In this document: piece after piece, positions 1-52,103 of the stretch
Position numbering within the stretch: position 1 is the first letter of the stretch
Layout: each line of letters starts with the position of its first letter
Assembly: GCF_004348725.1 (NCBI RefSeq)
Contig: NZ_SMKR01000030.1
Span: 1-52,103, forward strand
Origin: Kribbella turkmenica
GTDB taxonomy: Bacteria > Actinomycetota > Actinomycetes > Propionibacteriales > Kribbellaceae
Direction of reading: 5' to 3'
Length of the DNA: 52,103 bases
Notes under the pieces: generated by a model
Told to the model about the DNA's origin: nothing
Databases searched by the model: none
What the model saw: only the letters and a program-made list of their open reading frames with translations
Program-made: the position numbers and the translations under genes

Positions 1-637
1 CCATCACCTGAAGGGTCAGGTTCGGCATGTGAGTAGCCTCGAGCAGGTACTCCAGCTGGAGGCGCATCGACTTCACTCCGCCGATCGGCCGGCGCAGTAC
101 CGACTCGTCGACGACCGCCCACAGCCGTACGGGGCTGGGCCGGGTGAGAATTTCCTGCCGGTTGACCCGGAGGGCGACCCGGCGCTCGACCTCCTCGGCC
201 GGGATCAGGCCACGGCCGAGCTGGACGACGGCGCGCACGTACTCCGGTGTCTGCAGCAGGCCGGGGACGAACTGCAGCTCATAGGTTCGGATGAGTTGCG
301 CGGCGGACTCGAGGTCCAGGTAGGAGTGGAACCAGCTGGGCAGTACGTCGCCGAAGCGGTGCCACCAGCCGGGGTTGTTGGCGTCCCGCGCCAGTGACAG
401 CAGTCGGTCGCGCTCCTCGCCGTCGTCCAGGCCGTAGAGCGTGAGCAGGTCGCTGACGTCGCGCTCCTTGAAGCCGACGCGGCCGAGCTCCATCCGGCTG
501 ACCTTGGACTCCGACGAGCGGATCTCCCAGCCTGCGTCCGAGCGACTGATGCCCGCCGCCTCCCGCATCCGCCGCAGGTGCGCTCCGAGGATGATGCGCA
601 GCGCAGTCGGCCCGCTTTGCGCGCCCGACTCGGTCAC
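1..637 (-). CDS. XRE-family regulator with DUF5753 domain (3' end off the window)
   Basis: About 212 residues are visible and the C-terminus lies beyond the left edge; relatives run about 270-290 aa. The N-terminal third reads as an XRE helix-turn-helix (LGAHLRRMREAAGIS, then a recognition-helix segment SESKVSRMELG). The rest matches DUF5753 (PGWWHRFGDVLPSWF, YELQFVPGLLQTPEYV, LEYLLEATHMPNLTLQVM). The GTG at 637 was chosen because GGAGG lies 5 nt upstream; a GTG at 643 is the alternative. In Streptomyces such regulators (WhiJ type) are usually paired with a small DUF397 protein. A DUF397 gene lies 1.1 kb away at 1725-1958 and shares a palindrome with this gene's upstream region. It probably binds DNA as a repressor; the ligand is unknown. 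Confidence 0.88.
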   Translation of the reverse strand, partial: MTESGAQSGPTALRIILGAHLRRMREAAGISRSDAGWEIRSSESKVSRMELGRVGFKERDVSDLLTLYGLDDGEERDRLLSLARDANNPGWWHRFGDVLPSWFHSYLDLESAAQLIRTYELQFVPGLLQTPEYVRAVVQLGRGLIPAEEVERRVALRVNRQEILTRPSPVRLWAVVDESVLRRPIGGVKSMRLQLEYLLEATHMPNLTLQVM

Positions 638-1087
638 ACCCACCTCCCACGGCCCCCAGCAGCTCAGATCAGCGGCGACAACATTCCGCAGGGAGACATC
701 ATCGCACGGACGACCGGCAATCTGCCGGAGTTCTTACACAAGGCATCGGCAACCAGGTGACCGGTCACGGAGTGTAGTAGCGGACCTGCCAATCTCCCCT
801 CGTTTGTCCGGACAAAGTTACGCCCGGAGGTCCGTTGTGCGTCGTTCAGAAGGCCTGCCGGCCGCCGTTCGCAGGCGGAAAACCAAGTTTTCGGGGGTCG
901 AACTGGAAAACGTGCGGATGCACGTGCATCGGGCGCTTGCATTCGTAGCGTGCCGACGCCATGATTGCTTCATGCACAGAAGGTGAGCTGAATCTCGCGA
1001 ACCGTGACATCGCGCGATCCGGCAGGCCGGTCCTACAGACCGCCGGCGGCGCAAGCGCCGGCACGACTGGTTGGGGAACCCGAGTCG
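638..1087. other. Intergenic region with three different palindromes
   Basis: This 450-base stretch separates the leftward XRE gene from a rightward tiny gene. I see no convincing coding sequence; the 92-codon leftward frame at 664-942 has no family resemblance. It holds three perfect palindromes: GTGACCGGTCAC (757-768), TTTGTCCGGACAAA (803-816) and GATGCACGTGCATC (917-930). Nearer the rightward gene, a 7-bp stem GCCGGCG/CGCCGGC with a 7-nt loop occupies 1042-1062, which would sit in the leader of the gene at 1088. The density of dyads suggests a regulatory region with several inputs. Confidence 0.6.
917..930. promoter_or_regulatory. Palindromic operator candidate, copy 1
   Basis: GATGCACGTGCATC is a perfect 14-bp palindrome. 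Its 12-bp core ATGCACGTGCAT recurs exactly at 1988-1999, upstream of the DUF397 gene. On the leftward strand both copies follow a TACGAA/TACGAT hexamer by 12-16 nt, with extra TGCA-rich sequence between. That arrangement resembles a repressor site just downstream of a -10 element. The XRE regulator at 1-637 is the natural candidate to bind it. This is inferred from position and symmetry only. Confidence 0.5.
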
Positions 1088-1282
1088 ATGAACGACGACG
1101 ACAGCGAGGCAGCCGAGCACGCCGGCGCCGATACCAGCGGCCGCGCGCCCGACGAGCTGACCGAGCGGGAGATCCAGGAACTGGTTGCGCGTTGCCCCGA
1201 GCAACAGCGCTGGGCCTTCGAGGGCTGGTTGCGCGGCGTTCGTCAGCTCGACGGCGACCCGATCGTGAGCCTGGCCCCATGA
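1088..1282 (+). CDS. Small acidic hypothetical protein
   Basis: This 64-residue protein has an acidic, Ala/Glu-rich start (MNDDDSEAAEHAG) and a compact C-terminal half (TEREIQELVARCPEQQRW, then FEGWLRGVRQLDG) with likely helices. I do not recognise the family. The ATG at 1088 is preceded by GGGGA about 10 nt away, so the ribosome site is weak; an upstream in-frame start exists at 1004. Its stop overlaps an alternative start of the next gene as ATGA (1279-1282), suggesting co-translation. It lies between the XRE regulator and the DUF397 gene, downstream of the shared palindrome, so it may belong to that regulatory unit. Confidence 0.55.
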   Translation: MNDDDSEAAEHAGADTSGRAPDELTEREIQELVARCPEQQRWAFEGWLRGVRQLDGDPIVSLAP

Positions 1283-1311
1283 CCACCGACAGAGCAGCAG
1301 GAGGCCGAAAG

Positions 1312-1497
1312 ATGGTGCGGATCTGGCTGGGAGACCACCTGATCGCCGAGTACGTCGCCGAGCCCGACCGCGCGTCGCGGTACCAGCGGGTGATGACGCC
1401 GAAGTTCACCGGATTGCGAATCACTGTGGACAATTCGGCCGGCGGCTCGGCGTCCGAGCTGCCGAGCGAGCAGCTCTGGCCGTTCACCGTCCAGTAG
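1312..1497 (+). CDS. Small hypothetical protein
   Basis: A 61-residue protein (MVRIWLGDHLIAEYVAEPDR ... SEQLWPFTVQ) that looks like a compact beta-rich domain, with no transmembrane segment or signal peptide. I do not recognise the family. The ATG at 1312 has a strong AGGAGG 7 nt upstream. An in-frame ATG at 1279 overlaps the stop of the previous gene and would add 11 residues. Expression with the gene at 1088 is likely, and a perfect hairpin follows at 1520-1549. Codon third positions are GC-rich as in the neighbours, which supports real coding. Confidence 0.6.
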   Translation: MVRIWLGDHLIAEYVAEPDRASRYQRVMTPKFTGLRITVDNSAGGSASELPSEQLWPFTVQ

Positions 1498-1519
1498 TCC
1501 GACCCGCCCGGGCAGCACC

Positions 1520-1549
1520 AAGGCCGACCCTCGCCGGAGGGTCGGCCTT
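1520..1549 (+). terminator. Intrinsic-type hairpin
   Basis: A perfect 13-bp stem (AAGGCCGACCCTC / GAGGGTCGGCCTT) with a 4-nt loop lies 23 bp after the stop of the gene at 1312-1497. A T-poor tail follows, as is common in actinomycetes. The symmetry would let it act on either strand. Confidence 0.75.
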
Positions 1550-1671
1550 CGTCGTTCTCCAGCGGTCGGTGGAAGGTCTGGCGGACGGTCGTTGAGCGTA
1601 CCTCCCGGCCGCGCGCGGCGGCACCGGTCCGAGCAGACAAGCGCGGCTCCGCACAAGGAGAGCAGACAAGA

Positions 1672-1709
1672 AGAGGCCCCTTCGCCACTCGCCTGGTGAA
1701 GGGGCCTCT
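1672..1709 (-). terminator. Hairpin downstream of the DUF397 gene
   Basis: AGAGGCCCCTTC and GAAGGGGCCTCT form a 12-bp stem around a 14-nt loop that can pair a little further. It lies 15 bp after the leftward stop codon at 1725 and so ends the DUF397 transcript. Confidence 0.75.
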
Positions 1710-1724
1710 CGCTCTGCGGTGCGC

Positions 1725-1958
1725 TCAGACGAGGTTGTCGAACTCCCCGTCGTGAACACCGCCGAGGAACGCCTCGATCTCGGCCTTGGTGAACACCAGT
1801 GCCGGGCCGTTGGAGTGACGCGAGTTCCGCACCGCCACGCCGCCGTCCGGCAGCTTCGCCACCTCGACGCAGTTGCCGCTGGGGCCACTGCGCTGGCTCT
1901 TCCGCCAGACCAGCTCGGTCACCGAGTCGCCGGGCATGCCGTTGTAGATAGCAGTCAT
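1725..1958 (-). CDS. DUF397 domain protein
   Basis: A 77-residue protein with the hallmarks of DUF397: LVWRKSQRSGPSGNCVEVAK, then PDGGVAVRNSRHSNGPALVF and the ending EIEAFLGGVHDGEFDNLV. The family occurs in actinomycetes beside XRE-DUF5753 regulators (the whiJ/bldB neighbourhoods of Streptomyces), where the small protein is thought to antagonise the regulator. The ATG at 1958 has GGAAGG 8 nt upstream. The palindrome ATGCACGTGCAT lies 30-41 bp upstream, matching the site upstream of the XRE gene at 1-637, which makes that gene its likely partner. Confidence 0.9.
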   Translation of the reverse strand: MTAIYNGMPGDSVTELVWRKSQRSGPSGNCVEVAKLPDGGVAVRNSRHSNGPALVFTKAEIEAFLGGVHDGEFDNLV

Positions 1959-1987
1959 CAGCTGCACCTTCCGTACGTCTTTGGCAT

Positions 1988-1999
1988 ATGCACGTGCAT
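1988..1999. promoter_or_regulatory. Palindromic operator candidate, copy 2
   Basis: ATGCACGTGCAT is a perfect 12-bp palindrome 30 bp upstream of the DUF397 start. It is identical to the core of the palindrome at 917-930. TACGAT on the leftward strand lies 16 nt beyond it and could be a -10 element, placing the palindrome in the early transcribed region. Further TGCAT copies lie between them. Confidence 0.5.
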
Positions 2000-2140
2000 T
2001 TGGCATTGCATCTGCATCGTACACGTTTGCGGTCCTTGTGTCCGCTTCGTTACTCGGCGTGGTCGAAGGCGCCCAGATCAACGCTCTGTGATCGTCGTCG
2101 TGACCGTCGTCCGCAGTACGCCGGCGAATCCCTGCTCGCC

Positions 2141-2194
2141 TTGGCTTCGAGCCCAGTGAGCCCGCCAGAGGATTGGCTTCGAGCCCGGTGAGCC
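2141..2194. repeat. Short tandem-like direct repeat
   Basis: TTGGCTTCGAGCCC followed by A/G and GTGAGCC occurs at 2141-2162 and again at 2173-2194, with one mismatch in 22 bases and a 10-bp gap. It lies in non-coding sequence, and I see no further copy nearby. It could be a small duplication or a double binding site. Confidence 0.6.
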
Positions 2195-2475
2195 GCCTGG
2201 GAGGAGGAAGGCGCTCGGCGGCAGTGCGTGGGGAAGGGTGAACAGGGTTGACGGGATGCAGGTGGGGAAGAGTGTCGATGGAGTCCTGCAAATGGCTGTT
2301 TTGTCAGGAACTGGGGTGATCCGAAAAGGCTTGTCTGGTTGATGAATCAGGCAATAAGGCGCAGTCCGGCGGCGACTTTCGGATCGACACTCCCGCAGCG
2401 GCGAACCAGTGCTTCGAGAGGTCCGCAACTGCCCTACGATGACTCACACGATTCCCCGACACGAAGGCTGCGCCG

Positions 2476-3303
2476 ATGGCGACTTCCGGCACTCCGGACC
2501 CCCGTCCGGAGTTCGACACATCCCAACCGACCATCGCCCGCGTCTACGACGCCCTGCTCGGTGGCAAGGACAACTTCGCCGCCGACCGGGAAGGCGCGGC
2601 GCTCTACCTGAAGTACGTACCGGACGCCGGTCGCTGCGCGATCGAGAACCGGCAGGCCCTGGTCAAGGGCGTGCAGTACCTGGCCCGGCAGGCCGGGATC
2701 GACCAGTTCCTCGACATCGGCAGTGGACTGCCGACGCAGAAGAACACGCACGAGGCGGCGCAGGAGGTCAATCCGGACGCCAAGGTCGCGTACGTCGACA
2801 ACGACCCGATCGTGCTGGCCCACGGCCGGGCGCTGCTGGCGACCAACAACAGCACCATCGTGGTCACCTCGGACCTGCGCCGGCCGCAGGAGATCCTCGA
2901 GAACGAGGAGATCAGGAACCACCTGGACTTCAGCCGCCCGATCGCGCTGATGGTCGTCGGCATTCACATGCACTTTCATGACGACGAGAAGCCGGACGAG
3001 TGGGTCCGGACGCTGATGAACGCGCTCGCCCCGGGCAGCTACCTGTTCATCACCGACTTCGTCGACACCGGTGAGCCGCTGCAGAAGGGTATGGAGCGGG
3101 CCGGTCTGGAGAGCCTCGGCAACGGCTGGATCCGGACGCCGGAGCGGATCGAGCAGCACTTCCTCGGCATGCCACTGGTCCCGCCGGGCCTGGACTTCCT
3201 GGCCCGCTGGTTCCCGGAGGACCCCGACGCCGACGTGCCGGCGGTCGAGGAACTGCAGCCGTGGCAGCGGATCCTGATGGCAGGCATCGCCAAGAAGGCG
3301 TAG
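2476..3303 (+). CDS. SAM-dependent methyltransferase, DUF574 type
   Basis: A 275-aa protein of the actinomycete DUF574 / S-adenosyl-methyltransferase family. Diagnostic segments are ARVYDALLGGKDNFAADRE near the N-terminus, the SAM-binding loop FLDIGSGLPT with the acidic strand end VAYVDNDPIV, and the C-terminal YLFITDFVDTG and LGMPLVPPGLDFLARWFPED. The substrate is not known for the family, which is greatly expanded in Streptomyces and relatives and often lies near regulators. The ATG at 2476 begins MATSGTPDPRPEFDTSQPTI, typical of the family; no strong ribosome site is visible. A hairpin at 3317-3348 ends the gene, so it looks monocistronic. Confidence 0.9.
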   Translation: MATSGTPDPRPEFDTSQPTIARVYDALLGGKDNFAADREGAALYLKYVPDAGRCAIENRQALVKGVQYLARQAGIDQFLDIGSGLPTQKNTHEAAQEVNPDAKVAYVDNDPIVLAHGRALLATNNSTIVVTSDLRRPQEILENEEIRNHLDFSRPIALMVVGIHMHFHDDEKPDEWVRTLMNALAPGSYLFITDFVDTGEPLQKGMERAGLESLGNGWIRTPERIEQHFLGMPLVPPGLDFLARWFPEDPDADVPAVEELQPWQRILMAGIAKKA

Positions 3304-3316
3304 CCCGCAGACGACG

Positions 3317-3348
3317 AGGCGCGCGTCCCGGTCCCGGGGCGCGCGCCT
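3317..3348 (+). terminator. GC-rich hairpin after the methyltransferase gene
   Basis: AGGCGCGCG and CGCGCGCCT form a 9-bp stem with a further CCC/GGG pairing in the 14-nt loop. It starts 14 bp after the stop and runs into TTTC. Confidence 0.75.
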
Positions 3349-3386
3349 TTCGCATACCCAGACAATGGTTGGGTACCGCACCTTTC

Positions 3387-5696
3387 GTGGACAGCGCGGA
3401 TCGGGTGGAGAACGTCTGGGGTGCGCGGACGCCCCACGAGCGCGGCACCGCGTGGCCGGTGCGCGTGGACCAGGAGCTCGCGGTCGCCGAGGCCGAGGTC
3501 GACCGGTGGGTGCAGTCGGCCTGCGTGCTCTGCAGCAACGGCTGTGCCTGCGACATCGCGGTCAAGGACGGCAGGATGGTCGGCGTTCGGGGCCGGGCCG
3601 TCGACCGGATCAACCACGGACGACTCGGCCCCAAGGGTCTTTACGCCTCCTGGCAGTGGAGCGATCAGGACCGCCTCACCCAGCCGTTGATCCGGACCGC
3701 CGAAGGATTGCGGCCGGCGTCCTGGGACGAGGCGATGGACCGCATCGTCGAGGAGTCGAAGAAGCGGCATCCACTGCAGCACGGTTTCTACACCAGTGGA
3801 CAGCTGTTCCTGGAGGAGTACTACACGCTCGGCGTGATCGGGAAGGCCGGTCTGGGTACGCCGCACATGGACGGCAACACCAGGTTGTGTACGGCGACCG
3901 CCGGTGCGTCGCTCAAGGAGACGTTCGGCTCGGACGGCCAGCCCGGCAGCTACGAGGACATCGAGTCCTGTGATGCGCTCTTCCTGTTCGGCCACAACCT
4001 GGCCGCGACCCAGACGGTGCTGTGGGCACGCGTCCTCGACCGGGTCGAGGGCCCGGACACACCGGCGATCGTCGTCGTCGACCCGCGAGACACCCCGACG
4101 GCCCGGATGGCCGAGCGCACCGGCGGCGTCCACCTGGCGCCGCTGCCCGGGACGAACCTCGCGCTGATGAACGGCCTGATCCACGAGTTGATCGAGCACG
4201 GCCACGTCGACGAGGAGTACGTCGCCCGGCACACGATCGGGTACGACGAGTTGGTCGCGGCCGTCGCGGCGTACGAGCCGAAGCAGGTGGCGGAGATCTG
4301 TGGCGTGAACGCGGTCGACGTCCAGCGAGCGGCGGAGATCTTCGGGACGTCCGAGCGGGTGCTCTCGACCGTGCTGCAAGGCTTCTACCAGTCGCATCAG
4401 GCGACCGCGGCGGCCTGTCAGGTGAACAACCTGCACCTGCTCCGCGGCCTGATCGGCAAGCCGGGCTGCGGCGTCCTGCAGATGAACGGCCAGCCGACCG
4501 CGGAGAACACCCGGGAGTGCGGCGCCGACGGCGACCTGCCCGGTTTCCGCAACTGGGCCAACCAGCACCACATCGACGAGCTCTCGACGCTGTGGAACGT
4601 CGACCCGCTCAAGATCCCGCACTGGGCGCCGCCGACGCACGCGATGCAACTGTGGCGGTACGTCGAGCAGGGGTCGATCGACTTCCTCTGGATCTCGGCG
4701 ACCAACCCGGCCGTGTCACTGCCCGAACTGCCGCGGATCCGCGACATCCTCGACCGCGACGGCCTGTTCCTCGTCGTCCAGGACGGCTTCCTGACCGAGA
4801 CCGCCGAGCACGCCGACGTGGTCTTGCCGGCCGCGCTCTGGGGCGAGAAGCAGGGAACCTTCACGAACGCCAGCCGGACCGTGCACCTGTCGGACCAGGC
4901 CGTCGACCCGCCGGGGGAGGCGCGCAGCGATCTCGATATCTTCCTGGACTACGCGCGCCGGATGGACTTCCGGGACAAGGACGGTCAGCCGCTGATCGGC
5001 TGGAGCACGCCCGAAGAGGCGTTCGAGGCGTGGAAGGAGTGCAGTCGCGGCCGGCCGTGCGACTACAGCGGTCTCACGTACGACGCGCTGCGCGGAGGCA
5101 GCGGGATCCCGTGGCCGTGCACCGACGACAACCCGGAGGGGACCGACCGGTTGTACCCGGATTCGGTGTTCCCGACCGATTCCTACGTCTGCGAGGACTT
5201 CGGCCACGACCTGCTGACCGGCGGCAGTACGACGCCCGAGCAGTACAAGGCGACGGAGCCGGCCGGACGGGCGTTCTTGAAGGCAGCGACGTTCCAGCAG
5301 CCGCCGGAGTGGATCTCGTCCGGGTACCCGTTGATCGCGACCACCGGGCGGTCGCCGTACCACTTCCACACCCGGACGAAGACGGGCCGGTCGCGGAAGC
5401 TCCGGCAGGCCGAGCCGTCGGTCTGGGTGGAGCTGTCCGCCGCGGACGCAGCCGACCTGGGGATTGCCGAGGGCGACCGAGTCCGGGTGGAGTCGGAGCG
5501 GGGCTGGATGGAGGGGCCGGCGCGGATCGGCCGAGTCCGGCCGGGAGTGGTCTTCGTGCCCTTCCACTTCGGCTACTGGGACTCGACGGATCGAGGCCGG
5601 ACGGCGGCGAACGAGTTCACGCTGACCGAGTGGGACCCGGTGTCGAAGCAGCCGCTCTACAAGGTCGCCGCCGTCAGGGTGAGGCCGTCAGGGTGA
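3387..5696 (+). CDS. Molybdopterin-dependent oxidoreductase, nitrate reductase/formate dehydrogenase-like
   Basis: A 769-aa member of the bis-MGD enzyme family, with no Tat signal, so cytoplasmic. The N-terminal iron-sulfur region has C46, C49 and C53 (SACVLCSNGC), but the usual fourth cysteine is glycine (G81, HGRLGPKG). C168 in NTRLCTATAG is the expected molybdenum ligand. The C-terminal molybdopterin-dinucleotide domain starts near TTGRSPYHFHTRTKTGRS. The reaction cannot be assigned; assimilatory nitrate reductase and formate dehydrogenase are the nearest named groups. The GTG at 3387 was chosen just before the conserved ENVWGARTP; a GTG at 3405 is possible, and neither has a good ribosome site. 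A small gene follows 12 bp downstream and is probably co-transcribed. Confidence 0.88.
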   Translation: MDSADRVENVWGARTPHERGTAWPVRVDQELAVAEAEVDRWVQSACVLCSNGCACDIAVKDGRMVGVRGRAVDRINHGRLGPKGLYASWQWSDQDRLTQPLIRTAEGLRPASWDEAMDRIVEESKKRHPLQHGFYTSGQLFLEEYYTLGVIGKAGLGTPHMDGNTRLCTATAGASLKETFGSDGQPGSYEDIESCDALFLFGHNLAATQTVLWARVLDRVEGPDTPAIVVVDPRDTPTARMAERTGGVHLAPLPGTNLALMNGLIHELIEHGHVDEEYVARHTIGYDELVAAVAAYEPKQVAEICGVNAVDVQRAAEIFGTSERVLSTVLQGFYQSHQATAAACQVNNLHLLRGLIGKPGCGVLQMNGQPTAENTRECGADGDLPGFRNWANQHHIDELSTLWNVDPLKIPHWAPPTHAMQLWRYVEQGSIDFLWISATNPAVSLPELPRIRDILDRDGLFLVVQDGFLTETAEHADVVLPAALWGEKQGTFTNASRTVHLSDQAVDPPGEARSDLDIFLDYARRMDFRDKDGQPLIGWSTPEEAFEAWKECSRGRPCDYSGLTYDALRGGSGIPWPCTDDNPEGTDRLYPDSVFPTDSYVCEDFGHDLLTGGSTTPEQYKATEPAGRAFLKAATFQQPPEWISSGYPLIATTGRSPYHFHTRTKTGRSRKLRQAEPSVWVELSAADAADLGIAEGDRVRVESERGWMEGPARIGRVRPGVVFVPFHFGYWDSTDRGRTAANEFTLTEWDPVSKQPLYKVAAVRVRPSG

Positions 5697-5708
5697 GGAA
5701 GGTGTGAC

Positions 5709-6167
5709 ATGCATCTGTCCACGTACTTGGGGCTCCTGCACTCCGCGGAGAACTCGCTGGCCGAGGCGTTCGGCCAGGTCGGTCGCCACCACGCGGACGA
5801 GCCGGACGTCGAGCACCTCTGCCAGACCCTCGGTGAGAAGGCGGCAGGTCACGTCGAGTCTCTCGGACCCTTCCTGGCCCGGTACGGCGAACATCGTGAG
5901 GACGAGCCGGATCGCCTCCGGGCGGCCGAGTTCAGCGGCACCCGGTCCGGGGGAGTCGGCCTGCTCCGGGACCTGCAGGACCTGTACGCGTTGGCGTCGT
6001 TCGTCGACGTCACCTGGACGGTGGTCGGCCAGGCGGCCCAGGGTGTGCCGGACGCCGATCTGCTCAAGACCGTGCAGAACTGTCAGACGGACACCCGGAC
6101 ACAGCTGAGCTGGCTGCAGACCCGGATCAAGCAGGCGGCGCCGCAGGCGCTCATCGTGGCGAAGTGA
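5709..6167 (+). CDS. Hypothetical protein paired with the molybdoenzyme
   Basis: A 152-aa, mostly helical, soluble protein (MHLSTYLGLLHSAENSLAEA ... TRIKQAAPQALIVAK) without cysteine clusters or a signal peptide. The early H-x2-E and H-rich helices (GRHHADEPDVEHLC, EKAAGHVESL) recall a ferritin-like or haemerythrin-like bundle, but I cannot place it in a family. It starts 12 bp after the molybdoenzyme stop with an AGGAAGG ribosome site, so it is very likely its operon partner, perhaps a chaperone or accessory subunit (inference). Its last 17 bp overlap the end of the convergent FAD-Rieske gene. Confidence 0.75.
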   Translation: MHLSTYLGLLHSAENSLAEAFGQVGRHHADEPDVEHLCQTLGEKAAGHVESLGPFLARYGEHREDEPDRLRAAEFSGTRSGGVGLLRDLQDLYALASFVDVTWTVVGQAAQGVPDADLLKTVQNCQTDTRTQLSWLQTRIKQAAPQALIVAK

Positions 6168-7638
6168 GCGGCTTGGTCGTCGGTCCGTCGAGCACCTCGC
6201 CGGTGTAGCCGAAGCGCGAGCCGTGACAGTTGCAGTCCCACGTGGTGTCGGCCTGGTTCCAGCGCAGCGGGCAGCCGAGGTGGGTGCAGACCGGGTCCAC
6301 GGTGTGCAGTTCGCCGTCGTGGTCTCGGTACGCGCCGACGGTGCTGCCGTCGTCCCGGGTCAGCAGGCCGCCCTGACCGACCTCGAGATGGTCGGCGCCA
6401 CCCTTCAGCCGGCCCAGGTGACCGGCCGCGAACTCCTTGCCGACGTGCAGGTTGTCCTTGACCAGCTTCGCCACCGCCTGGACGTCCCCGATGCGGCCGG
6501 CGTCGTACACGCCGGCGGCCGGGTTCTCCCGGTCGAGGACCAGGTCGCGGAGGATGCCGGCGGCAACCGTCCCGTTGGTCAGTCCCCACTTGTCCATGCC
6601 GGTGGCGACGAGCAGCGGCGTTCCCGGCGCCTTCCCGACGAACGGGAGCAGGTCGGGCGTGCTGTAGTCGTGGGCGGACCAGCGGTACTCCGGTACGACC
6701 TCGAAGTCCCACGTCGAACCCACCCAGTCGACGAGTCCCTGGTACGTCGTCTCGGCGTCGGCCTCTTCGTCACTGCCGACCACGATCAGCCCGGTCCGGC
6801 CGCCACCCGGCCACGGGCGCGTGGACCGCACCGGTGAGTCGACGGAGATCGCCATTCCGGACGGTGCCTCGACGGGCAGGCGTACGGCGATGCCGCACGA
6901 CCGGCTCGGCCGGGTCCGGGCGAAGTACCCGCCGGTGAGTCCGATCGGCAGCAGGGTCGCGACGACCGCGTGGTTCGCGCGGACCAGCGGTCCCCGGGCG
7001 GTGACCGCCTGGATGTCGTGGTCGGTGTTCAGCTCGTTCACCCGGCTGTTCTCGAAGATCCGGCCGCCGGCCTGGGTGAACGCGGCGGCGAGCCCGGCCA
7101 GGTAGCGCGCCGGATGGAGTTGCACCTGGTCATCGAACCGCACGACCTCAGCGGCCTTCACCGGCAGGCCGAGCTCCCCGGGGTCGACGAACCGCGCCGG
7201 CAGTCCGAGTGCAGCGGCGACGTCGGCCTCCCGGCGGAGCGGGGAGTCAGCCCGGGTGGAGTAGACGAACGCCGGCGTCCGGACGAGCTCGCAGTCGATG
7301 CCGAGGCGGTCCGCCAGCGCGGCGACCTCGTCGACGGCGGCCTGGTTGGCGGTCGCGTACCGGCCGGCCTTGCTCGCACCGTGCCGGTCGAGCAGATCGG
7401 CGTAGATCGCGCTGTGCTGCGAAGTGACCTTGCCGGTGGTGTTGCCGCTGGTCCGGGCGCCGACCCGGCCCGCTTCCAGGAGTACGACGTCGGCTCCCTC
7501 CTGCTGCAGGTAGAGCGCGGTGGTCAGCCCGATCAGGCCACCACCGACCACCACCACGTCGGCATGCTTGTCGGCGTGGATCCCGTCGTACTCCGGAAGC
7601 GTCGCGGTCGCCGGCCACACAGATCCTTGCGTCGTCAT
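6151..7638 (-). CDS. FAD-dependent oxidoreductase fused to a Rieske domain
   Basis: A 495-aa protein. The N-terminal DAO-type flavin domain shows VVVVGGGLIGLTTALYLQQE and the acidic end of strand 2 (VVLLEAGRVG), then GNTTGKVTSQHS. The C-terminal Rieske [2Fe-2S] domain has C451-x-H453 (CTHLGC) and C469-x2-H472 (CNCHGSRF). This fusion occurs in many bacteria and probably moves electrons between a soluble donor and a flavin substrate; its substrate is not known. The ATG at 7638 opens MTTQGSVWPATATLPEY, usual for the family. It converges on the molybdoenzyme operon with a 17-bp overlap. The SRPBCC gene upstream is 28 bp away, so the two probably share a transcript. Confidence 0.92.
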   Translation of the reverse strand: MTTQGSVWPATATLPEYDGIHADKHADVVVVGGGLIGLTTALYLQQEGADVVLLEAGRVGARTSGNTTGKVTSQHSAIYADLLDRHGASKAGRYATANQAAVDEVAALADRLGIDCELVRTPAFVYSTRADSPLRREADVAAALGLPARFVDPGELGLPVKAAEVVRFDDQVQLHPARYLAGLAAAFTQAGGRIFENSRVNELNTDHDIQAVTARGPLVRANHAVVATLLPIGLTGGYFARTRPSRSCGIAVRLPVEAPSGMAISVDSPVRSTRPWPGGGRTGLIVVGSDEEADAETTYQGLVDWVGSTWDFEVVPEYRWSAHDYSTPDLLPFVGKAPGTPLLVATGMDKWGLTNGTVAAGILRDLVLDRENPAAGVYDAGRIGDVQAVAKLVKDNLHVGKEFAAGHLGRLKGGADHLEVGQGGLLTRDDGSTVGAYRDHDGELHTVDPVCTHLGCPLRWNQADTTWDCNCHGSRFGYTGEVLDGPTTKPLTSPR

Positions 7639-7666
7639 GTGCTGCCGGTACCCGCCAGGCGGGATC

Positions 7667-8101
7667 TCAGTGCGGTTTCTCGGCCAGCAACGCGAGCCGG
7701 CGCAGCGTCTCGTGGTTGCGGGCCTTCAGGACCGGAGCGATCATGCTGTGCGGGATCACGGCCGCCGGTCCTTTGACGGCTTCCTCGCGCATGATCAGGT
7801 GGCAGTCGCCGCCCTTGTCGGTCGCGACGAACTCGACCTGGCCCTCGCCGGTCGGCCAGGCGCGGACACGCAGCTGCAGGAACCGCAGGGGCTCGTACTG
7901 CAGGACCGTCGTACTGTCGTCGATCACCAGCGGCCACACTCCGACCGAGTGGTACAGGCTGTGGCCGGGTTGCGGGAACCCCTCCTCGACGTCCCGCACC
8001 CGAGAGGCCCCGACGACCCAGGCGGCGTACGTCCACCCGTCCGTCAGGATCGCGAACACCTCGGCCACCGGGGCCCGGATCAGCCACTCGTTCTCCGTCA
8101 T
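7667..8101 (-). CDS. SRPBCC family protein (polyketide cyclase/dehydrase-like)
   Basis: A 144-aa START-like fold protein: ENEWLIRAPVAEVFAILTDG at the start, YAAWVVGASRVRDVE in the middle, a C-terminal helix around IAPVLKARNHETLRRLALLA. Members bind hydrophobic ligands in a central cavity; no catalytic residue can be assigned. The ATG at 8101 gives the usual N-terminus; in-frame starts at 8128 (ATG) and 8134 (TTG) are less likely, and none has a clear ribosome site. It lies upstream of and close to the FAD-Rieske gene and back to back with the Hsp20 gene. Confidence 0.85.
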   Translation of the reverse strand: MTENEWLIRAPVAEVFAILTDGWTYAAWVVGASRVRDVEEGFPQPGHSLYHSVGVWPLVIDDSTTVLQYEPLRFLQLRVRAWPTGEGQVEFVATDKGGDCHLIMREEAVKGPAAVIPHSMIAPVLKARNHETLRRLALLAEKPH

Positions 8102-8127
8102 GCGGCGCCGGTACCCAGGCGAATGCA

Positions 8128-8182
8128 TTGTCAACGAAATGATGACTCAGGACTTGTCAACGGATCAATGACATGCTATCTC
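8128..8182 (+). promoter_or_regulatory. Hsp20 promoter with tandem dyad sites
   Basis: TTGTCA (8154-8159), 17 bp, then TATCTC (8177-8182) forms a plausible sigma-70-type promoter 52 bp before the Hsp20 start. The unit TTGTCAACG-N5-ATGAC occurs twice (from 8128 and 8154) with a 26-bp period. Within each copy TGTCA and TGAC(A/T) face each other as an inverted repeat spaced by 9 nt. The second copy covers the -35 hexamer and spacer, as expected for a repressor of a heat-shock gene. It does not match the HspR HAIR or CIRCE consensus as I know them. Confidence 0.5.
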
Positions 8183-8233
8183 TGATGGTGCGTGTTGACA
8201 CCGGAACAGTCGATGAACCTGGAGGTGGAAACG

Positions 8234-8710
8234 ATGTTGATGCGCACTGACCCGTTCCGGGAGCTCGACCGGCTGGCCCAGCAGCTGACCGGCGCGACGG
8301 CGCCGGGGACGTGGTCGCGGCCGAGCCCGATGCCGATGGACGCCTATCGGTCGGGTGACGAGTACGTGGTCGTCTTCGACCTGCCTGGCGTGACCCCGGA
8401 CGCGATCGACCTGGACGTCGAGCGGAACGTACTGACCGTGAAGGCCGAGCGCCGTCCGGCCGCGGTGGACGAGGGCGTCGAGATGCAGGTGGCCGAGCGG
8501 CCGCTCGGGGTGTTCTCCCGGCAGCTGTTCCTCGGTGACACCCTCGACGCCGACCGGATCAGCGCGTCGTACGAGAACGGCGTCCTGACCGTGAAGATCC
8601 CGGTCGCGGCGCAGGCCAAGCCGCGCAAGATCTCGATCACCGGCGGGGAGCCCGGCAACCGGACCGTGACCGGTGAGACGGTCGACGACACCAGACAGCT
8701 CGACGCCTGA
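8234..8710 (+). CDS. Hsp20/alpha-crystallin small heat shock protein
   Basis: A 158-aa ATP-independent holdase. The alpha-crystallin domain runs about residues 38-140: PMDAYRSGDEYVVVFDLPGV, then LDVERNVLTVKAERR, ERPLGVFSRQLFLGDTLDAD and ASYENGVLTVKIPV. The C-terminal tail is short and polar. The ATG at 8234 (MLMRTDPFRELDRLAQQL, the classic Hsp18 start) has GGAGGT 7 nt upstream. It is followed 14 bp later by a gene of the kind annotated as an HSP18 regulator. Promoter and operator candidates lie at 8128-8182. Confidence 0.96.
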   Translation: MLMRTDPFRELDRLAQQLTGATAPGTWSRPSPMPMDAYRSGDEYVVVFDLPGVTPDAIDLDVERNVLTVKAERRPAAVDEGVEMQVAERPLGVFSRQLFLGDTLDADRISASYENGVLTVKIPVAAQAKPRKISITGGEPGNRTVTGETVDDTRQLDA

Positions 8711-8724
8711 CGCCTGGAGAACCG

Positions 8725-9366
8725 ATGCCGCAGCCTGACGCAGATGACCGCACTCCGGCGGCGGCGCTCGAGTTCCTGGCCGATGTGCTGGGGAGGTCCC
8801 CCTCCGCCCCGAACGTCCCCGGGGCGGAGGATCCTCCCACCGCCGACGAGTTGCTGGCGGCGCTGGTCCGGCTGCGCGAGCTGCGCGAGGCGTTGAGCGA
8901 CTGGGAGCCGCGGCTGATCGAGGCGGCCCGGGCCGCGGGGATCAGCTGGATCCAGCTCGCGCCGGCGCTCGGCGTCACCAGCCGGCAGGCGGCCGAGCGC
9001 CGCTACCTGCGGCTGAACCCGCGGGCGAACCAGCCGGAGCTGAACGGCGAGCAGCGGGTGCAGGCGGCGCGGGACCAGCGGGCCGGTGACCGTGCGGTCG
9101 CCATCTGGGCCCGGGACCACGCGGCCGACCTCCGCCGGCTGGCGGGTCAGGTGGCGGCTCTGGACGGGCTCGACCGACAGGCGCAGGCCAGCGTCGACGC
9201 CGTGCACGACGCGCTGGGCAACGATGACTCGGCCGCGCTGCTCGGGCCGCTCGCCGCGGCCGGCGAGCAGCTCACCGAGGACCACCCGGGCCTGGCCGAC
9301 CGGATCTCCGAGGTCGGTGCCCGGACCGACGAGGCGCGCAGGTCCGGCCAGAACCGCCGCCGCTGA
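8725..9366 (+). CDS. Putative HSP18-linked transcriptional regulator
   Basis: A 213-aa soluble protein. Residues about 55-100 form a helix-turn-helix-like region (SDWEPRLIEAARAAGISWIQ, then LAPALGVTSRQAAERRYLRL), followed by a helical C-terminal half. Proteins with this segment lie directly after Hsp20 genes in actinomycetes and have been annotated as HSP18 regulators. Position 14 bp after Hsp20 supports autoregulation of the operon, perhaps through the dyads at 8128-8172; this is inference. Start ATG at 8725, with CTGGAGAA upstream. Confidence 0.75.
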   Translation: MPQPDADDRTPAAALEFLADVLGRSPSAPNVPGAEDPPTADELLAALVRLRELREALSDWEPRLIEAARAAGISWIQLAPALGVTSRQAAERRYLRLNPRANQPELNGEQRVQAARDQRAGDRAVAIWARDHAADLRRLAGQVAALDGLDRQAQASVDAVHDALGNDDSAALLGPLAAAGEQLTEDHPGLADRISEVGARTDEARRSGQNRRR

Positions 9367-9380
9367 CGAGGAGGCTGAGG

Positions 9381-9767
9381 ATGAAACTGCTGTTCGAACT
9401 CCGCCCGGTCGAACATCTCGAGGCCAGTGTCGACTACTACCGCGGACTCGGCCTGGAGCCGATCGCCTGGCCGAGTGACGACACCGCCCTGCTCGGGGAG
9501 CGCGGCCACCGGCCGACGATCGCTCTCGTCCGCGATCCCGCCGAGGGCGCGCTCGGGGGCGGCGGGGTATACGACGTGGGCGATGTCGACACCTTCTTCG
9601 AGGAGCATCGCGACCTGGACTGGCTGCTCAGCCCGGCGGACAGTCCACTCGGCCGGTACGCCGTCTTCGCCGACCGCACCGGCACCGCGGTCCGGCTCCT
9701 CGACCCGGCGCCCGGCGACGGTGCCGAGCCGTCGGGAACCACCGAACGCAGACTCGCCCGGCTCTAG
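9381..9767 (+). CDS. VOC family (glyoxalase-like) protein
   Basis: A 128-aa single-module VOC protein: MKLLFELRPVEHLEASVDYY, then RGLGLEPIAWPSDDTALLGE and the C-terminal GRYAVFADRTGTAVRLLDP. These fold as paired beta-alpha-beta3 units and act as lyases, dioxygenases or antibiotic-binding proteins. No activity can be assigned. It starts 14 bp after the previous gene behind GAGGAGG and so is the third gene of the Hsp20 operon. Confidence 0.82.
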   Translation: MKLLFELRPVEHLEASVDYYRGLGLEPIAWPSDDTALLGERGHRPTIALVRDPAEGALGGGGVYDVGDVDTFFEEHRDLDWLLSPADSPLGRYAVFADRTGTAVRLLDPAPGDGAEPSGTTERRLARL

Positions 9768-9866
9768 AGCGCATGGGATCTGCCGAGGTGGGTACGGGCT
9801 AGAGGCAGGCATGACCGTGGTCCAGATACGTGCCACGCCGTGACTCAGAGTCGCGAGGTCATACCC

Positions 9867-10688
9867 ATGGTAACCAGTATCACTGATCAGGTTCCTGTTC
9901 ACTGTTCCACCGCGGCCGATCGGGCCGCGAGAGAAGCAGCCACTCGCGAGTTGATGGAACGCAGGGCTGCCAGCACCGACGAAGCCGAGCGGCAACGACT
10001 GCTCGAAGAGGTCGTCGAGCTCAACATCGAGATGGCGCGGGGAATCGCGCGCCGGTTTCGCGGCCGCGGCGCCGAGGCCGAAGATCTCGAGCAGGTCGCG
10101 TACCTGGGTTTGGTGAAAGCCGCTCACCACTACCGTCTCGACGCCGACACGCCGTTCATCGGATTCGCCATCCCGACCATCCGCGGCGAGGTGAAACGCT
10201 ACTTCCGCGACTGCGCGTGGACCGTCCGGATCCCGCGCCGGCTGCAGGAGATGCAGGGCACCATCGCCAGCAAGTTGCCGGAGCTCGAGCAGCAGCTCAA
10301 CCGTGAACCGACTCCGGCCGAGATCGCCGAGCACCTGGGCGTCGAGGTCTGTGAGGTCGAGCAGGCCCTGGCCGCGAAGGGCTGCTTCAACGTGCTGTCG
10401 CTCGACCGGCCGTCCGACGCCGACGCCGACCTCACCCTGGCCGACGTGGTCGCCGACGACGAGGACGGCAGCATCGACCAGCTGGAGACGGTCGAGATGC
10501 TGCAGCCGGTGCTGGAGGAGCTCGGTCCGCGGGAGCGCCGCATCCTCCAGTTGCGGTTCGTCGAGGGCTGGACGCAGTCCGAGATCGGCCGCGACATCGG
10601 TGTCAGCCAGATGCAGGTCTCCCGGGTTCTCCGCAAGATCCTGGACGACCTCCGGACAAAGCTCAGCCCCCTCCCCGCCGCCGCGTAG
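9867..10688 (+). CDS. SigB/SigF/SigG-type RNA polymerase sigma factor
   Basis: A 273-aa group 3 sigma factor. Region 2 shows AEDLEQVAYLGLVKAAHHY and FIGFAIPTIRGEVKRYFRD, region 3 EQQLNREPTPAEIAEHLGV, and region 4 LGPRERRILQLRFVEGWTQS with the HTH QSEIGRDIGVSQMQVSRVL. Actinomycetes use these for stress and development, normally held by an anti-sigma factor; none is encoded beside it. The ATG at 9867 is preceded by GAGGT at 7 nt. An in-frame GTG at 9840 would add 9 residues. It follows the Hsp20/VOC cluster after 100 bp. Confidence 0.95.
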   Translation: MVTSITDQVPVHCSTAADRAAREAATRELMERRAASTDEAERQRLLEEVVELNIEMARGIARRFRGRGAEAEDLEQVAYLGLVKAAHHYRLDADTPFIGFAIPTIRGEVKRYFRDCAWTVRIPRRLQEMQGTIASKLPELEQQLNREPTPAEIAEHLGVEVCEVEQALAAKGCFNVLSLDRPSDADADLTLADVVADDEDGSIDQLETVEMLQPVLEELGPRERRILQLRFVEGWTQSEIGRDIGVSQMQVSRVLRKILDDLRTKLSPLPAAA

Positions 10689-10733
10689 CACCTGCCGGCT
10701 TCCGCGGGGACACACACCTCGGCGTCGCTGGAG

Positions 10734-12242
10734 TCACAGCGCCAGCACGGCTCCGGCGGCGGCGAGGTCGTTCTGCAGTCGGCGAACGTCGATCTGCTGG
10801 ACGGAACGGCCGGTCGCGATCGTGTGCGCCGCGGCGACACCGGCTGCCTGACCCAGCATCTCGTACTGGACTTCCATGCGGACCGACGCGAACGCCACCT
10901 GCGAGGCGCTCAGGCAGACCGGCACGAGGAGATTGCGGCAGTCGTCGTACCGGGGCACGATGCACCGGTACGGGATCTGGTACGGCGCAACCCCGACGGA
11001 CAGGTAGCCCTCGTTGAAGACCGACGGGACCGGCTCCGGGTGCTCGTACGCGATCGACCACGTGCGTTGGATCTCGCGGACGTCGATGTGGTACGAGCCC
11101 ATTGCGACGGCGTCGTACTGCACCCTGGGGTGCGGTAGCAGGTCGTGCTGTGTGAGCACGTACTCGCCGCGCATCCGGCGCCCCTCGCGAACGTAGAGCT
11201 GGTGCGGGATCCCGCCGGTGTCGGCGAACTCGTCGGCCGGCAGGCCCCATTCCGACAGTCCGTCCCGGACGGCTTTCGGTACGCCGGGATCCGTGGTCAT
11301 GAACCACAGGAAGTCGCGGGTGTAGTGCTCGTGCCGCTGCCGGATCGACTCGCGTTCGTCGGCGGGCGCGTCCGGATAGGCCCAGTTCGTGCCGTCCAGC
11401 AGACTCAGCGAGAGCGGGCCGATCGAGTTGCCGTCGCACTTGGCGTTCGGCAGGTTCGGGACCAGGCCGATCACGTCGCCGGCGGCCGGCTCGATCCCGT
11501 TCCGGCGCAGTACGGCGAACCAGCGGCGGGCCAGCTCCCACTCGGCGGGGTCGTATCCCGGCCGCTGCGTGAAGGGGATCCGGTCCGGCGCCCCGGTCAG
11601 GCAGACGCGGTAGCCGTAGGCCATCACCCCGCCGTCGCCGGAGCCGGGCTCGGCGAGCGGTCGGTCGTGCACAAGAGGGAGTACGCCGCCGTCCGTGAGC
11701 GGCGACACGAACGGCGGGAACTGGTGCTTGCCCGGCGCGAACTCGCGCCGGCCGGCCAGCGACTCGCCGTACGTGCTCCGGCTCTCCCGGCCAACGTCGT
11801 ACGGCACGCCGGCCGCGGCCATCAGGTCGCCTTCGTACGACGCGTCCACGAACACGCCGGCCCGGTGGTCGCCGGTCGTCGTGGCGAGGGCGATGATCGT
11901 GCCGTCGACGACGGTTGCCCCGGTCAACCGGCTGCCGAACTCCACGTCGACGTTCTGGAGCCAGCCGGTCAGGATGCTCTCGGCGACGTGAGGCTCGGGG
12001 CCGGCGTAGTGGCCGGCGGGCACGCCGTACCGGTCGGCGATCGCCAGCATGAACTCCCGCGCCAGTCCGCCCAGGACCCGGCTGTCGCCGAGATCGGTGT
12101 ACCCGAGCCCGCCGGACACCATCCCACCGAGGTGGTGGCCCGGCTCGAGCAGGACGACCTGTGCGCCGGCCCGCGCGGCCGCGACCGCGGCGCACACGCC
12201 GGCGGCGGTTCCACCGTAGACGACGACTTCGGACGCATGCAT
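10734..12242 (-). CDS. FAD-dependent oxidoreductase (xanthan-lyase-associated/FAD_oxidored type)
   Basis: A 502-aa flavoprotein with an N-terminal dinucleotide motif (VVVYGGTAAGVCAAVAAARA), LGGMVSGGLGYTDLGDSRVL and the family-typical FVDASYEGDLMAAAGVPYDV. The C-terminal half has QYDAVAMGSYHIDVREIQRT and YQIPYRCIVPRYDDCRNLLV. The family commonly lies in polysaccharide-use loci, but the chemistry is not settled. Start ATG at 12242 opens MHASEVVVYGG. It is a lone leftward gene, convergent with the sigma factor gene and divergent from a membrane protein gene with 54 bp between starts. Confidence 0.88.
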   Translation of the reverse strand: MHASEVVVYGGTAAGVCAAVAAARAGAQVVLLEPGHHLGGMVSGGLGYTDLGDSRVLGGLAREFMLAIADRYGVPAGHYAGPEPHVAESILTGWLQNVDVEFGSRLTGATVVDGTIIALATTTGDHRAGVFVDASYEGDLMAAAGVPYDVGRESRSTYGESLAGRREFAPGKHQFPPFVSPLTDGGVLPLVHDRPLAEPGSGDGGVMAYGYRVCLTGAPDRIPFTQRPGYDPAEWELARRWFAVLRRNGIEPAAGDVIGLVPNLPNAKCDGNSIGPLSLSLLDGTNWAYPDAPADERESIRQRHEHYTRDFLWFMTTDPGVPKAVRDGLSEWGLPADEFADTGGIPHQLYVREGRRMRGEYVLTQHDLLPHPRVQYDAVAMGSYHIDVREIQRTWSIAYEHPEPVPSVFNEGYLSVGVAPYQIPYRCIVPRYDDCRNLLVPVCLSASQVAFASVRMEVQYEMLGQAAGVAAAHTIATGRSVQQIDVRRLQNDLAAAGAVLAL

Positions 12243-12296
12243 TCCCTGACCCTAAGGTGTGTCCGGTTGTCACTCTGGGTGTGGGGTACCTGCACA

Positions 12297-13097
12297 ATGG
12301 GGAAGAGCGAGGGGACGGAGTCGGAGTCGGTGGTTCTGGCGTTGCGGATGATCAGGACGGTGCCCGCGGACGCGGTCGCCATCGTGCGGTCTTACCCGCC
12401 GATGGTGGTCTGCTTCGCGGCCGCGCTGACCGGCACGGCCCTCGTCTTCGACGTGTTCTACCTGGTGGCGAGCCCCGGTCTCGCGCTGGCGCTCGTGTAC
12501 ACCGTGCCGGTCCTGGCCGGGCTGATCGCGGGTCTGGTGGCGGCCGCCGACGATGTCGGCCTGGACCGGTCGGTGCTGTACCGCACCATCGGCGTAGCAG
12601 TTGCCCTCGGCATCACCAACGCGGTCGTGGTGGCGATGATCGCCGCCATGCGCCGCACCGATCCGTCGAACTGGGCCGCGGGTGGTCAGGCGGTCCTGTT
12701 CGCCGGCTGCACCGTGGTCGCGGCCGGACTGTCGATCGTTGCCTGCAGCAAGCTGATCGACGCGCTCGGCCTGGAGTTGCGGACCAGGCTCCCGAGCCGC
12801 CCGGTCCGCGTCCCGGTGGCCGCGACCAGAATGGCGGCGCCCGAGGTGCGGGCGAGCAAGGAATCGGCCGCTCGCGCGAGGCCGGCTCCGGTCCAGGCGC
12901 CACCGCCACCACCACCGGACGACGAGGAGACGATCCACATCTTCGTTCCGCCGCCGCCGAAGGTCGTCGACCTCGACCAGGCCCGGCCGGTCACCTCCTC
13001 GACCGGGTCCACCGGTCACGCCGACCGGCTCGTCCCGCGTCCCCGTCGTGCGGCGTCCCGTCGTACGCACAAGCCTGGTAAGCGGCCCGGGACCTGA
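12297..13097 (+). CDS. Membrane protein with Pro-rich cytoplasmic tail
   Basis: A 266-aa protein with four predicted membrane segments: about residues 38-60 (MVVCFAAALTGTALVFDVFY), 63-85, 100-120 and 127-150. A long polar tail follows, with a proline run (QAPPPPPPDDEETIH) and a basic end (RTHKPGKRPGT). I do not recognise the family. The start is uncertain: ATG 12297, GTG 12330 and ATG 12348 are in frame, none with a strong ribosome site. The geranylgeranyl-reductase-like gene begins 30 bp after its stop. Confidence 0.7.
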   Translation: MGKSEGTESESVVLALRMIRTVPADAVAIVRSYPPMVVCFAAALTGTALVFDVFYLVASPGLALALVYTVPVLAGLIAGLVAAADDVGLDRSVLYRTIGVAVALGITNAVVVAMIAAMRRTDPSNWAAGGQAVLFAGCTVVAAGLSIVACSKLIDALGLELRTRLPSRPVRVPVAATRMAAPEVRASKESAARARPAPVQAPPPPPPDDEETIHIFVPPPPKVVDLDQARPVTSSTGSTGHADRLVPRPRRAASRRTHKPGKRPGT

Positions 13098-13127
13098 CCC
13101 CCGGCCAGGGGTGGGACACTGGAGCCC

Positions 13128-14243
13128 GTGTGGGACCTGGTGGTCGTCGGAGCCGGCCCCGCCGGAGCTTCGGCGGCGCTCGGGGCACTGGCGGTCGATC
13201 CCGGCCTGTCGGTCCTGCTGCTGGACCGGCACGACTTCCCGCGGGACAAGGCCTGCGGTGACGGGATCGCGCCGCATGTGTTCGACCTGCTGGCCGAGGT
13301 CGGCGTCACCGGGCTCGTCGACGACTGGACTCCCGTACGCCGGTTCGCGCTGACCCGGGGCGCCACCGGAGTCGACCGGGACATGGCCCGGCCGAACTGG
13401 GTGGTCCCGCGGACCGTCTTCGACCAGCGACTCGCGGCCGCGGCCCAGTCGGCCGGTGCCCGGCTCATCCGCCGGCGCGTCCGCGGTCTCCGGGTCGCGA
13501 AGGACGTCATCACTGTCGACGGCGACCTGCAGGCTCGGTTCGTCGTGGGGGCGGACGGTGCGCACTCGGTCGTACGGCGGGAGCTCGGGGTGAAGCCGGG
13601 ACCGGTGGCTCTCGCGATCCGCGGCTACGCGCCGACCCCGGCCGCGCGTGCGGCGAGCCAGGTGATCGCGTACGGGCCGGGGCGGCAACCGTCGTACGCC
13701 TGGTCCTTCGACCGCGGCGACGGCTGGTCGAACGTCGGGTACGGCGAACAGCTCGCCGCCGGCCGGCCACGTCCGACCCGGGCGAACATCCTCGAGCACC
13801 TGGACCAACTGCTGCCCGGAGCGACCGACGGCGGGAAGTCCTGGTGGGGTCATCATCTGCCGTTGTCGAGCTGGTTCTGGCGACCCCGGCCCGGTCCGGT
13901 GATGCTGGCCGGTGACGCCGCCGGGCTGATCAACCCGATGACCGGCGAGGGCATCTACTACGCGGTCGCGACCGGTCTGCTGGCAGGCCGCGCGGTCGCC
14001 GACGCCCTGCACAACGACAGTCGTGACGCCGGTACGTCGTACCGGCGGCAAACCGGCCGTCTCCTCGGTAGGCACCTCCGGCACACCTCACTCACGGCCC
14101 AACTGACGCGCTCCGGCCACATCCTCGACGCCGGCATCCGCGCCGCCGCCGCGGACCAGGCGACCTTCGACGATCTCGTCGAACTGGGCTTGGCCGACGG
14201 CCTGATCACCCCGCGCCTGCTACGTGCGCTGGTCACGTCGTAG
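13128..14243 (+). CDS. Geranylgeranyl reductase family FAD-dependent oxidoreductase
   Basis: A 371-aa flavoprotein of the GGR/PHBH group. The N-terminus has WDLVVVGAGPAGASAALGAL and RHDFPRDKACGDGIAPHVF, whose PR-D-K-x-CGDG segment is characteristic of geranylgeranyl reductases. VVGADGAHSVVRRELG and the second FAD motif VMLAGDAAGLINPMTGEGIY complete the pattern. Members saturate prenyl chains of menaquinone or lipids; the substrate here is not certain. GTG start at 13128. No isoprenoid genes adjoin it. Confidence 0.88.
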   Translation: MWDLVVVGAGPAGASAALGALAVDPGLSVLLLDRHDFPRDKACGDGIAPHVFDLLAEVGVTGLVDDWTPVRRFALTRGATGVDRDMARPNWVVPRTVFDQRLAAAAQSAGARLIRRRVRGLRVAKDVITVDGDLQARFVVGADGAHSVVRRELGVKPGPVALAIRGYAPTPAARAASQVIAYGPGRQPSYAWSFDRGDGWSNVGYGEQLAAGRPRPTRANILEHLDQLLPGATDGGKSWWGHHLPLSSWFWRPRPGPVMLAGDAAGLINPMTGEGIYYAVATGLLAGRAVADALHNDSRDAGTSYRRQTGRLLGRHLRHTSLTAQLTRSGHILDAGIRAAAADQATFDDLVELGLADGLITPRLLRALVTS

Positions 14244-14276
14244 CACGGCGTTCCGCGGTTGTGACATCGTGCTCTG

Positions 14277-15335
14277 ATGGAGCTTCCGACGACGGCCTGG
14301 CAGGGGATCGACCTCGAGCAGCGGCTCGCGTGGGCACGGCGGTGGATGCGACGGACGGCCGAGGCGGCGGGGCGGCTGCCGGATCTGACGGCGGTACGGC
14401 TCGCGGTCACCGCGCACCTCGATCTGAAGTCGGCGCTGTTCCTGCAGGCGTACCGGACAGCCGGGGCGGCGGTGATCGTGCACCCGGCCGATCCGGCGAC
14501 CACGCGGGCCGACGTCCAGCGACTGGTCGAGGCCTGGGGCATCGACGTGACCGACCCGGCCGCCTGCGTCGCCTGGGAGCCGACGCACACGGTCGAGATG
14601 GGCGGCGACATCCTGGTCGAGGCCGCCGCCCGCGGGTACGACGGGATCGTGGCCGGCATCGAGATGACGCGCACCGGTCTCAACCGGGTCGCCGCGCTGG
14701 CGCTGACCTGCCCGGTGTTCGACCTGGACGGCGTGCCGCTGAAGAACCAGTTGCACAACCGGTTCACCGTCGGCACGAGCACCTGGCACACGGTCACGGC
14801 CCGGACCCAGCTCTCCCTGCACGGCCTCACCGTCCTGGTCGCGGGGTACGGCGAGGTCGGCGCCGGCCTCGCCCGGACGGCACGCGGTCTCGGTGCGGTC
14901 GTCCAGGTTGCCGAGGTCGACCCGGCCCGTGCGTTGATCGCGTCGTACGACGGCTTCGACGTCGTCGGCCTGGCCGGCGACCGGGCGGACATCGTCGTCA
15001 CCGCGACCGGGCGGACCGGCACCCTCTCGGCGGATGTGATCGGCACATTGAAGGACGGGTGCCTGATCGTGAACGCCGGGCACTCCGCGGACGAGATCGA
15101 CCTCGATGCACTCGGCAACGGCGTGCAGGCCGTCCCGGCGGTGACCAGTCACCGGGTCGGCGGACGCGAGATCCTGCTGTTCGCCGGCGGTCACGTGGCC
15201 AACCTGGCGGCGGGTGACGGTGACAGCCTGAACGCGTTCGACGTCACCGCGGCGCTGATCGTCGACTCCGCCGGCTGGCTGGTGGCCCACGGCAACGAGT
15301 ACCCGACCGGCCTGCACGCCTACCCGGGACCTTAG
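14277..15335 (+). CDS. Divergent S-adenosylhomocysteinase-like NAD-binding protein
   Basis: A 352-aa protein, shorter than typical bacterial SAHH (about 470-490). The NAD domain is clear: LTVLVAGYGEVGAGLARTAR (G190-x-G192-x2-G195), the end segment LKDGCLIVNAGHSADEID, and VTATGRTGTLSADVIG. H47 (VTAHLDLKS), K156 and N161 match the SAHH residues H55, K186 and N191 (human numbering). Positions matching D131, E156 and D190 read Met108, Met130 and His160, and the C-terminal Lys/Tyr segment is absent. SAH hydrolysis is therefore doubtful. The ATG at 14277 follows the previous gene by 33 bp. It may act on another thioether or be non-catalytic. Confidence 0.82.
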   Translation: MELPTTAWQGIDLEQRLAWARRWMRRTAEAAGRLPDLTAVRLAVTAHLDLKSALFLQAYRTAGAAVIVHPADPATTRADVQRLVEAWGIDVTDPAACVAWEPTHTVEMGGDILVEAAARGYDGIVAGIEMTRTGLNRVAALALTCPVFDLDGVPLKNQLHNRFTVGTSTWHTVTARTQLSLHGLTVLVAGYGEVGAGLARTARGLGAVVQVAEVDPARALIASYDGFDVVGLAGDRADIVVTATGRTGTLSADVIGTLKDGCLIVNAGHSADEIDLDALGNGVQAVPAVTSHRVGGREILLFAGGHVANLAAGDGDSLNAFDVTAALIVDSAGWLVAHGNEYPTGLHAYPGP

Positions 15336-15471
15336 GTCGCGTCCGGCGTGAGCGTCGCCGGACGGCCCGGCGGGAATCCGGCTCCAGGGTCGCCGAGCGC
15401 CGCGAACGCGCCCTCGACGCGTCGCCTGACCAGCAGGTCCCGGGACCAGGCAGATCTGGGATCGTCGGAGG

Positions 15472-16476
15472 ATGGACGAACTGATGGACGTCTGGGCGGT
15501 GGAGCGGCCGCGGCCGCTCCACGCCGGGCCGTTGCGGCGAGTGCGGCGGACTGTGCCGGAACCGGGGCGAGGGGAGGTGCTGGTCAAGGTAGAGGCGTGC
15601 GGGATCTGCCGGACCGACCTGCATCTGTGCGAGGGGGACCTGGCGCCGCGGCGGCCGGGTGTCGTGCCGGGGCATCAGGTCGTCGGCACCGCGATCGGCG
15701 GGGGTGAGCGGTTCGCGGCCGGCGACCGGGTCGGGATCGCGTGGTTGCGAGGGACCTGCGGGGTGTGCGAGTTCTGCCGGGCGGGGTCGGAGAACCTCTG
15801 CCCGCGGTCCTCGTACACGGGCTGGGACGCGGACGGCGGTTTCGCGGAGTACGCCGTGGTACCGCAGGACTACGCCTACGCACTGCCGGCCGACCGCCCG
15901 GCCGAGGAGCTGGCGCCGTTCCTCTGCGCCGGAATCATCGGCTACCGGTCACTGCTGCGGGCGAACCTGCCCCCGGGTGGCCGGCTCGGGATCTACGGGT
16001 TCGGCTCGAGCGCCCACCTCACCGCGCAACTCGCGACCGCGCAGGGCGCCGAGCTGTTCGTGATGACCCGCGGCGAGCGCAACCGGGAACTGGCCCGCTC
16101 ACTCGGTGCCGCGTACGTCGGTGAGACCGCCGACCGCCCGCCCGTTCCGCTGGACTCGGCCATCGTGTTCGCCCCGGCCGGGGATGTCGTGCCGTACGCC
16201 TTGGAGGCGCTCAAACCGGGCGGGACCGTCTCGGTCGCCGGGATCCACCTGAGCGACGTACCGGTGCTCGACTACGAGCGTCATCTGTTCCACGAGCGCG
16301 ACCTGCGCAGCGTCACGTCGAACACCCGCCGCGACGGGGAGGAGCTCTTCCGGCTGGTCGCGCGGCTGCCGGTCCGAGCGCACACGACCGCGGTGCCGTT
16401 CGGCGCGGTGGACCGGGCGCTCGCCGACGTCGCCCGCGGGCGCGCGGTGGGGTCGCTGGTCGCCGTTCCCGACTGA
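15472..16476 (+). CDS. Zinc-dependent alcohol dehydrogenase
   Basis: A 334-aa medium-chain dehydrogenase. Catalytic zinc ligands fall in [14 protein letters not shown] and the histidine of PGHQVVG. The structural-zinc lobe has [16 protein letters not shown], four cysteines in order. The cofactor loop reads [17 protein letters not shown]. It resembles the AdhP/AdhA-like group oxidising primary alcohols or aldehydes. The ATG at 15472 was used; an ATG at 15484 ([11 protein letters not shown]) is equally possible. It is separate from the previous gene by 137 bp, so may have its own promoter. Confidence 0.92.
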
Positions 16477-16563
16477 ACCCGGCAGGCCACTTAATCGTTA
16501 GAAACGGGTGAAGATTCAACCCTGTGCGTGGTCCGGGCTTCAGAGCTGAGGGCTAGCTGCGTT

Positions 16564-16579
16564 AGATTTGATCAAATCT
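16564..16579. promoter_or_regulatory. Perfect 16-bp palindrome, operator candidate
   Basis: AGATTTGATCAAATCT is perfectly symmetric and strikingly AT-rich for this genome. It lies between the alcohol dehydrogenase stop (16476) and the membrane-protein start (16685). TAGATT overlapping its left edge could be a -10 hexamer, so a dimeric regulator bound here would block the promoter. The regulator is unknown. Confidence 0.55.
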
Positions 16580-16684
16580 TCCGGCGAGCAGGGAGCGTGA
16601 GCACCAGATGCGAGGTCTGACCAGGCACGTGTGGTCGGTCCTTGCCGCGTCATCGGCGGGTTGCCCGGCACAGCGAGACGGGCA

Positions 16685-16948
16685 GTGCTGAGCAAGATTC
16701 TCGGCGCGGTGGGTGTGGTCCTGCTGATCGCCGGGGTGGTGCTCGCCGTTCGCCCGGTCTCCGTGCAGGGCCGTGACTGCGGTTCGCTCTTCCAGCCGGG
16801 CAAGGGCATCACGCCGATGCAGTGCGACCCCCGGCTGGCCACCCGCGGAAACGTCGTCGTCGGCCTCGGCACCGGTGGCGTCGCTTTGATGCTCACCGGC
16901 TTTGCCGTCGCCGCCGTCCGCGACCGCCGTACTCGCGTCAGCTCCTGA
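16685..16948 (+). CDS. Small membrane protein, two segments
   Basis: An 87-aa protein with two hydrophobic segments (SKILGAVGVVLLIAGVVLAV and VVVGLGTGGVALMLTGFAVA) separated by a loop with two cysteines (GRDCGSLFQPG, MQCDPRLATRG). It probably crosses the membrane twice, with a disulfide-capable outer loop. The family is not recognised. The GTG at 16685 is a best guess; a GTG at 16631 lies in frame, and a 27-codon frame from 16608 overlaps the start. The perfect palindrome 105 bp upstream suggests regulation. Confidence 0.6.
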   Translation: MLSKILGAVGVVLLIAGVVLAVRPVSVQGRDCGSLFQPGKGITPMQCDPRLATRGNVVVGLGTGGVALMLTGFAVAAVRDRRTRVSS

Positions 16949-17185
16949 CCCGGCCTCGCCGGGAATCTGTTTCGAGCGGCTTTACCGCGGGTACAGCGCG
17001 CGTGGGCGGCCGGGGTGCCGGCTGGTCACTCCGGAAGGGCCGTCACCCCGCCGCTCCCATTCGCTCAGTGCCGCACGATGGTGCCGAGCATTTCGTCGAA
17101 CGCCTCCGTCGACGACGCGTTGGGTGTAGATCGAGTCCCGAAGCTCGGTCGCGGTGATCCGGTGCCGCATCCCATCCGGCGCCGT

Positions 17186-17293
17186 CTCACCGTGGCGGCG
17201 CTCTCCCGCCGGGTCGGCCACCATTCGCAATCGGCGTTCGCCAAGGCTCTCCGAGAGGCGACTGTACGGACCCCAGGATGCTTCCGGCCAGGT
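17186..17293 (+). pseudogene. Remnant of an AraC-family DNA-binding domain
   Basis: In one frame, LTVAALSRRVGHHSQSAFAK followed by ALREATVRTPGCFRPG matches the second HTH of AraC/XylS regulators (usual pattern: VAALARAVG-x-S-x-x-x-FxRxF...G-x-x-P-x-x-Y/R). The upstream sequence in that frame carries no first HTH or sensor domain, and no start or ribosome site. Only about 36 residues of the family are left, so it is a decayed gene end. Confidence 0.5.
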
Positions 17294-17314
17294 TTTCCTG
17301 ACCGGCAGTTGACC

Positions 17315-17329
17315 TTGACACCGTGTCAA
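17315..17329. promoter_or_regulatory. MerR-type dyad upstream of the regulator
   Basis: TTGACAC-C-GTGTCAA is a perfect inverted repeat 16 bp before the MerR gene start. TTGACC (17309-17314) adjoins it as a possible -35 hexamer, which would place the dyad in the promoter spacer as MerR proteins require. No good -10 is visible after it, so the details are uncertain. Confidence 0.55.
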
Positions 17330-17345
17330 CCGGAAAGGTGGGGAC

Positions 17346-18158
17346 ATGTTCACCATCGGAGACTTCGCGGCGTTCGGGCAGGTCTCGGCCCGGATGCTCC
17401 GGCACTACGACGCGACCGGGTTGCTCCGGCCGGCGGTCGTCGACGAGGCGACCGGCTACCGCTACTACTCGGCGGACCAGCTCAGCCGGCTCAACCGGAT
17501 CATCGCGCTGAAGGATCTCGGGTTCAGCCTGCAGCAGGTGCACGAGATCGTCGACGCCAAGCTGTCCGCGGAGGAACTGCGCGGCATGCTCCGGCTGCGA
17601 CAGGCGCAGCTCGAGGACGAGCTGACCCGCAGCGCGTCCCGGCTGGTCAGTGTCGAGGCGAGGCTCCGCCTGATCGAGAAGGAAGGTCACATGCCCACCG
17701 AAGACGTCGTCCTGAAACATATCGCCCCGGCCCGGGTGGCCGAGCTGAGTGCCCTGTCCAAGAGCTATGACGGCGAGGACATCGGCCCGGTCCTCCAGCC
17801 GTTGTTCGGCCAGCTGTTCGAGCGCCTCGGTGCGGCCGGAGTGGCGCCCTCCGGCGCACCGGTCGCGTACTACGAGGACGCCGAGGACGACCAGATCCTC
17901 GTCCACGCCGCCGTACCCGTCGAGGCGGGCGCCGCGGCCGACCTCGACGTGCACGAACTGCCGGAACTTGCGCAGGCGGCGACCATCGTGCACCAGGGCG
18001 ACATGATGAACGCCGACCGCAGCATGCAGACACTCGCCCGCTGGATCGAGGACAACGGATACCGCAGCCAGGGGTACGCCCGTGAGGTGACGCTGCAGTT
18101 CGACCCCGAGAACCCGGCGAACTGGGTGCACGAGTTCCAGATCGGCGTCACACGGTAG
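17346..18158 (+). CDS. MerR family regulator with GyrI-like effector domain
   Basis: A 270-aa BmrR/TipA-like activator. The N-terminal winged HTH shows MFTIGDFAAFGQVSARMLRH and YDATGLLRPAVVDEATGYRY, then a dimerisation helix with VHEIVDAKLSAEELRGMLRL. From about residue 115 (HMPTEDVVLKHIAPARVAEL) a GyrI-like ligand-binding fold follows, ending NWVHEFQIGVTR. Such proteins bind aromatic or cationic drugs and distort an over-long promoter. No target gene lies immediately downstream, so autoregulation through the dyad at 17315-17329 is likely. Start ATG at 17346 with a GGAAAGG-type site. Confidence 0.93.
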   Translation: MFTIGDFAAFGQVSARMLRHYDATGLLRPAVVDEATGYRYYSADQLSRLNRIIALKDLGFSLQQVHEIVDAKLSAEELRGMLRLRQAQLEDELTRSASRLVSVEARLRLIEKEGHMPTEDVVLKHIAPARVAELSALSKSYDGEDIGPVLQPLFGQLFERLGAAGVAPSGAPVAYYEDAEDDQILVHAAVPVEAGAAADLDVHELPELAQAATIVHQGDMMNADRSMQTLARWIEDNGYRSQGYAREVTLQFDPENPANWVHEFQIGVTR

Positions 18159-18161
18159 GGC

Positions 18162-18234
18162 CTTGTCTGACGGTCCAACGCCTACTGCGCGGCACTCGGC
18201 ACCTGCTCGCTACGGCGCTGGACCGTCAGACAAG
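18162..18234. repeat. Long inverted repeat between convergent genes (terminator or mini-element)
   Basis: A 16-bp arm CTTGTCTGACGGTCCA (18162-18177) is exactly inverted at 18219-18234, around a 41-nt spacer. The right arm includes the last codons and stop of the leftward arabinofuranosidase gene; the left arm begins 4 bp after the MerR stop. It could terminate both transcripts. The flanking TAGGG-type sequence also recalls terminal repeats of small mobile elements, but no target duplication is evident. Confidence 0.6.
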
Positions 18235-19746
18235 ACCCAGACTGACGGTCGCGAACGAGTGCGGCGGAAGGGTGAACCGCAGACCCCGCGGGTCGGCTTC
18301 CAGCCCGGTCAGCGGCACCGGCGCCACCGCGGTGTCCGTGGCCGTGTTGTAGGCCTGCGGTTTCGATGCCGTCAGCAACCGTCCGGCCGGGTTCCGGATG
18401 TCCGCGCCGCGCAGGTCGAGGACGACGTCCGCCGGCGAGCTGGGGTCCAGGTTGCTGACCGAGATCAGCGCCTTGCCGTCCTTGACGCTGGCGGACGCGG
18501 ACAGCAGTTCCATGCTCTTCCCGTCCAGCTCGTACGGCGCCGGCCGCTCGACCAGGTGGACCGGGACCGACGTCGCGTCGTGGTGCCGCTTGTTCATCTC
18601 GAACACGTGGTACGTCGGGGTGAGCACGAGACCGCCGTCGTCGTCGGTGAGCAGCATCGCCTGCAGCACGTTCACGGTCTGGGCGATGTTCGCCATCACC
18701 AGCCGGTCCGCATGCCGGTGGAACACGTCGAAGTGCAGGCTCGCGACCAGGGCGTCGCGCATGGCGTTCTGCTGGAACAGGAAGCCCGGGTTCGTGCCCG
18801 GCTCGACGTCCCACCAGGTGCCCCACTCGTCGAGCACCAGGCCGACCTTGCGCTCCGGGTCGTACGCGTCCATCACCGCCGAGTGCCCGCGGATCACCCG
18901 GTCGACGTCCTGGGCCTTGATGATGGTCCGGTAGTAGTCGTCCAGGTCGAACTCGGTCGCCCGGCCCTTGTTCTCCCAGGTGCCGGCAACCGTGTAGTAG
19001 TGGAACGAGATCGCCTGGAAGATGTTCTTCGGCTCGCGGCCGCAGCCGAGGCAGCTGATCGCCTTCATCAGCGCCTCGGTCCAGCTCAGGTCGTCGTCCG
19101 CCGCACCGGCCGCGATCTTGTAGAGCTTGTTGTCCCCGTGGTTCCGGCAGAAGGTGGCGTACCGGCGGGCCAGGTCGGCGTACGCCTCGGCCCGCAGGTT
19201 CCCGCCGCAGCCCCAGGACTCGTTGCCGATGCCCCAGAACGGCACCTTCCACGGCTCCTCCCGGCCGTTCGCCCTGCGCTGCCGGACCATCGGGCTGTCG
19301 CCGTCGCGGGTGAGGTACTCGACCCACTCGCTCATCTCCTGGACCGTCCCGCTGCCGACGTTGCCGTTCACGTACGGGTCGACGCCGAGCAGTTCGCACA
19401 GCGCCATGAACTCATGGGTGCCGAAGTGGTTGTTCTCCTCGACGTCGCCCCAGTGGGTGTTGATCATCGACGGCCGGCCGGCCTTCGGCCCGATCCCGTC
19501 CTTCCAGTGGTACTCGTCCGCGAAGCAGCCGCCCGGCCAGCGCAGGTTCGGGATGTCGAGCGCCCGCAGCGCCTCGACCACGTCGAGCCGGATCCCGCCC
19601 TCGTTCGGCAGGTCCGAGTCCTCGCCCACGTAGAAGCCGCCGTAGATGCACCGGCCGAGATGCTCGGCGAAATGGCCGTACAGGTGCCGGCTGATGGTCG
19701 GACCCGGTACGTCCAGATCGATCACGACCCGCGATGTCTTCGACAA
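18226..19746 (-). CDS. GH51 alpha-L-arabinofuranosidase
   Basis: A 506-aa retaining exo-glycosidase releasing L-arabinose from arabinan, arabinoxylan or their oligosaccharides. The (beta/alpha)8 core has RHLYGHFAEHLGRCIYGGFY and LRWPGGCFADEYHWKDGIGP. The acid/base is E176 in WGIGNESWGCGG and the nucleophile E307 in LVLDEWGTWW. There is no signal peptide, so it acts in the cytoplasm on imported oligosaccharides. It is the last gene of the LacI-controlled operon, 26 bp after the GH43-like gene. The C-terminal TVSLGLV-stop is encoded inside the inverted repeat at 18219-18234. Confidence 0.95.
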   Translation of the reverse strand: MSKTSRVVIDLDVPGPTISRHLYGHFAEHLGRCIYGGFYVGEDSDLPNEGGIRLDVVEALRALDIPNLRWPGGCFADEYHWKDGIGPKAGRPSMINTHWGDVEENNHFGTHEFMALCELLGVDPYVNGNVGSGTVQEMSEWVEYLTRDGDSPMVRQRRANGREEPWKVPFWGIGNESWGCGGNLRAEAYADLARRYATFCRNHGDNKLYKIAAGAADDDLSWTEALMKAISCLGCGREPKNIFQAISFHYYTVAGTWENKGRATEFDLDDYYRTIIKAQDVDRVIRGHSAVMDAYDPERKVGLVLDEWGTWWDVEPGTNPGFLFQQNAMRDALVASLHFDVFHRHADRLVMANIAQTVNVLQAMLLTDDDGGLVLTPTYHVFEMNKRHHDATSVPVHLVERPAPYELDGKSMELLSASASVKDGKALISVSNLDPSSPADVVLDLRGADIRNPAGRLLTASKPQAYNTATDTAVAPVPLTGLEADPRGLRFTLPPHSFATVSLGLV

Positions 19747-19772
19747 CTCGTTCTCCTTGTGTGCTTGGTGTT

Positions 19773-20702
19773 TCAGACTGTACGACGCAGATCCAACGCG
19801 ACCGGTGCGTCGCGGTCGCAGCTGAGCCGGTCACCGTCTGCGCGCAGGACGGCGACGTGGATGTCGGTCAGCCGGCGCGGGTCGACCACGTTGTCGACCG
19901 TTGCGGTGGTCCGGTGGGTGAAGTAGAAGATCCAGCCCACCTCGAGCCCATTCTCGTCCCGGCCGACGACGACGTCCGCGTGGTGGCCGACGCCGCGGTC
20001 GTCCGATCGCTCGGCCAGGATCAGCCCGGAGCGCTGCCAGTGCGTCAGGTCGGTCGACCGGTGGACCGCCTGGCCGCGCCACTCGTCGGTGATCATCCAG
20101 TAGAACTCACCGAGCCGGAACACGTTCGGTCCCTCGTGCGGTGCACCGCCGATCGCCTGGACGGGCGCCGTCCACCGGACCAGGTCCGGCGTGTCCACCG
20201 ACCAGGTGGTCGACCCGTGGGCCTCGTCCTTGTACCAGAGCCGCCAGCCACCACCGGGCAACACGTGCGCACACGCGTCGATGACCCGGTCCGAGGACAG
20301 TGGCAGGACGCCGTGGTACCGCCAGTCGGTCAGGTCCGGCGACGTGTGGTGGAGGATCGACCGAGCATGCCCTTCCCAACGGTCCGGTACGCCGGGGATG
20401 TAGCTGGTGAAGAGGTGGTAGCGATCCCCGGCACGGATCACCTCCGGCGCCCACAGCGTGTTCCGGCCGGGATGCGGATCGAGACCGGCCGCGACACCGT
20501 CGTACCGCCAGGTCAGGCCACCGTCGGTGGAACGGGCGACACCGATGTCCGTACCGTGCACCCAACGGTGGCCGCCGCCGGGCTCGCGTGCGCGGCGCTG
20601 GGTGTAGAACATCCACCACGTGCCGTCCGGCCCGGCGATCAGCGTCGGATCGGTGGGCGCGAGATGGACCGGGTCGGTGTAGAGCGGGGAGGAAGACATC
20701 AT
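19773..20702 (-). CDS. GH43-like five-bladed beta-propeller glycosidase
   Basis: A 309-aa protein without a signal peptide. Likely catalytic residues: an early Asp in PTDPTLIAGPDGTWWMFYT (general base) and Glu in PHEGPNVFRLGEFYWMI (acid). WAPEVIRAGDRYHLFTSY is typical of GH43/GH32 blades. Probably an alpha-L-arabinofuranosidase or beta-xylosidase acting with the GH51 enzyme. The ATG at 20702 overlaps the permease stop as ATGA; the adjacent ATG at 20699 is an alternative. Family assignment by motif only. Confidence 0.82.
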   Translation of the reverse strand: MMSSSPLYTDPVHLAPTDPTLIAGPDGTWWMFYTQRRAREPGGGHRWVHGTDIGVARSTDGGLTWRYDGVAAGLDPHPGRNTLWAPEVIRAGDRYHLFTSYIPGVPDRWEGHARSILHHTSPDLTDWRYHGVLPLSSDRVIDACAHVLPGGGWRLWYKDEAHGSTTWSVDTPDLVRWTAPVQAIGGAPHEGPNVFRLGEFYWMITDEWRGQAVHRSTDLTHWQRSGLILAERSDDRGVGHHADVVVGRDENGLEVGWIFYFTHRTTATVDNVVDPRRLTDIHVAVLRADGDRLSCDRDAPVALDLRRTV

Positions 20703-21517
20703 GACTTCACGCTGCCGGCCAGCAGGCCGTCGACGATGTGGCGCTGGGTCAGGACGAAGAACACCACCATCGGGACGAGCACCAGCACGCTCATCGTCAT
20801 GAAGCCCGGCCAGTCGGTCGAGAACTCGCCGACGGACCGGTAGACCTGCAGCACCAGCGTCGACTTCTCCGGTGAGCTGAGGAACACGCTCGGGGTGATG
20901 AAGTCGTTCCAGATCCACATCGTCTGGAACACCCCCACGGTGGCCAGAATCGGCCGGATCAGCGGCAGCACGATCAGCCAGTAGATCTGGAACGGCCCGG
21001 CGCCGTCGATCCGGGCGGCCTCGATGATCTCGAAGGGGAGCCGGCTGATGTATCCCTGGATCAGGAAGTAGCAGAAGATCGCTCCGCCGGTGTAGATGAT
21101 CACCAGCCCGCGCAGGGTGTCGACCAGCTCGACGTCGACCAGCATCCGGTACAGCGGGATCAGCGTCGACTGCCCCGGCACGATGAACCCGAGCAGCAGC
21201 AGCGCGCCGAAGAACCGGTTGAACCGGCTGGCCCGCATCGCCATTGCGTACGCCGCGGTGGAGCCGATGAACAGCATCACCAGGATCGACGCGACCGTGA
21301 CCAGCAGCGTGTTCACGAAGCTCCGTCCGAGCGGCACGGTCTCGAAGATCTGCCGGTAGTTGTCCAGGAACAGTTGGCTCGGCAGCCCCAGCGGCGACCG
21401 GGCCATCTCCTCCTGTGTCTTCAGCGTGTTCACGACGATGTAGTACAGCGGTACGCCGACCACGCAGGCCAGCGCGATCATCACCACACTGGTGATCGGT
21501 GAACGTCGTTGTCTCAA
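20699..21517 (-). CDS. Sugar ABC transporter permease, MalG type
   Basis: A 272-aa inner-membrane permease with six predicted segments. The EAA loop reads FEIIEAARIDGAGPFQIYWL, followed by IVLPLIRPILATVGVFQTMW; the end is HIVDGLLAGSVKS. The start is a TTG at 21517 that overlaps the upstream permease stop as TTGA, with GGAG about 6 nt upstream; the next GTG codons would cut into the first segment. Pairs with the MalF-type protein upstream. Confidence 0.93.
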   Translation of the reverse strand: MRQRRSPITSVVMIALACVVGVPLYYIVVNTLKTQEEMARSPLGLPSQLFLDNYRQIFETVPLGRSFVNTLLVTVASILVMLFIGSTAAYAMAMRASRFNRFFGALLLLGFIVPGQSTLIPLYRMLVDVELVDTLRGLVIIYTGGAIFCYFLIQGYISRLPFEIIEAARIDGAGPFQIYWLIVLPLIRPILATVGVFQTMWIWNDFITPSVFLSSPEKSTLVLQVYRSVGEFSTDWPGFMTMSVLVLVPMVVFFVLTQRHIVDGLLAGSVKS

Positions 21518-22476
21518 AGCACTCTCCGTTCGATTCGCCGTGACACCCACAGCTGGGCGACGGCGACCAGGCCGACCGCGATCGTGAACAGCACCGCGAG
21601 CGCCGAGGCCAGCCCGTACCGTCCCTGCGCGACACCGCTGGTGATGATCGACTGCGTGATCGTGTACGTCGCGTACCCCGGACCACCCTTCGTCAGGGTG
21701 AACGGCAGGTCGTAGACCTTGAGGCCGCCGGTCATCAGCAGGAAGTTGCTGATGACGATCGCCGGTGTGAGCAACGGCAGCGTGATGTGGAAGAACTGCT
21801 GCCGTGCGGACGCGCCGTCGATCGTCGCCACCTCGTAGTAGTCCGCCGGGATCGACTGCAGGTAGGCGAGGTAGAGCACGGCGTGCCAGCCGGCGCCGCC
21901 CCAGACCGCGACCACGATCACCGACACCCGGGCCAGTGTCGCGTCCGACAGGAACGGGTAGGGACCGGCGCTGAACAGACTGTCCAGCAGGGAGTTCAGC
22001 ACGCCCGACCCCAACGGCGACAGGATGTAGCCCCAGACCAGGCCGAGGATCGCGATGCTCGGGATCGCCGGGAAGAAGAACACCGACCGGACGAAGTTCC
22101 GGGCGAAGAACTTCTTGTTCAGTACGACCGCCAGCGGGATCGCGACCATCGTGATCAGCACCGCCGTACCGATGGTGAAGGCGAGGGTGAAGCCGAGACC
22201 GGCCAGCATGGACGGATCGGTCAGCACCTTGCCGTAGTTCGAGAGCCCGACGAACTTCACCTCGGCCGAGTAGCCGGTGAAGTCGGTGAAGCTCCAGTAG
22301 AACGTCTGCGTCAGCGGCACCACCAGGAGCACCACGAAGACCAGTGCGACCGGGACGAGGAACAACTGGTTCGCGGTGGTCTCGCGGGCACGCCCCCAAC
22401 CGCGCCGCGGTGGCGGGGTGGCCCCGGCCGGCACCTCCGGAGAGGTCCCGGCCGGAGCGATCACACCAGCGGTCAC
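21514..22476 (-). CDS. Sugar ABC transporter permease, MalF type
   Basis: A 320-aa permease with a polar N-terminus containing a Pro-rich stretch (PEVPAGATPPPRRGWGRA). Membrane segments start at NQLFLVPVALVFVVLLVVPL and the EAA loop is YYEVATIDGASARQQFFHIT followed by LPLLTP. The GTG at 22476 overlaps the binding-protein stop as GTGA, giving translational coupling. The middle gene of the importer; no ATPase gene lies nearby. Confidence 0.94.
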   Translation of the reverse strand: MTAGVIAPAGTSPEVPAGATPPPRRGWGRARETTANQLFLVPVALVFVVLLVVPLTQTFYWSFTDFTGYSAEVKFVGLSNYGKVLTDPSMLAGLGFTLAFTIGTAVLITMVAIPLAVVLNKKFFARNFVRSVFFFPAIPSIAILGLVWGYILSPLGSGVLNSLLDSLFSAGPYPFLSDATLARVSVIVVAVWGGAGWHAVLYLAYLQSIPADYYEVATIDGASARQQFFHITLPLLTPAIVISNFLLMTGGLKVYDLPFTLTKGGPGYATYTITQSIITSGVAQGRYGLASALAVLFTIAVGLVAVAQLWVSRRIERRVL

Positions 22477-23714
22477 GACGTACTCGCGAGCTTGGTGTCG
22501 AGGGCGTTCGCGACCTGCTCGGGGGTCGCCTTGCCCTGGACGAGCAGTTGCAGCTGCGCGGTCGCCTCGACGTTGAGGATGTCCTCCGCCCGCTTCCAGG
22601 CGATCTGTGGCAGGTAGACGTTGCCGGCCCGGACGTCCTTCACGATCGGGGTGAGCGCCGGGTCGAGCTTCGGCTCGAAGTCGGTGGTGACGGTGATCGC
22701 GCCGGTCGCCTTCTGGTACAGCGCCATCGCCTCGGGCGCGTTCAGGTAGGTCAGGAACTTCTCCGCCGCCTCCGGGTTCTTCGCCTTCGTGTTGATCGCG
22801 TAGCCCGGGCTGGCGGCGCCGGCCAGGTAGGGCGTGCCGCCGTCGATCCTGGGGATCGGTGCCATCTCGATTTTCAGCTTCGGCGCCGCCTCGCGGACGC
22901 CGGGCACGTCCCACGGCCCGGCCACCATCATCGCGGCCTTGCCGGTGGCGAACTCGGTGCGGACCTGGTCGCCGGTCAGGCCGACCACGCCGCGAGTCAC
23001 CAGGCCCTCGGTCCACAGCCGCGACCACTGCGTCAGCGGCTCGACCCAGTAGTCCTTGAACTTCGCCGAGCCGTCGAAGATCTTGGTGTCCATCGTGCCG
23101 CCGTCGGCCGCGTTCCGTGCACCGAGGAAGGCCGCCAGTGGTGTCGACATCGCCTGCACGGACTCCAGGTACGGCGTGACGCCGGCCGACTTGAGCTTGT
23201 GGCACAGGGCAAGGAACTCGTCCCAGGTCTGCGGCACCGTGGTCGCGCCGGCCTTGGCCAGCAGGTCCTTGTTGTAGAGGATCCCGGCACCCCAGGACGC
23301 GACCGACATCCCGTAGACCGCGCCGTCCGGACCGGAGTACGTCGCCTGATTGAACTCCGGCACGTTCTTCAGGAACGGCTTGTCCCTCAGGTCGACCACG
23401 TGCTTGCCGTTGATCAGGTTGGTCTTGTTCTCGGCCGCGATGACGAACACGTCGGCCGCCGTACCGGCGAGGATCCGGGACTGCAGGGTGGAGATGTACT
23501 CCGCGACCGGCGGTGCGTTGGAGAACTCGACCTTGAGCCCGGGGTTCTGCTCCTCGAACTTCGCGATCACCGGTTTCATCGTCTCCTCCCCGTCCCAGGA
23601 GAAGAACGTCAGCTTGTTGTCGTCACCACCGCTCCCCGGCGTGCCACCACAGGCGGCCGGCAGGAGGGTGAGTGTGAGGGCCGCGAGTGCGGCCAGGGTG
23701 CGGCGCTTTCTCAT
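22473..23714 (-). CDS. Sugar-binding lipoprotein of the arabinoside importer
   Basis: A 413-aa family 1 extracellular solute-binding protein. It has a lipoprotein signal peptide with lipobox LPAAC and acylated C22, then a Gly/Ser linker. The mature protein shows LTFFSWDGEETMKPVIAKFE and ILAGTAADVFVIAAENKTNL. The ligand is presumably an arabinose-containing oligosaccharide, from the GH51/GH43 neighbours. ATG start at 23714 with GGAG upstream. It diverges from the LacI gene with only 20 bp between start codons, and their ribosome sites share the palindromic CTCCAGGAG. Confidence 0.95.
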   Translation of the reverse strand: MRKRRTLAALAALTLTLLPAACGGTPGSGGDDNKLTFFSWDGEETMKPVIAKFEEQNPGLKVEFSNAPPVAEYISTLQSRILAGTAADVFVIAAENKTNLINGKHVVDLRDKPFLKNVPEFNQATYSGPDGAVYGMSVASWGAGILYNKDLLAKAGATTVPQTWDEFLALCHKLKSAGVTPYLESVQAMSTPLAAFLGARNAADGGTMDTKIFDGSAKFKDYWVEPLTQWSRLWTEGLVTRGVVGLTGDQVRTEFATGKAAMMVAGPWDVPGVREAAPKLKIEMAPIPRIDGGTPYLAGAASPGYAINTKAKNPEAAEKFLTYLNAPEAMALYQKATGAITVTTDFEPKLDPALTPIVKDVRAGNVYLPQIAWKRAEDILNVEATAQLQLLVQGKATPEQVANALDTKLASTS

Positions 23715-23734
23715 CGCAACTCCAGGAGGTGTTT

Positions 23735-24805
23735 ATGGTTGGCTTCATGAAGCGTTCGGGGCGGTGGGGCGGGGAAGGCACCAAGCGAGAGACCACCGTG
23801 GTGACGATGGCCGACGTGGCGCGGTCCGCGGGGGTGTCCACGATGACCGTCTCGAACGTCATCAACGGGCGGCCGCGGGTCGGCGCGGCGACCCGGGAAC
23901 GGGTGCTGGCGGCGATCAGCGAGCTCGGCTACCAGGTCAACCTGGCCGCCCGGCACCTGCGCGCCGGCCGCACCGGAGTGGTCGGGCTCGCGGTCCCGGA
24001 GCTGGAACGCCCGTACTTCGGCCAGCTGGCCGGCCGGCTCGCCGACCGCTTCGAGGCGCACGGGCTGCGGATCGTGATGGAACGCACCGGCGCCAGCCGC
24101 GAGGGGGAGCTGGACGCGGTGGCCTTCTCCCGGCTGCGGATGTACGACGGCCTGATCCTCAGCGTGGTCGACATCGACCCGGCCGAGCTGACCCAGATCC
24201 GGACCGACGCACCGGTGGTGATGATCGGCGAGCGGGCGCTGCCGTCCCGGTTCGACCACGTGATGATGGACAACGTCGACGGCGCCCGGCAGGCGACCGC
24301 GCACCTGCTCGCGACGGGGGCCCGGCGGGTCGCGATGCTCGGCGGCAATCCCGAGTGGACCGCGAACATGCCGGCGCTGCGGGCCGAGGGCTACACCCTC
24401 GCGCACACCGAGGCCGGCGTACCCGTCGATCCCGAGCTGACCGTCCGCTGCCGGTTCACCCTCCAGGAGGGGTACGACGCGATCCGGTCGCTGCTCGATC
24501 GCGGGATCGCCTTCGACGCCGTGTTCGCGCTCACCGACGTGGTCGCGATGGGGGCGCTGCGCGCGCTGGCCGACGCCGGGCTGCGGGTGCCGGACGACGT
24601 CCAGGTGGTCGGCTTCGACGACATCGACGAGGCGCCGTTCCTCGTCCCGGCGCTGTCCAGCGTCAACCCGGGGCACGACGAGATGGCCGACATGATCACC
24701 ACTTCGCTCGTCGCCCAGATCAGCGGCGGCCCGACCGGCGACCCGCGGGAGGTGGTCGTGCCCGCCGTGCTGGTCCCGCGCGGCACCACCAAGCCGGCCG
24801 GCTGA
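23735..24805 (+). CDS. LacI family transcriptional regulator
   Basis: A 356-aa repressor. The HTH is VTMADVARSAGVSTMTVSNV with the hinge LAARHLRAGRTGVVGLAVPE. The periplasmic-binding-like core has VVMIGERALPSRFDHVMMDN, FALTDVVAMGALRAL and VVGFDDIDEAPFLVP. It should control the divergent arabinoside operon and respond to a sugar. The ATG at 23735 has AGGAGG 5 nt upstream but leaves 20 bp to the opposite start. Starts at 23747, 23798, 23801 or 23807 would restore a usual N-terminus and leave the palindrome GCTTCATGAAGC (23742-23753) outside the gene as an operator. Confidence 0.93.
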   Translation: MVGFMKRSGRWGGEGTKRETTVVTMADVARSAGVSTMTVSNVINGRPRVGAATRERVLAAISELGYQVNLAARHLRAGRTGVVGLAVPELERPYFGQLAGRLADRFEAHGLRIVMERTGASREGELDAVAFSRLRMYDGLILSVVDIDPAELTQIRTDAPVVMIGERALPSRFDHVMMDNVDGARQATAHLLATGARRVAMLGGNPEWTANMPALRAEGYTLAHTEAGVPVDPELTVRCRFTLQEGYDAIRSLLDRGIAFDAVFALTDVVAMGALRALADAGLRVPDDVQVVGFDDIDEAPFLVPALSSVNPGHDEMADMITTSLVAQISGGPTGDPREVVVPAVLVPRGTTKPAG

Positions 24806-24852
24806 CCGCGCAGTTGACCTCATCAGGGCTCCCGGGGGTGGGGTGGTGTCAG

Positions 24853-24870
24853 AGGTATATCGATAAACCT
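24853..24870. promoter_or_regulatory. LacI-type operator candidate with central CG
   Basis: AGGTATATCGATAAACCT is an 18-bp palindrome with 8 of 9 base pairs matching and the CG centre typical of LacI-family sites. It lies 48 bp after the LacI stop, in the gap before the convergent BON gene, with no obvious start codon nearby. It could be an auxiliary site for looping or a leftover of a lost promoter. Confidence 0.4.
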
Positions 24871-24933
24871 GACCAATCGGCAAGAGGTCGGACCTGACGA
24901 ATTTCCGGTTGCAAGGGGTGTCCGGACATGGCA

Positions 24934-24974
24934 CAGCCCGGCGCCGCCGCCGGTGGGGCGAGAGCGCCGGGCTG
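24934..24974. terminator. Hairpin between convergent lacI-type and BON genes
   Basis: CAGCCCGGCGC and GCGCCGGGCTG form a perfect 11-bp stem with a 19-nt loop. It lies 12 bp after the leftward BON stop and 128 bp after the LacI stop, so it can end transcripts from both sides. Confidence 0.65.
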
Positions 24975-24986
24975 GTTCGGGTGGGG

Positions 24987-25547
24987 TCAGCTGGTTGTCT
25001 GGGAACGCTTGCTGCGGCCCTTGCCCTGCAGTGTCGGTACGTCGCCCGGCTCCTCGTGGACCGTCCACTGGGCATCCACGTTCTTCACGCCCGGGATCCG
25101 CTTGACCGCGTGCCGGGCCGTCTTCTCCTCCTCGGCCAGCACGTCGCCGACCAGCGTCACGGACCCGGCGTCGACCCGCACCTGCACAGCGTGCGGATGA
25201 CTCACGCACCGGCCGAGCTCGGCCCGGACCCGGTCGTGCAGAACGGCGTCGTCCGCGGTCCGCCCGGTGACCCGGTAGCGGGCGGTCATCGCGATCCCGC
25301 GGCCGCGGTTCGTCATGTCCCTGGACAGGCCGGTCAGCCCGCCGTTCATCCCCTGGGCTGCATGTGCGGACCGGTCCCGGATCCGGGCCCGCCGCGCGCG
25401 GCCCCGGTCCGGGTCCATCAGGTACTCCGTCACCATCCCGGCACACAGGCCCGCCACGGTCAGGCCGGCGGACTTGAGGAACGGATGCCCGTGATCCTTC
25501 ACCGTGATGCCACGGCGCCGCGTCGTGCGGTCGACGATCAGTCGCAT
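24987..25547 (-). CDS. BON domain protein
   Basis: A 186-aa protein. A basic N-terminus and a weak hydrophobic stretch (FLKSAGLTVAGLCAGMVTEY) precede a single BON domain at about residues 98-168: DAVLHDRVRAELGRCVSHPH, VRVDAGSVTLVGDVLAEEEK and RIPGVKNVDAQWTVHEE. BON domains bind phospholipids and often appear in envelope stress proteins. No lipobox is present; membrane association via the hydrophobic stretch is possible. Start ATG 25547. Confidence 0.85.
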   Translation of the reverse strand: MRLIVDRTTRRRGITVKDHGHPFLKSAGLTVAGLCAGMVTEYLMDPDRGRARRARIRDRSAHAAQGMNGGLTGLSRDMTNRGRGIAMTARYRVTGRTADDAVLHDRVRAELGRCVSHPHAVQVRVDAGSVTLVGDVLAEEEKTARHAVKRIPGVKNVDAQWTVHEEPGDVPTLQGKGRSKRSQTTS

Positions 25548-25609
25548 CGTGTCTCACCCTCTCGATGGTCGCTCACCGTCCGGGTACCCAGCCGTGCGCA
25601 GGAGATTCG

Positions 25610-26587
25610 TCAGCGTCCGAGCAGCCCGGCGATCTCCGCCATCTGGTCGTCCCGCAGCGGCCCGAACTCCATCGCCCGCGCGTTCTCCTCCGCCTGCCCG
25701 ACCGTGCGGAAGCCCGGGATCGGAACGGTCCGCGGACTGCGGGCCCACAGCCAGGCGAGCGCTCCCTGGGCGAGCGTCCGGCCGTCGCTCTCCAGCACGT
25801 CGCGGATCGCGGTCACCTTCGCCCACCACTGCGCAGTGGGGACGCCGCCCTTGCCGAAGTAGCGCAACCACGACGGCGGCAGCGTCCGGATGTCGGCGCC
25901 GGTGGCCGGCCGGTTCGCGTCCCGGCGGCCGAGAAGGCCCATGCCCAACGGTGTTCGGTTGATGCTGGCCAGGTCGGCGCGTTCGCACAGCGCGAAGAAC
26001 TCGGGTGCGTCGTGCAGGACGCTGGCCTCGTGCTGCACGGCCGAGCAGTGCTTGCCCTCGGCAAAGAACTCCGCGCTGGCCGCCGTGTCGGTGCTCCACG
26101 CGTAGCTGCGGATCAGGCCCTCCCGGACGAGATCCTCGCAGGCCTCGCGCAACGGCAGCGCGACCTCGTTGCTGGTGTCGAAGTGAAGTTGGTACAGGTC
26201 GATGTGGTCCGTTCCGAGTCGCTCGAGCGAGGCCTGGACCGCCTTGCGCACGTACTCGGCCGACTGGTCCTGGTGGTGCATCACGCCGGTCGCCTCGTCG
26301 AACGTGTTGCCCCACTTGGTCGCGATGACCACCTGGTCCCGGATTCCCTCGAGCGCCTTGCCGAGCACGCGTTCGCTGTGACCGGCGCCGTACACGTCGG
26401 CGGTGTCGAAGAACGTCACCCCGAGGTCGACGGCCCGCCGGATCGCCCGCACCGACTCCTCGTCGTCCACCTCGCCCCAGCCCAGCGGCTCGCCGCTGGT
26501 GTTGGTGAACGGCCCACCGATCGCCCAGCAGCCGAACCCGACCGGGCTGACGTCGATTCCCACTCGTCCCAAAGCACGCTTCTCCAT
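25610..26587 (-). CDS. Aldo/keto reductase
   Basis: A 325-aa NADPH-dependent (beta/alpha)8 reductase. The catalytic tetrad is visible: Asp and Tyr in TFFDTADVYGAGHSERVLG, Lys in VVIATKWG and His in LYQLHFD. The cofactor segment is PIPGFRTVGQAEENARAMEF. The substrate is unknown. The ATG at 26587 opens MEKRALGRVGIDVSPVGFGC, standard for the family. It shares the strand with the BON and VOC genes, with gaps of 62 and 71 bp. Confidence 0.93.
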   Translation of the reverse strand: MEKRALGRVGIDVSPVGFGCWAIGGPFTNTSGEPLGWGEVDDEESVRAIRRAVDLGVTFFDTADVYGAGHSERVLGKALEGIRDQVVIATKWGNTFDEATGVMHHQDQSAEYVRKAVQASLERLGTDHIDLYQLHFDTSNEVALPLREACEDLVREGLIRSYAWSTDTAASAEFFAEGKHCSAVQHEASVLHDAPEFFALCERADLASINRTPLGMGLLGRRDANRPATGADIRTLPPSWLRYFGKGGVPTAQWWAKVTAIRDVLESDGRTLAQGALAWLWARSPRTVPIPGFRTVGQAEENARAMEFGPLRDDQMAEIAGLLGR

Positions 26588-26658
26588 GCTGCAACCCAAC
26601 CAGCCCACCGGAGGTCCGTCCAATGCATCTTTTCGATCGGTCTGATGCCTCCAGAGCA

Positions 26659-27051
26659 TCAATCGACGCCGGTGACGTTGCCACTGCCGTCGGTCGTATA
26701 GCGCCCCCTGGAGAGGTCGAGAACCACCAGGGCGTTGCCGAACGGGTCCTCGACCACGGCGCAGCGCCCGACCGGGATGTCGAACGGTGCTGAGACCAGC
26801 CGGCCGCCGCGGTCCACGATCTGCTCGACGGCGTCGTCGGCCGAGCTCACCAGCCAGCTCGGTGCGTAGTCGAGCCCGGTCGCCAGCACGATCTCGCTCC
26901 CGCTGTCAGGCAACCGCAACCCGGCCTGCCCGATCTCGTCGTTCCGCCACACGAGGTCGTGCCCCAGGGCGTCGCGGTAGAACGCGAGCCCGCTGTCCAG
27001 GTCGGGCACCCGCACCGTCACCGCGTCCACGGCACGAAGCAGTCCAGTCAT
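26659..27051 (-). CDS. VOC family protein
   Basis: A 130-aa glyoxalase/bleomycin-resistance-like protein: VDAVTVRVPDLDSGLAFYRD, LVWRNDEIGQAGLRLPDSGS and the C-terminal GRCAVVEDPFGNALVVLDLS, whose Glu could be a metal ligand. Function unassigned. It diverges from the MarR gene with 91 bp between starts. Confidence 0.85.
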   Translation of the reverse strand: MTGLLRAVDAVTVRVPDLDSGLAFYRDALGHDLVWRNDEIGQAGLRLPDSGSEIVLATGLDYAPSWLVSSADDAVEQIVDRGGRLVSAPFDIPVGRCAVVEDPFGNALVVLDLSRGRYTTDGSGNVTGVD

Positions 27052-27107
27052 GGTCCCAGCATGCCGCCCTGGGCGGTTCCGCCGGTCCGTCCGCCGCCCG
27101 ACGATCC

Positions 27108-27136
27108 AACAGAGCTTATATAAGTACTGTTATGAT
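27108..27136 (+). promoter_or_regulatory. MarR gene promoter with overlapping operator
   Basis: AACAG-AG-CTTATATAAG-TA-CTGTT (27108-27131) is a 24-bp imperfect palindrome with a perfect 10-bp AT-rich core. It touches TATGAT (27131-27136), a good -10 hexamer. The ATG follows the hexamer by only 6 nt and no ribosome site exists, so the transcript is probably leaderless. The dyad position is ideal for autorepression by the MarR protein. Confidence 0.65.
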
Positions 27137-27142
27137 TTCCGG

Positions 27143-27622
27143 ATGGACGATCCTACCGAGCAGAGTCAGTGGCGGGGCCTTCATCACCTGCTGGCGCGGA
27201 TGGACGCGGAGATCGCGCGGATCTACACCGATCGGCAGGTCGAGGGACTCAAGCCGAGCTTCGTGATGGAGCTGCTCCGGCTGCACGCCAGGGGCCCGAT
27301 GACGATCACCGAGCTGGCCGAGTCGGTCGGCCGGACCCACTCGGCGCTCAGCCAGAAGGTCTCGGCGATGCGCACGGCCGGACTGGTCCGGACCGTGCCG
27401 GGGGCCGACGCCCGGAGCAAGAAGGTCACGCTGACCGCCAAGGCCAAGGGCATCGTCGAGCTGCTGGCCGCCGAGTGGCGGGCCACCGAGGCGGCGATCG
27501 CCGAGCTCGAGGCCGAGCTGCCGTACCCGATGACCACGGTGGTCCACGACGTCGAGGAGGCGCTGGCCCGGAAGAGCTTCCACGACCGCATCGCCGAGAA
27601 GCTCGAGCAGCAGCAGCGATGA
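27143..27622 (+). CDS. MarR family transcriptional regulator
   Basis: A 159-aa winged-helix regulator: LHHLLARMDAEIARIYTDRQ and FVMELLRLHARGPMTITELA, the recognition helix THSALSQKVSAMRTAGLVRT and the wing VPGADARSKKVTLTAKAKG. It is followed by an MFS exporter gene whose ATG overlaps its stop (ATGA), a common drug-responsive pair. The ATG at 27143 was chosen because a good -10 lies 6 nt upstream, indicating leaderless expression. Confidence 0.94.
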   Translation: MDDPTEQSQWRGLHHLLARMDAEIARIYTDRQVEGLKPSFVMELLRLHARGPMTITELAESVGRTHSALSQKVSAMRTAGLVRTVPGADARSKKVTLTAKAKGIVELLAAEWRATEAAIAELEAELPYPMTTVVHDVEEALARKSFHDRIAEKLEQQQR

Positions 27623-28857
27623 AGGCCCGGCACGCGCTGATCGACCTCGAGCCGTTGCGCGCCTCCCCGGCGTTCCGGCGACTGTGGGCCGGCCAGGTGC
27701 TGTCGACGTTCGGCGGGCAGCTCGCATTCGTCGCAGTGATGTTCCAGGTGTGGGACCAGACGTCGAGTGCCGCCTGGACCGGCGCGGTCGGGTTGTCGCA
27801 GGCCGTGCCGCTGATCGTGCTCGGGTTGTTCGCGGGTGCGGCGGTCGACCGGTTCGAGCGTCGGCGGTTCTACCTGATCACGGTCAGCGGCCAGGTGGTC
27901 GTCTCGGGGCTGATGGCCGGTCAGCTGGTGATCGGTCCGGTGCCGGTCGGCGTACTGCTCGGGCTCGTCGCGGCCCAGGCCGCGTTCGCGGCCGCGGGCG
28001 GTCCGGTGGCCCGGACCGTGCTCCCGCAACTGCTGCCCCGGGAGCTGCTCGCCGGCGGGATCGTGCTCAACCGGATCGCCTTCCAGGGCGCGATGCTGAT
28101 CGGTCCGGCCCTCGGAGGGTTGATCGTGAACGCGTGGGGCGTCGGCGTCTGCTACCTCGTCGACTGCCTGAGCTTTCTGGCCGCCCTGTACGGCGTCCTC
28201 GGTCTGCCGGCCATGCACGTCCAGACCGTCGCCCGGCCGGGCCTGCGCGGGATCGCCGACGGCCTGGCGTTCGTGGTCTCGACGCCGGTGATCCGGGGTG
28301 CGTTGATCACCGATCTCGCCGCGACGGTGCTGGCGATGCCGGTCAGCCTGTTCCCGGTGATCAACGCCGAGCGGTTCGGCAACGATCCGCGGACGCTCGG
28401 CCTGTTCCTGACCGCGATCGCGGTCGGCGGGGTGGCGGCGTCCGTCCTGTCCGGGTCGTTCACCCGGCTGCCGCGGCCCGGTGTGGTGATGCTGGCCGGA
28501 TCCACCGGGTGGGGGATCGCGCTCGCCTGTTTCGCGTTCTCGCCGACCCCGTGGGCGGCCTTCGGGTTTCTCGCTCTCGCCGGCGCCGCGGACACGATCT
28601 CGGTCGTCTCCCGCAGCACGATCCTCCAGCTGCACACGCCGAACGAGCTGCTCGGGCGGGTCACCGCGGCCGAACAGATCGTCGGTCAGGCGGGACCCGA
28701 CCTGGGCAACCTCCGCGGCGGCCTGCTCGCCCAGGCGACCTCACCGCTGATCGCCCTGGCCTCCGGAGCCCTCCTCTGCGTCGCCGTCGTGGCCGCCGTG
28801 GGAGCGACGACCCCGGGCCTCCGGTCAGCGGCCGGTCGAGATCGCGCCGTCGCCTGA
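27619..28857 (+). CDS. MFS transporter (MFS_3/EntS-like exporter)
   Basis: A 412-aa major facilitator with 10-12 predicted membrane segments. Features: LRASPAFRRLWAGQVLSTFG at the N-terminus, the loop AVDRFERRRFYLITVSGQ and FQGAMLIGPALGGLIVNAWG. It resembles the enterobactin-exporter/macrolide-efflux branch, so export of a small molecule is likely. Translationally coupled to the MarR gene. Its last 33 bp overlap the convergent FGE gene. Confidence 0.92.
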   Translation: MKARHALIDLEPLRASPAFRRLWAGQVLSTFGGQLAFVAVMFQVWDQTSSAAWTGAVGLSQAVPLIVLGLFAGAAVDRFERRRFYLITVSGQVVVSGLMAGQLVIGPVPVGVLLGLVAAQAAFAAAGGPVARTVLPQLLPRELLAGGIVLNRIAFQGAMLIGPALGGLIVNAWGVGVCYLVDCLSFLAALYGVLGLPAMHVQTVARPGLRGIADGLAFVVSTPVIRGALITDLAATVLAMPVSLFPVINAERFGNDPRTLGLFLTAIAVGGVAASVLSGSFTRLPRPGVVMLAGSTGWGIALACFAFSPTPWAAFGFLALAGAADTISVVSRSTILQLHTPNELLGRVTAAEQIVGQAGPDLGNLRGGLLAQATSPLIALASGALLCVAVVAAVGATTPGLRSAAGRDRAVA

Positions 28858-29808
28858 GACCAGCGCAACCGTGCGGAAGCCGGCGTTCCCCATGGAGGAC
28901 TCCGGGGTGTTCGACGACCGGGCGGCGTTCCGGTAGCGGTTGCAGTACGAGTCGTGGCACAGGTACGAACCGCCGCGCATCACCCGGGCGGCGCCGAGGG
29001 ACGGGCCGTGCGGGTCCTCGCCCGGGGAGAACTTGTAGTACCGCGGGCCGAACCAGTCGGCGCACCACTCCCAGACGTTGCCGACCGTCTGCCAGAGGCC
29101 GTAGCCGTTCGGCTCGAAGGTCCGCACCGGCGCGGTCGTCAGGTGGCCGTCGTCCAGGTCGTTGCGCTGCGGGAACAGGCCCTGCCAGATGTTGCAGCGC
29201 CACTCGCCGTCGTCACCGATCAACTCCTCGCCCCACGGATACCGCGCGCCTTCGAGACCGCCGCGGGACGCGTACTCCCACTCGGCCTCGGTCGGCAGCC
29301 GCCGCCCGGCCCACGAGCAGTAGGCGACCGCGTCGTTCCAGCTGACGTGGACGACAGGATGGTCGTCCAGCCCGTCGAGGTCGGACCGGCCACCGCCCGG
29401 GTGCCGCCAGTCCGCACCCCGGACGCCGACCCACCACGGCGTCCCGGACGCCGGCCCCATCACGTCCTTCGGGTCCGCCTGCAAGGCCAGGTGGAACACC
29501 GCGGAGAACCCGAAGATCTCCGCCTCGGTCCGGTACCCGGTGTCCTCGGCGAACCGCGCGAAGTCGGCGTTGGTCACCGAGGTCGCGTCGATGCTGAACG
29601 CCCGCACCCGCACCTGGTGGACCGGCACCTCGCCGTCGCCGGGATTGCCGTCCCCGGAGCCGTCGCCCATCGCGAACACGCCGCTGTCGAGCCGGATCTG
29701 CTCGATCCCGTGCACGCCATCCGCAGGCTCCGGCGCAGGCGGCGGGATGGATTCGATCCCCAGCACCGGCCGTGACGGCGCGCAACAGGACGGCAGTTCC
29801 TCGCTCAT
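28825..29808 (-). CDS. Formylglycine-generating enzyme (sulfatase-modifying factor)
   Basis: A 327-aa copper-dependent oxidase that converts the cysteine of a CxPxR motif in sulfatases to formylglycine. FGE-sulfatase domain markers: GVFAMGDGSGDGNPGDGEVP, HPVVHVSWNDAVAYCSWAGR, RRLPTEAEWEYASRGG, VGNVWEWCADWFGP and RGGSYLCHDSYCNRYRNAAR with the active-site pair C284/C289. It closely resembles the Streptomyces coelicolor enzyme as I recall it. It carries its own CAPSR motif at residues 9-13 (after SC). No sulfatase gene lies in the window. Start ATG at 29808. Confidence 0.95.
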   Translation of the reverse strand: MSEELPSCCAPSRPVLGIESIPPPAPEPADGVHGIEQIRLDSGVFAMGDGSGDGNPGDGEVPVHQVRVRAFSIDATSVTNADFARFAEDTGYRTEAEIFGFSAVFHLALQADPKDVMGPASGTPWWVGVRGADWRHPGGGRSDLDGLDDHPVVHVSWNDAVAYCSWAGRRLPTEAEWEYASRGGLEGARYPWGEELIGDDGEWRCNIWQGLFPQRNDLDDGHLTTAPVRTFEPNGYGLWQTVGNVWEWCADWFGPRYYKFSPGEDPHGPSLGAARVMRGGSYLCHDSYCNRYRNAARSSNTPESSMGNAGFRTVALVSGDGAISTGR

Positions 29809-29836
29809 GAGCCCAGGATCTCAGATCGTCCCGCCG

Positions 29837-30697
29837 TCACAGCGTGGGCGGGCCCTGTTCGATCCGGCGGAGGACGGGCTCGAGGCGGTGGAAGTCGTCG
29901 CCGCTGAGGAGTTGGCGTTCGTCCCACCACGTGGCGCCGGCTTCGGCCAACGGCTCGACGGTGCCGCGGTAGTCCGCCGGGTCGCTGATACCGCCGACGA
30001 CGACGTCGTACGGGGTGCTCCGGTCGCCGCGCAGCTCGCCGAGGTAATCCATCAGCTCGCGGAAGTCGTCCACCGGCGGGGCGACGCCGTGGTTCGCGGT
30101 CAGGAACAGCGGTACGGCGCCGTCCCAGCGGGCCGCCCGTCGCATCGGCGTCCGGCGCGGCCAGTAGCCGGCGATCCAGACCGGCGGCCGGGGCTGCTGA
30201 ACCGTTGCCGGGAGCAAGGTCACGTCGTCGACCCGGTAGTGCCGCCCGTCGTGGTGAACCGTCTCACCGGACCAGTACCGCGTCAGCAGGTCGAGGCCCT
30301 CGTCGAGCATCTCGGCCAGCACCTTCGGGTCGGTCGCGGCGCCGAAGCTGCCGAACTCGTCGTCGATCGGCCCACCCAGGCCCGCGCCGAACACGACCCG
30401 TCCGCCACTCAGCGCGTCCAGCGTCGCGATCTGCCGGGCCAACTGCTCCGGCCGCCGCCGGGCGACCGGCGTGACCAGCGGGCCGAGCTTGATCCGGGAC
30501 GTCGCGAGCGCGGCCGCGGTCAGCAGCATCCAGGGGTCGCCGAACGCCTGACCCTGCCGTTCCCGCTTGCTGTGGACGACGTGGTCCCAGAGGAACAGGC
30601 CGTCCCAGCCCGCGTCCTCGGCTGCGGCCGCCACCCGCGCGACGGTCCGGGCGTCCGCGAAGTCACCGAAGTTCGGGATGTTGATCGAGAAGCGCAC
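29837..30697 (-). CDS. LLM class flavin-dependent oxidoreductase
   Basis: A 286-aa luciferase-like (beta/alpha)8 protein: MRFSINIPNFGDFADARTVA, GWDGLFLWDHVVHSKRE, IKLGPLVTPVARRRPEQLAR and LDALSGGRVVFGAGLGG. The group uses FMN or F420; F420 is usual in actinomycetes, but the cofactor cannot be told from sequence by eye. It lies 28 bp upstream of the FGE gene on the same strand, so the two may be co-transcribed. Substrate unknown. Confidence 0.92.
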   Translation of the reverse strand: MRFSINIPNFGDFADARTVARVAAAAEDAGWDGLFLWDHVVHSKRERQGQAFGDPWMLLTAAALATSRIKLGPLVTPVARRRPEQLARQIATLDALSGGRVVFGAGLGGPIDDEFGSFGAATDPKVLAEMLDEGLDLLTRYWSGETVHHDGRHYRVDDVTLLPATVQQPRPPVWIAGYWPRRTPMRRAARWDGAVPLFLTANHGVAPPVDDFRELMDYLGELRGDRSTPYDVVVGGISDPADYRGTVEPLAEAGATWWDERQLLSGDDFHRLEPVLRRIEQGPPTL

Positions 30698-30722
30698 GCC
30701 AGCATCTTCGCCGTTCCCGCTG

Positions 30723-31178
30723 CTACCGGCAATCCGGTGACTCCAGGCGCAACTCGATGAACGGGATGGTGTCTCCCGGCAGGAGGTAGGTCTCGACCTC
30801 GACGAAACCGTGCGCCGTGGCGAACCGCAGGCCGTCCTCGTTGGTCGCGAGGATGTGCGTCTCGATGCCCGCGCCGCTCAGCTCCCGCCCCTTGGCCAGA
30901 CTCCGCTCGTAGATCGCCGTTCCGTGGCCCTGTCGCCGGTGCTCGGGCAGTACGCGGGCGATCACTGTCGCCGCGGCGGTCTCATCCGACGGCGGCCGGA
31001 CCGTCGAGCATCCGACCAGGACGTCACCGGCGTACGCGACCTCGAGCACGTTGCGCTCGGCGCGCTCGCGGATCTCGTAGAGCGACAGCGGCGCCGTCGG
31101 GATGATCTCGTTGTGCACCCGCTGCCAGTCCAGCAGCGTCGCGTCGTCGCCCACCGGCACGATCCGGAGTCCGTCCAC
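30723..31178 (-). CDS. GNAT family N-acetyltransferase
   Basis: A 151-aa acetyltransferase. The acetyl-CoA loop is VLPEHRRQGHGTAIYERSLA, with the C-terminal NEDGLRFATAHGFVEVETYL typical of the fold. Target unknown. The GTG at 31178 (VDGLRIVPVGDDATLLDWQR) was chosen because the next upstream codons run into the divergent gene's promoter; GAGCGG lies just upstream. It diverges from the SGNH hydrolase gene with 27 bp between starts. Confidence 0.85.
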   Translation of the reverse strand: MDGLRIVPVGDDATLLDWQRVHNEIIPTAPLSLYEIRERAERNVLEVAYAGDVLVGCSTVRPPSDETAAATVIARVLPEHRRQGHGTAIYERSLAKGRELSGAGIETHILATNEDGLRFATAHGFVEVETYLLPGDTIPFIELRLESPDCR

Positions 31179-31205
31179 CCGCTCGAGTCTAGTAGCGTCC
31201 GGTGC

Positions 31206-31832
31206 GTGCGCATTCTGTTTGTGGGGAACAGCTTCACGGCCCGGAACAATCTGCCCGGACTGCTCGCCGGGCTGGCCGGAGCACGCGGCATCGAGCTCGA
31301 GCACCGGCTGATCCAGGCCGGTGGCGCGTCGCTGCGGCAGCACCTCAACGGCGGGAAGGCGCTCGCGGCGCTGGCGACCGGCGGCTTTGACGTCGTCGTA
31401 CTGCAGGAACAGAGCACACTGCCGATCAAGGGGCCGGAGCGGTTTCGGGAGAGCGCGCGCGACTTCGACGTCGCGATCAAGGAAGCCGGCGCGCGGACCG
31501 CGCTGTACATGACGTGGGCCCGCCGCAACGCCCCCGAGACCCAGCAGGCCCTGACGACCGAGTACGCCGCCGGCGCCGCGGAGCTCGGGGCCACGCTCGT
31601 CCCGGTCGGACTGGTCTGGGAACGCTTCCTGGCGACGCACGACGAACCGGTCCTGCACGACACGGACAACAGCCATCCAGCCCTTGCCGGCACCTACCTG
31701 GCCGCCTGCGTCTTCCTGATCACCCTGCTCGAACAAGACCCCGTCGGCACCGACGTACCGGTCAAGGGCCTGACTCCCGGAACCGCAGCCCTCCTCCGCC
31801 AGTCCGCCTGGGACATCTGTGCCTCGTTCTGA
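31206..31832 (+). CDS. SGNH/GDSL-like hydrolase
   Basis: A 208-aa protein. Block I has the nucleophile serine in ILFVGNSFTARNNLPGLLAG, the Gly block QAGGASLRQHLNGG, and the catalytic pair in DTDNSHPALAGTYLAACVF (D-x-x-H). FDVVVLQEQSTLP takes the place of the third block, with Gln/Glu instead of the usual Asn. Likely a cytoplasmic esterase or acetylhydrolase. GTG start at 31206 with no obvious ribosome site, possibly leaderless. Confidence 0.85.
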   Translation: MRILFVGNSFTARNNLPGLLAGLAGARGIELEHRLIQAGGASLRQHLNGGKALAALATGGFDVVVLQEQSTLPIKGPERFRESARDFDVAIKEAGARTALYMTWARRNAPETQQALTTEYAAGAAELGATLVPVGLVWERFLATHDEPVLHDTDNSHPALAGTYLAACVFLITLLEQDPVGTDVPVKGLTPGTAALLRQSAWDICASF

Positions 31833-32334
31833 CTCTTCTCGCCGGGACCGCGGCTGCTGATCGAGGTGTCCGGCGGGAACCCGGAGCCGTCAGAGGCGGT
31901 CGACATAGAGGCCGTGACCACCACGACGGCACCTTGAACAGGAAATTGCCTGTCCACGCTCCCCACAACCTGTGTTACCCACCGACCGCCCGCAGGTTTC
32001 GCCGAGTCGGTGTTCTCCTTCGGCGTCGTGGCCGAGTTTCCCGGACCAATCGCGTGCTTTAGGCAACAATCGTGGGTCGAGCGCCCGCCGGAGGGGCACG
32101 ACCGCCTCCGGGTACGGCGCGTCGATGTACCGGTACTCGCCCTCGCCGAAGCGGTGCCGCGCCAGGTTGACCGTCGCCCGGAAGCGCTCGGCGTCGTCGT
32201 ACAGTCCGGCGACGCGTCCGGCCCCGGCCGGGTCAGCAGTTGCGGCAGCAGAGCGGACCCGGTGAGTGCACGGGGGAAAGTTGCACGTCCACGTCTTGAC
32301 GCCGTACCCGAGCGGAGTGACGGTTGGAAGAGAA
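31833..32334. other. Gap with a decayed gene
   Basis: A 502-base gap between the SGNH hydrolase and a membrane protein. Its GC content is lower than its neighbours, and it contains the leftward oxygenase remnant at 32030-32262. I see no other feature. Confidence 0.5.
32030..32262 (-). pseudogene. Fragment of a 2OG-Fe(II) oxygenase-like gene
   Basis: In one leftward frame GLYDDAERFRATVNLARHRF, GEGEYRYIDAPYPEAVVPLR and RALDPRLLPKARDWSGKLG read as the N-terminal third of the actinomycete 2OG-Fe(II) oxygenase proteins I know by this pattern (YDDx-RFRATV-x-MARHRFGxGEYRYF). After KLG the similarity stops, and the segment with the iron ligands is missing. No start codon or ribosome site fits. It is a truncated remnant. 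Confidence 0.55.
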
Positions 32335-33153
32335 ATGGGTGGGCACTTGAAAGGTATGGCGGAGAGCGGTTGGGGCGCGTATTGCCGCGGCTGGCGGACG
32401 GCAGTGGTGGTACTGGTCGCGCTCGGCCTCGTCACGGCCTCCGTGTTCGTCGGGTGGTCAGCGATCGTGATCGCGTTCCTGATGGGCGGGACCCTGGTGT
32501 CGTCGGTCCACCTCAGTCTCGGACTGGCGCAGGAGCGGCCGGCAAGGGAACTGGTCCGCGACGTCCTGCGGTGGGCCGTCAGGGCAGGTCTCTGCGTGGT
32601 GGCGATCGCCGGGTTCTTCTCGGCGATCGGTTCGGCGACGGTGTGGTTGGTCGTGCTCCTCACCATCACCTCACCACCCGTTGCCGGCTGGTTCTGGCCG
32701 CAGCTCGGAGAACGCGTACGCCGGCCCGGACAATCCGAGCCGGAGGCCGAAGGAAACCTCTGCGAGGACCCGAAGCCTCAACCGCCTCAGCCGAAGCGAA
32801 CGCAGCCGACGTCCGACCGGGAACGCAAACCCGGACACAGCCGGAAACACCCGAAGCCCGAGCCGCCGCCGACACCCGAGCCGGTCGCCCCGAAGGCTCC
32901 CGAGCCGGTCGACCTGACCAGCCTCAGCGACGAGGACCTCTGCCTGGCCTGGCGGCGCAGTTTCACCGAGCTCCAGAGTTGTACGACGGACGAGCAGCGA
33001 CTCCTCGTGATCGCCAACCGCCACGCCTACCTGGACGAGCTCGAACGCCGGGCCCCCGACGCCTTCTCCCAGTGGCTCGACTCCGGCGCCCGTGCCGCCG
33101 GCAACCCGGCCAAGTTCTTCAGCCCGCGCACCAACCACGGCGACCCGGACTGA
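32335..33153 (+). CDS. Membrane protein with Pro/Lys-rich linker and conserved C-terminal domain
   Basis: A 272-aa protein. Hydrophobic segments at about residues 20-42 (TAVVVLVALGLVTASVFVGW), 45-62 and 85-118, a charged Pro-rich linker (KPEPPPTPEPVAPKAPEP), and a soluble end domain SLSDEDLCLAWRRSFTELQS with RLLVIANRHAYLDELERRAP and NPAKFF. The end domain recurs in actinomycete proteins of unknown role. The ATG at 32335 has GGAAGAG upstream; the ATG at 32356 is possible. Confidence 0.75.
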   Translation: MGGHLKGMAESGWGAYCRGWRTAVVVLVALGLVTASVFVGWSAIVIAFLMGGTLVSSVHLSLGLAQERPARELVRDVLRWAVRAGLCVVAIAGFFSAIGSATVWLVVLLTITSPPVAGWFWPQLGERVRRPGQSEPEAEGNLCEDPKPQPPQPKRTQPTSDRERKPGHSRKHPKPEPPPTPEPVAPKAPEPVDLTSLSDEDLCLAWRRSFTELQSCTTDEQRLLVIANRHAYLDELERRAPDAFSQWLDSGARAAGNPAKFFSPRTNHGDPD

Positions 33154-33174
33154 CCCCGTCGGCACGACAGCGCA

Positions 33175-33702
33175 CTACTTCTTCACGCGGAACCACAGGT
33201 TCAGGCTCTCGGTGCGCAGGAGCTCGAGCTGCGTGTAGGCGAGTCCCGGGCTCCGGTAGACGGGGATTCCGTCGCCGAGGAGGGCGGGCACGTAGTGGAG
33301 CACGACCTCGTCGACCAGGCCGGCGTCGAGGCAGAGGCCGGGAACGGTGCCGCCGCTGACGATGAGGTTCTTCCCGCCGGCGCCGGCCAGGGCGGCGGCG
33401 GCCACGTCCCGGATGTCGCCGGACAGGTAGGTCAGGTCCGGATGCGGCGCACTGGCCGGGTCCTTGTGGGTGTAGATGAACGTCCGCCCGTCCCAGTCAC
33501 CGCCGTACGGCCGGCTCCTGTCGAAGTCGAAGTCCTCGGTGATCAGCCGCCCGCCGGTCAGGAACGCGCCGGCGGCCCGAGCGACCTCGTCGCCGATCTC
33601 GGAAGGCCCGGAGCTTGCCGCGTACCAGTTCAGGTTGTCGTCCGGTCCGGCGATGTAGCCGTCGAGCGACAGGGTCATGTGCCAGACAACGATTCCGGTC
33701 AT
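33175..33702 (-). CDS. Dihydrofolate reductase family protein (RibD C-terminal type)
   Basis: A 175-aa protein with MTLSLDGYIAGPDDNLNWYA, GAFLTGGRLITEDFDFDRSR and KNLIVSGGTVPGLCLDAGLV with DEVVLHYVPALLGDGIPVY. This is the YyaP/YwjB-like DHFR fold, not classical FolA. The substrate is unknown. Start ATG at 33702. It diverges from the truncated LysR gene with 93 bp between starts. Confidence 0.88.
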   Translation of the reverse strand: MTGIVVWHMTLSLDGYIAGPDDNLNWYAASSGPSEIGDEVARAAGAFLTGGRLITEDFDFDRSRPYGGDWDGRTFIYTHKDPASAPHPDLTYLSGDIRDVAAAALAGAGGKNLIVSGGTVPGLCLDAGLVDEVVLHYVPALLGDGIPVYRSPGLAYTQLELLRTESLNLWFRVKK

Positions 33703-33795
33703 CCGAGTGCTCCTCTCGTCACCCAGCAGCCTGCCGTCCAGCCTTCGATGCGTCCAATGCCAATCCGGCCGCGGACGCATAGATACCATCGATCC

Positions 33796-34368
33796 ATGCT
33801 CGATCTGGTCCGGCTCCGCGTGCTCGCCGCGGTGGCCGCGCACGGGTCCGTGACCGGCGCGGCGCAGGCGTTGCACTACACCCAGCCGACGGTCAGCCAC
33901 CACCTCTCGCGGTTGGAGGCGGCGACCGGCGCACGGCTGGTGCAGAAGGTCGGCCGGGGGATCCGGCTGACCCCCGAAGGTCAGGTGCTCGCGCGCCGGG
34001 CGGCCGAGATCATCGGCCGGGTCGACGCGGCCGACGCCGAGTTGGCCGCGCTGATCGGGCTGGAGGTCGGCCGGGTCTACACCAGCGACGACATCACCGT
34101 CCGGCAGGCGTTCGTCGCGCACGGGCTCGGTGTCGCCACCATGCCCGGGATGGCGCTGCGCTGGCACCAGGCGGACGGCGTTCAGGCGACCAGGATCGGC
34201 GCCGTACGCCGCATCTACCTTGCGACGTACGGCGAACCACCCGACCCACCGGCCACCGCGGCCTTCGTCGAGGCCCTCAAGCAGGCGGCTCCGGGAAGGC
34301 CTCGCGAAGATCGGAACCGATCAGCTCGATCGCGTGCCGCCCGGCCGACAGCACCGCCGGGAAGTTGA
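33796..34368 (+). pseudogene. LysR family regulator with an in-frame internal deletion
   Basis: 190 aa instead of about 290-300. Residues 1-65 are a normal LysR HTH (LVRLRVLAAVAAHGSVTGAA, QALHYTQPTVSHHLSRLEAA), then the linker ELAALIGLEVGRV. At residue 94/95 the sequence jumps to YTSDDITVRQAFVAHGLGVA, which belongs near the end of the effector domain. About 110-130 residues are missing without a frameshift. The C-terminus runs into the convergent hydrolase gene (92-bp overlap). It could still bind DNA and act as a constitutive or dominant-negative regulator, so pseudogene is a judgement. Confidence 0.6.
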
Positions 34369-35218
34369 GGAACGCGTGCATCGTGTCGGCGTATTCGACC
34401 AGCCGCGCCGGTACGCCGTCGGCCTCGAGCCGGGCCGCATAGTTGCGGGCGTCGTCCCGCAGTGGATCCCGGCCGGCCGCGAGGACGAGCGCCGGCGGAA
34501 GTCCCGCCAGGCTCTCGGCCCGCAGCGGCACGGCGGTGGCCGGCAACTCGCCGTCCGGGAAGTACTGCGCCGACGACCAGCGACCGGGCGCGATGCTGAG
34601 GAACGTGCCGTCGAAGAGCCGGAAGGACTCGGTGTCCTGGTCGCGATCGAGGCTCGGATAACAGAGGATCTGCCGGTCGGGCAGTACGCCGCCGCCGTCT
34701 CGCGCGAGCAGACACGCGCCGGCTGCGAGCGCACCTCCGGCACTCTGGCCACCGACCGCGATCCGGCCGTCGCCGTTGAGCTTCGTGCGGTGGTCGCGGA
34801 TCCACCCGAGCGTGTCGCGGACGTCGTGAAGCGCGGCCGGATAAGGGTGTTCGGGGGCGAGCCGGTAGTTGAGCGAAACAACGATAACGTTGCCCGCGGC
34901 AGCGATCCCGGACGTCGCGGCCTCGATGTCGCGCAAGTCCCCGCCGATGAAGCCACCGCCGTGCAGCCACAGCAGCACAGGCCTCGGAGCGTCTGTGATG
35001 GGGTGATAGACGCGCGCCTGGAGTCGCCCGTCGATGGTGAGGTCCTTCGGTCGTGTCCCCGGATCGCAGAGCCCCGCCAGCGCGGGGTCGGGCAGTTCCT
35101 CACGATCGAGCAGCAGCGCCTGGTACGGATCTGGCTCTGGACCCTCCGGCTCAGCGGCGAAGCGAGCCAGCACGGCATCGGTCTCCGCCTGGAAAGCGGG
35201 CCGGCTGACGACGGTCAT
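34277..35218 (-). CDS. Alpha/beta hydrolase, hormone-sensitive lipase type
   Basis: A 313-aa esterase. The HSL oxyanion motif is VLLWLHGGGFIGGDLRDIEA; the nucleophile serine is in RIAVGGQSAGGALAAGACLL; the catalytic Asp is in LVLAAGRDPLRDDARNYAAR and His in EYADTMHAFLNFP. It probably hydrolyses small esters. The ATG at 35218 overlaps the stop of the DinB-like gene as ATGA, indicating an operon. Confidence 0.93.
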   Translation of the reverse strand: MTVVSRPAFQAETDAVLARFAAEPEGPEPDPYQALLLDREELPDPALAGLCDPGTRPKDLTIDGRLQARVYHPITDAPRPVLLWLHGGGFIGGDLRDIEAATSGIAAAGNVIVVSLNYRLAPEHPYPAALHDVRDTLGWIRDHRTKLNGDGRIAVGGQSAGGALAAGACLLARDGGGVLPDRQILCYPSLDRDQDTESFRLFDGTFLSIAPGRWSSAQYFPDGELPATAVPLRAESLAGLPPALVLAAGRDPLRDDARNYAARLEADGVPARLVEYADTMHAFLNFPAVLSAGRHAIELIGSDLREAFPEPPA

Positions 35219-35748
35219 GCGGGCACCTGCGCGGGGTTGAGGTGCCGGGCGGCGTGGCCGAACAACGTGCCGTCGGGCGGGGTCGCGGCGTACTCGGCGA
35301 GCGCTCCGATGCCGCCGTCGTACCCACCGCCGGTCGACGGGTCGTGCCACGACGTCTCGTCGTACTGCCGGATCTCGGCGACGAGCGCGTCGGCGACACT
35401 GTGGAAGCGGTGCAGGAGCAGGGCAGACGGGATGTGCCGGCCGGCTTCGACGCCGCCGGCGTTGAGCGCACTGCCCGCGTCCGCAGTCTCCCAGCGCGGG
35501 TCGATGCTCCAGTGCACCCGCCCGGCGGCAGCGTCGCGGAGTACGGCGAGAGTGATCTCGTCCCACATCAGGATGTGCGCCGTCAGGTCGTGCAACGAGT
35601 CGCAGAAGTGCCCGAGAGGCCCGGACACCACCCGGTACGGCGCTCGGAGTTCGGCTTCGGTCAGTCCGTCGATCCGGTCCCGCAACAACTGGTGGTCGGC
35701 CTGCAGCAGCCGGGCCGCCTCGCTCGGGGATGTAGTCGGTGTACGCAT
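35215..35748 (-). CDS. DinB-like/maleylpyruvate isomerase-type helical protein
   Basis: A 177-aa four-helix protein: RLLQADHQLLRDRIDGLTEA, GHFCDSLHDLTAHILMWDEI with the spaced histidines expected for a metal site, and the late FGHAARHLNPAQV. The superfamily includes mycothiol-dependent enzymes; exact function unassigned. ATG at 35748. Translationally coupled to the hydrolase gene. Confidence 0.78.
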   Translation of the reverse strand: MRTPTTSPSEAARLLQADHQLLRDRIDGLTEAELRAPYRVVSGPLGHFCDSLHDLTAHILMWDEITLAVLRDAAAGRVHWSIDPRWETADAGSALNAGGVEAGRHIPSALLLHRFHSVADALVAEIRQYDETSWHDPSTGGGYDGGIGALAEYAATPPDGTLFGHAARHLNPAQVPA

Positions 35749-36053
35749 ACCCCGAGCCAACCAGCCCGACTGCTGCTTCGCGCCTCGATTGACGGATGTC
35801 CGCAATCCATCGGCTCGTGGTCGACCGCCGCCCGCAGACGGGCGACCGTCTCGGCCGGCCGGGTGTAGACCGCCAGGTAAAGGCCGAAGAGGCTCGCACC
35901 GTAGATCGCGACGCCCGCGGCCAGGGCGCCACCAACGCTGACTCCGATCATCACGAACGCCCACAGGCTGGTCCGCCGGTCTGGTGGCGCGGCTGACCCG
36001 CAGCGGGCGCCGTGCTCAACCTCGCAGCGCCCGCTTCCGCCTTGCCTGGTCAA
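35661..36053 (-). CDS. Possible small membrane protein (doubtful)
   Basis: A 130-codon frame with one good membrane segment (FVMIGVSVGGALAAGVAIYG followed by ASLFGLYLAVY) and a plausible helix ETVARLRAAVDHEP. Its C-terminal part has composition unlike a protein (Cys/Arg-rich) and overlaps the DinB-like gene by 88 bp in another frame, so the real gene may be shorter or frameshifted near 35800. An ATG at 35952 is an alternative start. Confidence 0.3.
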   Translation of the reverse strand: MTRQGGSGRCEVEHGARCGSAAPPDRRTSLWAFVMIGVSVGGALAAGVAIYGASLFGLYLAVYTRPAETVARLRAAVDHEPMDCGHPSIEARSSSRAGWLGVCVHRLHPRARRPGCCRPTTSCCGTGSTD

Positions 36054-36504
36054 CCACGATCAGAGCAGCACCGAGCGCGGCCAGGCCGAGGAACGAACCG
36101 GCGGCACTCAGCGCCGGTCCGAGGAACACGTCGGCGGTGTGGCGGCGGCCGGCGTAGTACGTCGTGCTCGTCCCGGCGCAGGTGACCTCGACGCTCTGCG
36201 CGGGAATCTCGTGCACCGAGTGCGCGACCACGTAGTAGACCTCACCGGCGACGTCCCACTGCTCCGACCGGGACGGCTCCTCGAGCGTGATCGCCGTACC
36301 GTTCGCGTCCTTCGCCGTACAGGGCTGACCGGCGCCGCGCTCGGCCGCGAAGATCGTCAGCCCCGGCCCGTCGAGCGAGACCGCGCCGTTGCCGACCGGC
36401 GTCGGTGCGCCGGGAATCGTGCCCGTCAGCCGAACGACGAAGTAGCCGCTCACCACCAACGCCAGCACGCAACAGCCGATGCCGATCCACCCCAGTTTCC
36501 GCAT
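36016..36504 (-). CDS. Membrane protein with extracytoplasmic domain
   Basis: A 162-aa protein with N-terminal (GWIGIGCCVLALVVSGYFVV) and C-terminal (GPALSAAGSFLGLAALGAAL) membrane segments enclosing about 85 outward residues with paired cysteines (GQPCTAKDANG, VEVTCAGTSTTYYAG). The family is not recognised. Start ATG 36504. It lies 17 bp downstream of the GntR gene on the same strand and could share its transcript. Confidence 0.75.
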   Translation of the reverse strand: MRKLGWIGIGCCVLALVVSGYFVVRLTGTIPGAPTPVGNGAVSLDGPGLTIFAAERGAGQPCTAKDANGTAITLEEPSRSEQWDVAGEVYYVVAHSVHEIPAQSVEVTCAGTSTTYYAGRRHTADVFLGPALSAAGSFLGLAALGAALIVVDQARRKRALRG

Positions 36505-36521
36505 GCGCCGAAGACTAGTGG

Positions 36522-37286
36522 CTACTTCGTGCCCGGCTCACTCGTGGCCGGGTTCGTCGTACTGCGTTCGAGGAGATAGTCCTCGACGGTGAACAGATGT
36601 GCGGACATGTGGGTCCGGGCCCGGTCCGGCTGGTGGGCGGTGAGTGCGGCAAGGATGGCGAGGTGTTCCCGGTGCGAAGTCTCGTCGGCGCCGGGCTGGG
36701 AGATGGAGCGGCGCAGCCGGTCGCGCATCGTTCGTCCGCCCAGCGCGTCGATCAGCGCGGCCAGCACCGGGTTGTTCGAGGCCTCCGCGACGATGCGGTG
36801 GAAGGCGATGTCGTTCTCGATCACCGTCTCGTGGTTGGGTTCCTCGCGGGCCAGTTCGGCCTCGTTGTGGCGCAGCAGTTCCGCGGCGGCGTCCAGTGCC
36901 GCAGCGCCGATGTGCAGCGCCGCCACGGCGGCGGCCTCCGTCTCGAGGATCCGGCGGACCGCGTGCAGGTGGATCGTTCCGCGGCCGTCGTGCAGATCGA
37001 CGACGAAGCCCATCGGCACCAGCAACATCGACGGATCCAGATTGGTGACGTACGTGCCGTCACCCTGCCGCGTCTCGAGGACGCCCATCATCGACAGTGC
37101 GCGGACTCCCTCCCGCAAAGGATTCCTCGAGACGCCGAAGGCGGCCGCGAGGTCCTTCTCGACAGGCAGCCGGTCGCCCGGCCGGAGCCGGCCCTCGATG
37201 ATCATCTGCCGGATGCTCTGCACCACGACGTCGGTCTGCGAGACACCGGGAGTGCGCGGCGGCACGGCCGTCTTCGGGGGCGTCAT
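36522..37286 (-). CDS. GntR/FadR-family regulator of the fucose locus
   Basis: A 254-aa regulator. The N-terminal winged HTH shows RLRPGDRLPVEKDLAAAFGV and SRNPLREGVRALSMMGVLET, followed by RQGDGTYVTN. The all-helical FCD effector domain has LHAVRRILETEAAAVAALHI, ENDIAFHRIVAEASNNPVLA and HREHLAILAALTAH, including the metal-type histidines. It is coupled by ATGA to the L-fuconate dehydratase gene, so it likely senses a fucose-pathway acid. A candidate site lies at 38616-38628. Confidence 0.93.
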   Translation of the reverse strand: MTPPKTAVPPRTPGVSQTDVVVQSIRQMIIEGRLRPGDRLPVEKDLAAAFGVSRNPLREGVRALSMMGVLETRQGDGTYVTNLDPSMLLVPMGFVVDLHDGRGTIHLHAVRRILETEAAAVAALHIGAAALDAAAELLRHNEAELAREEPNHETVIENDIAFHRIVAEASNNPVLAALIDALGGRTMRDRLRRSISQPGADETSHREHLAILAALTAHQPDRARTHMSAHLFTVEDYLLERSTTNPATSEPGTK

Positions 37287-38602
37287 GGAAGCCGGTCCGC
37301 GGCCGCGAGGGAGGTCCAGTAGGCGCCGTCCGGGAACTGGTAGGTCTGGAAGGACTTCCTGTGCATCTCGGCACTGTAACCGGGAGCGGTCGGCAGGACG
37401 TACGCACCGTCACGGATCACGCAGGGGTCGACGAAGTGCTCGTGCAGGTGGTCGACGTACTCGGTGACCCGGCCGTCGAGGCTGCCCGAGACGGCGACGT
37501 AGTCGAAGATCGCGAGGTGCTGGACGAGCTCGCACAGACCGACCCCGCCGGCGTGCGGGCAGACCGGAACGTCGAACCATGCGGCGAGCAGGTAGACCGC
37601 GAGTACTTCGTTGACGCTGCCGAGCCGGGCTGCGTCGAGCTGGCAGTAGTCGATGGCGCCGGCCTGGAACATCTGCTTGAACAGCACCCGGTTCATCCCG
37701 TGCTCGCCGGTGGCGACGCCGATGGGTGCCACCGCCTTCCGGATCGCGGCGTGGCCGAGGATGTCGTCGGGACTGGTCGGTTCCTCGATCCACAGCGGCT
37801 CGAACTCCGCCAGCGCCTTGACCCATTCGATCGCCTGCGGGACGTCCCAGACCTGGTTCGCGTCGATCATCAGGTGCCCGTCCGGGCCGAGGACCTCGCG
37901 GGCGATGCCGCATCGCCGGATGTCGTCGGCCAGGTTGGCGCCTACCTTGAGCTTGACATGTCTGTAGCCTGCGGCAACGGCCTTTTCGCAGAGCCCGCGC
38001 AGCTTGGCGTCGGAGTACCCGAGCCACCCGGCCGACGTGGTGTAGCACGGGTATCCAGAGGCCCGGAGCTCCGCGATTCGTTGGTGACGTCCCGCTTCCT
38101 GCCGGGTCAGCAGGGTGACCGCCTGGTCCGGGGTCAGCACGTCGGTCAGGTAGCGCAGGTCGGCGGCCTGGACGAGTTGTTCGGGTGACATCTCGGTCAG
38201 CAGCCGCCACAGGGGTACGCCGGCCCGCCGGGCGGCCAGGTCCCACAGCGCGTTCATCACCGCGGCCAGCGCGAGATGGACGACTCCCTTGTCCGGGCCG
38301 AGCCAGCGCAACTGGCTGTCCGACTGCAGTTCCCGGTAGATCCCGCCGAGGTCGCCGCAGAGGACGTCGACGTCCCGGCCGATCAGCGGCTCGGCGCGCT
38401 GGGCCGCGGCGGCGACGCACAGGTCGTTGCCGCGGCCGATGGTGAAGGTGAAGCCGTACCCAGTGAGCTCCGGGTCGTCCGTGTGCAGGACGACGTACGC
38501 CGCCGAGTAGTCGCCGTCCTGGTTCATCGCGTCGGATCCGTCCTGCGTCAGCGAGGTCGGGAAGCGGACGTCGATGACCTCCACCGAGGTGATGTGTGGC
38601 AT
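37283..38602 (-). CDS. L-fuconate dehydratase
   Basis: A 439-aa enolase-superfamily enzyme converting L-fuconate to 2-keto-3-deoxy-L-fuconate. Active-site residues are in place: K217/K219 (HVKLKVGANL), D247 and N249 (MIDANQVW), E273/E274 (WIEEPTSPDD), E300 (GEHGMNR) and H350 (CPHAGGVGLCE). Spacing agrees with the Xanthomonas FucD enzyme. The ATG at 38602 begins MPHITSVEVIDVRFPTSLTQ. No fucose dehydrogenase, lactonase or aldolase gene is in the window. It diverges from the GH95 gene. Confidence 0.95.
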   Translation of the reverse strand: MPHITSVEVIDVRFPTSLTQDGSDAMNQDGDYSAAYVVLHTDDPELTGYGFTFTIGRGNDLCVAAAAQRAEPLIGRDVDVLCGDLGGIYRELQSDSQLRWLGPDKGVVHLALAAVMNALWDLAARRAGVPLWRLLTEMSPEQLVQAADLRYLTDVLTPDQAVTLLTRQEAGRHQRIAELRASGYPCYTTSAGWLGYSDAKLRGLCEKAVAAGYRHVKLKVGANLADDIRRCGIAREVLGPDGHLMIDANQVWDVPQAIEWVKALAEFEPLWIEEPTSPDDILGHAAIRKAVAPIGVATGEHGMNRVLFKQMFQAGAIDYCQLDAARLGSVNEVLAVYLLAAWFDVPVCPHAGGVGLCELVQHLAIFDYVAVSGSLDGRVTEYVDHLHEHFVDPCVIRDGAYVLPTAPGYSAEMHRKSFQTYQFPDGAYWTSLAAADRLP

Positions 38603-38615
38603 GGCGAGCCCCTCA

Positions 38616-38628
38616 CTATCAGCGATAG
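38616..38628. promoter_or_regulatory. Candidate regulator site in the fucose divergon
   Basis: CTATC-AGC-GATAG is a perfect inverted repeat 13 bp upstream of the fuconate dehydratase start. Nearby, GGGATC (38631-38636) is mirrored by GATCCC (38690-38695), and GGGATT recurs at 38706. The 141-bp divergent region is the natural target of the FadR-type regulator. Confidence 0.4.
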
Positions 38629-38743
38629 ATGGGATCTTTTCCCCTGTTCGATGCCGTTCAGTATGGACCACGCCGCCAACCGACGCTACGATCCCGGAAA
38701 ATCATGGGATTAATACCTCGTCAGCTCGACGGAGGAGTCTCGG

Positions 38744-41119
38744 ATGGGCAACCTGGTGGGCTCGAACCGCGCCGGTCTCCAGCGGCTGTACTACGACCGG
38801 CCGGCGGACACCTGGCTGGAGGCGTTGCCACTGGGCAACGGCCGGCTCGGGGCGATGTGCTTCGGCGGTGTCGGCAAGGACCGGATCGGACTGAACGACG
38901 AGACGTTGTGGTCCGGCGGTCCGGAGACCGCCCGGTCGCTGTCGACTCCACTCGGTGCGACCGGCGCGGAGGCGGTGCAGGCTGTGCGCGAGGCGCTCAG
39001 GGCCGGCGACATCCGCCGAGCACATGAGCTCGCATGTGGCTTCCACTCCGGCTACTCACAGGCGTATCTGCCGCTCGGCGATCTCCTGCTCGAGACCCGC
39101 GTCGGCGGTACTACGCCGGCCGCCGGCGAGCTGACGCGGTATCACCGGGAGCTCGATCTGGACGCCGCGATCGCCACGTCGGAGTTCGAGGTCGGGGGAG
39201 TGGCGGTTCGGCAAGAGGTCTTCGTCAGCGCGCCGGACGGTGTAATGGTCCAACGAATGACCGCGAGCGAGCCGGTCCTGGCGCTCGAATGCCGGCTGAC
39301 GTCGCAGTTGCTGTCGACGCCGCGCGCAGTCGACAGCGGACTCGGGCTGCTCCTGCAGGCTCCGGCTGACGTCGCGCCGCCCCACCGCGACGTGCCCGAG
39401 CCGATCCGGTACTCCGACGGCGCGGACCGGGGTATGGCGGCCGCGATCGCGTTACGTGCCTCGAGTGACGGCGAGATCAGGTCCACCGACTCCGAACTCG
39501 TTGTCGAGGGCGCAACCGAGATCACGCTGATCCTCTCGTCAGCGACCGGGTACGACGGTCCGTTCGTGACGCCCACGCGGACGGCGGAGGAGTGCTGGGC
39601 TGCCGCGGATCAGGTCGTGCGCGCGGCCTTCGACCGCGAGTACGACGCGCTGCTGGCCGATCACCAGCAGGATCACCGGCGGCTCTACCGGCGTGCGTCA
39701 CTGGAGCTGACCGGGCCGGCGGAGCAGTCCGTGCCGCCGACAGACGTACGGGTGGCGCGTGCGGTCGACGTCGAGGACCCGGCCCTGGCAGCGCTGATCT
39801 TCAACTACGGCCGCTACCTGATGGTCGCGAGCTCGCGGCCAGGCGGCCTGCCCACCACTTTGCAGGGGATCTGGAACGACATCCTGCGGCCGCCGTGGAG
39901 CTCGAACTACACGATCAACATCAACACCGAGATGAACTACTGGCCGGCGGAGACGACCAACCTCTCCGAGTGCCACGAGCCGCTGTTCCGGTTTATCGAT
40001 CAGCTCGCCCAGGCAGGACGCAGTACCGCCCGCGAACGCTACGGCTGCGGCGGGTGGACCGCGCACCACAACGCCGACACGTGGTGCTGGACCTTTCCGG
40101 TGGAGGGCGACCCACGGTGGTCGAACTGGCCACTCGCCGGCGCGTGGCTGGTCCGGCATCTGTGGGACCACTACGAGTTCACCGAGGACCTGACCTTCCT
40201 GGGCGAATCCTGGCCGGTGCTCCGGCGGGCAGCGGAGTTCTGTCTGGACTGGCTGGTCGAGATGCCGGACGGCAGTCTCGGTACGGCACCGTCGACGTCG
40301 CCGGAGAACGACTACATCGCGGACGACGGGCGTCCCGCCTCGGTCACCGAATCGTCGACCATGGACCTCGCGCTCATCTCGGACCTGTTCCTGCACGTCG
40401 AGCAGTCCGCCGAGCTGCTCGACGTCGTCGACCCGCTCGTCGCCGAACTGTCGACAGCCCGCAAGCGCATTCCCGATCCACGGATCGGTGCCCGCGGGCA
40501 GTTGCAGGAGTGGGCCGCGGACCTGCAGGAGGAGGATCCGCATCACCGCCACATGTCCCACCTGACCGGTCTGCATCCAGCGGACGCGATCACGCCGGAC
40601 AGCACACCCGGCCTGGCCGTCGCGGCAGCGCGATCGCTCGACCTCCGCGGGGACGAGGCGACGGGTTGGTCGCTGGCGTGGAAGGTCTGCCTGCGCGCCC
40701 GCCTCCGCGACCAGGCCGCCGCGCATCGCCTCGTCCGGGCGTTCCTGCGGCCGGCTGACGACCGGGCCACCGGTCACGTCGGCAGTGGCGCCGGCGTCTA
40801 CCCGAACCTGTTCTGCGCCCATCCGCCGTTCCAGATCGACGGCAACTTCGGTGTCACGGCCGGAATCGCGGAGATGCTGCTGCAGAGCCACGGCGGCGAG
40901 GTCGAGCTGCTGCCGGCGCTGCCGGCCGAGTGGCCGAGCGGACGCGTCACCGGTCTCCGGGCGCGCGGCGGCCTGGTCGTCGACATCGCGTGGACGCCGA
41001 ACGGCGTCGAGGCGGTCCTCACCGCCGACCGGGACCAGGAACGGATCGTCCGGTACGGCGAGGAGCGGATGCCGGTCCGGCTGACCGCCGGAGCCGGCCA
41101 GCGGGTGAGCTCGAGTTGA
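38744..41119 (+). CDS. GH95 alpha-L-fucosidase
   Basis: A 791-aa inverting glycosidase, typically alpha-1,2-fucosidase (some members act on alpha-L-galactosides). The N-terminal beta domain starts DTWLEALPLGNGRLGAMCFG and LNDETLWSGGPET. The (alpha/alpha)6 barrel has TTLQGIWNDILRPPWSSNYT. Catalytic residues by family pattern are N392 and N394 (ININTEMNYWPAE), E589 (QLQEWAADL) and D699 (FQIDGNFG). No signal peptide, so intracellular. The ATG at 38744 has GGAGGA upstream. First gene of the importer operon; permease follows after 25 bp. Confidence 0.96.
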   Translation: MGNLVGSNRAGLQRLYYDRPADTWLEALPLGNGRLGAMCFGGVGKDRIGLNDETLWSGGPETARSLSTPLGATGAEAVQAVREALRAGDIRRAHELACGFHSGYSQAYLPLGDLLLETRVGGTTPAAGELTRYHRELDLDAAIATSEFEVGGVAVRQEVFVSAPDGVMVQRMTASEPVLALECRLTSQLLSTPRAVDSGLGLLLQAPADVAPPHRDVPEPIRYSDGADRGMAAAIALRASSDGEIRSTDSELVVEGATEITLILSSATGYDGPFVTPTRTAEECWAAADQVVRAAFDREYDALLADHQQDHRRLYRRASLELTGPAEQSVPPTDVRVARAVDVEDPALAALIFNYGRYLMVASSRPGGLPTTLQGIWNDILRPPWSSNYTININTEMNYWPAETTNLSECHEPLFRFIDQLAQAGRSTARERYGCGGWTAHHNADTWCWTFPVEGDPRWSNWPLAGAWLVRHLWDHYEFTEDLTFLGESWPVLRRAAEFCLDWLVEMPDGSLGTAPSTSPENDYIADDGRPASVTESSTMDLALISDLFLHVEQSAELLDVVDPLVAELSTARKRIPDPRIGARGQLQEWAADLQEEDPHHRHMSHLTGLHPADAITPDSTPGLAVAAARSLDLRGDEATGWSLAWKVCLRARLRDQAAAHRLVRAFLRPADDRATGHVGSGAGVYPNLFCAHPPFQIDGNFGVTAGIAEMLLQSHGGEVELLPALPAEWPSGRVTGLRARGGLVVDIAWTPNGVEAVLTADRDQERIVRYGEERMPVRLTAGAGQRVSSS

Positions 41120-41144
41120 CCGCCGGTCCGGACGAGGAGGTCTG

Positions 41145-42137
41145 ATGGCAACCCTGACACGCATCCCGCCGCCCGTCGGCGAAGCACCGGCCGCGCAGCG
41201 TCGACACCGGCGGCGCGAGCGCACCACCCTCACCGGTCTGCGCAGGAGTCTGCGCCGGCACTGGACCCTCTACCTCCTGATGGTCGTGCCGCTGATCTGG
41301 TTCGTGGTGTTCAAGTACATCCCGATGTCGAACGCCGTTCTGGCGTTCAAGAACTACAACGTGGTGGCGGGCATCTGGGGCAGCCAGTGGGTCGGCTTCC
41401 GCAACTTCGAGCTGTTCTTCGAGAACCCGGTCTTCTGGACGCTGCTCAAGAACACCTTCCTGCTGTCCGTCTACACCGTCGCCGCCAGCTTCCCGCTCGC
41501 GATCATCCTGGCGATCGCGCTGAACGAGATCCGCACCGGGCTGTTCAAGAAGACCGTCCAGATGGTGACGTACGCGCCGTACTTCATCTCCACGGTGGTC
41601 GTCGTCTCGATGACCATCCTGGTACTGTCGCCGCGGCTCGGCATCGTCAACGAGGGCCTCGGGTTCTTCGGCGTCCCGGCGGTCGACTTCCTCGGCAACC
41701 CGGACTACTTCCGGCACATCTACGTCTGGTCCGACGTCTGGCAGACCACCGGGTACTCCGCCGTCATCTACCTGGCCGCCCTCGCGGGGATCGACCCGGC
41801 GCTGCACGAGGCCGCGAAGGTCGACGGCGCCGGCCGGCTGCGGCGGATCCTGCACGTCGACCTGCCCGGCATCATGCCGACCGCCGTGATCATCCTGGTA
41901 CTTGCGGTGGGCAACATCATGGCGATCGGCTTCGAGAAGGCGTTCCTCTTCCAGAACCCGCTGAACCTCAGCGAGTCCGAGATCATCGCCACCTACGTCT
42001 ACAAGACCGGACTGCTGAACGCCGACTTCAGCCTGGCCACCGCGGTCGGGCTGTTCAACTCCGTCATCAATCTCGTCCTGCTGCTGGGGGTCAACATGGT
42101 CGCCAAGCGGATCACCGGAAACGGATTGTGGTCATGA
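41145..42137 (+). CDS. ABC transporter permease, LplB type
   Basis: A 330-aa permease. After a basic N-terminus comes LYLLMVVPLIWFVVFKYIPM and the family-typical VLAFKNYNVVAGIWGSQWVG. EAA loop: HEAAKVDGAGRLRRILHVDL. This group pairs with large lipoprotein binding proteins (LplA/YtcQ) for complex oligosaccharides. Start ATG 41145 with GAGGAGG upstream. Confidence 0.95.
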   Translation: MATLTRIPPPVGEAPAAQRRHRRRERTTLTGLRRSLRRHWTLYLLMVVPLIWFVVFKYIPMSNAVLAFKNYNVVAGIWGSQWVGFRNFELFFENPVFWTLLKNTFLLSVYTVAASFPLAIILAIALNEIRTGLFKKTVQMVTYAPYFISTVVVVSMTILVLSPRLGIVNEGLGFFGVPAVDFLGNPDYFRHIYVWSDVWQTTGYSAVIYLAALAGIDPALHEAAKVDGAGRLRRILHVDLPGIMPTAVIILVLAVGNIMAIGFEKAFLFQNPLNLSESEIIATYVYKTGLLNADFSLATAVGLFNSVINLVLLLGVNMVAKRITGNGLWS

Positions 42138-43084
42138 GCGCCGACAGCCCGACCCGGACACGAGTGAGCGCGCGGGCCGAGCGCCGGGAGGCGCGAGTGC
42201 GGCGGATCCGGGAGTCCCGCACGGACCGGATGTTCATGTTCTGCGTCTACCTCCTGCTGACGGTGTTCCTGGCCGTCGTGCTGCTGCCGTTGCTGTACAT
42301 CGTGGCGAGCTCGTTCAGCAGTCCGGAGGCGGTGTCGTCGGGCCGGGTGGTGTTCTGGCCGGTGGAGTTCTCGCTGCGCGGCTACCGCGCGGTGTTCGAG
42401 AACCCGCAGATCATCCAGGGTTACGTGAACTCCCTGTTCTACACGGTTGTCGGCACGGTCGTCAGTGTGGTGATGACGATCGCGATCGCGTACCCGATGT
42501 CGCGGCGTACGCTGGTCGGCCGGAACCTGGTCATGAGCCTGGTCCTGTTCACCATGCTGTTCACCGGCGGGTTGATCCCGACGTACCTGGTCGTCCAGCA
42601 GGTCGGACTGCTGGACACCCGGTGGGCCCTGATCGTCCCGCAGGCCATCGGGGTCTGGCAGGTGATCATCGCGCGGACGTACTTCCGCACCGTGATCCCC
42701 GACGAACTGGTGGAGGCGTCGCAGCTGGACGGCTGCGGCGACCTGCGGTTCCTCTGGTCGGTGGTGATTCCACTGGCCAAGCCGATGATCGCCGTGGTCG
42801 CGCTGATGTACGCGATCATGCAGTGGAACTCGTACTTCGACGCCCTGATCTACCTGAAGAACCCGGACCTGTTCCCGCTCCAGCTGGTGCTGCGCAACAT
42901 CCTGATTCTCAACACCTACAGCGGTGGCGCGATCGACGCGTCCGTCGTCCTGCAGCGGCAGCAACTGGCCGATCTGCTCAAGTACTCACTGATCGTCGTG
43001 GCCAGTGTGCCGGTGCTGCTCATCTACCCGTTCGTCGCGCGCTACTTCACCAAGGGAATCATGATCGGCGCTGTCAAGGGCTGA
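42134..43084 (+). CDS. ABC transporter permease, YtcP/LplC type
   Basis: A 316-aa permease with a basic N-terminal tail, then MFCVYLLLTVFLAVVLLPLL and FTMLFTGGLIPTYLVVQQVG, diagnostic of the YtcP group. EAA loop: ELVEASQLDGCGDLRFLWSV. It ends YFTKGIMIGAVKG. ATG at 42134 overlaps the LplB stop as ATGA. Confidence 0.95.
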   Translation: MSADSPTRTRVSARAERREARVRRIRESRTDRMFMFCVYLLLTVFLAVVLLPLLYIVASSFSSPEAVSSGRVVFWPVEFSLRGYRAVFENPQIIQGYVNSLFYTVVGTVVSVVMTIAIAYPMSRRTLVGRNLVMSLVLFTMLFTGGLIPTYLVVQQVGLLDTRWALIVPQAIGVWQVIIARTYFRTVIPDELVEASQLDGCGDLRFLWSVVIPLAKPMIAVVALMYAIMQWNSYFDALIYLKNPDLFPLQLVLRNILILNTYSGGAIDASVVLQRQQLADLLKYSLIVVASVPVLLIYPFVARYFTKGIMIGAVKG

Positions 43085-43119
43085 TCCTTCGCACCATCTC
43101 TACCCCTGTGAGGGACAAC

Positions 43120-44805
43120 ATGACAACTCAGCTCAGGAGAACCAAGTCCGCGGTGGTCGCCGGGCTCTGCGTGCTGGCGCTCGGTCTCGCCGCCTGCAGC
43201 GGATCCGATACGGCCACGGACCAGAGCAAGCCACTGCCCACCGTGACCGGCAACCCGGCGGTGACGCTGGACGTCTTCGCGCCCCAGGGCGCCGAGACCA
43301 ATCTGGCCACGAACGAGTTCACCCAGAAGATGAACAAGAAGTTCAACATCACCTTCAAGTGGCAGACCACGACGTTCGATGCCGGCCCGGCCAAGGAGAA
43401 GCGCCAGATCTCCCTCGCCAGCGGTGACTACCCGGACCTGTACCTGCTGATCCCGTGGGTCGAACAGTTCACGCCGCCTGAGTTGCTCAAGCTGGGCAGC
43501 CAGGGCGTCGTCGTACCGCTGAACCAGCTGATCGACCAGTACGCGCCGAACATCAAGAAGGCCCTCGACGCGGAGCCGGAGTGGAAGGCGATGGCGACCG
43601 CGCCGGACGGCAAGATCTACGGCTTGCCGCAGTGGGTCGATTGCTACCACTGCTCGTACCAGGGCAAGTTGTGGATGAATTCGGCCTGGCTGAAGAAGCT
43701 CGGGCTCGAGCAGCCGAAGACCACCGAGGACATGGTCAACGTGCTGCGGGCCTTCAAGACCCAGGACCCGAACGGGAACGGCAAGGCGGACGAGATCCCG
43801 CTCAGCGCGAGCGTGCGGAGCGCCCTGATCCCGTACTTCATGAACGCCTTCATCTACAACCCGCAGGGCGCCAGCGGCTACAACAACTCAACGCTGGTCC
43901 TGAACGACGGCAAGGTCGACCTGCAGGCCAACAAGGACGGCTGGCGCGAGGGTCTGGCGTACCTGAACTCGCTCTACAAGGAAGGCCTGATCGACAAGGG
44001 CGCCTTTACCCAGAACCCCGACGCGTTGTCGCAGCAGGGCGACCGCAGCGGTGCGGTCATCCTCGGTTCGGCCACTGTCCTGCACCTGGGCGAGGCGGTC
44101 AGCATCGGCCTGCCTGACGGCCGGGACAAGCAGTACGACGCCGTACCGCCGCTGACCGGACCGAAGGGCGTGAACCACACCGGGTACAACTTCCCGAGTG
44201 CGCCGGGGGCGACGTTCGTGCTGACGAACAAGGCGACCCCGGAGGAGCAGATCCAGGCGATCAAGCTGCTCGACTACATCTTCACCGACGAGGGGCAGAT
44301 CAACGGGCAGTTCGGTAGCGAGGGCAAGGGCTGGGCGAAACCGCAGCCCGGGGACGTCGCGCTCGACAAGTCACTGAAGCCGGTGTTCAAGCTGATCCCG
44401 CAGAAGCCCGGCGCGACCCCGCTGAACTCCGGGTGGGGAGCGATGGCGCAGTACAACAACACCGAGAAGTTCCGGAACTCCGAGGCGATCGCGACCGACA
44501 TCTACAGCCAGCCCGGATACGAGCGGCGGTTGTTCGAGGCCACCAAGCTGTACGAGGGCAAGGAGGACAAGTCGATGATCTACCCGTTCTGGAAGGTCTG
44601 GATCGACCCGTCGCTCGGCAGTGAAGTCGCCACCCTGCAGACCAACCTCGACAACTACGTGCAGCAGAACGCACTGCAGTTCATCACCGGCTCGAAGAAC
44701 ATCGAGTCCGACTGGGACGCCTACGTCAAGGGCCTGGAGGGCCTCGGCCTGAAGCGCTATCTCGAGATCCAGCAAGCCGCGTACGACAAGATGCCCAACA
44801 AGTAG
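43120..44805 (+). CDS. Large sugar-binding lipoprotein, LplA type
   Basis: A 561-aa solute-binding protein. Signal peptide with lipobox LAAC and lipidated C26. The mature part has KWQTTTFDAGPAKEKRQISL and SGDYPDLYLLIPWVEQFTPP. A Ca2+-binding EF-hand-like loop DPNGNGKADE (D216-E225) matches that of alginate-binding AlgQ proteins. Likely ligand: a fucosylated oligosaccharide, inferred from GH95. ATG 43120 with GAGGG upstream. A terminator follows at 44815. Confidence 0.94.
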   Translation: MTTQLRRTKSAVVAGLCVLALGLAACSGSDTATDQSKPLPTVTGNPAVTLDVFAPQGAETNLATNEFTQKMNKKFNITFKWQTTTFDAGPAKEKRQISLASGDYPDLYLLIPWVEQFTPPELLKLGSQGVVVPLNQLIDQYAPNIKKALDAEPEWKAMATAPDGKIYGLPQWVDCYHCSYQGKLWMNSAWLKKLGLEQPKTTEDMVNVLRAFKTQDPNGNGKADEIPLSASVRSALIPYFMNAFIYNPQGASGYNNSTLVLNDGKVDLQANKDGWREGLAYLNSLYKEGLIDKGAFTQNPDALSQQGDRSGAVILGSATVLHLGEAVSIGLPDGRDKQYDAVPPLTGPKGVNHTGYNFPSAPGATFVLTNKATPEEQIQAIKLLDYIFTDEGQINGQFGSEGKGWAKPQPGDVALDKSLKPVFKLIPQKPGATPLNSGWGAMAQYNNTEKFRNSEAIATDIYSQPGYERRLFEATKLYEGKEDKSMIYPFWKVWIDPSLGSEVATLQTNLDNYVQQNALQFITGSKNIESDWDAYVKGLEGLGLKRYLEIQQAAYDKMPNK

Positions 44806-44814
44806 GTCGACCCT

Positions 44815-44842
44815 GGACCGGCCGGTGTGTGCCGGCCGGTCC
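44815..44842 (+). terminator. Terminator of the fucoside operon
   Basis: GGACCGGCCGG and CCGGCCGGTCC form a perfect 11-bp stem with a 6-nt loop, followed by GCTTTTC. It begins 10 bp after the lipoprotein stop. Confidence 0.85.
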
Positions 44843-45117
44843 GCTTTTCACTGACGAGAAGCGACCGCCGTTCGACGCGACGTTCGAGTCCCTGGCCACC
44901 TTCGAAGGCCTCCGACTTCCGCTTCACGCGCCGGGTCGACTCCGTCCCGGCGCGTTCCAGCTGTCCCGGCCGACGGTCCGGTGCCCTCCGAGCAATCCCA
45001 CGGCATCCTGGTGGTCCTCATCCCGGGTAGTTCACCGACTCGACCTGAGTGGTATGGCGGGGCGCATCGCCTCACTCTCCGCGGAGGTCACGGTTTGAGC
45101 ATCTGGGCGACGAGGCC
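44843..45117 (+). pseudogene. Possible frameshifted remnant
   Basis: After the terminator one frame reads FDATFESLATFEGLRLPLHA and GRLRPGAFQLS; another, further on, reads SEQSHGILVVLIPGSSPTRP and EWYGGAHRLTLRGGHGL. Together they look like one decayed protein with a frameshift near 44970, but I cannot name a family and there is no start signal. The alternative is that this is plain non-coding sequence in a GC-rich genome. Confidence 0.3.
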
Positions 45118-45150
45118 TTGTCAGAGATTATTCCAATGGTTAGTTTAACC
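45118..45150 (+). promoter_or_regulatory. Promoter and ROK-type operator of the second sugar operon
   Basis: TTGTCA (45118-45123), exactly 17 bp, then TAGTTT (45141-45146) makes a good sigma-70-type promoter. The -10 is inside GGTTA-GTT-TAACC (45138-45150), a perfect dyad whose TTAGTTT half recalls XylR/ROK operators. The ROK protein at 50805-52064 is the likely binder. The start codon is 68 bp downstream. Confidence 0.6.
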
Positions 45151-45217
45151 GCCACTTGAATCCGCGAGCGCTGCCAACGGCGCTCTCCGCAGGGTTCGCA
45201 AGGCTTGGAGGAACACG

Positions 45218-46516
45218 ATGGACGGGACGCAGCTTTCGCGTCGGGGTTTTCTCGGGATGGGTCTGGCCGCCGGTGTCATCACGCTCACCGCGTGCGGGTC
45301 GGACAGTGACGACAAGGGTTCTTCGTCGGGTAACGCCACCGCCGCCAGCCTGGTGATGACGGTGTGGGGCGGGGAGAACGACAAGACGACGTACCAGAAG
45401 CGGATCGACCTGCTGGTGAAGAAATTCCCCGAGCTGAAGGTGACGCTGCAGCTGATCCCGAGCGACGGGTACGCCCAGAAGGTCCAGACGATGATTGCCG
45501 GCGGCAAGGGCCCGGACATCATGCAGGTCGCCGAGAGCGTCAACGTGTACTCGAGCAAGAACCAGATCCAGCCGCTGGACGAGCTGGCGTCGAAGGCCGG
45601 GCTGGACCTGGAGAAGCGATTCGGCTCGATCGGCAAGCTGTACTCGTACCAGGACAAGGTCTACGCGATCCCGGACCGCTCCGGCGCGATGATCGTCTTC
45701 TACAACAAGGCGCTGTTCGAGGCGAAGGGCATCAAGCCGCCGACCGCGGACTGGACCTGGGACGACGCGCTGAGCGCGTTCAAGGAGCTGACCGTCCCGG
45801 GCAAGCAGTGGGGCTACGCCGGCTCCGGCTGGTGGGCGCAGTGGTGGAGCTTCGTCTACCAGAACGGCGGCAAGATCATCGACGACAGCGGCAGGCCCGC
45901 GGTCGCCACCGACGAGGTGATCGAGGCGCTGCAGTGGTCCGGCGACCTGATCTTCAAGCACGGCGTCGTACCCACGCAGAAGCAGTACGCCGACATGGGC
46001 GCGGACGTCGGCGGGGACCAGGCGTTCGCCAACGGCAAGGTCGCGGTGAACACCACCGGGTTCTGGGGGATCAGCGGCCTGACGAAGTCCGCGATCGACT
46101 GGGACATCGCGCCGCTGTGGAGGGGCAAGGAGCAGGCGGTGACCGCGTTCGGCAGCGGCCTGGCGATCTCCCGGACCGCGAAGAACCCCGAGGCCGCGCT
46201 GAAGGCGATCGACTTCCTCACCTCGCCCGAGGCCCAGCAGCAGATCATCGCCACCGGCCAGGACGTGCCGGCCAACATCGAGGTGCAGAAGAGCGACGCG
46301 TTCCTGAAGCCGGCCTGGATGACCAAGCCGGTGAACATGAACGTGTTCGGCGAGTCCAGCGACTTCGTCTACCGGGCGCCGTTCATCCCCACCTGGAACG
46401 AGATGCAGAAGGCGTTCGAGGACGGACTGGCCGACTTCTGGCTGGGCAAGCAGGACGCCCGGACCGCGCTGACCGCGATCCAGAAGCGGCTCGAGTCCAT
46501 CGTCAAGCCGGGCTGA
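45218..46516 (+). CDS. Tat-exported sugar-binding lipoprotein
   Basis: A 432-aa family 1 solute-binding protein. The signal has a twin-arginine motif (LSRRGFLGMGLAAG) and lipobox LTAC with C26, so it is probably exported folded via Tat and then lipidated. The mature protein has TVWGGENDKTTYQKRIDLLV, GGKGPDIMQVAESVNVYSSK and VFYNKALFEAKGIKPPTADW. Start ATG 45218 with GGAGG 6 nt upstream. First gene of the ROK-controlled operon; ligand unknown, perhaps a beta-galactoside. Confidence 0.95.
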   Translation: MDGTQLSRRGFLGMGLAAGVITLTACGSDSDDKGSSSGNATAASLVMTVWGGENDKTTYQKRIDLLVKKFPELKVTLQLIPSDGYAQKVQTMIAGGKGPDIMQVAESVNVYSSKNQIQPLDELASKAGLDLEKRFGSIGKLYSYQDKVYAIPDRSGAMIVFYNKALFEAKGIKPPTADWTWDDALSAFKELTVPGKQWGYAGSGWWAQWWSFVYQNGGKIIDDSGRPAVATDEVIEALQWSGDLIFKHGVVPTQKQYADMGADVGGDQAFANGKVAVNTTGFWGISGLTKSAIDWDIAPLWRGKEQAVTAFGSGLAISRTAKNPEAALKAIDFLTSPEAQQQIIATGQDVPANIEVQKSDAFLKPAWMTKPVNMNVFGESSDFVYRAPFIPTWNEMQKAFEDGLADFWLGKQDARTALTAIQKRLESIVKPG

Positions 46517-47403
46517 TGTCCAGGTTGCGACGCCGCGAGGCGATGTGGTTCTACCTGTTCGCGTCGCCGTGGATCATCGGGTTCGTCGTGTTCCTGCTCG
46601 GCCCGATGGTCGCGTCGATCTACTTCTCGCTGACCGACTGGGACTCGTTCACGCCGCCGAAGTTCGTCGGGCTGGAGAACTACACCCGGCTGCTGACCGA
46701 GGATCCGGTGTTCTGGAAGGCGTTGTGGAACACGTTCTACTACGCCGCGATCTCGGTCCCGCTGGGGCTCGGGATCGGCCTCTGGCTGGCGAACCTGCTG
46801 AACAAGCAGGTCCGCGTCCGCAAGGTGTTCCGGACTCTGATCTACCTGCCGACGCTGGTGCCGCTGGTCGCGACCGCGATGATCTTCAAGATGGTACTGG
46901 CGCCGTCCGGTCCGCTGAACGACGTGCTCGGGGTGGCCGGCATCCCGGGCCCGTCGTGGCTGCTGGAAGCGATCTGGGTGAAACCCGCGCTGGTGCTGCT
47001 GTCCGTCTGGGGTGCCGGCGGCGCGACCGTCTTGTTGCTGGCAGCCATGAAGGGCATCCCGCGGGAGCTCTACGAGGCCGCCGAGGTGGACGGCGCCGGG
47101 TCGGTCCGCCAGTTCTGGAGCATCACCGTCCCGCAGCTGACCCCGATCATCTTCTTCAACCTGATCATGGGGCTGATCGGGGCGTTCCAGGTGTTCTCCC
47201 AGGTGTACATCCTGACCAAGGGCGGGCCGAACAACGCCAGCCAGATGATGGTCCCGATGCTGTTCGACGAGGCGTTCTCCTTCTACCACATGGGGTACGC
47301 GTCGGCGCTGTCGTGGCTGTTGTTCGCCGTGATCCTGGTGTTCACGCTCCTCGCCTTCCGCACCGCCCGGCGCTGGGTGTTCTACGAGACCGAGGTGAAC
47401 TGA
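46516..47403 (+). CDS. Sugar ABC transporter permease, MalF type
   Basis: A 295-aa permease: MWFYLFASPWIIGFVVFLLG, DSFTPPKFVGLENYTRLLTE, EAA loop YEAAEVDGAGSVRQFWSITV. ATG overlaps the binding-protein stop by one base (TGATG), giving coupling. Pairs with the next gene. Confidence 0.95.
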   Translation: MSRLRRREAMWFYLFASPWIIGFVVFLLGPMVASIYFSLTDWDSFTPPKFVGLENYTRLLTEDPVFWKALWNTFYYAAISVPLGLGIGLWLANLLNKQVRVRKVFRTLIYLPTLVPLVATAMIFKMVLAPSGPLNDVLGVAGIPGPSWLLEAIWVKPALVLLSVWGAGGATVLLLAAMKGIPRELYEAAEVDGAGSVRQFWSITVPQLTPIIFFNLIMGLIGAFQVFSQVYILTKGGPNNASQMMVPMLFDEAFSFYHMGYASALSWLLFAVILVFTLLAFRTARRWVFYETEVN

Positions 47404-48332
47404 TGGCCACCATCCTGTCGGCCGCGGCACCGCCGCAGCGTGATCAGCAGCCTGAGTCGGAGCCGGGCCGGAGTCGCGAGCGGGTCCTGGGGGTGTTCCG
47501 GGCGACGCCGTTCACGTACGCCACGTTGATCGTCGTGTCCGCGGTGCTGTGTGTCCCACTGGTGTTCGTGGTCTCGATCGCACTGGCCAGTGACCAGACG
47601 GTGAACGCGAACACCTTCACGATCTTCCCGCGCGAGTTCCACTGGGAGAACTTCACCCGGGTGTTCGGCACGGACCTGCCGATGCAGCGGTTCCTGCTGA
47701 ACTCGGTGATCATCTCGACCGGCGCGGTGATCGGGCAGGTGCTGTCCAGCGGGCTGGTCGGCTACGCGTTCGCGCGGTTGCGGGCGCCGGGCAAGAACAC
47801 CCTGTTCATCGTCGTGCTGGCGACGATGATGATTCCGGCGCAGATCACGATGATTCCGCAGTTCATCCTGTTCAAGGAGCTCGGCTGGGTGAACACCTAC
47901 CTGCCGCTGATCGTGCCGAACTTCTTCTCGAACGCGTTCAACGTGTTCCTCGTCCGCCAGTTCGTGTCCCGGCTGCCGAGTGAGATCGACGAGGCCGCGA
48001 TGGTCGACGGGCTGGGCTTCTTCGGCATCTACCGCCGGATCATGCTGCCGATGCTCAGCCCGGTGCTGATCGCGATCGGCATCTTCACGCTGACCGCGAC
48101 CTGGGGCGACTTCATGGGCCCGTTGATCTACCTCAACGACGAGACCAAGATGCCGCTCGCGCTCGGCGTGCAGTACATCACCAGTACGTCGGCCGCACTG
48201 CAGGCGCCACCGTGGAACCTGGTGATGGTCGGGTCGATCCTGCTCACCTTGCCGATGATCCTGGTGTACTACCTGGGTCAGCGGTACCTGTACGAGATGG
48301 ACATCAGCGGCGGAAGCGCGGGGGTCAAATGA
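47403..48332 (+). CDS. Sugar ABC transporter permease, MalG type
   Basis: A 309-aa permease with a polar N-terminus, FTYATLIVVSAVLCVPLVFV, and ATMMIPAQITMIPQFILFKE; EAA loop IDEAAMVDGLGFFGIYRRIM. TGATG overlap with the preceding gene and ATGA overlap with the following GH35-like gene. Confidence 0.95.
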   Translation: MATILSAAAPPQRDQQPESEPGRSRERVLGVFRATPFTYATLIVVSAVLCVPLVFVVSIALASDQTVNANTFTIFPREFHWENFTRVFGTDLPMQRFLLNSVIISTGAVIGQVLSSGLVGYAFARLRAPGKNTLFIVVLATMMIPAQITMIPQFILFKELGWVNTYLPLIVPNFFSNAFNVFLVRQFVSRLPSEIDEAAMVDGLGFFGIYRRIMLPMLSPVLIAIGIFTLTATWGDFMGPLIYLNDETKMPLALGVQYITSTSAALQAPPWNLVMVGSILLTLPMILVYYLGQRYLYEMDISGGSAGVK

Positions 48333-50794
48333 GTTCGGTGGAGCTGGACGTACGGGGTGTCCGGATCGACGGCCGGCCGCAGGTCGTGCTGTGCGCGTCG
48401 CTGTTCTACTTCCGGCTGCCCCGGGAGCAGTGGCGCGAGCGGCTCGACCAGGTCAAGGCGTCGGGCTACACCTGCATCGACGTCTACCTGCCGTGGAACT
48501 TCCACGAGCTCGCGCCCGGCCGCTGGTCGTTCGAGGGCCGTCGCGACGTGGCCGCCTTCCTCGACCTCGCCCACGAGGTCGGACTGCACGTCATCGCCCG
48601 GCCCGGCCCGTACATCTGCTCGGAGTGGGACGGCGGCGCGCTGCCGGCCTGGCTCGGCCTCGACCCGGACCTCCGGGTCCGGCAGAACGAGCCGCGATTC
48701 CTCGCTGCGGTGTCCGCCTGGTTCGACCGGGTGTTGCCGATCCTCGCCGCCCGGCAGCTCGGTGCGGGCGGCTCGGTGATCATGGTGCAGCTGGAGAACG
48801 AGCTGGACTTCTTCGACTGCGAGGACCGCACCGGCTACATCACCGCCCTCAGCGACCAGGTGGTCGCCCACGGCATCACGGTTCCGTTGGTCGCGTGCGC
48901 CGGTCAGGGTGACCTGTTCGGTGCTACCGGCAACGTGCGGAACGTCGTACCTGCGTGCAACTTCTACCCGAACGACGACTCCCCGCACATCGAGGCCGAG
49001 GTACGGCGGTACGCCGGACTGCTCGCGGATCGCGGGCTCCCGCTGCTGATCACCGAGACGAACCGGCGGCACCGGACGTTGCGGCGCTTGGTGGCCAGCG
49101 GGGCGTCGTTGATCGCGCCGTACCTGCAGGCGTCGGGGTGGAATTTCGGCTACACGCCGTCGAGCGGCAACTGGGGTGAACCCGGGAACTTCATGAGTCA
49201 CGGCTACGACTTCGGCGGGTACGTGTCGTCCACCGGGATCGAGCGGCCGGAGTACGCCGAGGCGCAAGTGCTCGCGCGCGTCCTCGAGGCGCTCGGACCA
49301 CGATTGGCGCTGGCCACCTCCGGCTCGACGGTCGAGGTTGTCGCGGACTTCCCGACCAGCGCGTCACCGTCGGCCCCGGCGCTCGACGGTGGCGGGCGGT
49401 TGGTCGCCGTACCGAACCTCGGGTCGGTCGACGGCCGGGCGATCGTGAACGGTGTCTCGGTCGCGGTCGCTGCGGACTCCTGTCCGCTGATGCCGGTGGA
49501 CCTGCCGCTGGGCGACTGCGTCCTCAGGCTCGCGTCGGCCGATCTCGTCGGGCTGTCCGACGACGCCCTCACCTTCTCGTCGACGGTTCCGGTGACTGTT
49601 GTCATCGGCAACACCTGGGCGGAGATCGCGGTTGGAACGACGCGGATTGTCGACAATGTGACGATCTGCGTGGAGGAGCCGCGTGGTGTCGTCGCGCCCG
49701 ACAAGGCCGAGCCGCTCGAGGTGGCGGCTGTCCGGCGGCGGGACGCCGTACCCCCTGAAGAACCGGCGGGGACGCATGAGCTCCCGCCAACATTGGAGTC
49801 GCTCGGTGTCTATCGCGGACGAGGGACCTACGCGGCGACCGCGGACCTCACCGGAGTCGACGCGTTGTTGCTCATGGGCGCGGCCGATATCGTCGATCTG
49901 TCGGTCGGCGGCCGGGTCCGGACGCTGGCCGGCTTCGGCGCGACCGAGCGGATCGACGTTCGCGGGCTCACGGGTGAGATCCAGGCGACCGCCGAGATCT
50001 GGGGCCATGCGAACTTCGACGACGCGCGGCTGCCGGCGCTCGGGCTCGGCGCTCTGCGTGGCCTCGGCACGCTGTGGTCGGTCGTCGATGCCGAGGACAT
50101 CTCCTCGTTGTGGACGGTCGAGGGCCACTGGGCGAGCGAGCCCGCTCCGCTGCGCGGCCTCACCGGTTGGAGCAGCACCCGCGTCGGTACGCCGGTGACG
50201 TACAGCCGCCGAATCGACTCGACCGCGACGACCGCGTTGCACCTGACGGGCGTCCGGGAGCCGGTCAGCGTGACGGTCGGGGACGGTGAGCCCACCACGG
50301 TGCACGCCGAGGATCCTTGGGTGCTGCTGCCCGCGGGGACCAAGCAGGTCTCGGTGACGGTGCCGCACAACCCGAGTGGAGGTGGTCTCGGCGCCGAGTT
50401 GCTGACCTTGCGGCCGGTGACCGACTGGACGTGCGCTGTCCAGGACGACGAGTTGCTCACCACCTTCGCTCAGCAGAAGGCGTCCGCGACGACGGAGATC
50501 TCGTTGCCGCTGACTTTGCGACCGGGGGAGGAGGTCTGGCTCGACGTACCGCTTCCAACGTTGCAGAATGGATCGGTTGTCCGGCCCGAGGGCACGCAGG
50601 TGCGGGTCACCGGCTGGGCTTCCGGGGAGTGTGTCGGCCGGGTCTGGCTCGGCGGGCGTCCAGCGTTCTCCGGCGGCGATCCCGACGTACTCTGGATTCC
50701 GCCGGGATGGTCCGGGCTGACGCTGCTGGTCCGGGCCGTCGACGGTCCGGCCGCTCCCGAGCTGCGAAGGCTGAGGGTCGAGTCACCGAACTGA
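48329..50794 (+). CDS. GH35-like beta-galactosidase, divergent
   Basis: An 821-aa protein without a signal peptide. The N-terminal TIM barrel is GH35-like: CASLFYFRLPREQWRERLDQ, GYTCIDVYLPWNFHELAPG, IARPGPYICSEWDGGALPAW, and the acid/base region MVQLENELDFF (E156-N-E158). The expected nucleophile is E243 in LLITETNRR, but the usual E-F/Y-x-x-GW around it is absent. Beta-sandwich domains follow, ending in a jelly-roll-like segment (VRVTGWASGECVGRVWLGGR). Its start is coupled by ATGA to the permease, so it probably cleaves an imported galactoside; specificity may differ from lactose-type enzymes. Confidence 0.87.
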   Translation: MSSVELDVRGVRIDGRPQVVLCASLFYFRLPREQWRERLDQVKASGYTCIDVYLPWNFHELAPGRWSFEGRRDVAAFLDLAHEVGLHVIARPGPYICSEWDGGALPAWLGLDPDLRVRQNEPRFLAAVSAWFDRVLPILAARQLGAGGSVIMVQLENELDFFDCEDRTGYITALSDQVVAHGITVPLVACAGQGDLFGATGNVRNVVPACNFYPNDDSPHIEAEVRRYAGLLADRGLPLLITETNRRHRTLRRLVASGASLIAPYLQASGWNFGYTPSSGNWGEPGNFMSHGYDFGGYVSSTGIERPEYAEAQVLARVLEALGPRLALATSGSTVEVVADFPTSASPSAPALDGGGRLVAVPNLGSVDGRAIVNGVSVAVAADSCPLMPVDLPLGDCVLRLASADLVGLSDDALTFSSTVPVTVVIGNTWAEIAVGTTRIVDNVTICVEEPRGVVAPDKAEPLEVAAVRRRDAVPPEEPAGTHELPPTLESLGVYRGRGTYAATADLTGVDALLLMGAADIVDLSVGGRVRTLAGFGATERIDVRGLTGEIQATAEIWGHANFDDARLPALGLGALRGLGTLWSVVDAEDISSLWTVEGHWASEPAPLRGLTGWSSTRVGTPVTYSRRIDSTATTALHLTGVREPVSVTVGDGEPTTVHAEDPWVLLPAGTKQVSVTVPHNPSGGGLGAELLTLRPVTDWTCAVQDDELLTTFAQQKASATTEISLPLTLRPGEEVWLDVPLPTLQNGSVVRPEGTQVRVTGWASGECVGRVWLGGRPAFSGGDPDVLWIPPGWSGLTLLVRAVDGPAAPELRRLRVESPN

Positions 50795-50804
50795 GGGGGA
50801 GAGG

Positions 50805-52064
50805 TTGCCGAGGCAGACGTCTCGTGATCTGCGCAACGAGAGCCGGTTCGAGGTGCTGCACGCGCTGTTCTCGCTCGGTCCGTCGACCCGGCAGGAGATC
50901 GCGAAGCACACCGGGCTGAGCACGGCGACCGTGGCCACGCTGGTCACCCAGTTCCTGGCCGAGGGCGTGCTGCGGATCGCGACGGTCGAGCAGAACACCG
51001 TCGGCCGCCCGTACGAACGGCTCAGCATCGACCCCGACCGTGGCCGGATCCTCGGCATCGACGTGGCCGAGACGTACGTCGACGCGACCGTGTACGACGT
51101 CACCCTCGGCCCGCTCGGGCAGAGCGAGGTCGCCCTCGACGAGCACGAGAACGACCAGGCGTACGTCGTCGGCGGCATCGTCCGCGCGGTCGAGGCGGCG
51201 GTCGCGGCCAGCGGCACCCGGCGCGACCAGATCATCGGTGCCGGCGTGAGCATGCCGGGGCAGGTCCGGCCGGACGCCGGTGTCTCGGTGTTCGCGCCGA
51301 ACTGGGACTGGCACGACGTCAAGATCGAGGAACTCCTCGAGGAACGCCTCAGCATGCCCGTGTACGTCGACAACCCGCTCAAGGCGGTCGCGCTCTCGGA
51401 GATGTGGTTCGGGGTCGGCCGGGAGACCAAGACGATGGCCGTCGTCAACCTCGGCACCGGCGTCGGCGCGGGGATCGCGATCGACGGCTCGCTGCTGCGT
51501 GGCGCGGCCAACAACGCGGGTGAGTGGGGTCACACGCTCCTGCAGTTGGACGGCCGGCAGTGCCGGTGCGGCCGGCGCGGCTGTGTCGAGGCGTACCTCG
51601 GGGTGCACGGTCTGGAGATGTCGCTGGCGGAGATCGACCCGGACCACCCGGCGCTGCGGCAGCCGTTGCAGCGGGGCTTCGTCGACGCGGTCGCGGAGGG
51701 CCTGGCGGCCGACGACCCGGCGCTGCTCGAGCTTGCCCGGCGTACCTCGCACTATCTCGCGGCCGGGCTCGGCGACCTGATCAATCTGCTGAACATCTCA
51801 CATGTCACGTTGACCGGGTGGACGACCGAGGCGCTGGCCGAGTGGCTGCTTCCCGCCGTTCGGGCTGAGCTGCCGGAGCACGTGCTGCCGGGGTCGCAGC
51901 CGGGGTTGACCGTGGAGGCGTCGCGGGTGCCGGGCAACGCGGTGGCGCTCGGGATGGCGACGTTCACGTTGGAGCAGTTCCTGGGTGCCTTGGGGCTGGC
52001 GAGCCCGGCGAGTGCGCCCGGGACGCGCCGTCGGCTGCGCACCCCCGCCTCGGCCAAGTCCTAG
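50805..52064 (+). CDS. ROK family transcriptional regulator
   Basis: A 419-aa repressor. N-terminal winged HTH: GPSTRQEIAKHTGLSTATVA. ROK domain: GRILGIDVAETYVDATVYDV, VVNLGTGVGAGIAIDGSLLR and GAANNAGEWGHTLLQLDGRQ, with the zinc motif C253-x-C255-x4-C260 (CRCGRRGCVEAYLG). The start is TTG at 50805 behind AGGGGGAGAGG, 10 bp after the GH35-like gene; no other start fits as well. It should regulate its own operon, probably via the dyad at 45138-45150. Confidence 0.93.
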   Translation: MPRQTSRDLRNESRFEVLHALFSLGPSTRQEIAKHTGLSTATVATLVTQFLAEGVLRIATVEQNTVGRPYERLSIDPDRGRILGIDVAETYVDATVYDVTLGPLGQSEVALDEHENDQAYVVGGIVRAVEAAVAASGTRRDQIIGAGVSMPGQVRPDAGVSVFAPNWDWHDVKIEELLEERLSMPVYVDNPLKAVALSEMWFGVGRETKTMAVVNLGTGVGAGIAIDGSLLRGAANNAGEWGHTLLQLDGRQCRCGRRGCVEAYLGVHGLEMSLAEIDPDHPALRQPLQRGFVDAVAEGLAADDPALLELARRTSHYLAAGLGDLINLLNISHVTLTGWTTEALAEWLLPAVRAELPEHVLPGSQPGLTVEASRVPGNAVALGMATFTLEQFLGALGLASPASAPGTRRRLRTPASAKS

Positions 52065-52103
52065 CCGGCCGCTTCCTCGAACTCGCGCGGTGCTCGCTGG
52101 TGT

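Follow-up and report, generated by a model that had tools for sequence, protein, structure and literature searches.

The window, a stretch of 52,103 nucleotides of Kribbella turkmenica DNA, encodes on its minus strand a formylglycine-generating enzyme (FGE) of 327 amino acids (28825..29808). The protein matches the FGE-sulfatase domain PF03781 at 275.6 bits (cut-off, 23.3), and its best solved matches are the Streptomyces coelicolor FGE structures 6muj (E 1.2e-131 by sequence) and 2q17. The Pfam match covers the catalytic domain, residues 36-314 (28867..29703, minus strand), where the catalytic C-x3-Y-C pair is intact, as the original prediction had it, in the strand GGSYLCHDSYC. The two cysteines, C284 (28957..28959, minus strand) and C289 (28942..28944, minus strand), were located from the sequence and from the 6muj alignment, and correspond to C272 and C277 of S. 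coelicolor FGE (Sc-FGE) in the numbering used in PMC4505483. The AlphaFold model of the protein, built on an alignment of 55 of the 80 named actinobacterial loci (see below) together with loci L231 and L232, has a mean pLDDT of 87.0 and an FGE fold, for which chain 6muj_D is the best solved match (E 7e-46; TM scores of 0.81 on the query and 0.91 on the target). This gene is thus a true FGE gene.

The catalytic domain is preceded by an N-terminal tail, residues 1-35 (29704..29808, minus strand), which lies outside the Pfam match. The N-terminus reads MSEELPSCCAPSRP in the translation of the ORF 28825-29808 (minus strand) and includes the cysteine-pair motif C8-C9-A-P-S-R13 (29770..29787, minus strand), so that the CAPSR pattern at residues 9-13, which had drawn attention to the gene, is indeed present. 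The tail is modeled with low pLDDT (means of 47 for residues 1-10 and 53 for residues 11-20) and left disordered, with no docking onto the domain seen in the window model.

Among the PF03781 matches in the K. turkmenica genome, the window FGE is the only intact one found to have the catalytic pair, the 73.7-bit match on contig C282 aside. The match on contig C101, a protein that we take to resemble EgtB, lacks the pair, and those on contig C142 are fragments. Near the start of C142 lies a second FGE-like stretch (L003, L005), the frame of which is lost before the catalytic strand and which is probably a remnant.

The window yielded no sulfatase-like ORF; the 15 PF00884 matches of this genome are all located on other contigs. 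In their surroundings, the pattern search detected 11 distinct C-x-P-[SA]-R signatures, with none in two of the loci (L010 and L014); therefore, the window FGE has substrates in trans, and it is presumably an ordinary aerobic, copper-dependent enzyme that activates the sulfatases of its own genome. One of the sulfatase signatures, on contig C25 (L016), reads LCCPSR, so that CC is present in a probable native substrate as well. The lack of a nearby sulfatase, to which the original prediction had pointed, is real but of little informative value, given that a sulfatase-like ORF is present in the flanks (up to 6 kb) of 51 of the 80 related FGE loci. A link between the tail and the absence of sulfatases was rejected on the same count; tails were found in both settings, and the four tail-less loci among the 80 (L080, L086, L092 and L096) all have a sulfatase-like ORF in their flanks. 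The gene 28 bp upstream of the FGE gene (29837..30697, minus strand; PF00296) encodes an LLM-class oxidoreductase and is perhaps co-transcribed with it; homologs of this F420/flavin-type enzyme were found in the FGE flanks of all 20 same-genus loci L172-L191, and also in those of L021-L024.

The conservation of the tail was analyzed in a collection of 324 loci, which yielded 278 frames with the catalytic pair, 246 distinct cores and 152 representatives at 80% identity. The 80 named actinobacterial loci were the best 80 of 558 relatives. In Actinomycetota at large, 45 of the 396 genomes searched had a match, and 50 of the 56 listed places were taken. Matches were obtained in 28 of the 38 genomes of the window's genus, in 92 of the 147 PF03781-containing genomes of its order, from which 40 more regions were added, and in 144 of the 392 genomes of the genus that includes the S. 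coelicolor-like members, from which 30 loci were taken. The plasmid sample, a minority of the plasmid records listed, comprised 28 regions of 27 records from Actinomycetota, Pseudomonadota, Bacteroidota, Cyanobacteriota and haloarchaea. The sample outside Actinomycetota is accordingly small, consisting of plasmids and three viral contigs. The domain start was set by HMM, and two loci with late domain starts (L119 and L165) were excluded; L165 is an FGE of a Synechocystis plasmid that is split over two reading frames in that record.

The FGEs form two classes. In the CHxSYC class, represented by 186 distinct proteins (103 representatives at 80% identity), the first catalytic cysteine is followed by histidine, as it is in the window, S. 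coelicolor and human enzymes. A CC or CxC pair lies no more than 90 residues ahead of the domain in 176 of the 186 members (97 of 103 representatives), and in 164 (87 of 103) this pair is CC, in counts made on stop-to-stop frames, which may take in a fortuitous CC preceding the actual start; the scoring of L106 as a CxC tail is doubtful, as its pair may be located upstream of the true start. The loop that precedes the catalytic strand contains no CC in any of the 186. In the other class (60 distinct FGEs, 49 representatives), the pair is found in that loop, 15-31 residues before the GGS, in 46 of the 60 members (37 of 49), whereas a CC or CxC before the domain was found in only 4 of the 60 (3 of 49), by eye upstream of likely starts. 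The loop-type FGEs, among them those of mycobacteria, rhizobia and haloarchaea, thus share with the window FGE a CC, mostly CC-x-P, along with the catalytic pair, but their motif is placed differently and their catalytic strand is mostly of the CAPxYC type. Tails were detected in Actinomycetota, Alphaproteobacteria and one haloarchaeon, and loop motifs in Actinomycetota, Pseudomonadota and haloarchaea. The model of one loop-type FGE (L231) has a mean pLDDT of 62, and less than 50 over most of residues 214-292.

The tail motif is far above chance. Among 142 CHxSYC-class FGEs, CC precedes the domain in 124 in frame, whereas the two other frames give 12 and 10; for CC.P, the counts are 113 in frame versus 2 and 3. 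Composition shuffles on the 81 representatives of this set at 80% identity gave CC in 7 on average and in 15 at the maximum, compared with the 68 observed. In a FastTree tree constructed without the loop, with support below 80 in 63 of the 149 inner branches, the two classes lie on opposite sides of a single branch with a local support of 100, and the four-state motif label requires 10 changes versus a mean of 50 after shuffling. Hence, the position of the motif changed at one deep split and was then retained on either side of it, apart from sporadic losses in terminal branches. As the tail and loop positions correspond to this one split, their mutual exclusion may reflect a single event. Together, these observations provide strong evidence of long-term selection on the motif.

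What is conserved across the 246 distinct FGEs is the cysteine pair, usually in the form CC-x-P: proline is found at position +2 from the second cysteine in 151 of 176 tails and 35 of 46 loops. Arginine at +4 is lineage-specific. In the close homologs of the window FGE, the tail is conserved: the orthologous group, which consists of four named Kribbella loci, the window and loci from same-genus genomes, has CCAP[SA]R in 21 of 21 distinct members, all with R at +4, and the linker that follows differs among them in length as well as in sequence. All 10 distinct members of the S. coelicolor-like group have the pair and 9 of the 10 have CC.P, with R at +4 in none. The CxC variants are mostly spaced CGxPxR rather than CxPxR (8 of 176 tails), and the Microbacterium-type tails, CGxxCxCGAPxR, contain four cysteines, have lost the CxPxR spacing and, judging by their pattern, resemble a metal site.

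These patterns bear on the possibility that the tail is a self-substrate or pseudosubstrate, in that an FGE molecule, its own or a different one, would oxidize C9 to formylglycine, or the tail would act as an inhibitor that blocks the substrate groove. In favor of this reading in the window's own clade, CAPSR matches CxPxR exactly and C-x-P-x-R is invariant in the 21 close orthologs, and the sulfatases of the same genome share this consensus. However, the full C.P.R pattern is present in only 69 of the 176 tails and 3 of the 46 loops, 8 CxC tails have the CGxPxR spacing, none of the 10 S. coelicolor-like tails conform, and the conservation of C8 is left unexplained. The restriction of R to certain lineages and the spacing in the Microbacterium-type tails argue against the sulfatase consensus being the general reason for conservation, and for a metal or thiol role. 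We consider the self-substrate explanation improbable for the window FGE, and as a general function it was rejected on the counts of R at +4, CxC spacing and loops. Thus, of the initial interpretation, the real and conserved tail stands, whereas a CxPxR self-substrate as the general function is not supported.

The distribution of the pair among other members of the family was also examined. Ten FGEs of the other class carry an N-terminal signal, anchor or lipoprotein leader, read by eye (from Nostoc, two Hymenobacter, Acinetobacter, two Caballeronia, two Cupriavidus metallidurans, Burkholderia and Skermanella), and none of these has the motif, compared with a loop CC in 46 of the 50 leaderless members. 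This set is not a random sample because 7 of the 10 (L168, L170 and five among L248-L252 and L254) were sought as relatives of leader-bearing groups and so were partly picked for their leaders. When leaders were called by a hydropathy rule (15-residue mean of at least 1.7), 7 of the 60 were flagged, all 7 without the motif, versus 46 of the remaining 53 with it, which corresponds to a hypergeometric probability of 9e-6 if relatedness is ignored; in the CHxSYC class, the same rule flagged a single Ala-rich linker (L256). The correlation rests on about two clades. Given that human FGE is exported to the endoplasmic reticulum (ER) and yet keeps a CxC, export alone is not decisive, and the rule is bacterial at most. 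A search of viral contigs for leader-bearing FGEs, with the Hymenobacter protein as the query, found no relative. Four leader-bearing proteins of one group (L168, L249, L251 and L252) have a single tail cysteine, followed by Y and G-L-P, along with APVGC in the domain, a combination that possibly forms a structural disulfide in place of the free pair.

Family frames that lack the catalytic pair also lack the motif: CC or CxC before the domain was found in 0 of 37, including 0 of the 13 that are nearly complete where the domain begins, the remaining controls being fragments, near-copies or partial viral matches, with L165 being half of the split FGE. Outside the leader-bearing set, catalytic FGEs without the pair are few, namely, 4 of the 50 leaderless members of the other class (L140, L149, L316 and L318) and 10 of the 186 in the CHxSYC class (L080, L086, L092, L096, L111, L117, L197, L200, L322 and L323), including two, L197 and L200, from the window's own genus.

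The S. coelicolor enzyme (Q9F3C7; 2q17, 6muj) shares the core, the catalytic pair and the fold with the window FGE. The FGE encoded in L255 (1462-2451, minus strand), from a Streptomyces-group genome, shares 99% identity with the solved S. coelicolor chain and has the tail VTLTHRPCCAPAT, of the same kind as that of the window FGE. Its frame continues upstream as VTLTHRPCCAPATAPVAVAAPSP, with GTG at the position where relatives have M (MTSTHRPCC, MTLVHRPCC). Counted from this upstream GTG, the catalytic pair is at 287/292, whereas counting from an internal GTG 15 codons downstream (VAVAAPSP) places it at 272/277. The published numbering of the Sc-FGE catalytic residues is C272/C277 (PMC4505483), which fits the internal start only, and in the longer L255 form, residue 16 or 17 is the first one matched by the 6muj and 2q17 chains. 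From the numbering and the match to the solved chains, it follows that the enzyme that was studied and crystallized most probably lacked 15 native residues, including the pair. Judging from this 99% identical relative, S. coelicolor A3(2) itself probably encodes the upstream tail stretch. The FGE of T. curvata (6s07, 5nxl), solved with Cu or Ag, has a CHxSYC-class core like that of the window FGE, but the 6s07 chain has only about 20 residues before the domain, so this construct, too, is probably without the cysteine tail. In Microvirga (L158, 1501-2367), the annotated start of the FGE WP_237050932.1 is downstream of an in-frame MTKDCCSPPTR stretch, and similar annotated starts may hide the motif elsewhere.

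Human FGE (SUMF1) belongs to the same CHxSYC class as the window FGE (GGSYMCHRSYC in 8aru) and, as described, contains a cysteine pair, C50/C52, in its non-catalytic N-terminal extension, comparable to the bacterial tails. The letters around this pair, which we take to be CGCGTPQR, resemble the Microbacterium CxCGAPxR tails. The human protein differs in that it resides in the ER, and C50/C52 have been explained in print by interaction with ERp44 and ER retention: both cysteines are described as required for sulfatase activation and for ERp44 interaction, with their mutation abolishing activation, in a review that restricts the N-terminal extension to the FGE of higher eukaryotes (PMC7279497). 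The human core without the extension is reported to be active in vitro, although an earlier report cited in the same paper found the extension to be necessary in vitro (PMC4505483). The bacterial tails and the human extension seem to represent one type of element within a single FGE class, a cysteine pair in a flexible N-terminal extension. Our literature search, which had little reach into subscription papers, found no mention of a cysteine tail or loop motif in bacterial FGE; in agreement with the original prediction, no bacterial role assigned to the tail was found in the accessible literature.

Because copper in the cytosol is tightly buffered, a means of capturing it would be of use there and less needed in the periplasm. 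We propose, with a probability of about one half, that the tail uses its thiols to capture Cu(I) and passes it to C284/C289; of the three options raised at the outset (self-substrate, autoinhibitory arm and copper-delivery site), copper delivery is the one that we favor. The conserved C8-C9 pair would serve as a thiol arm, carried on a flexible linker and taking Cu(I) from the copper-poor, thiol-rich cytosol, and thiolate exchange would then move the ion from the arm to the bis-thiolate site formed by C284 and C289. The C-x-P element, along with R13 in the window's clade, may allow the arm to dock in the substrate groove. In FGE, Cu(I) is reported to be held by two cysteines, with the substrate cysteine as the third ligand (PMC12123546), and the tris-thiolate geometry formed with the substrate might also serve for loading. 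Binding of copper by the tail, its docking and the transfer are what we infer from the conserved pair, from its two alternative positions in the chain and from its absence in the examined leader-bearing and non-catalytic members. In the accessible literature, we found no account of copper acquisition by a cytosolic bacterial FGE; for human FGE, a review makes the case for metalation in the ER, possibly through ATP7A (PMC8067471). Sc-FGE purified from Escherichia coli is reported to contain about 0.01 Cu and to be strongly activated by added copper (PMC4505483), and this low content may be due to the expression in E. coli. The human core from insect cells contained 0.34 Cu without the extension (PMC4505483), so a tail is not required for copper uptake in every setting.

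The main rival of the copper relay is a redox arm: the dithiol would supply electrons for turnover or hold C284/C289 and the copper in the reduced state, with cellular thiols regenerating the dithiol. In line with such an arm, FGE requires an external reductant, and vicinal or CxC thiol pairs are well known as redox elements. Also in line with it are the absence of the pair from the leader-bearing, presumably periplasmic FGEs, as expected of a thiol that has to be kept reduced, and the description of human C50/C52 as acting via ERp44. The redox arm fits many of the same facts as the copper relay. However, tail-less Sc-FGE and the human core turn over in vitro once loaded with copper, and the activity of Sc-FGE is reported to be unchanged by treatment with oxidant or reductant (PMC4505483); furthermore, a plain dithiol leaves the conserved P at +2 and the four-cysteine tails unexplained. 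We regard a redox arm as rather unlikely, but clearly more plausible than the self-substrate.

As improbable as the self-substrate is a role of the pair in binding Zn(II) or in docking a reductase or copper chaperone, without itself carrying Cu(I). The di-Cys motifs of plant HMA4 are reported to bind zinc tightly (PMC6255694), and binding to ERp44 has been ascribed to the human tail. FGE, however, uses copper as its active metal (PMC4505483), and the variability of the linker in both sequence and length leaves little surface for a partner, which argues against docking.

Returning to the copper relay, its broadest form is the more tentative one: a relay built into FGE, in which a cysteine-pair arm that is in part a substrate mimic would be conserved in bacteria, archaea and human C50/C52, would occupy either of two positions in the chain, would have been dropped in non-cytosolic bacterial FGEs and would have been missed in the reference enzyme through a misplaced start. 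It would also appear that the studies of S. coelicolor FGE, and its use in making aldehyde tags, relied on an enzyme without its native tail. Furthermore, because bacteria have no ER, retention in the ER would not be the original role of the human element if this element is related to the bacterial ones, and bacteria would then offer a simple system in which to test it.
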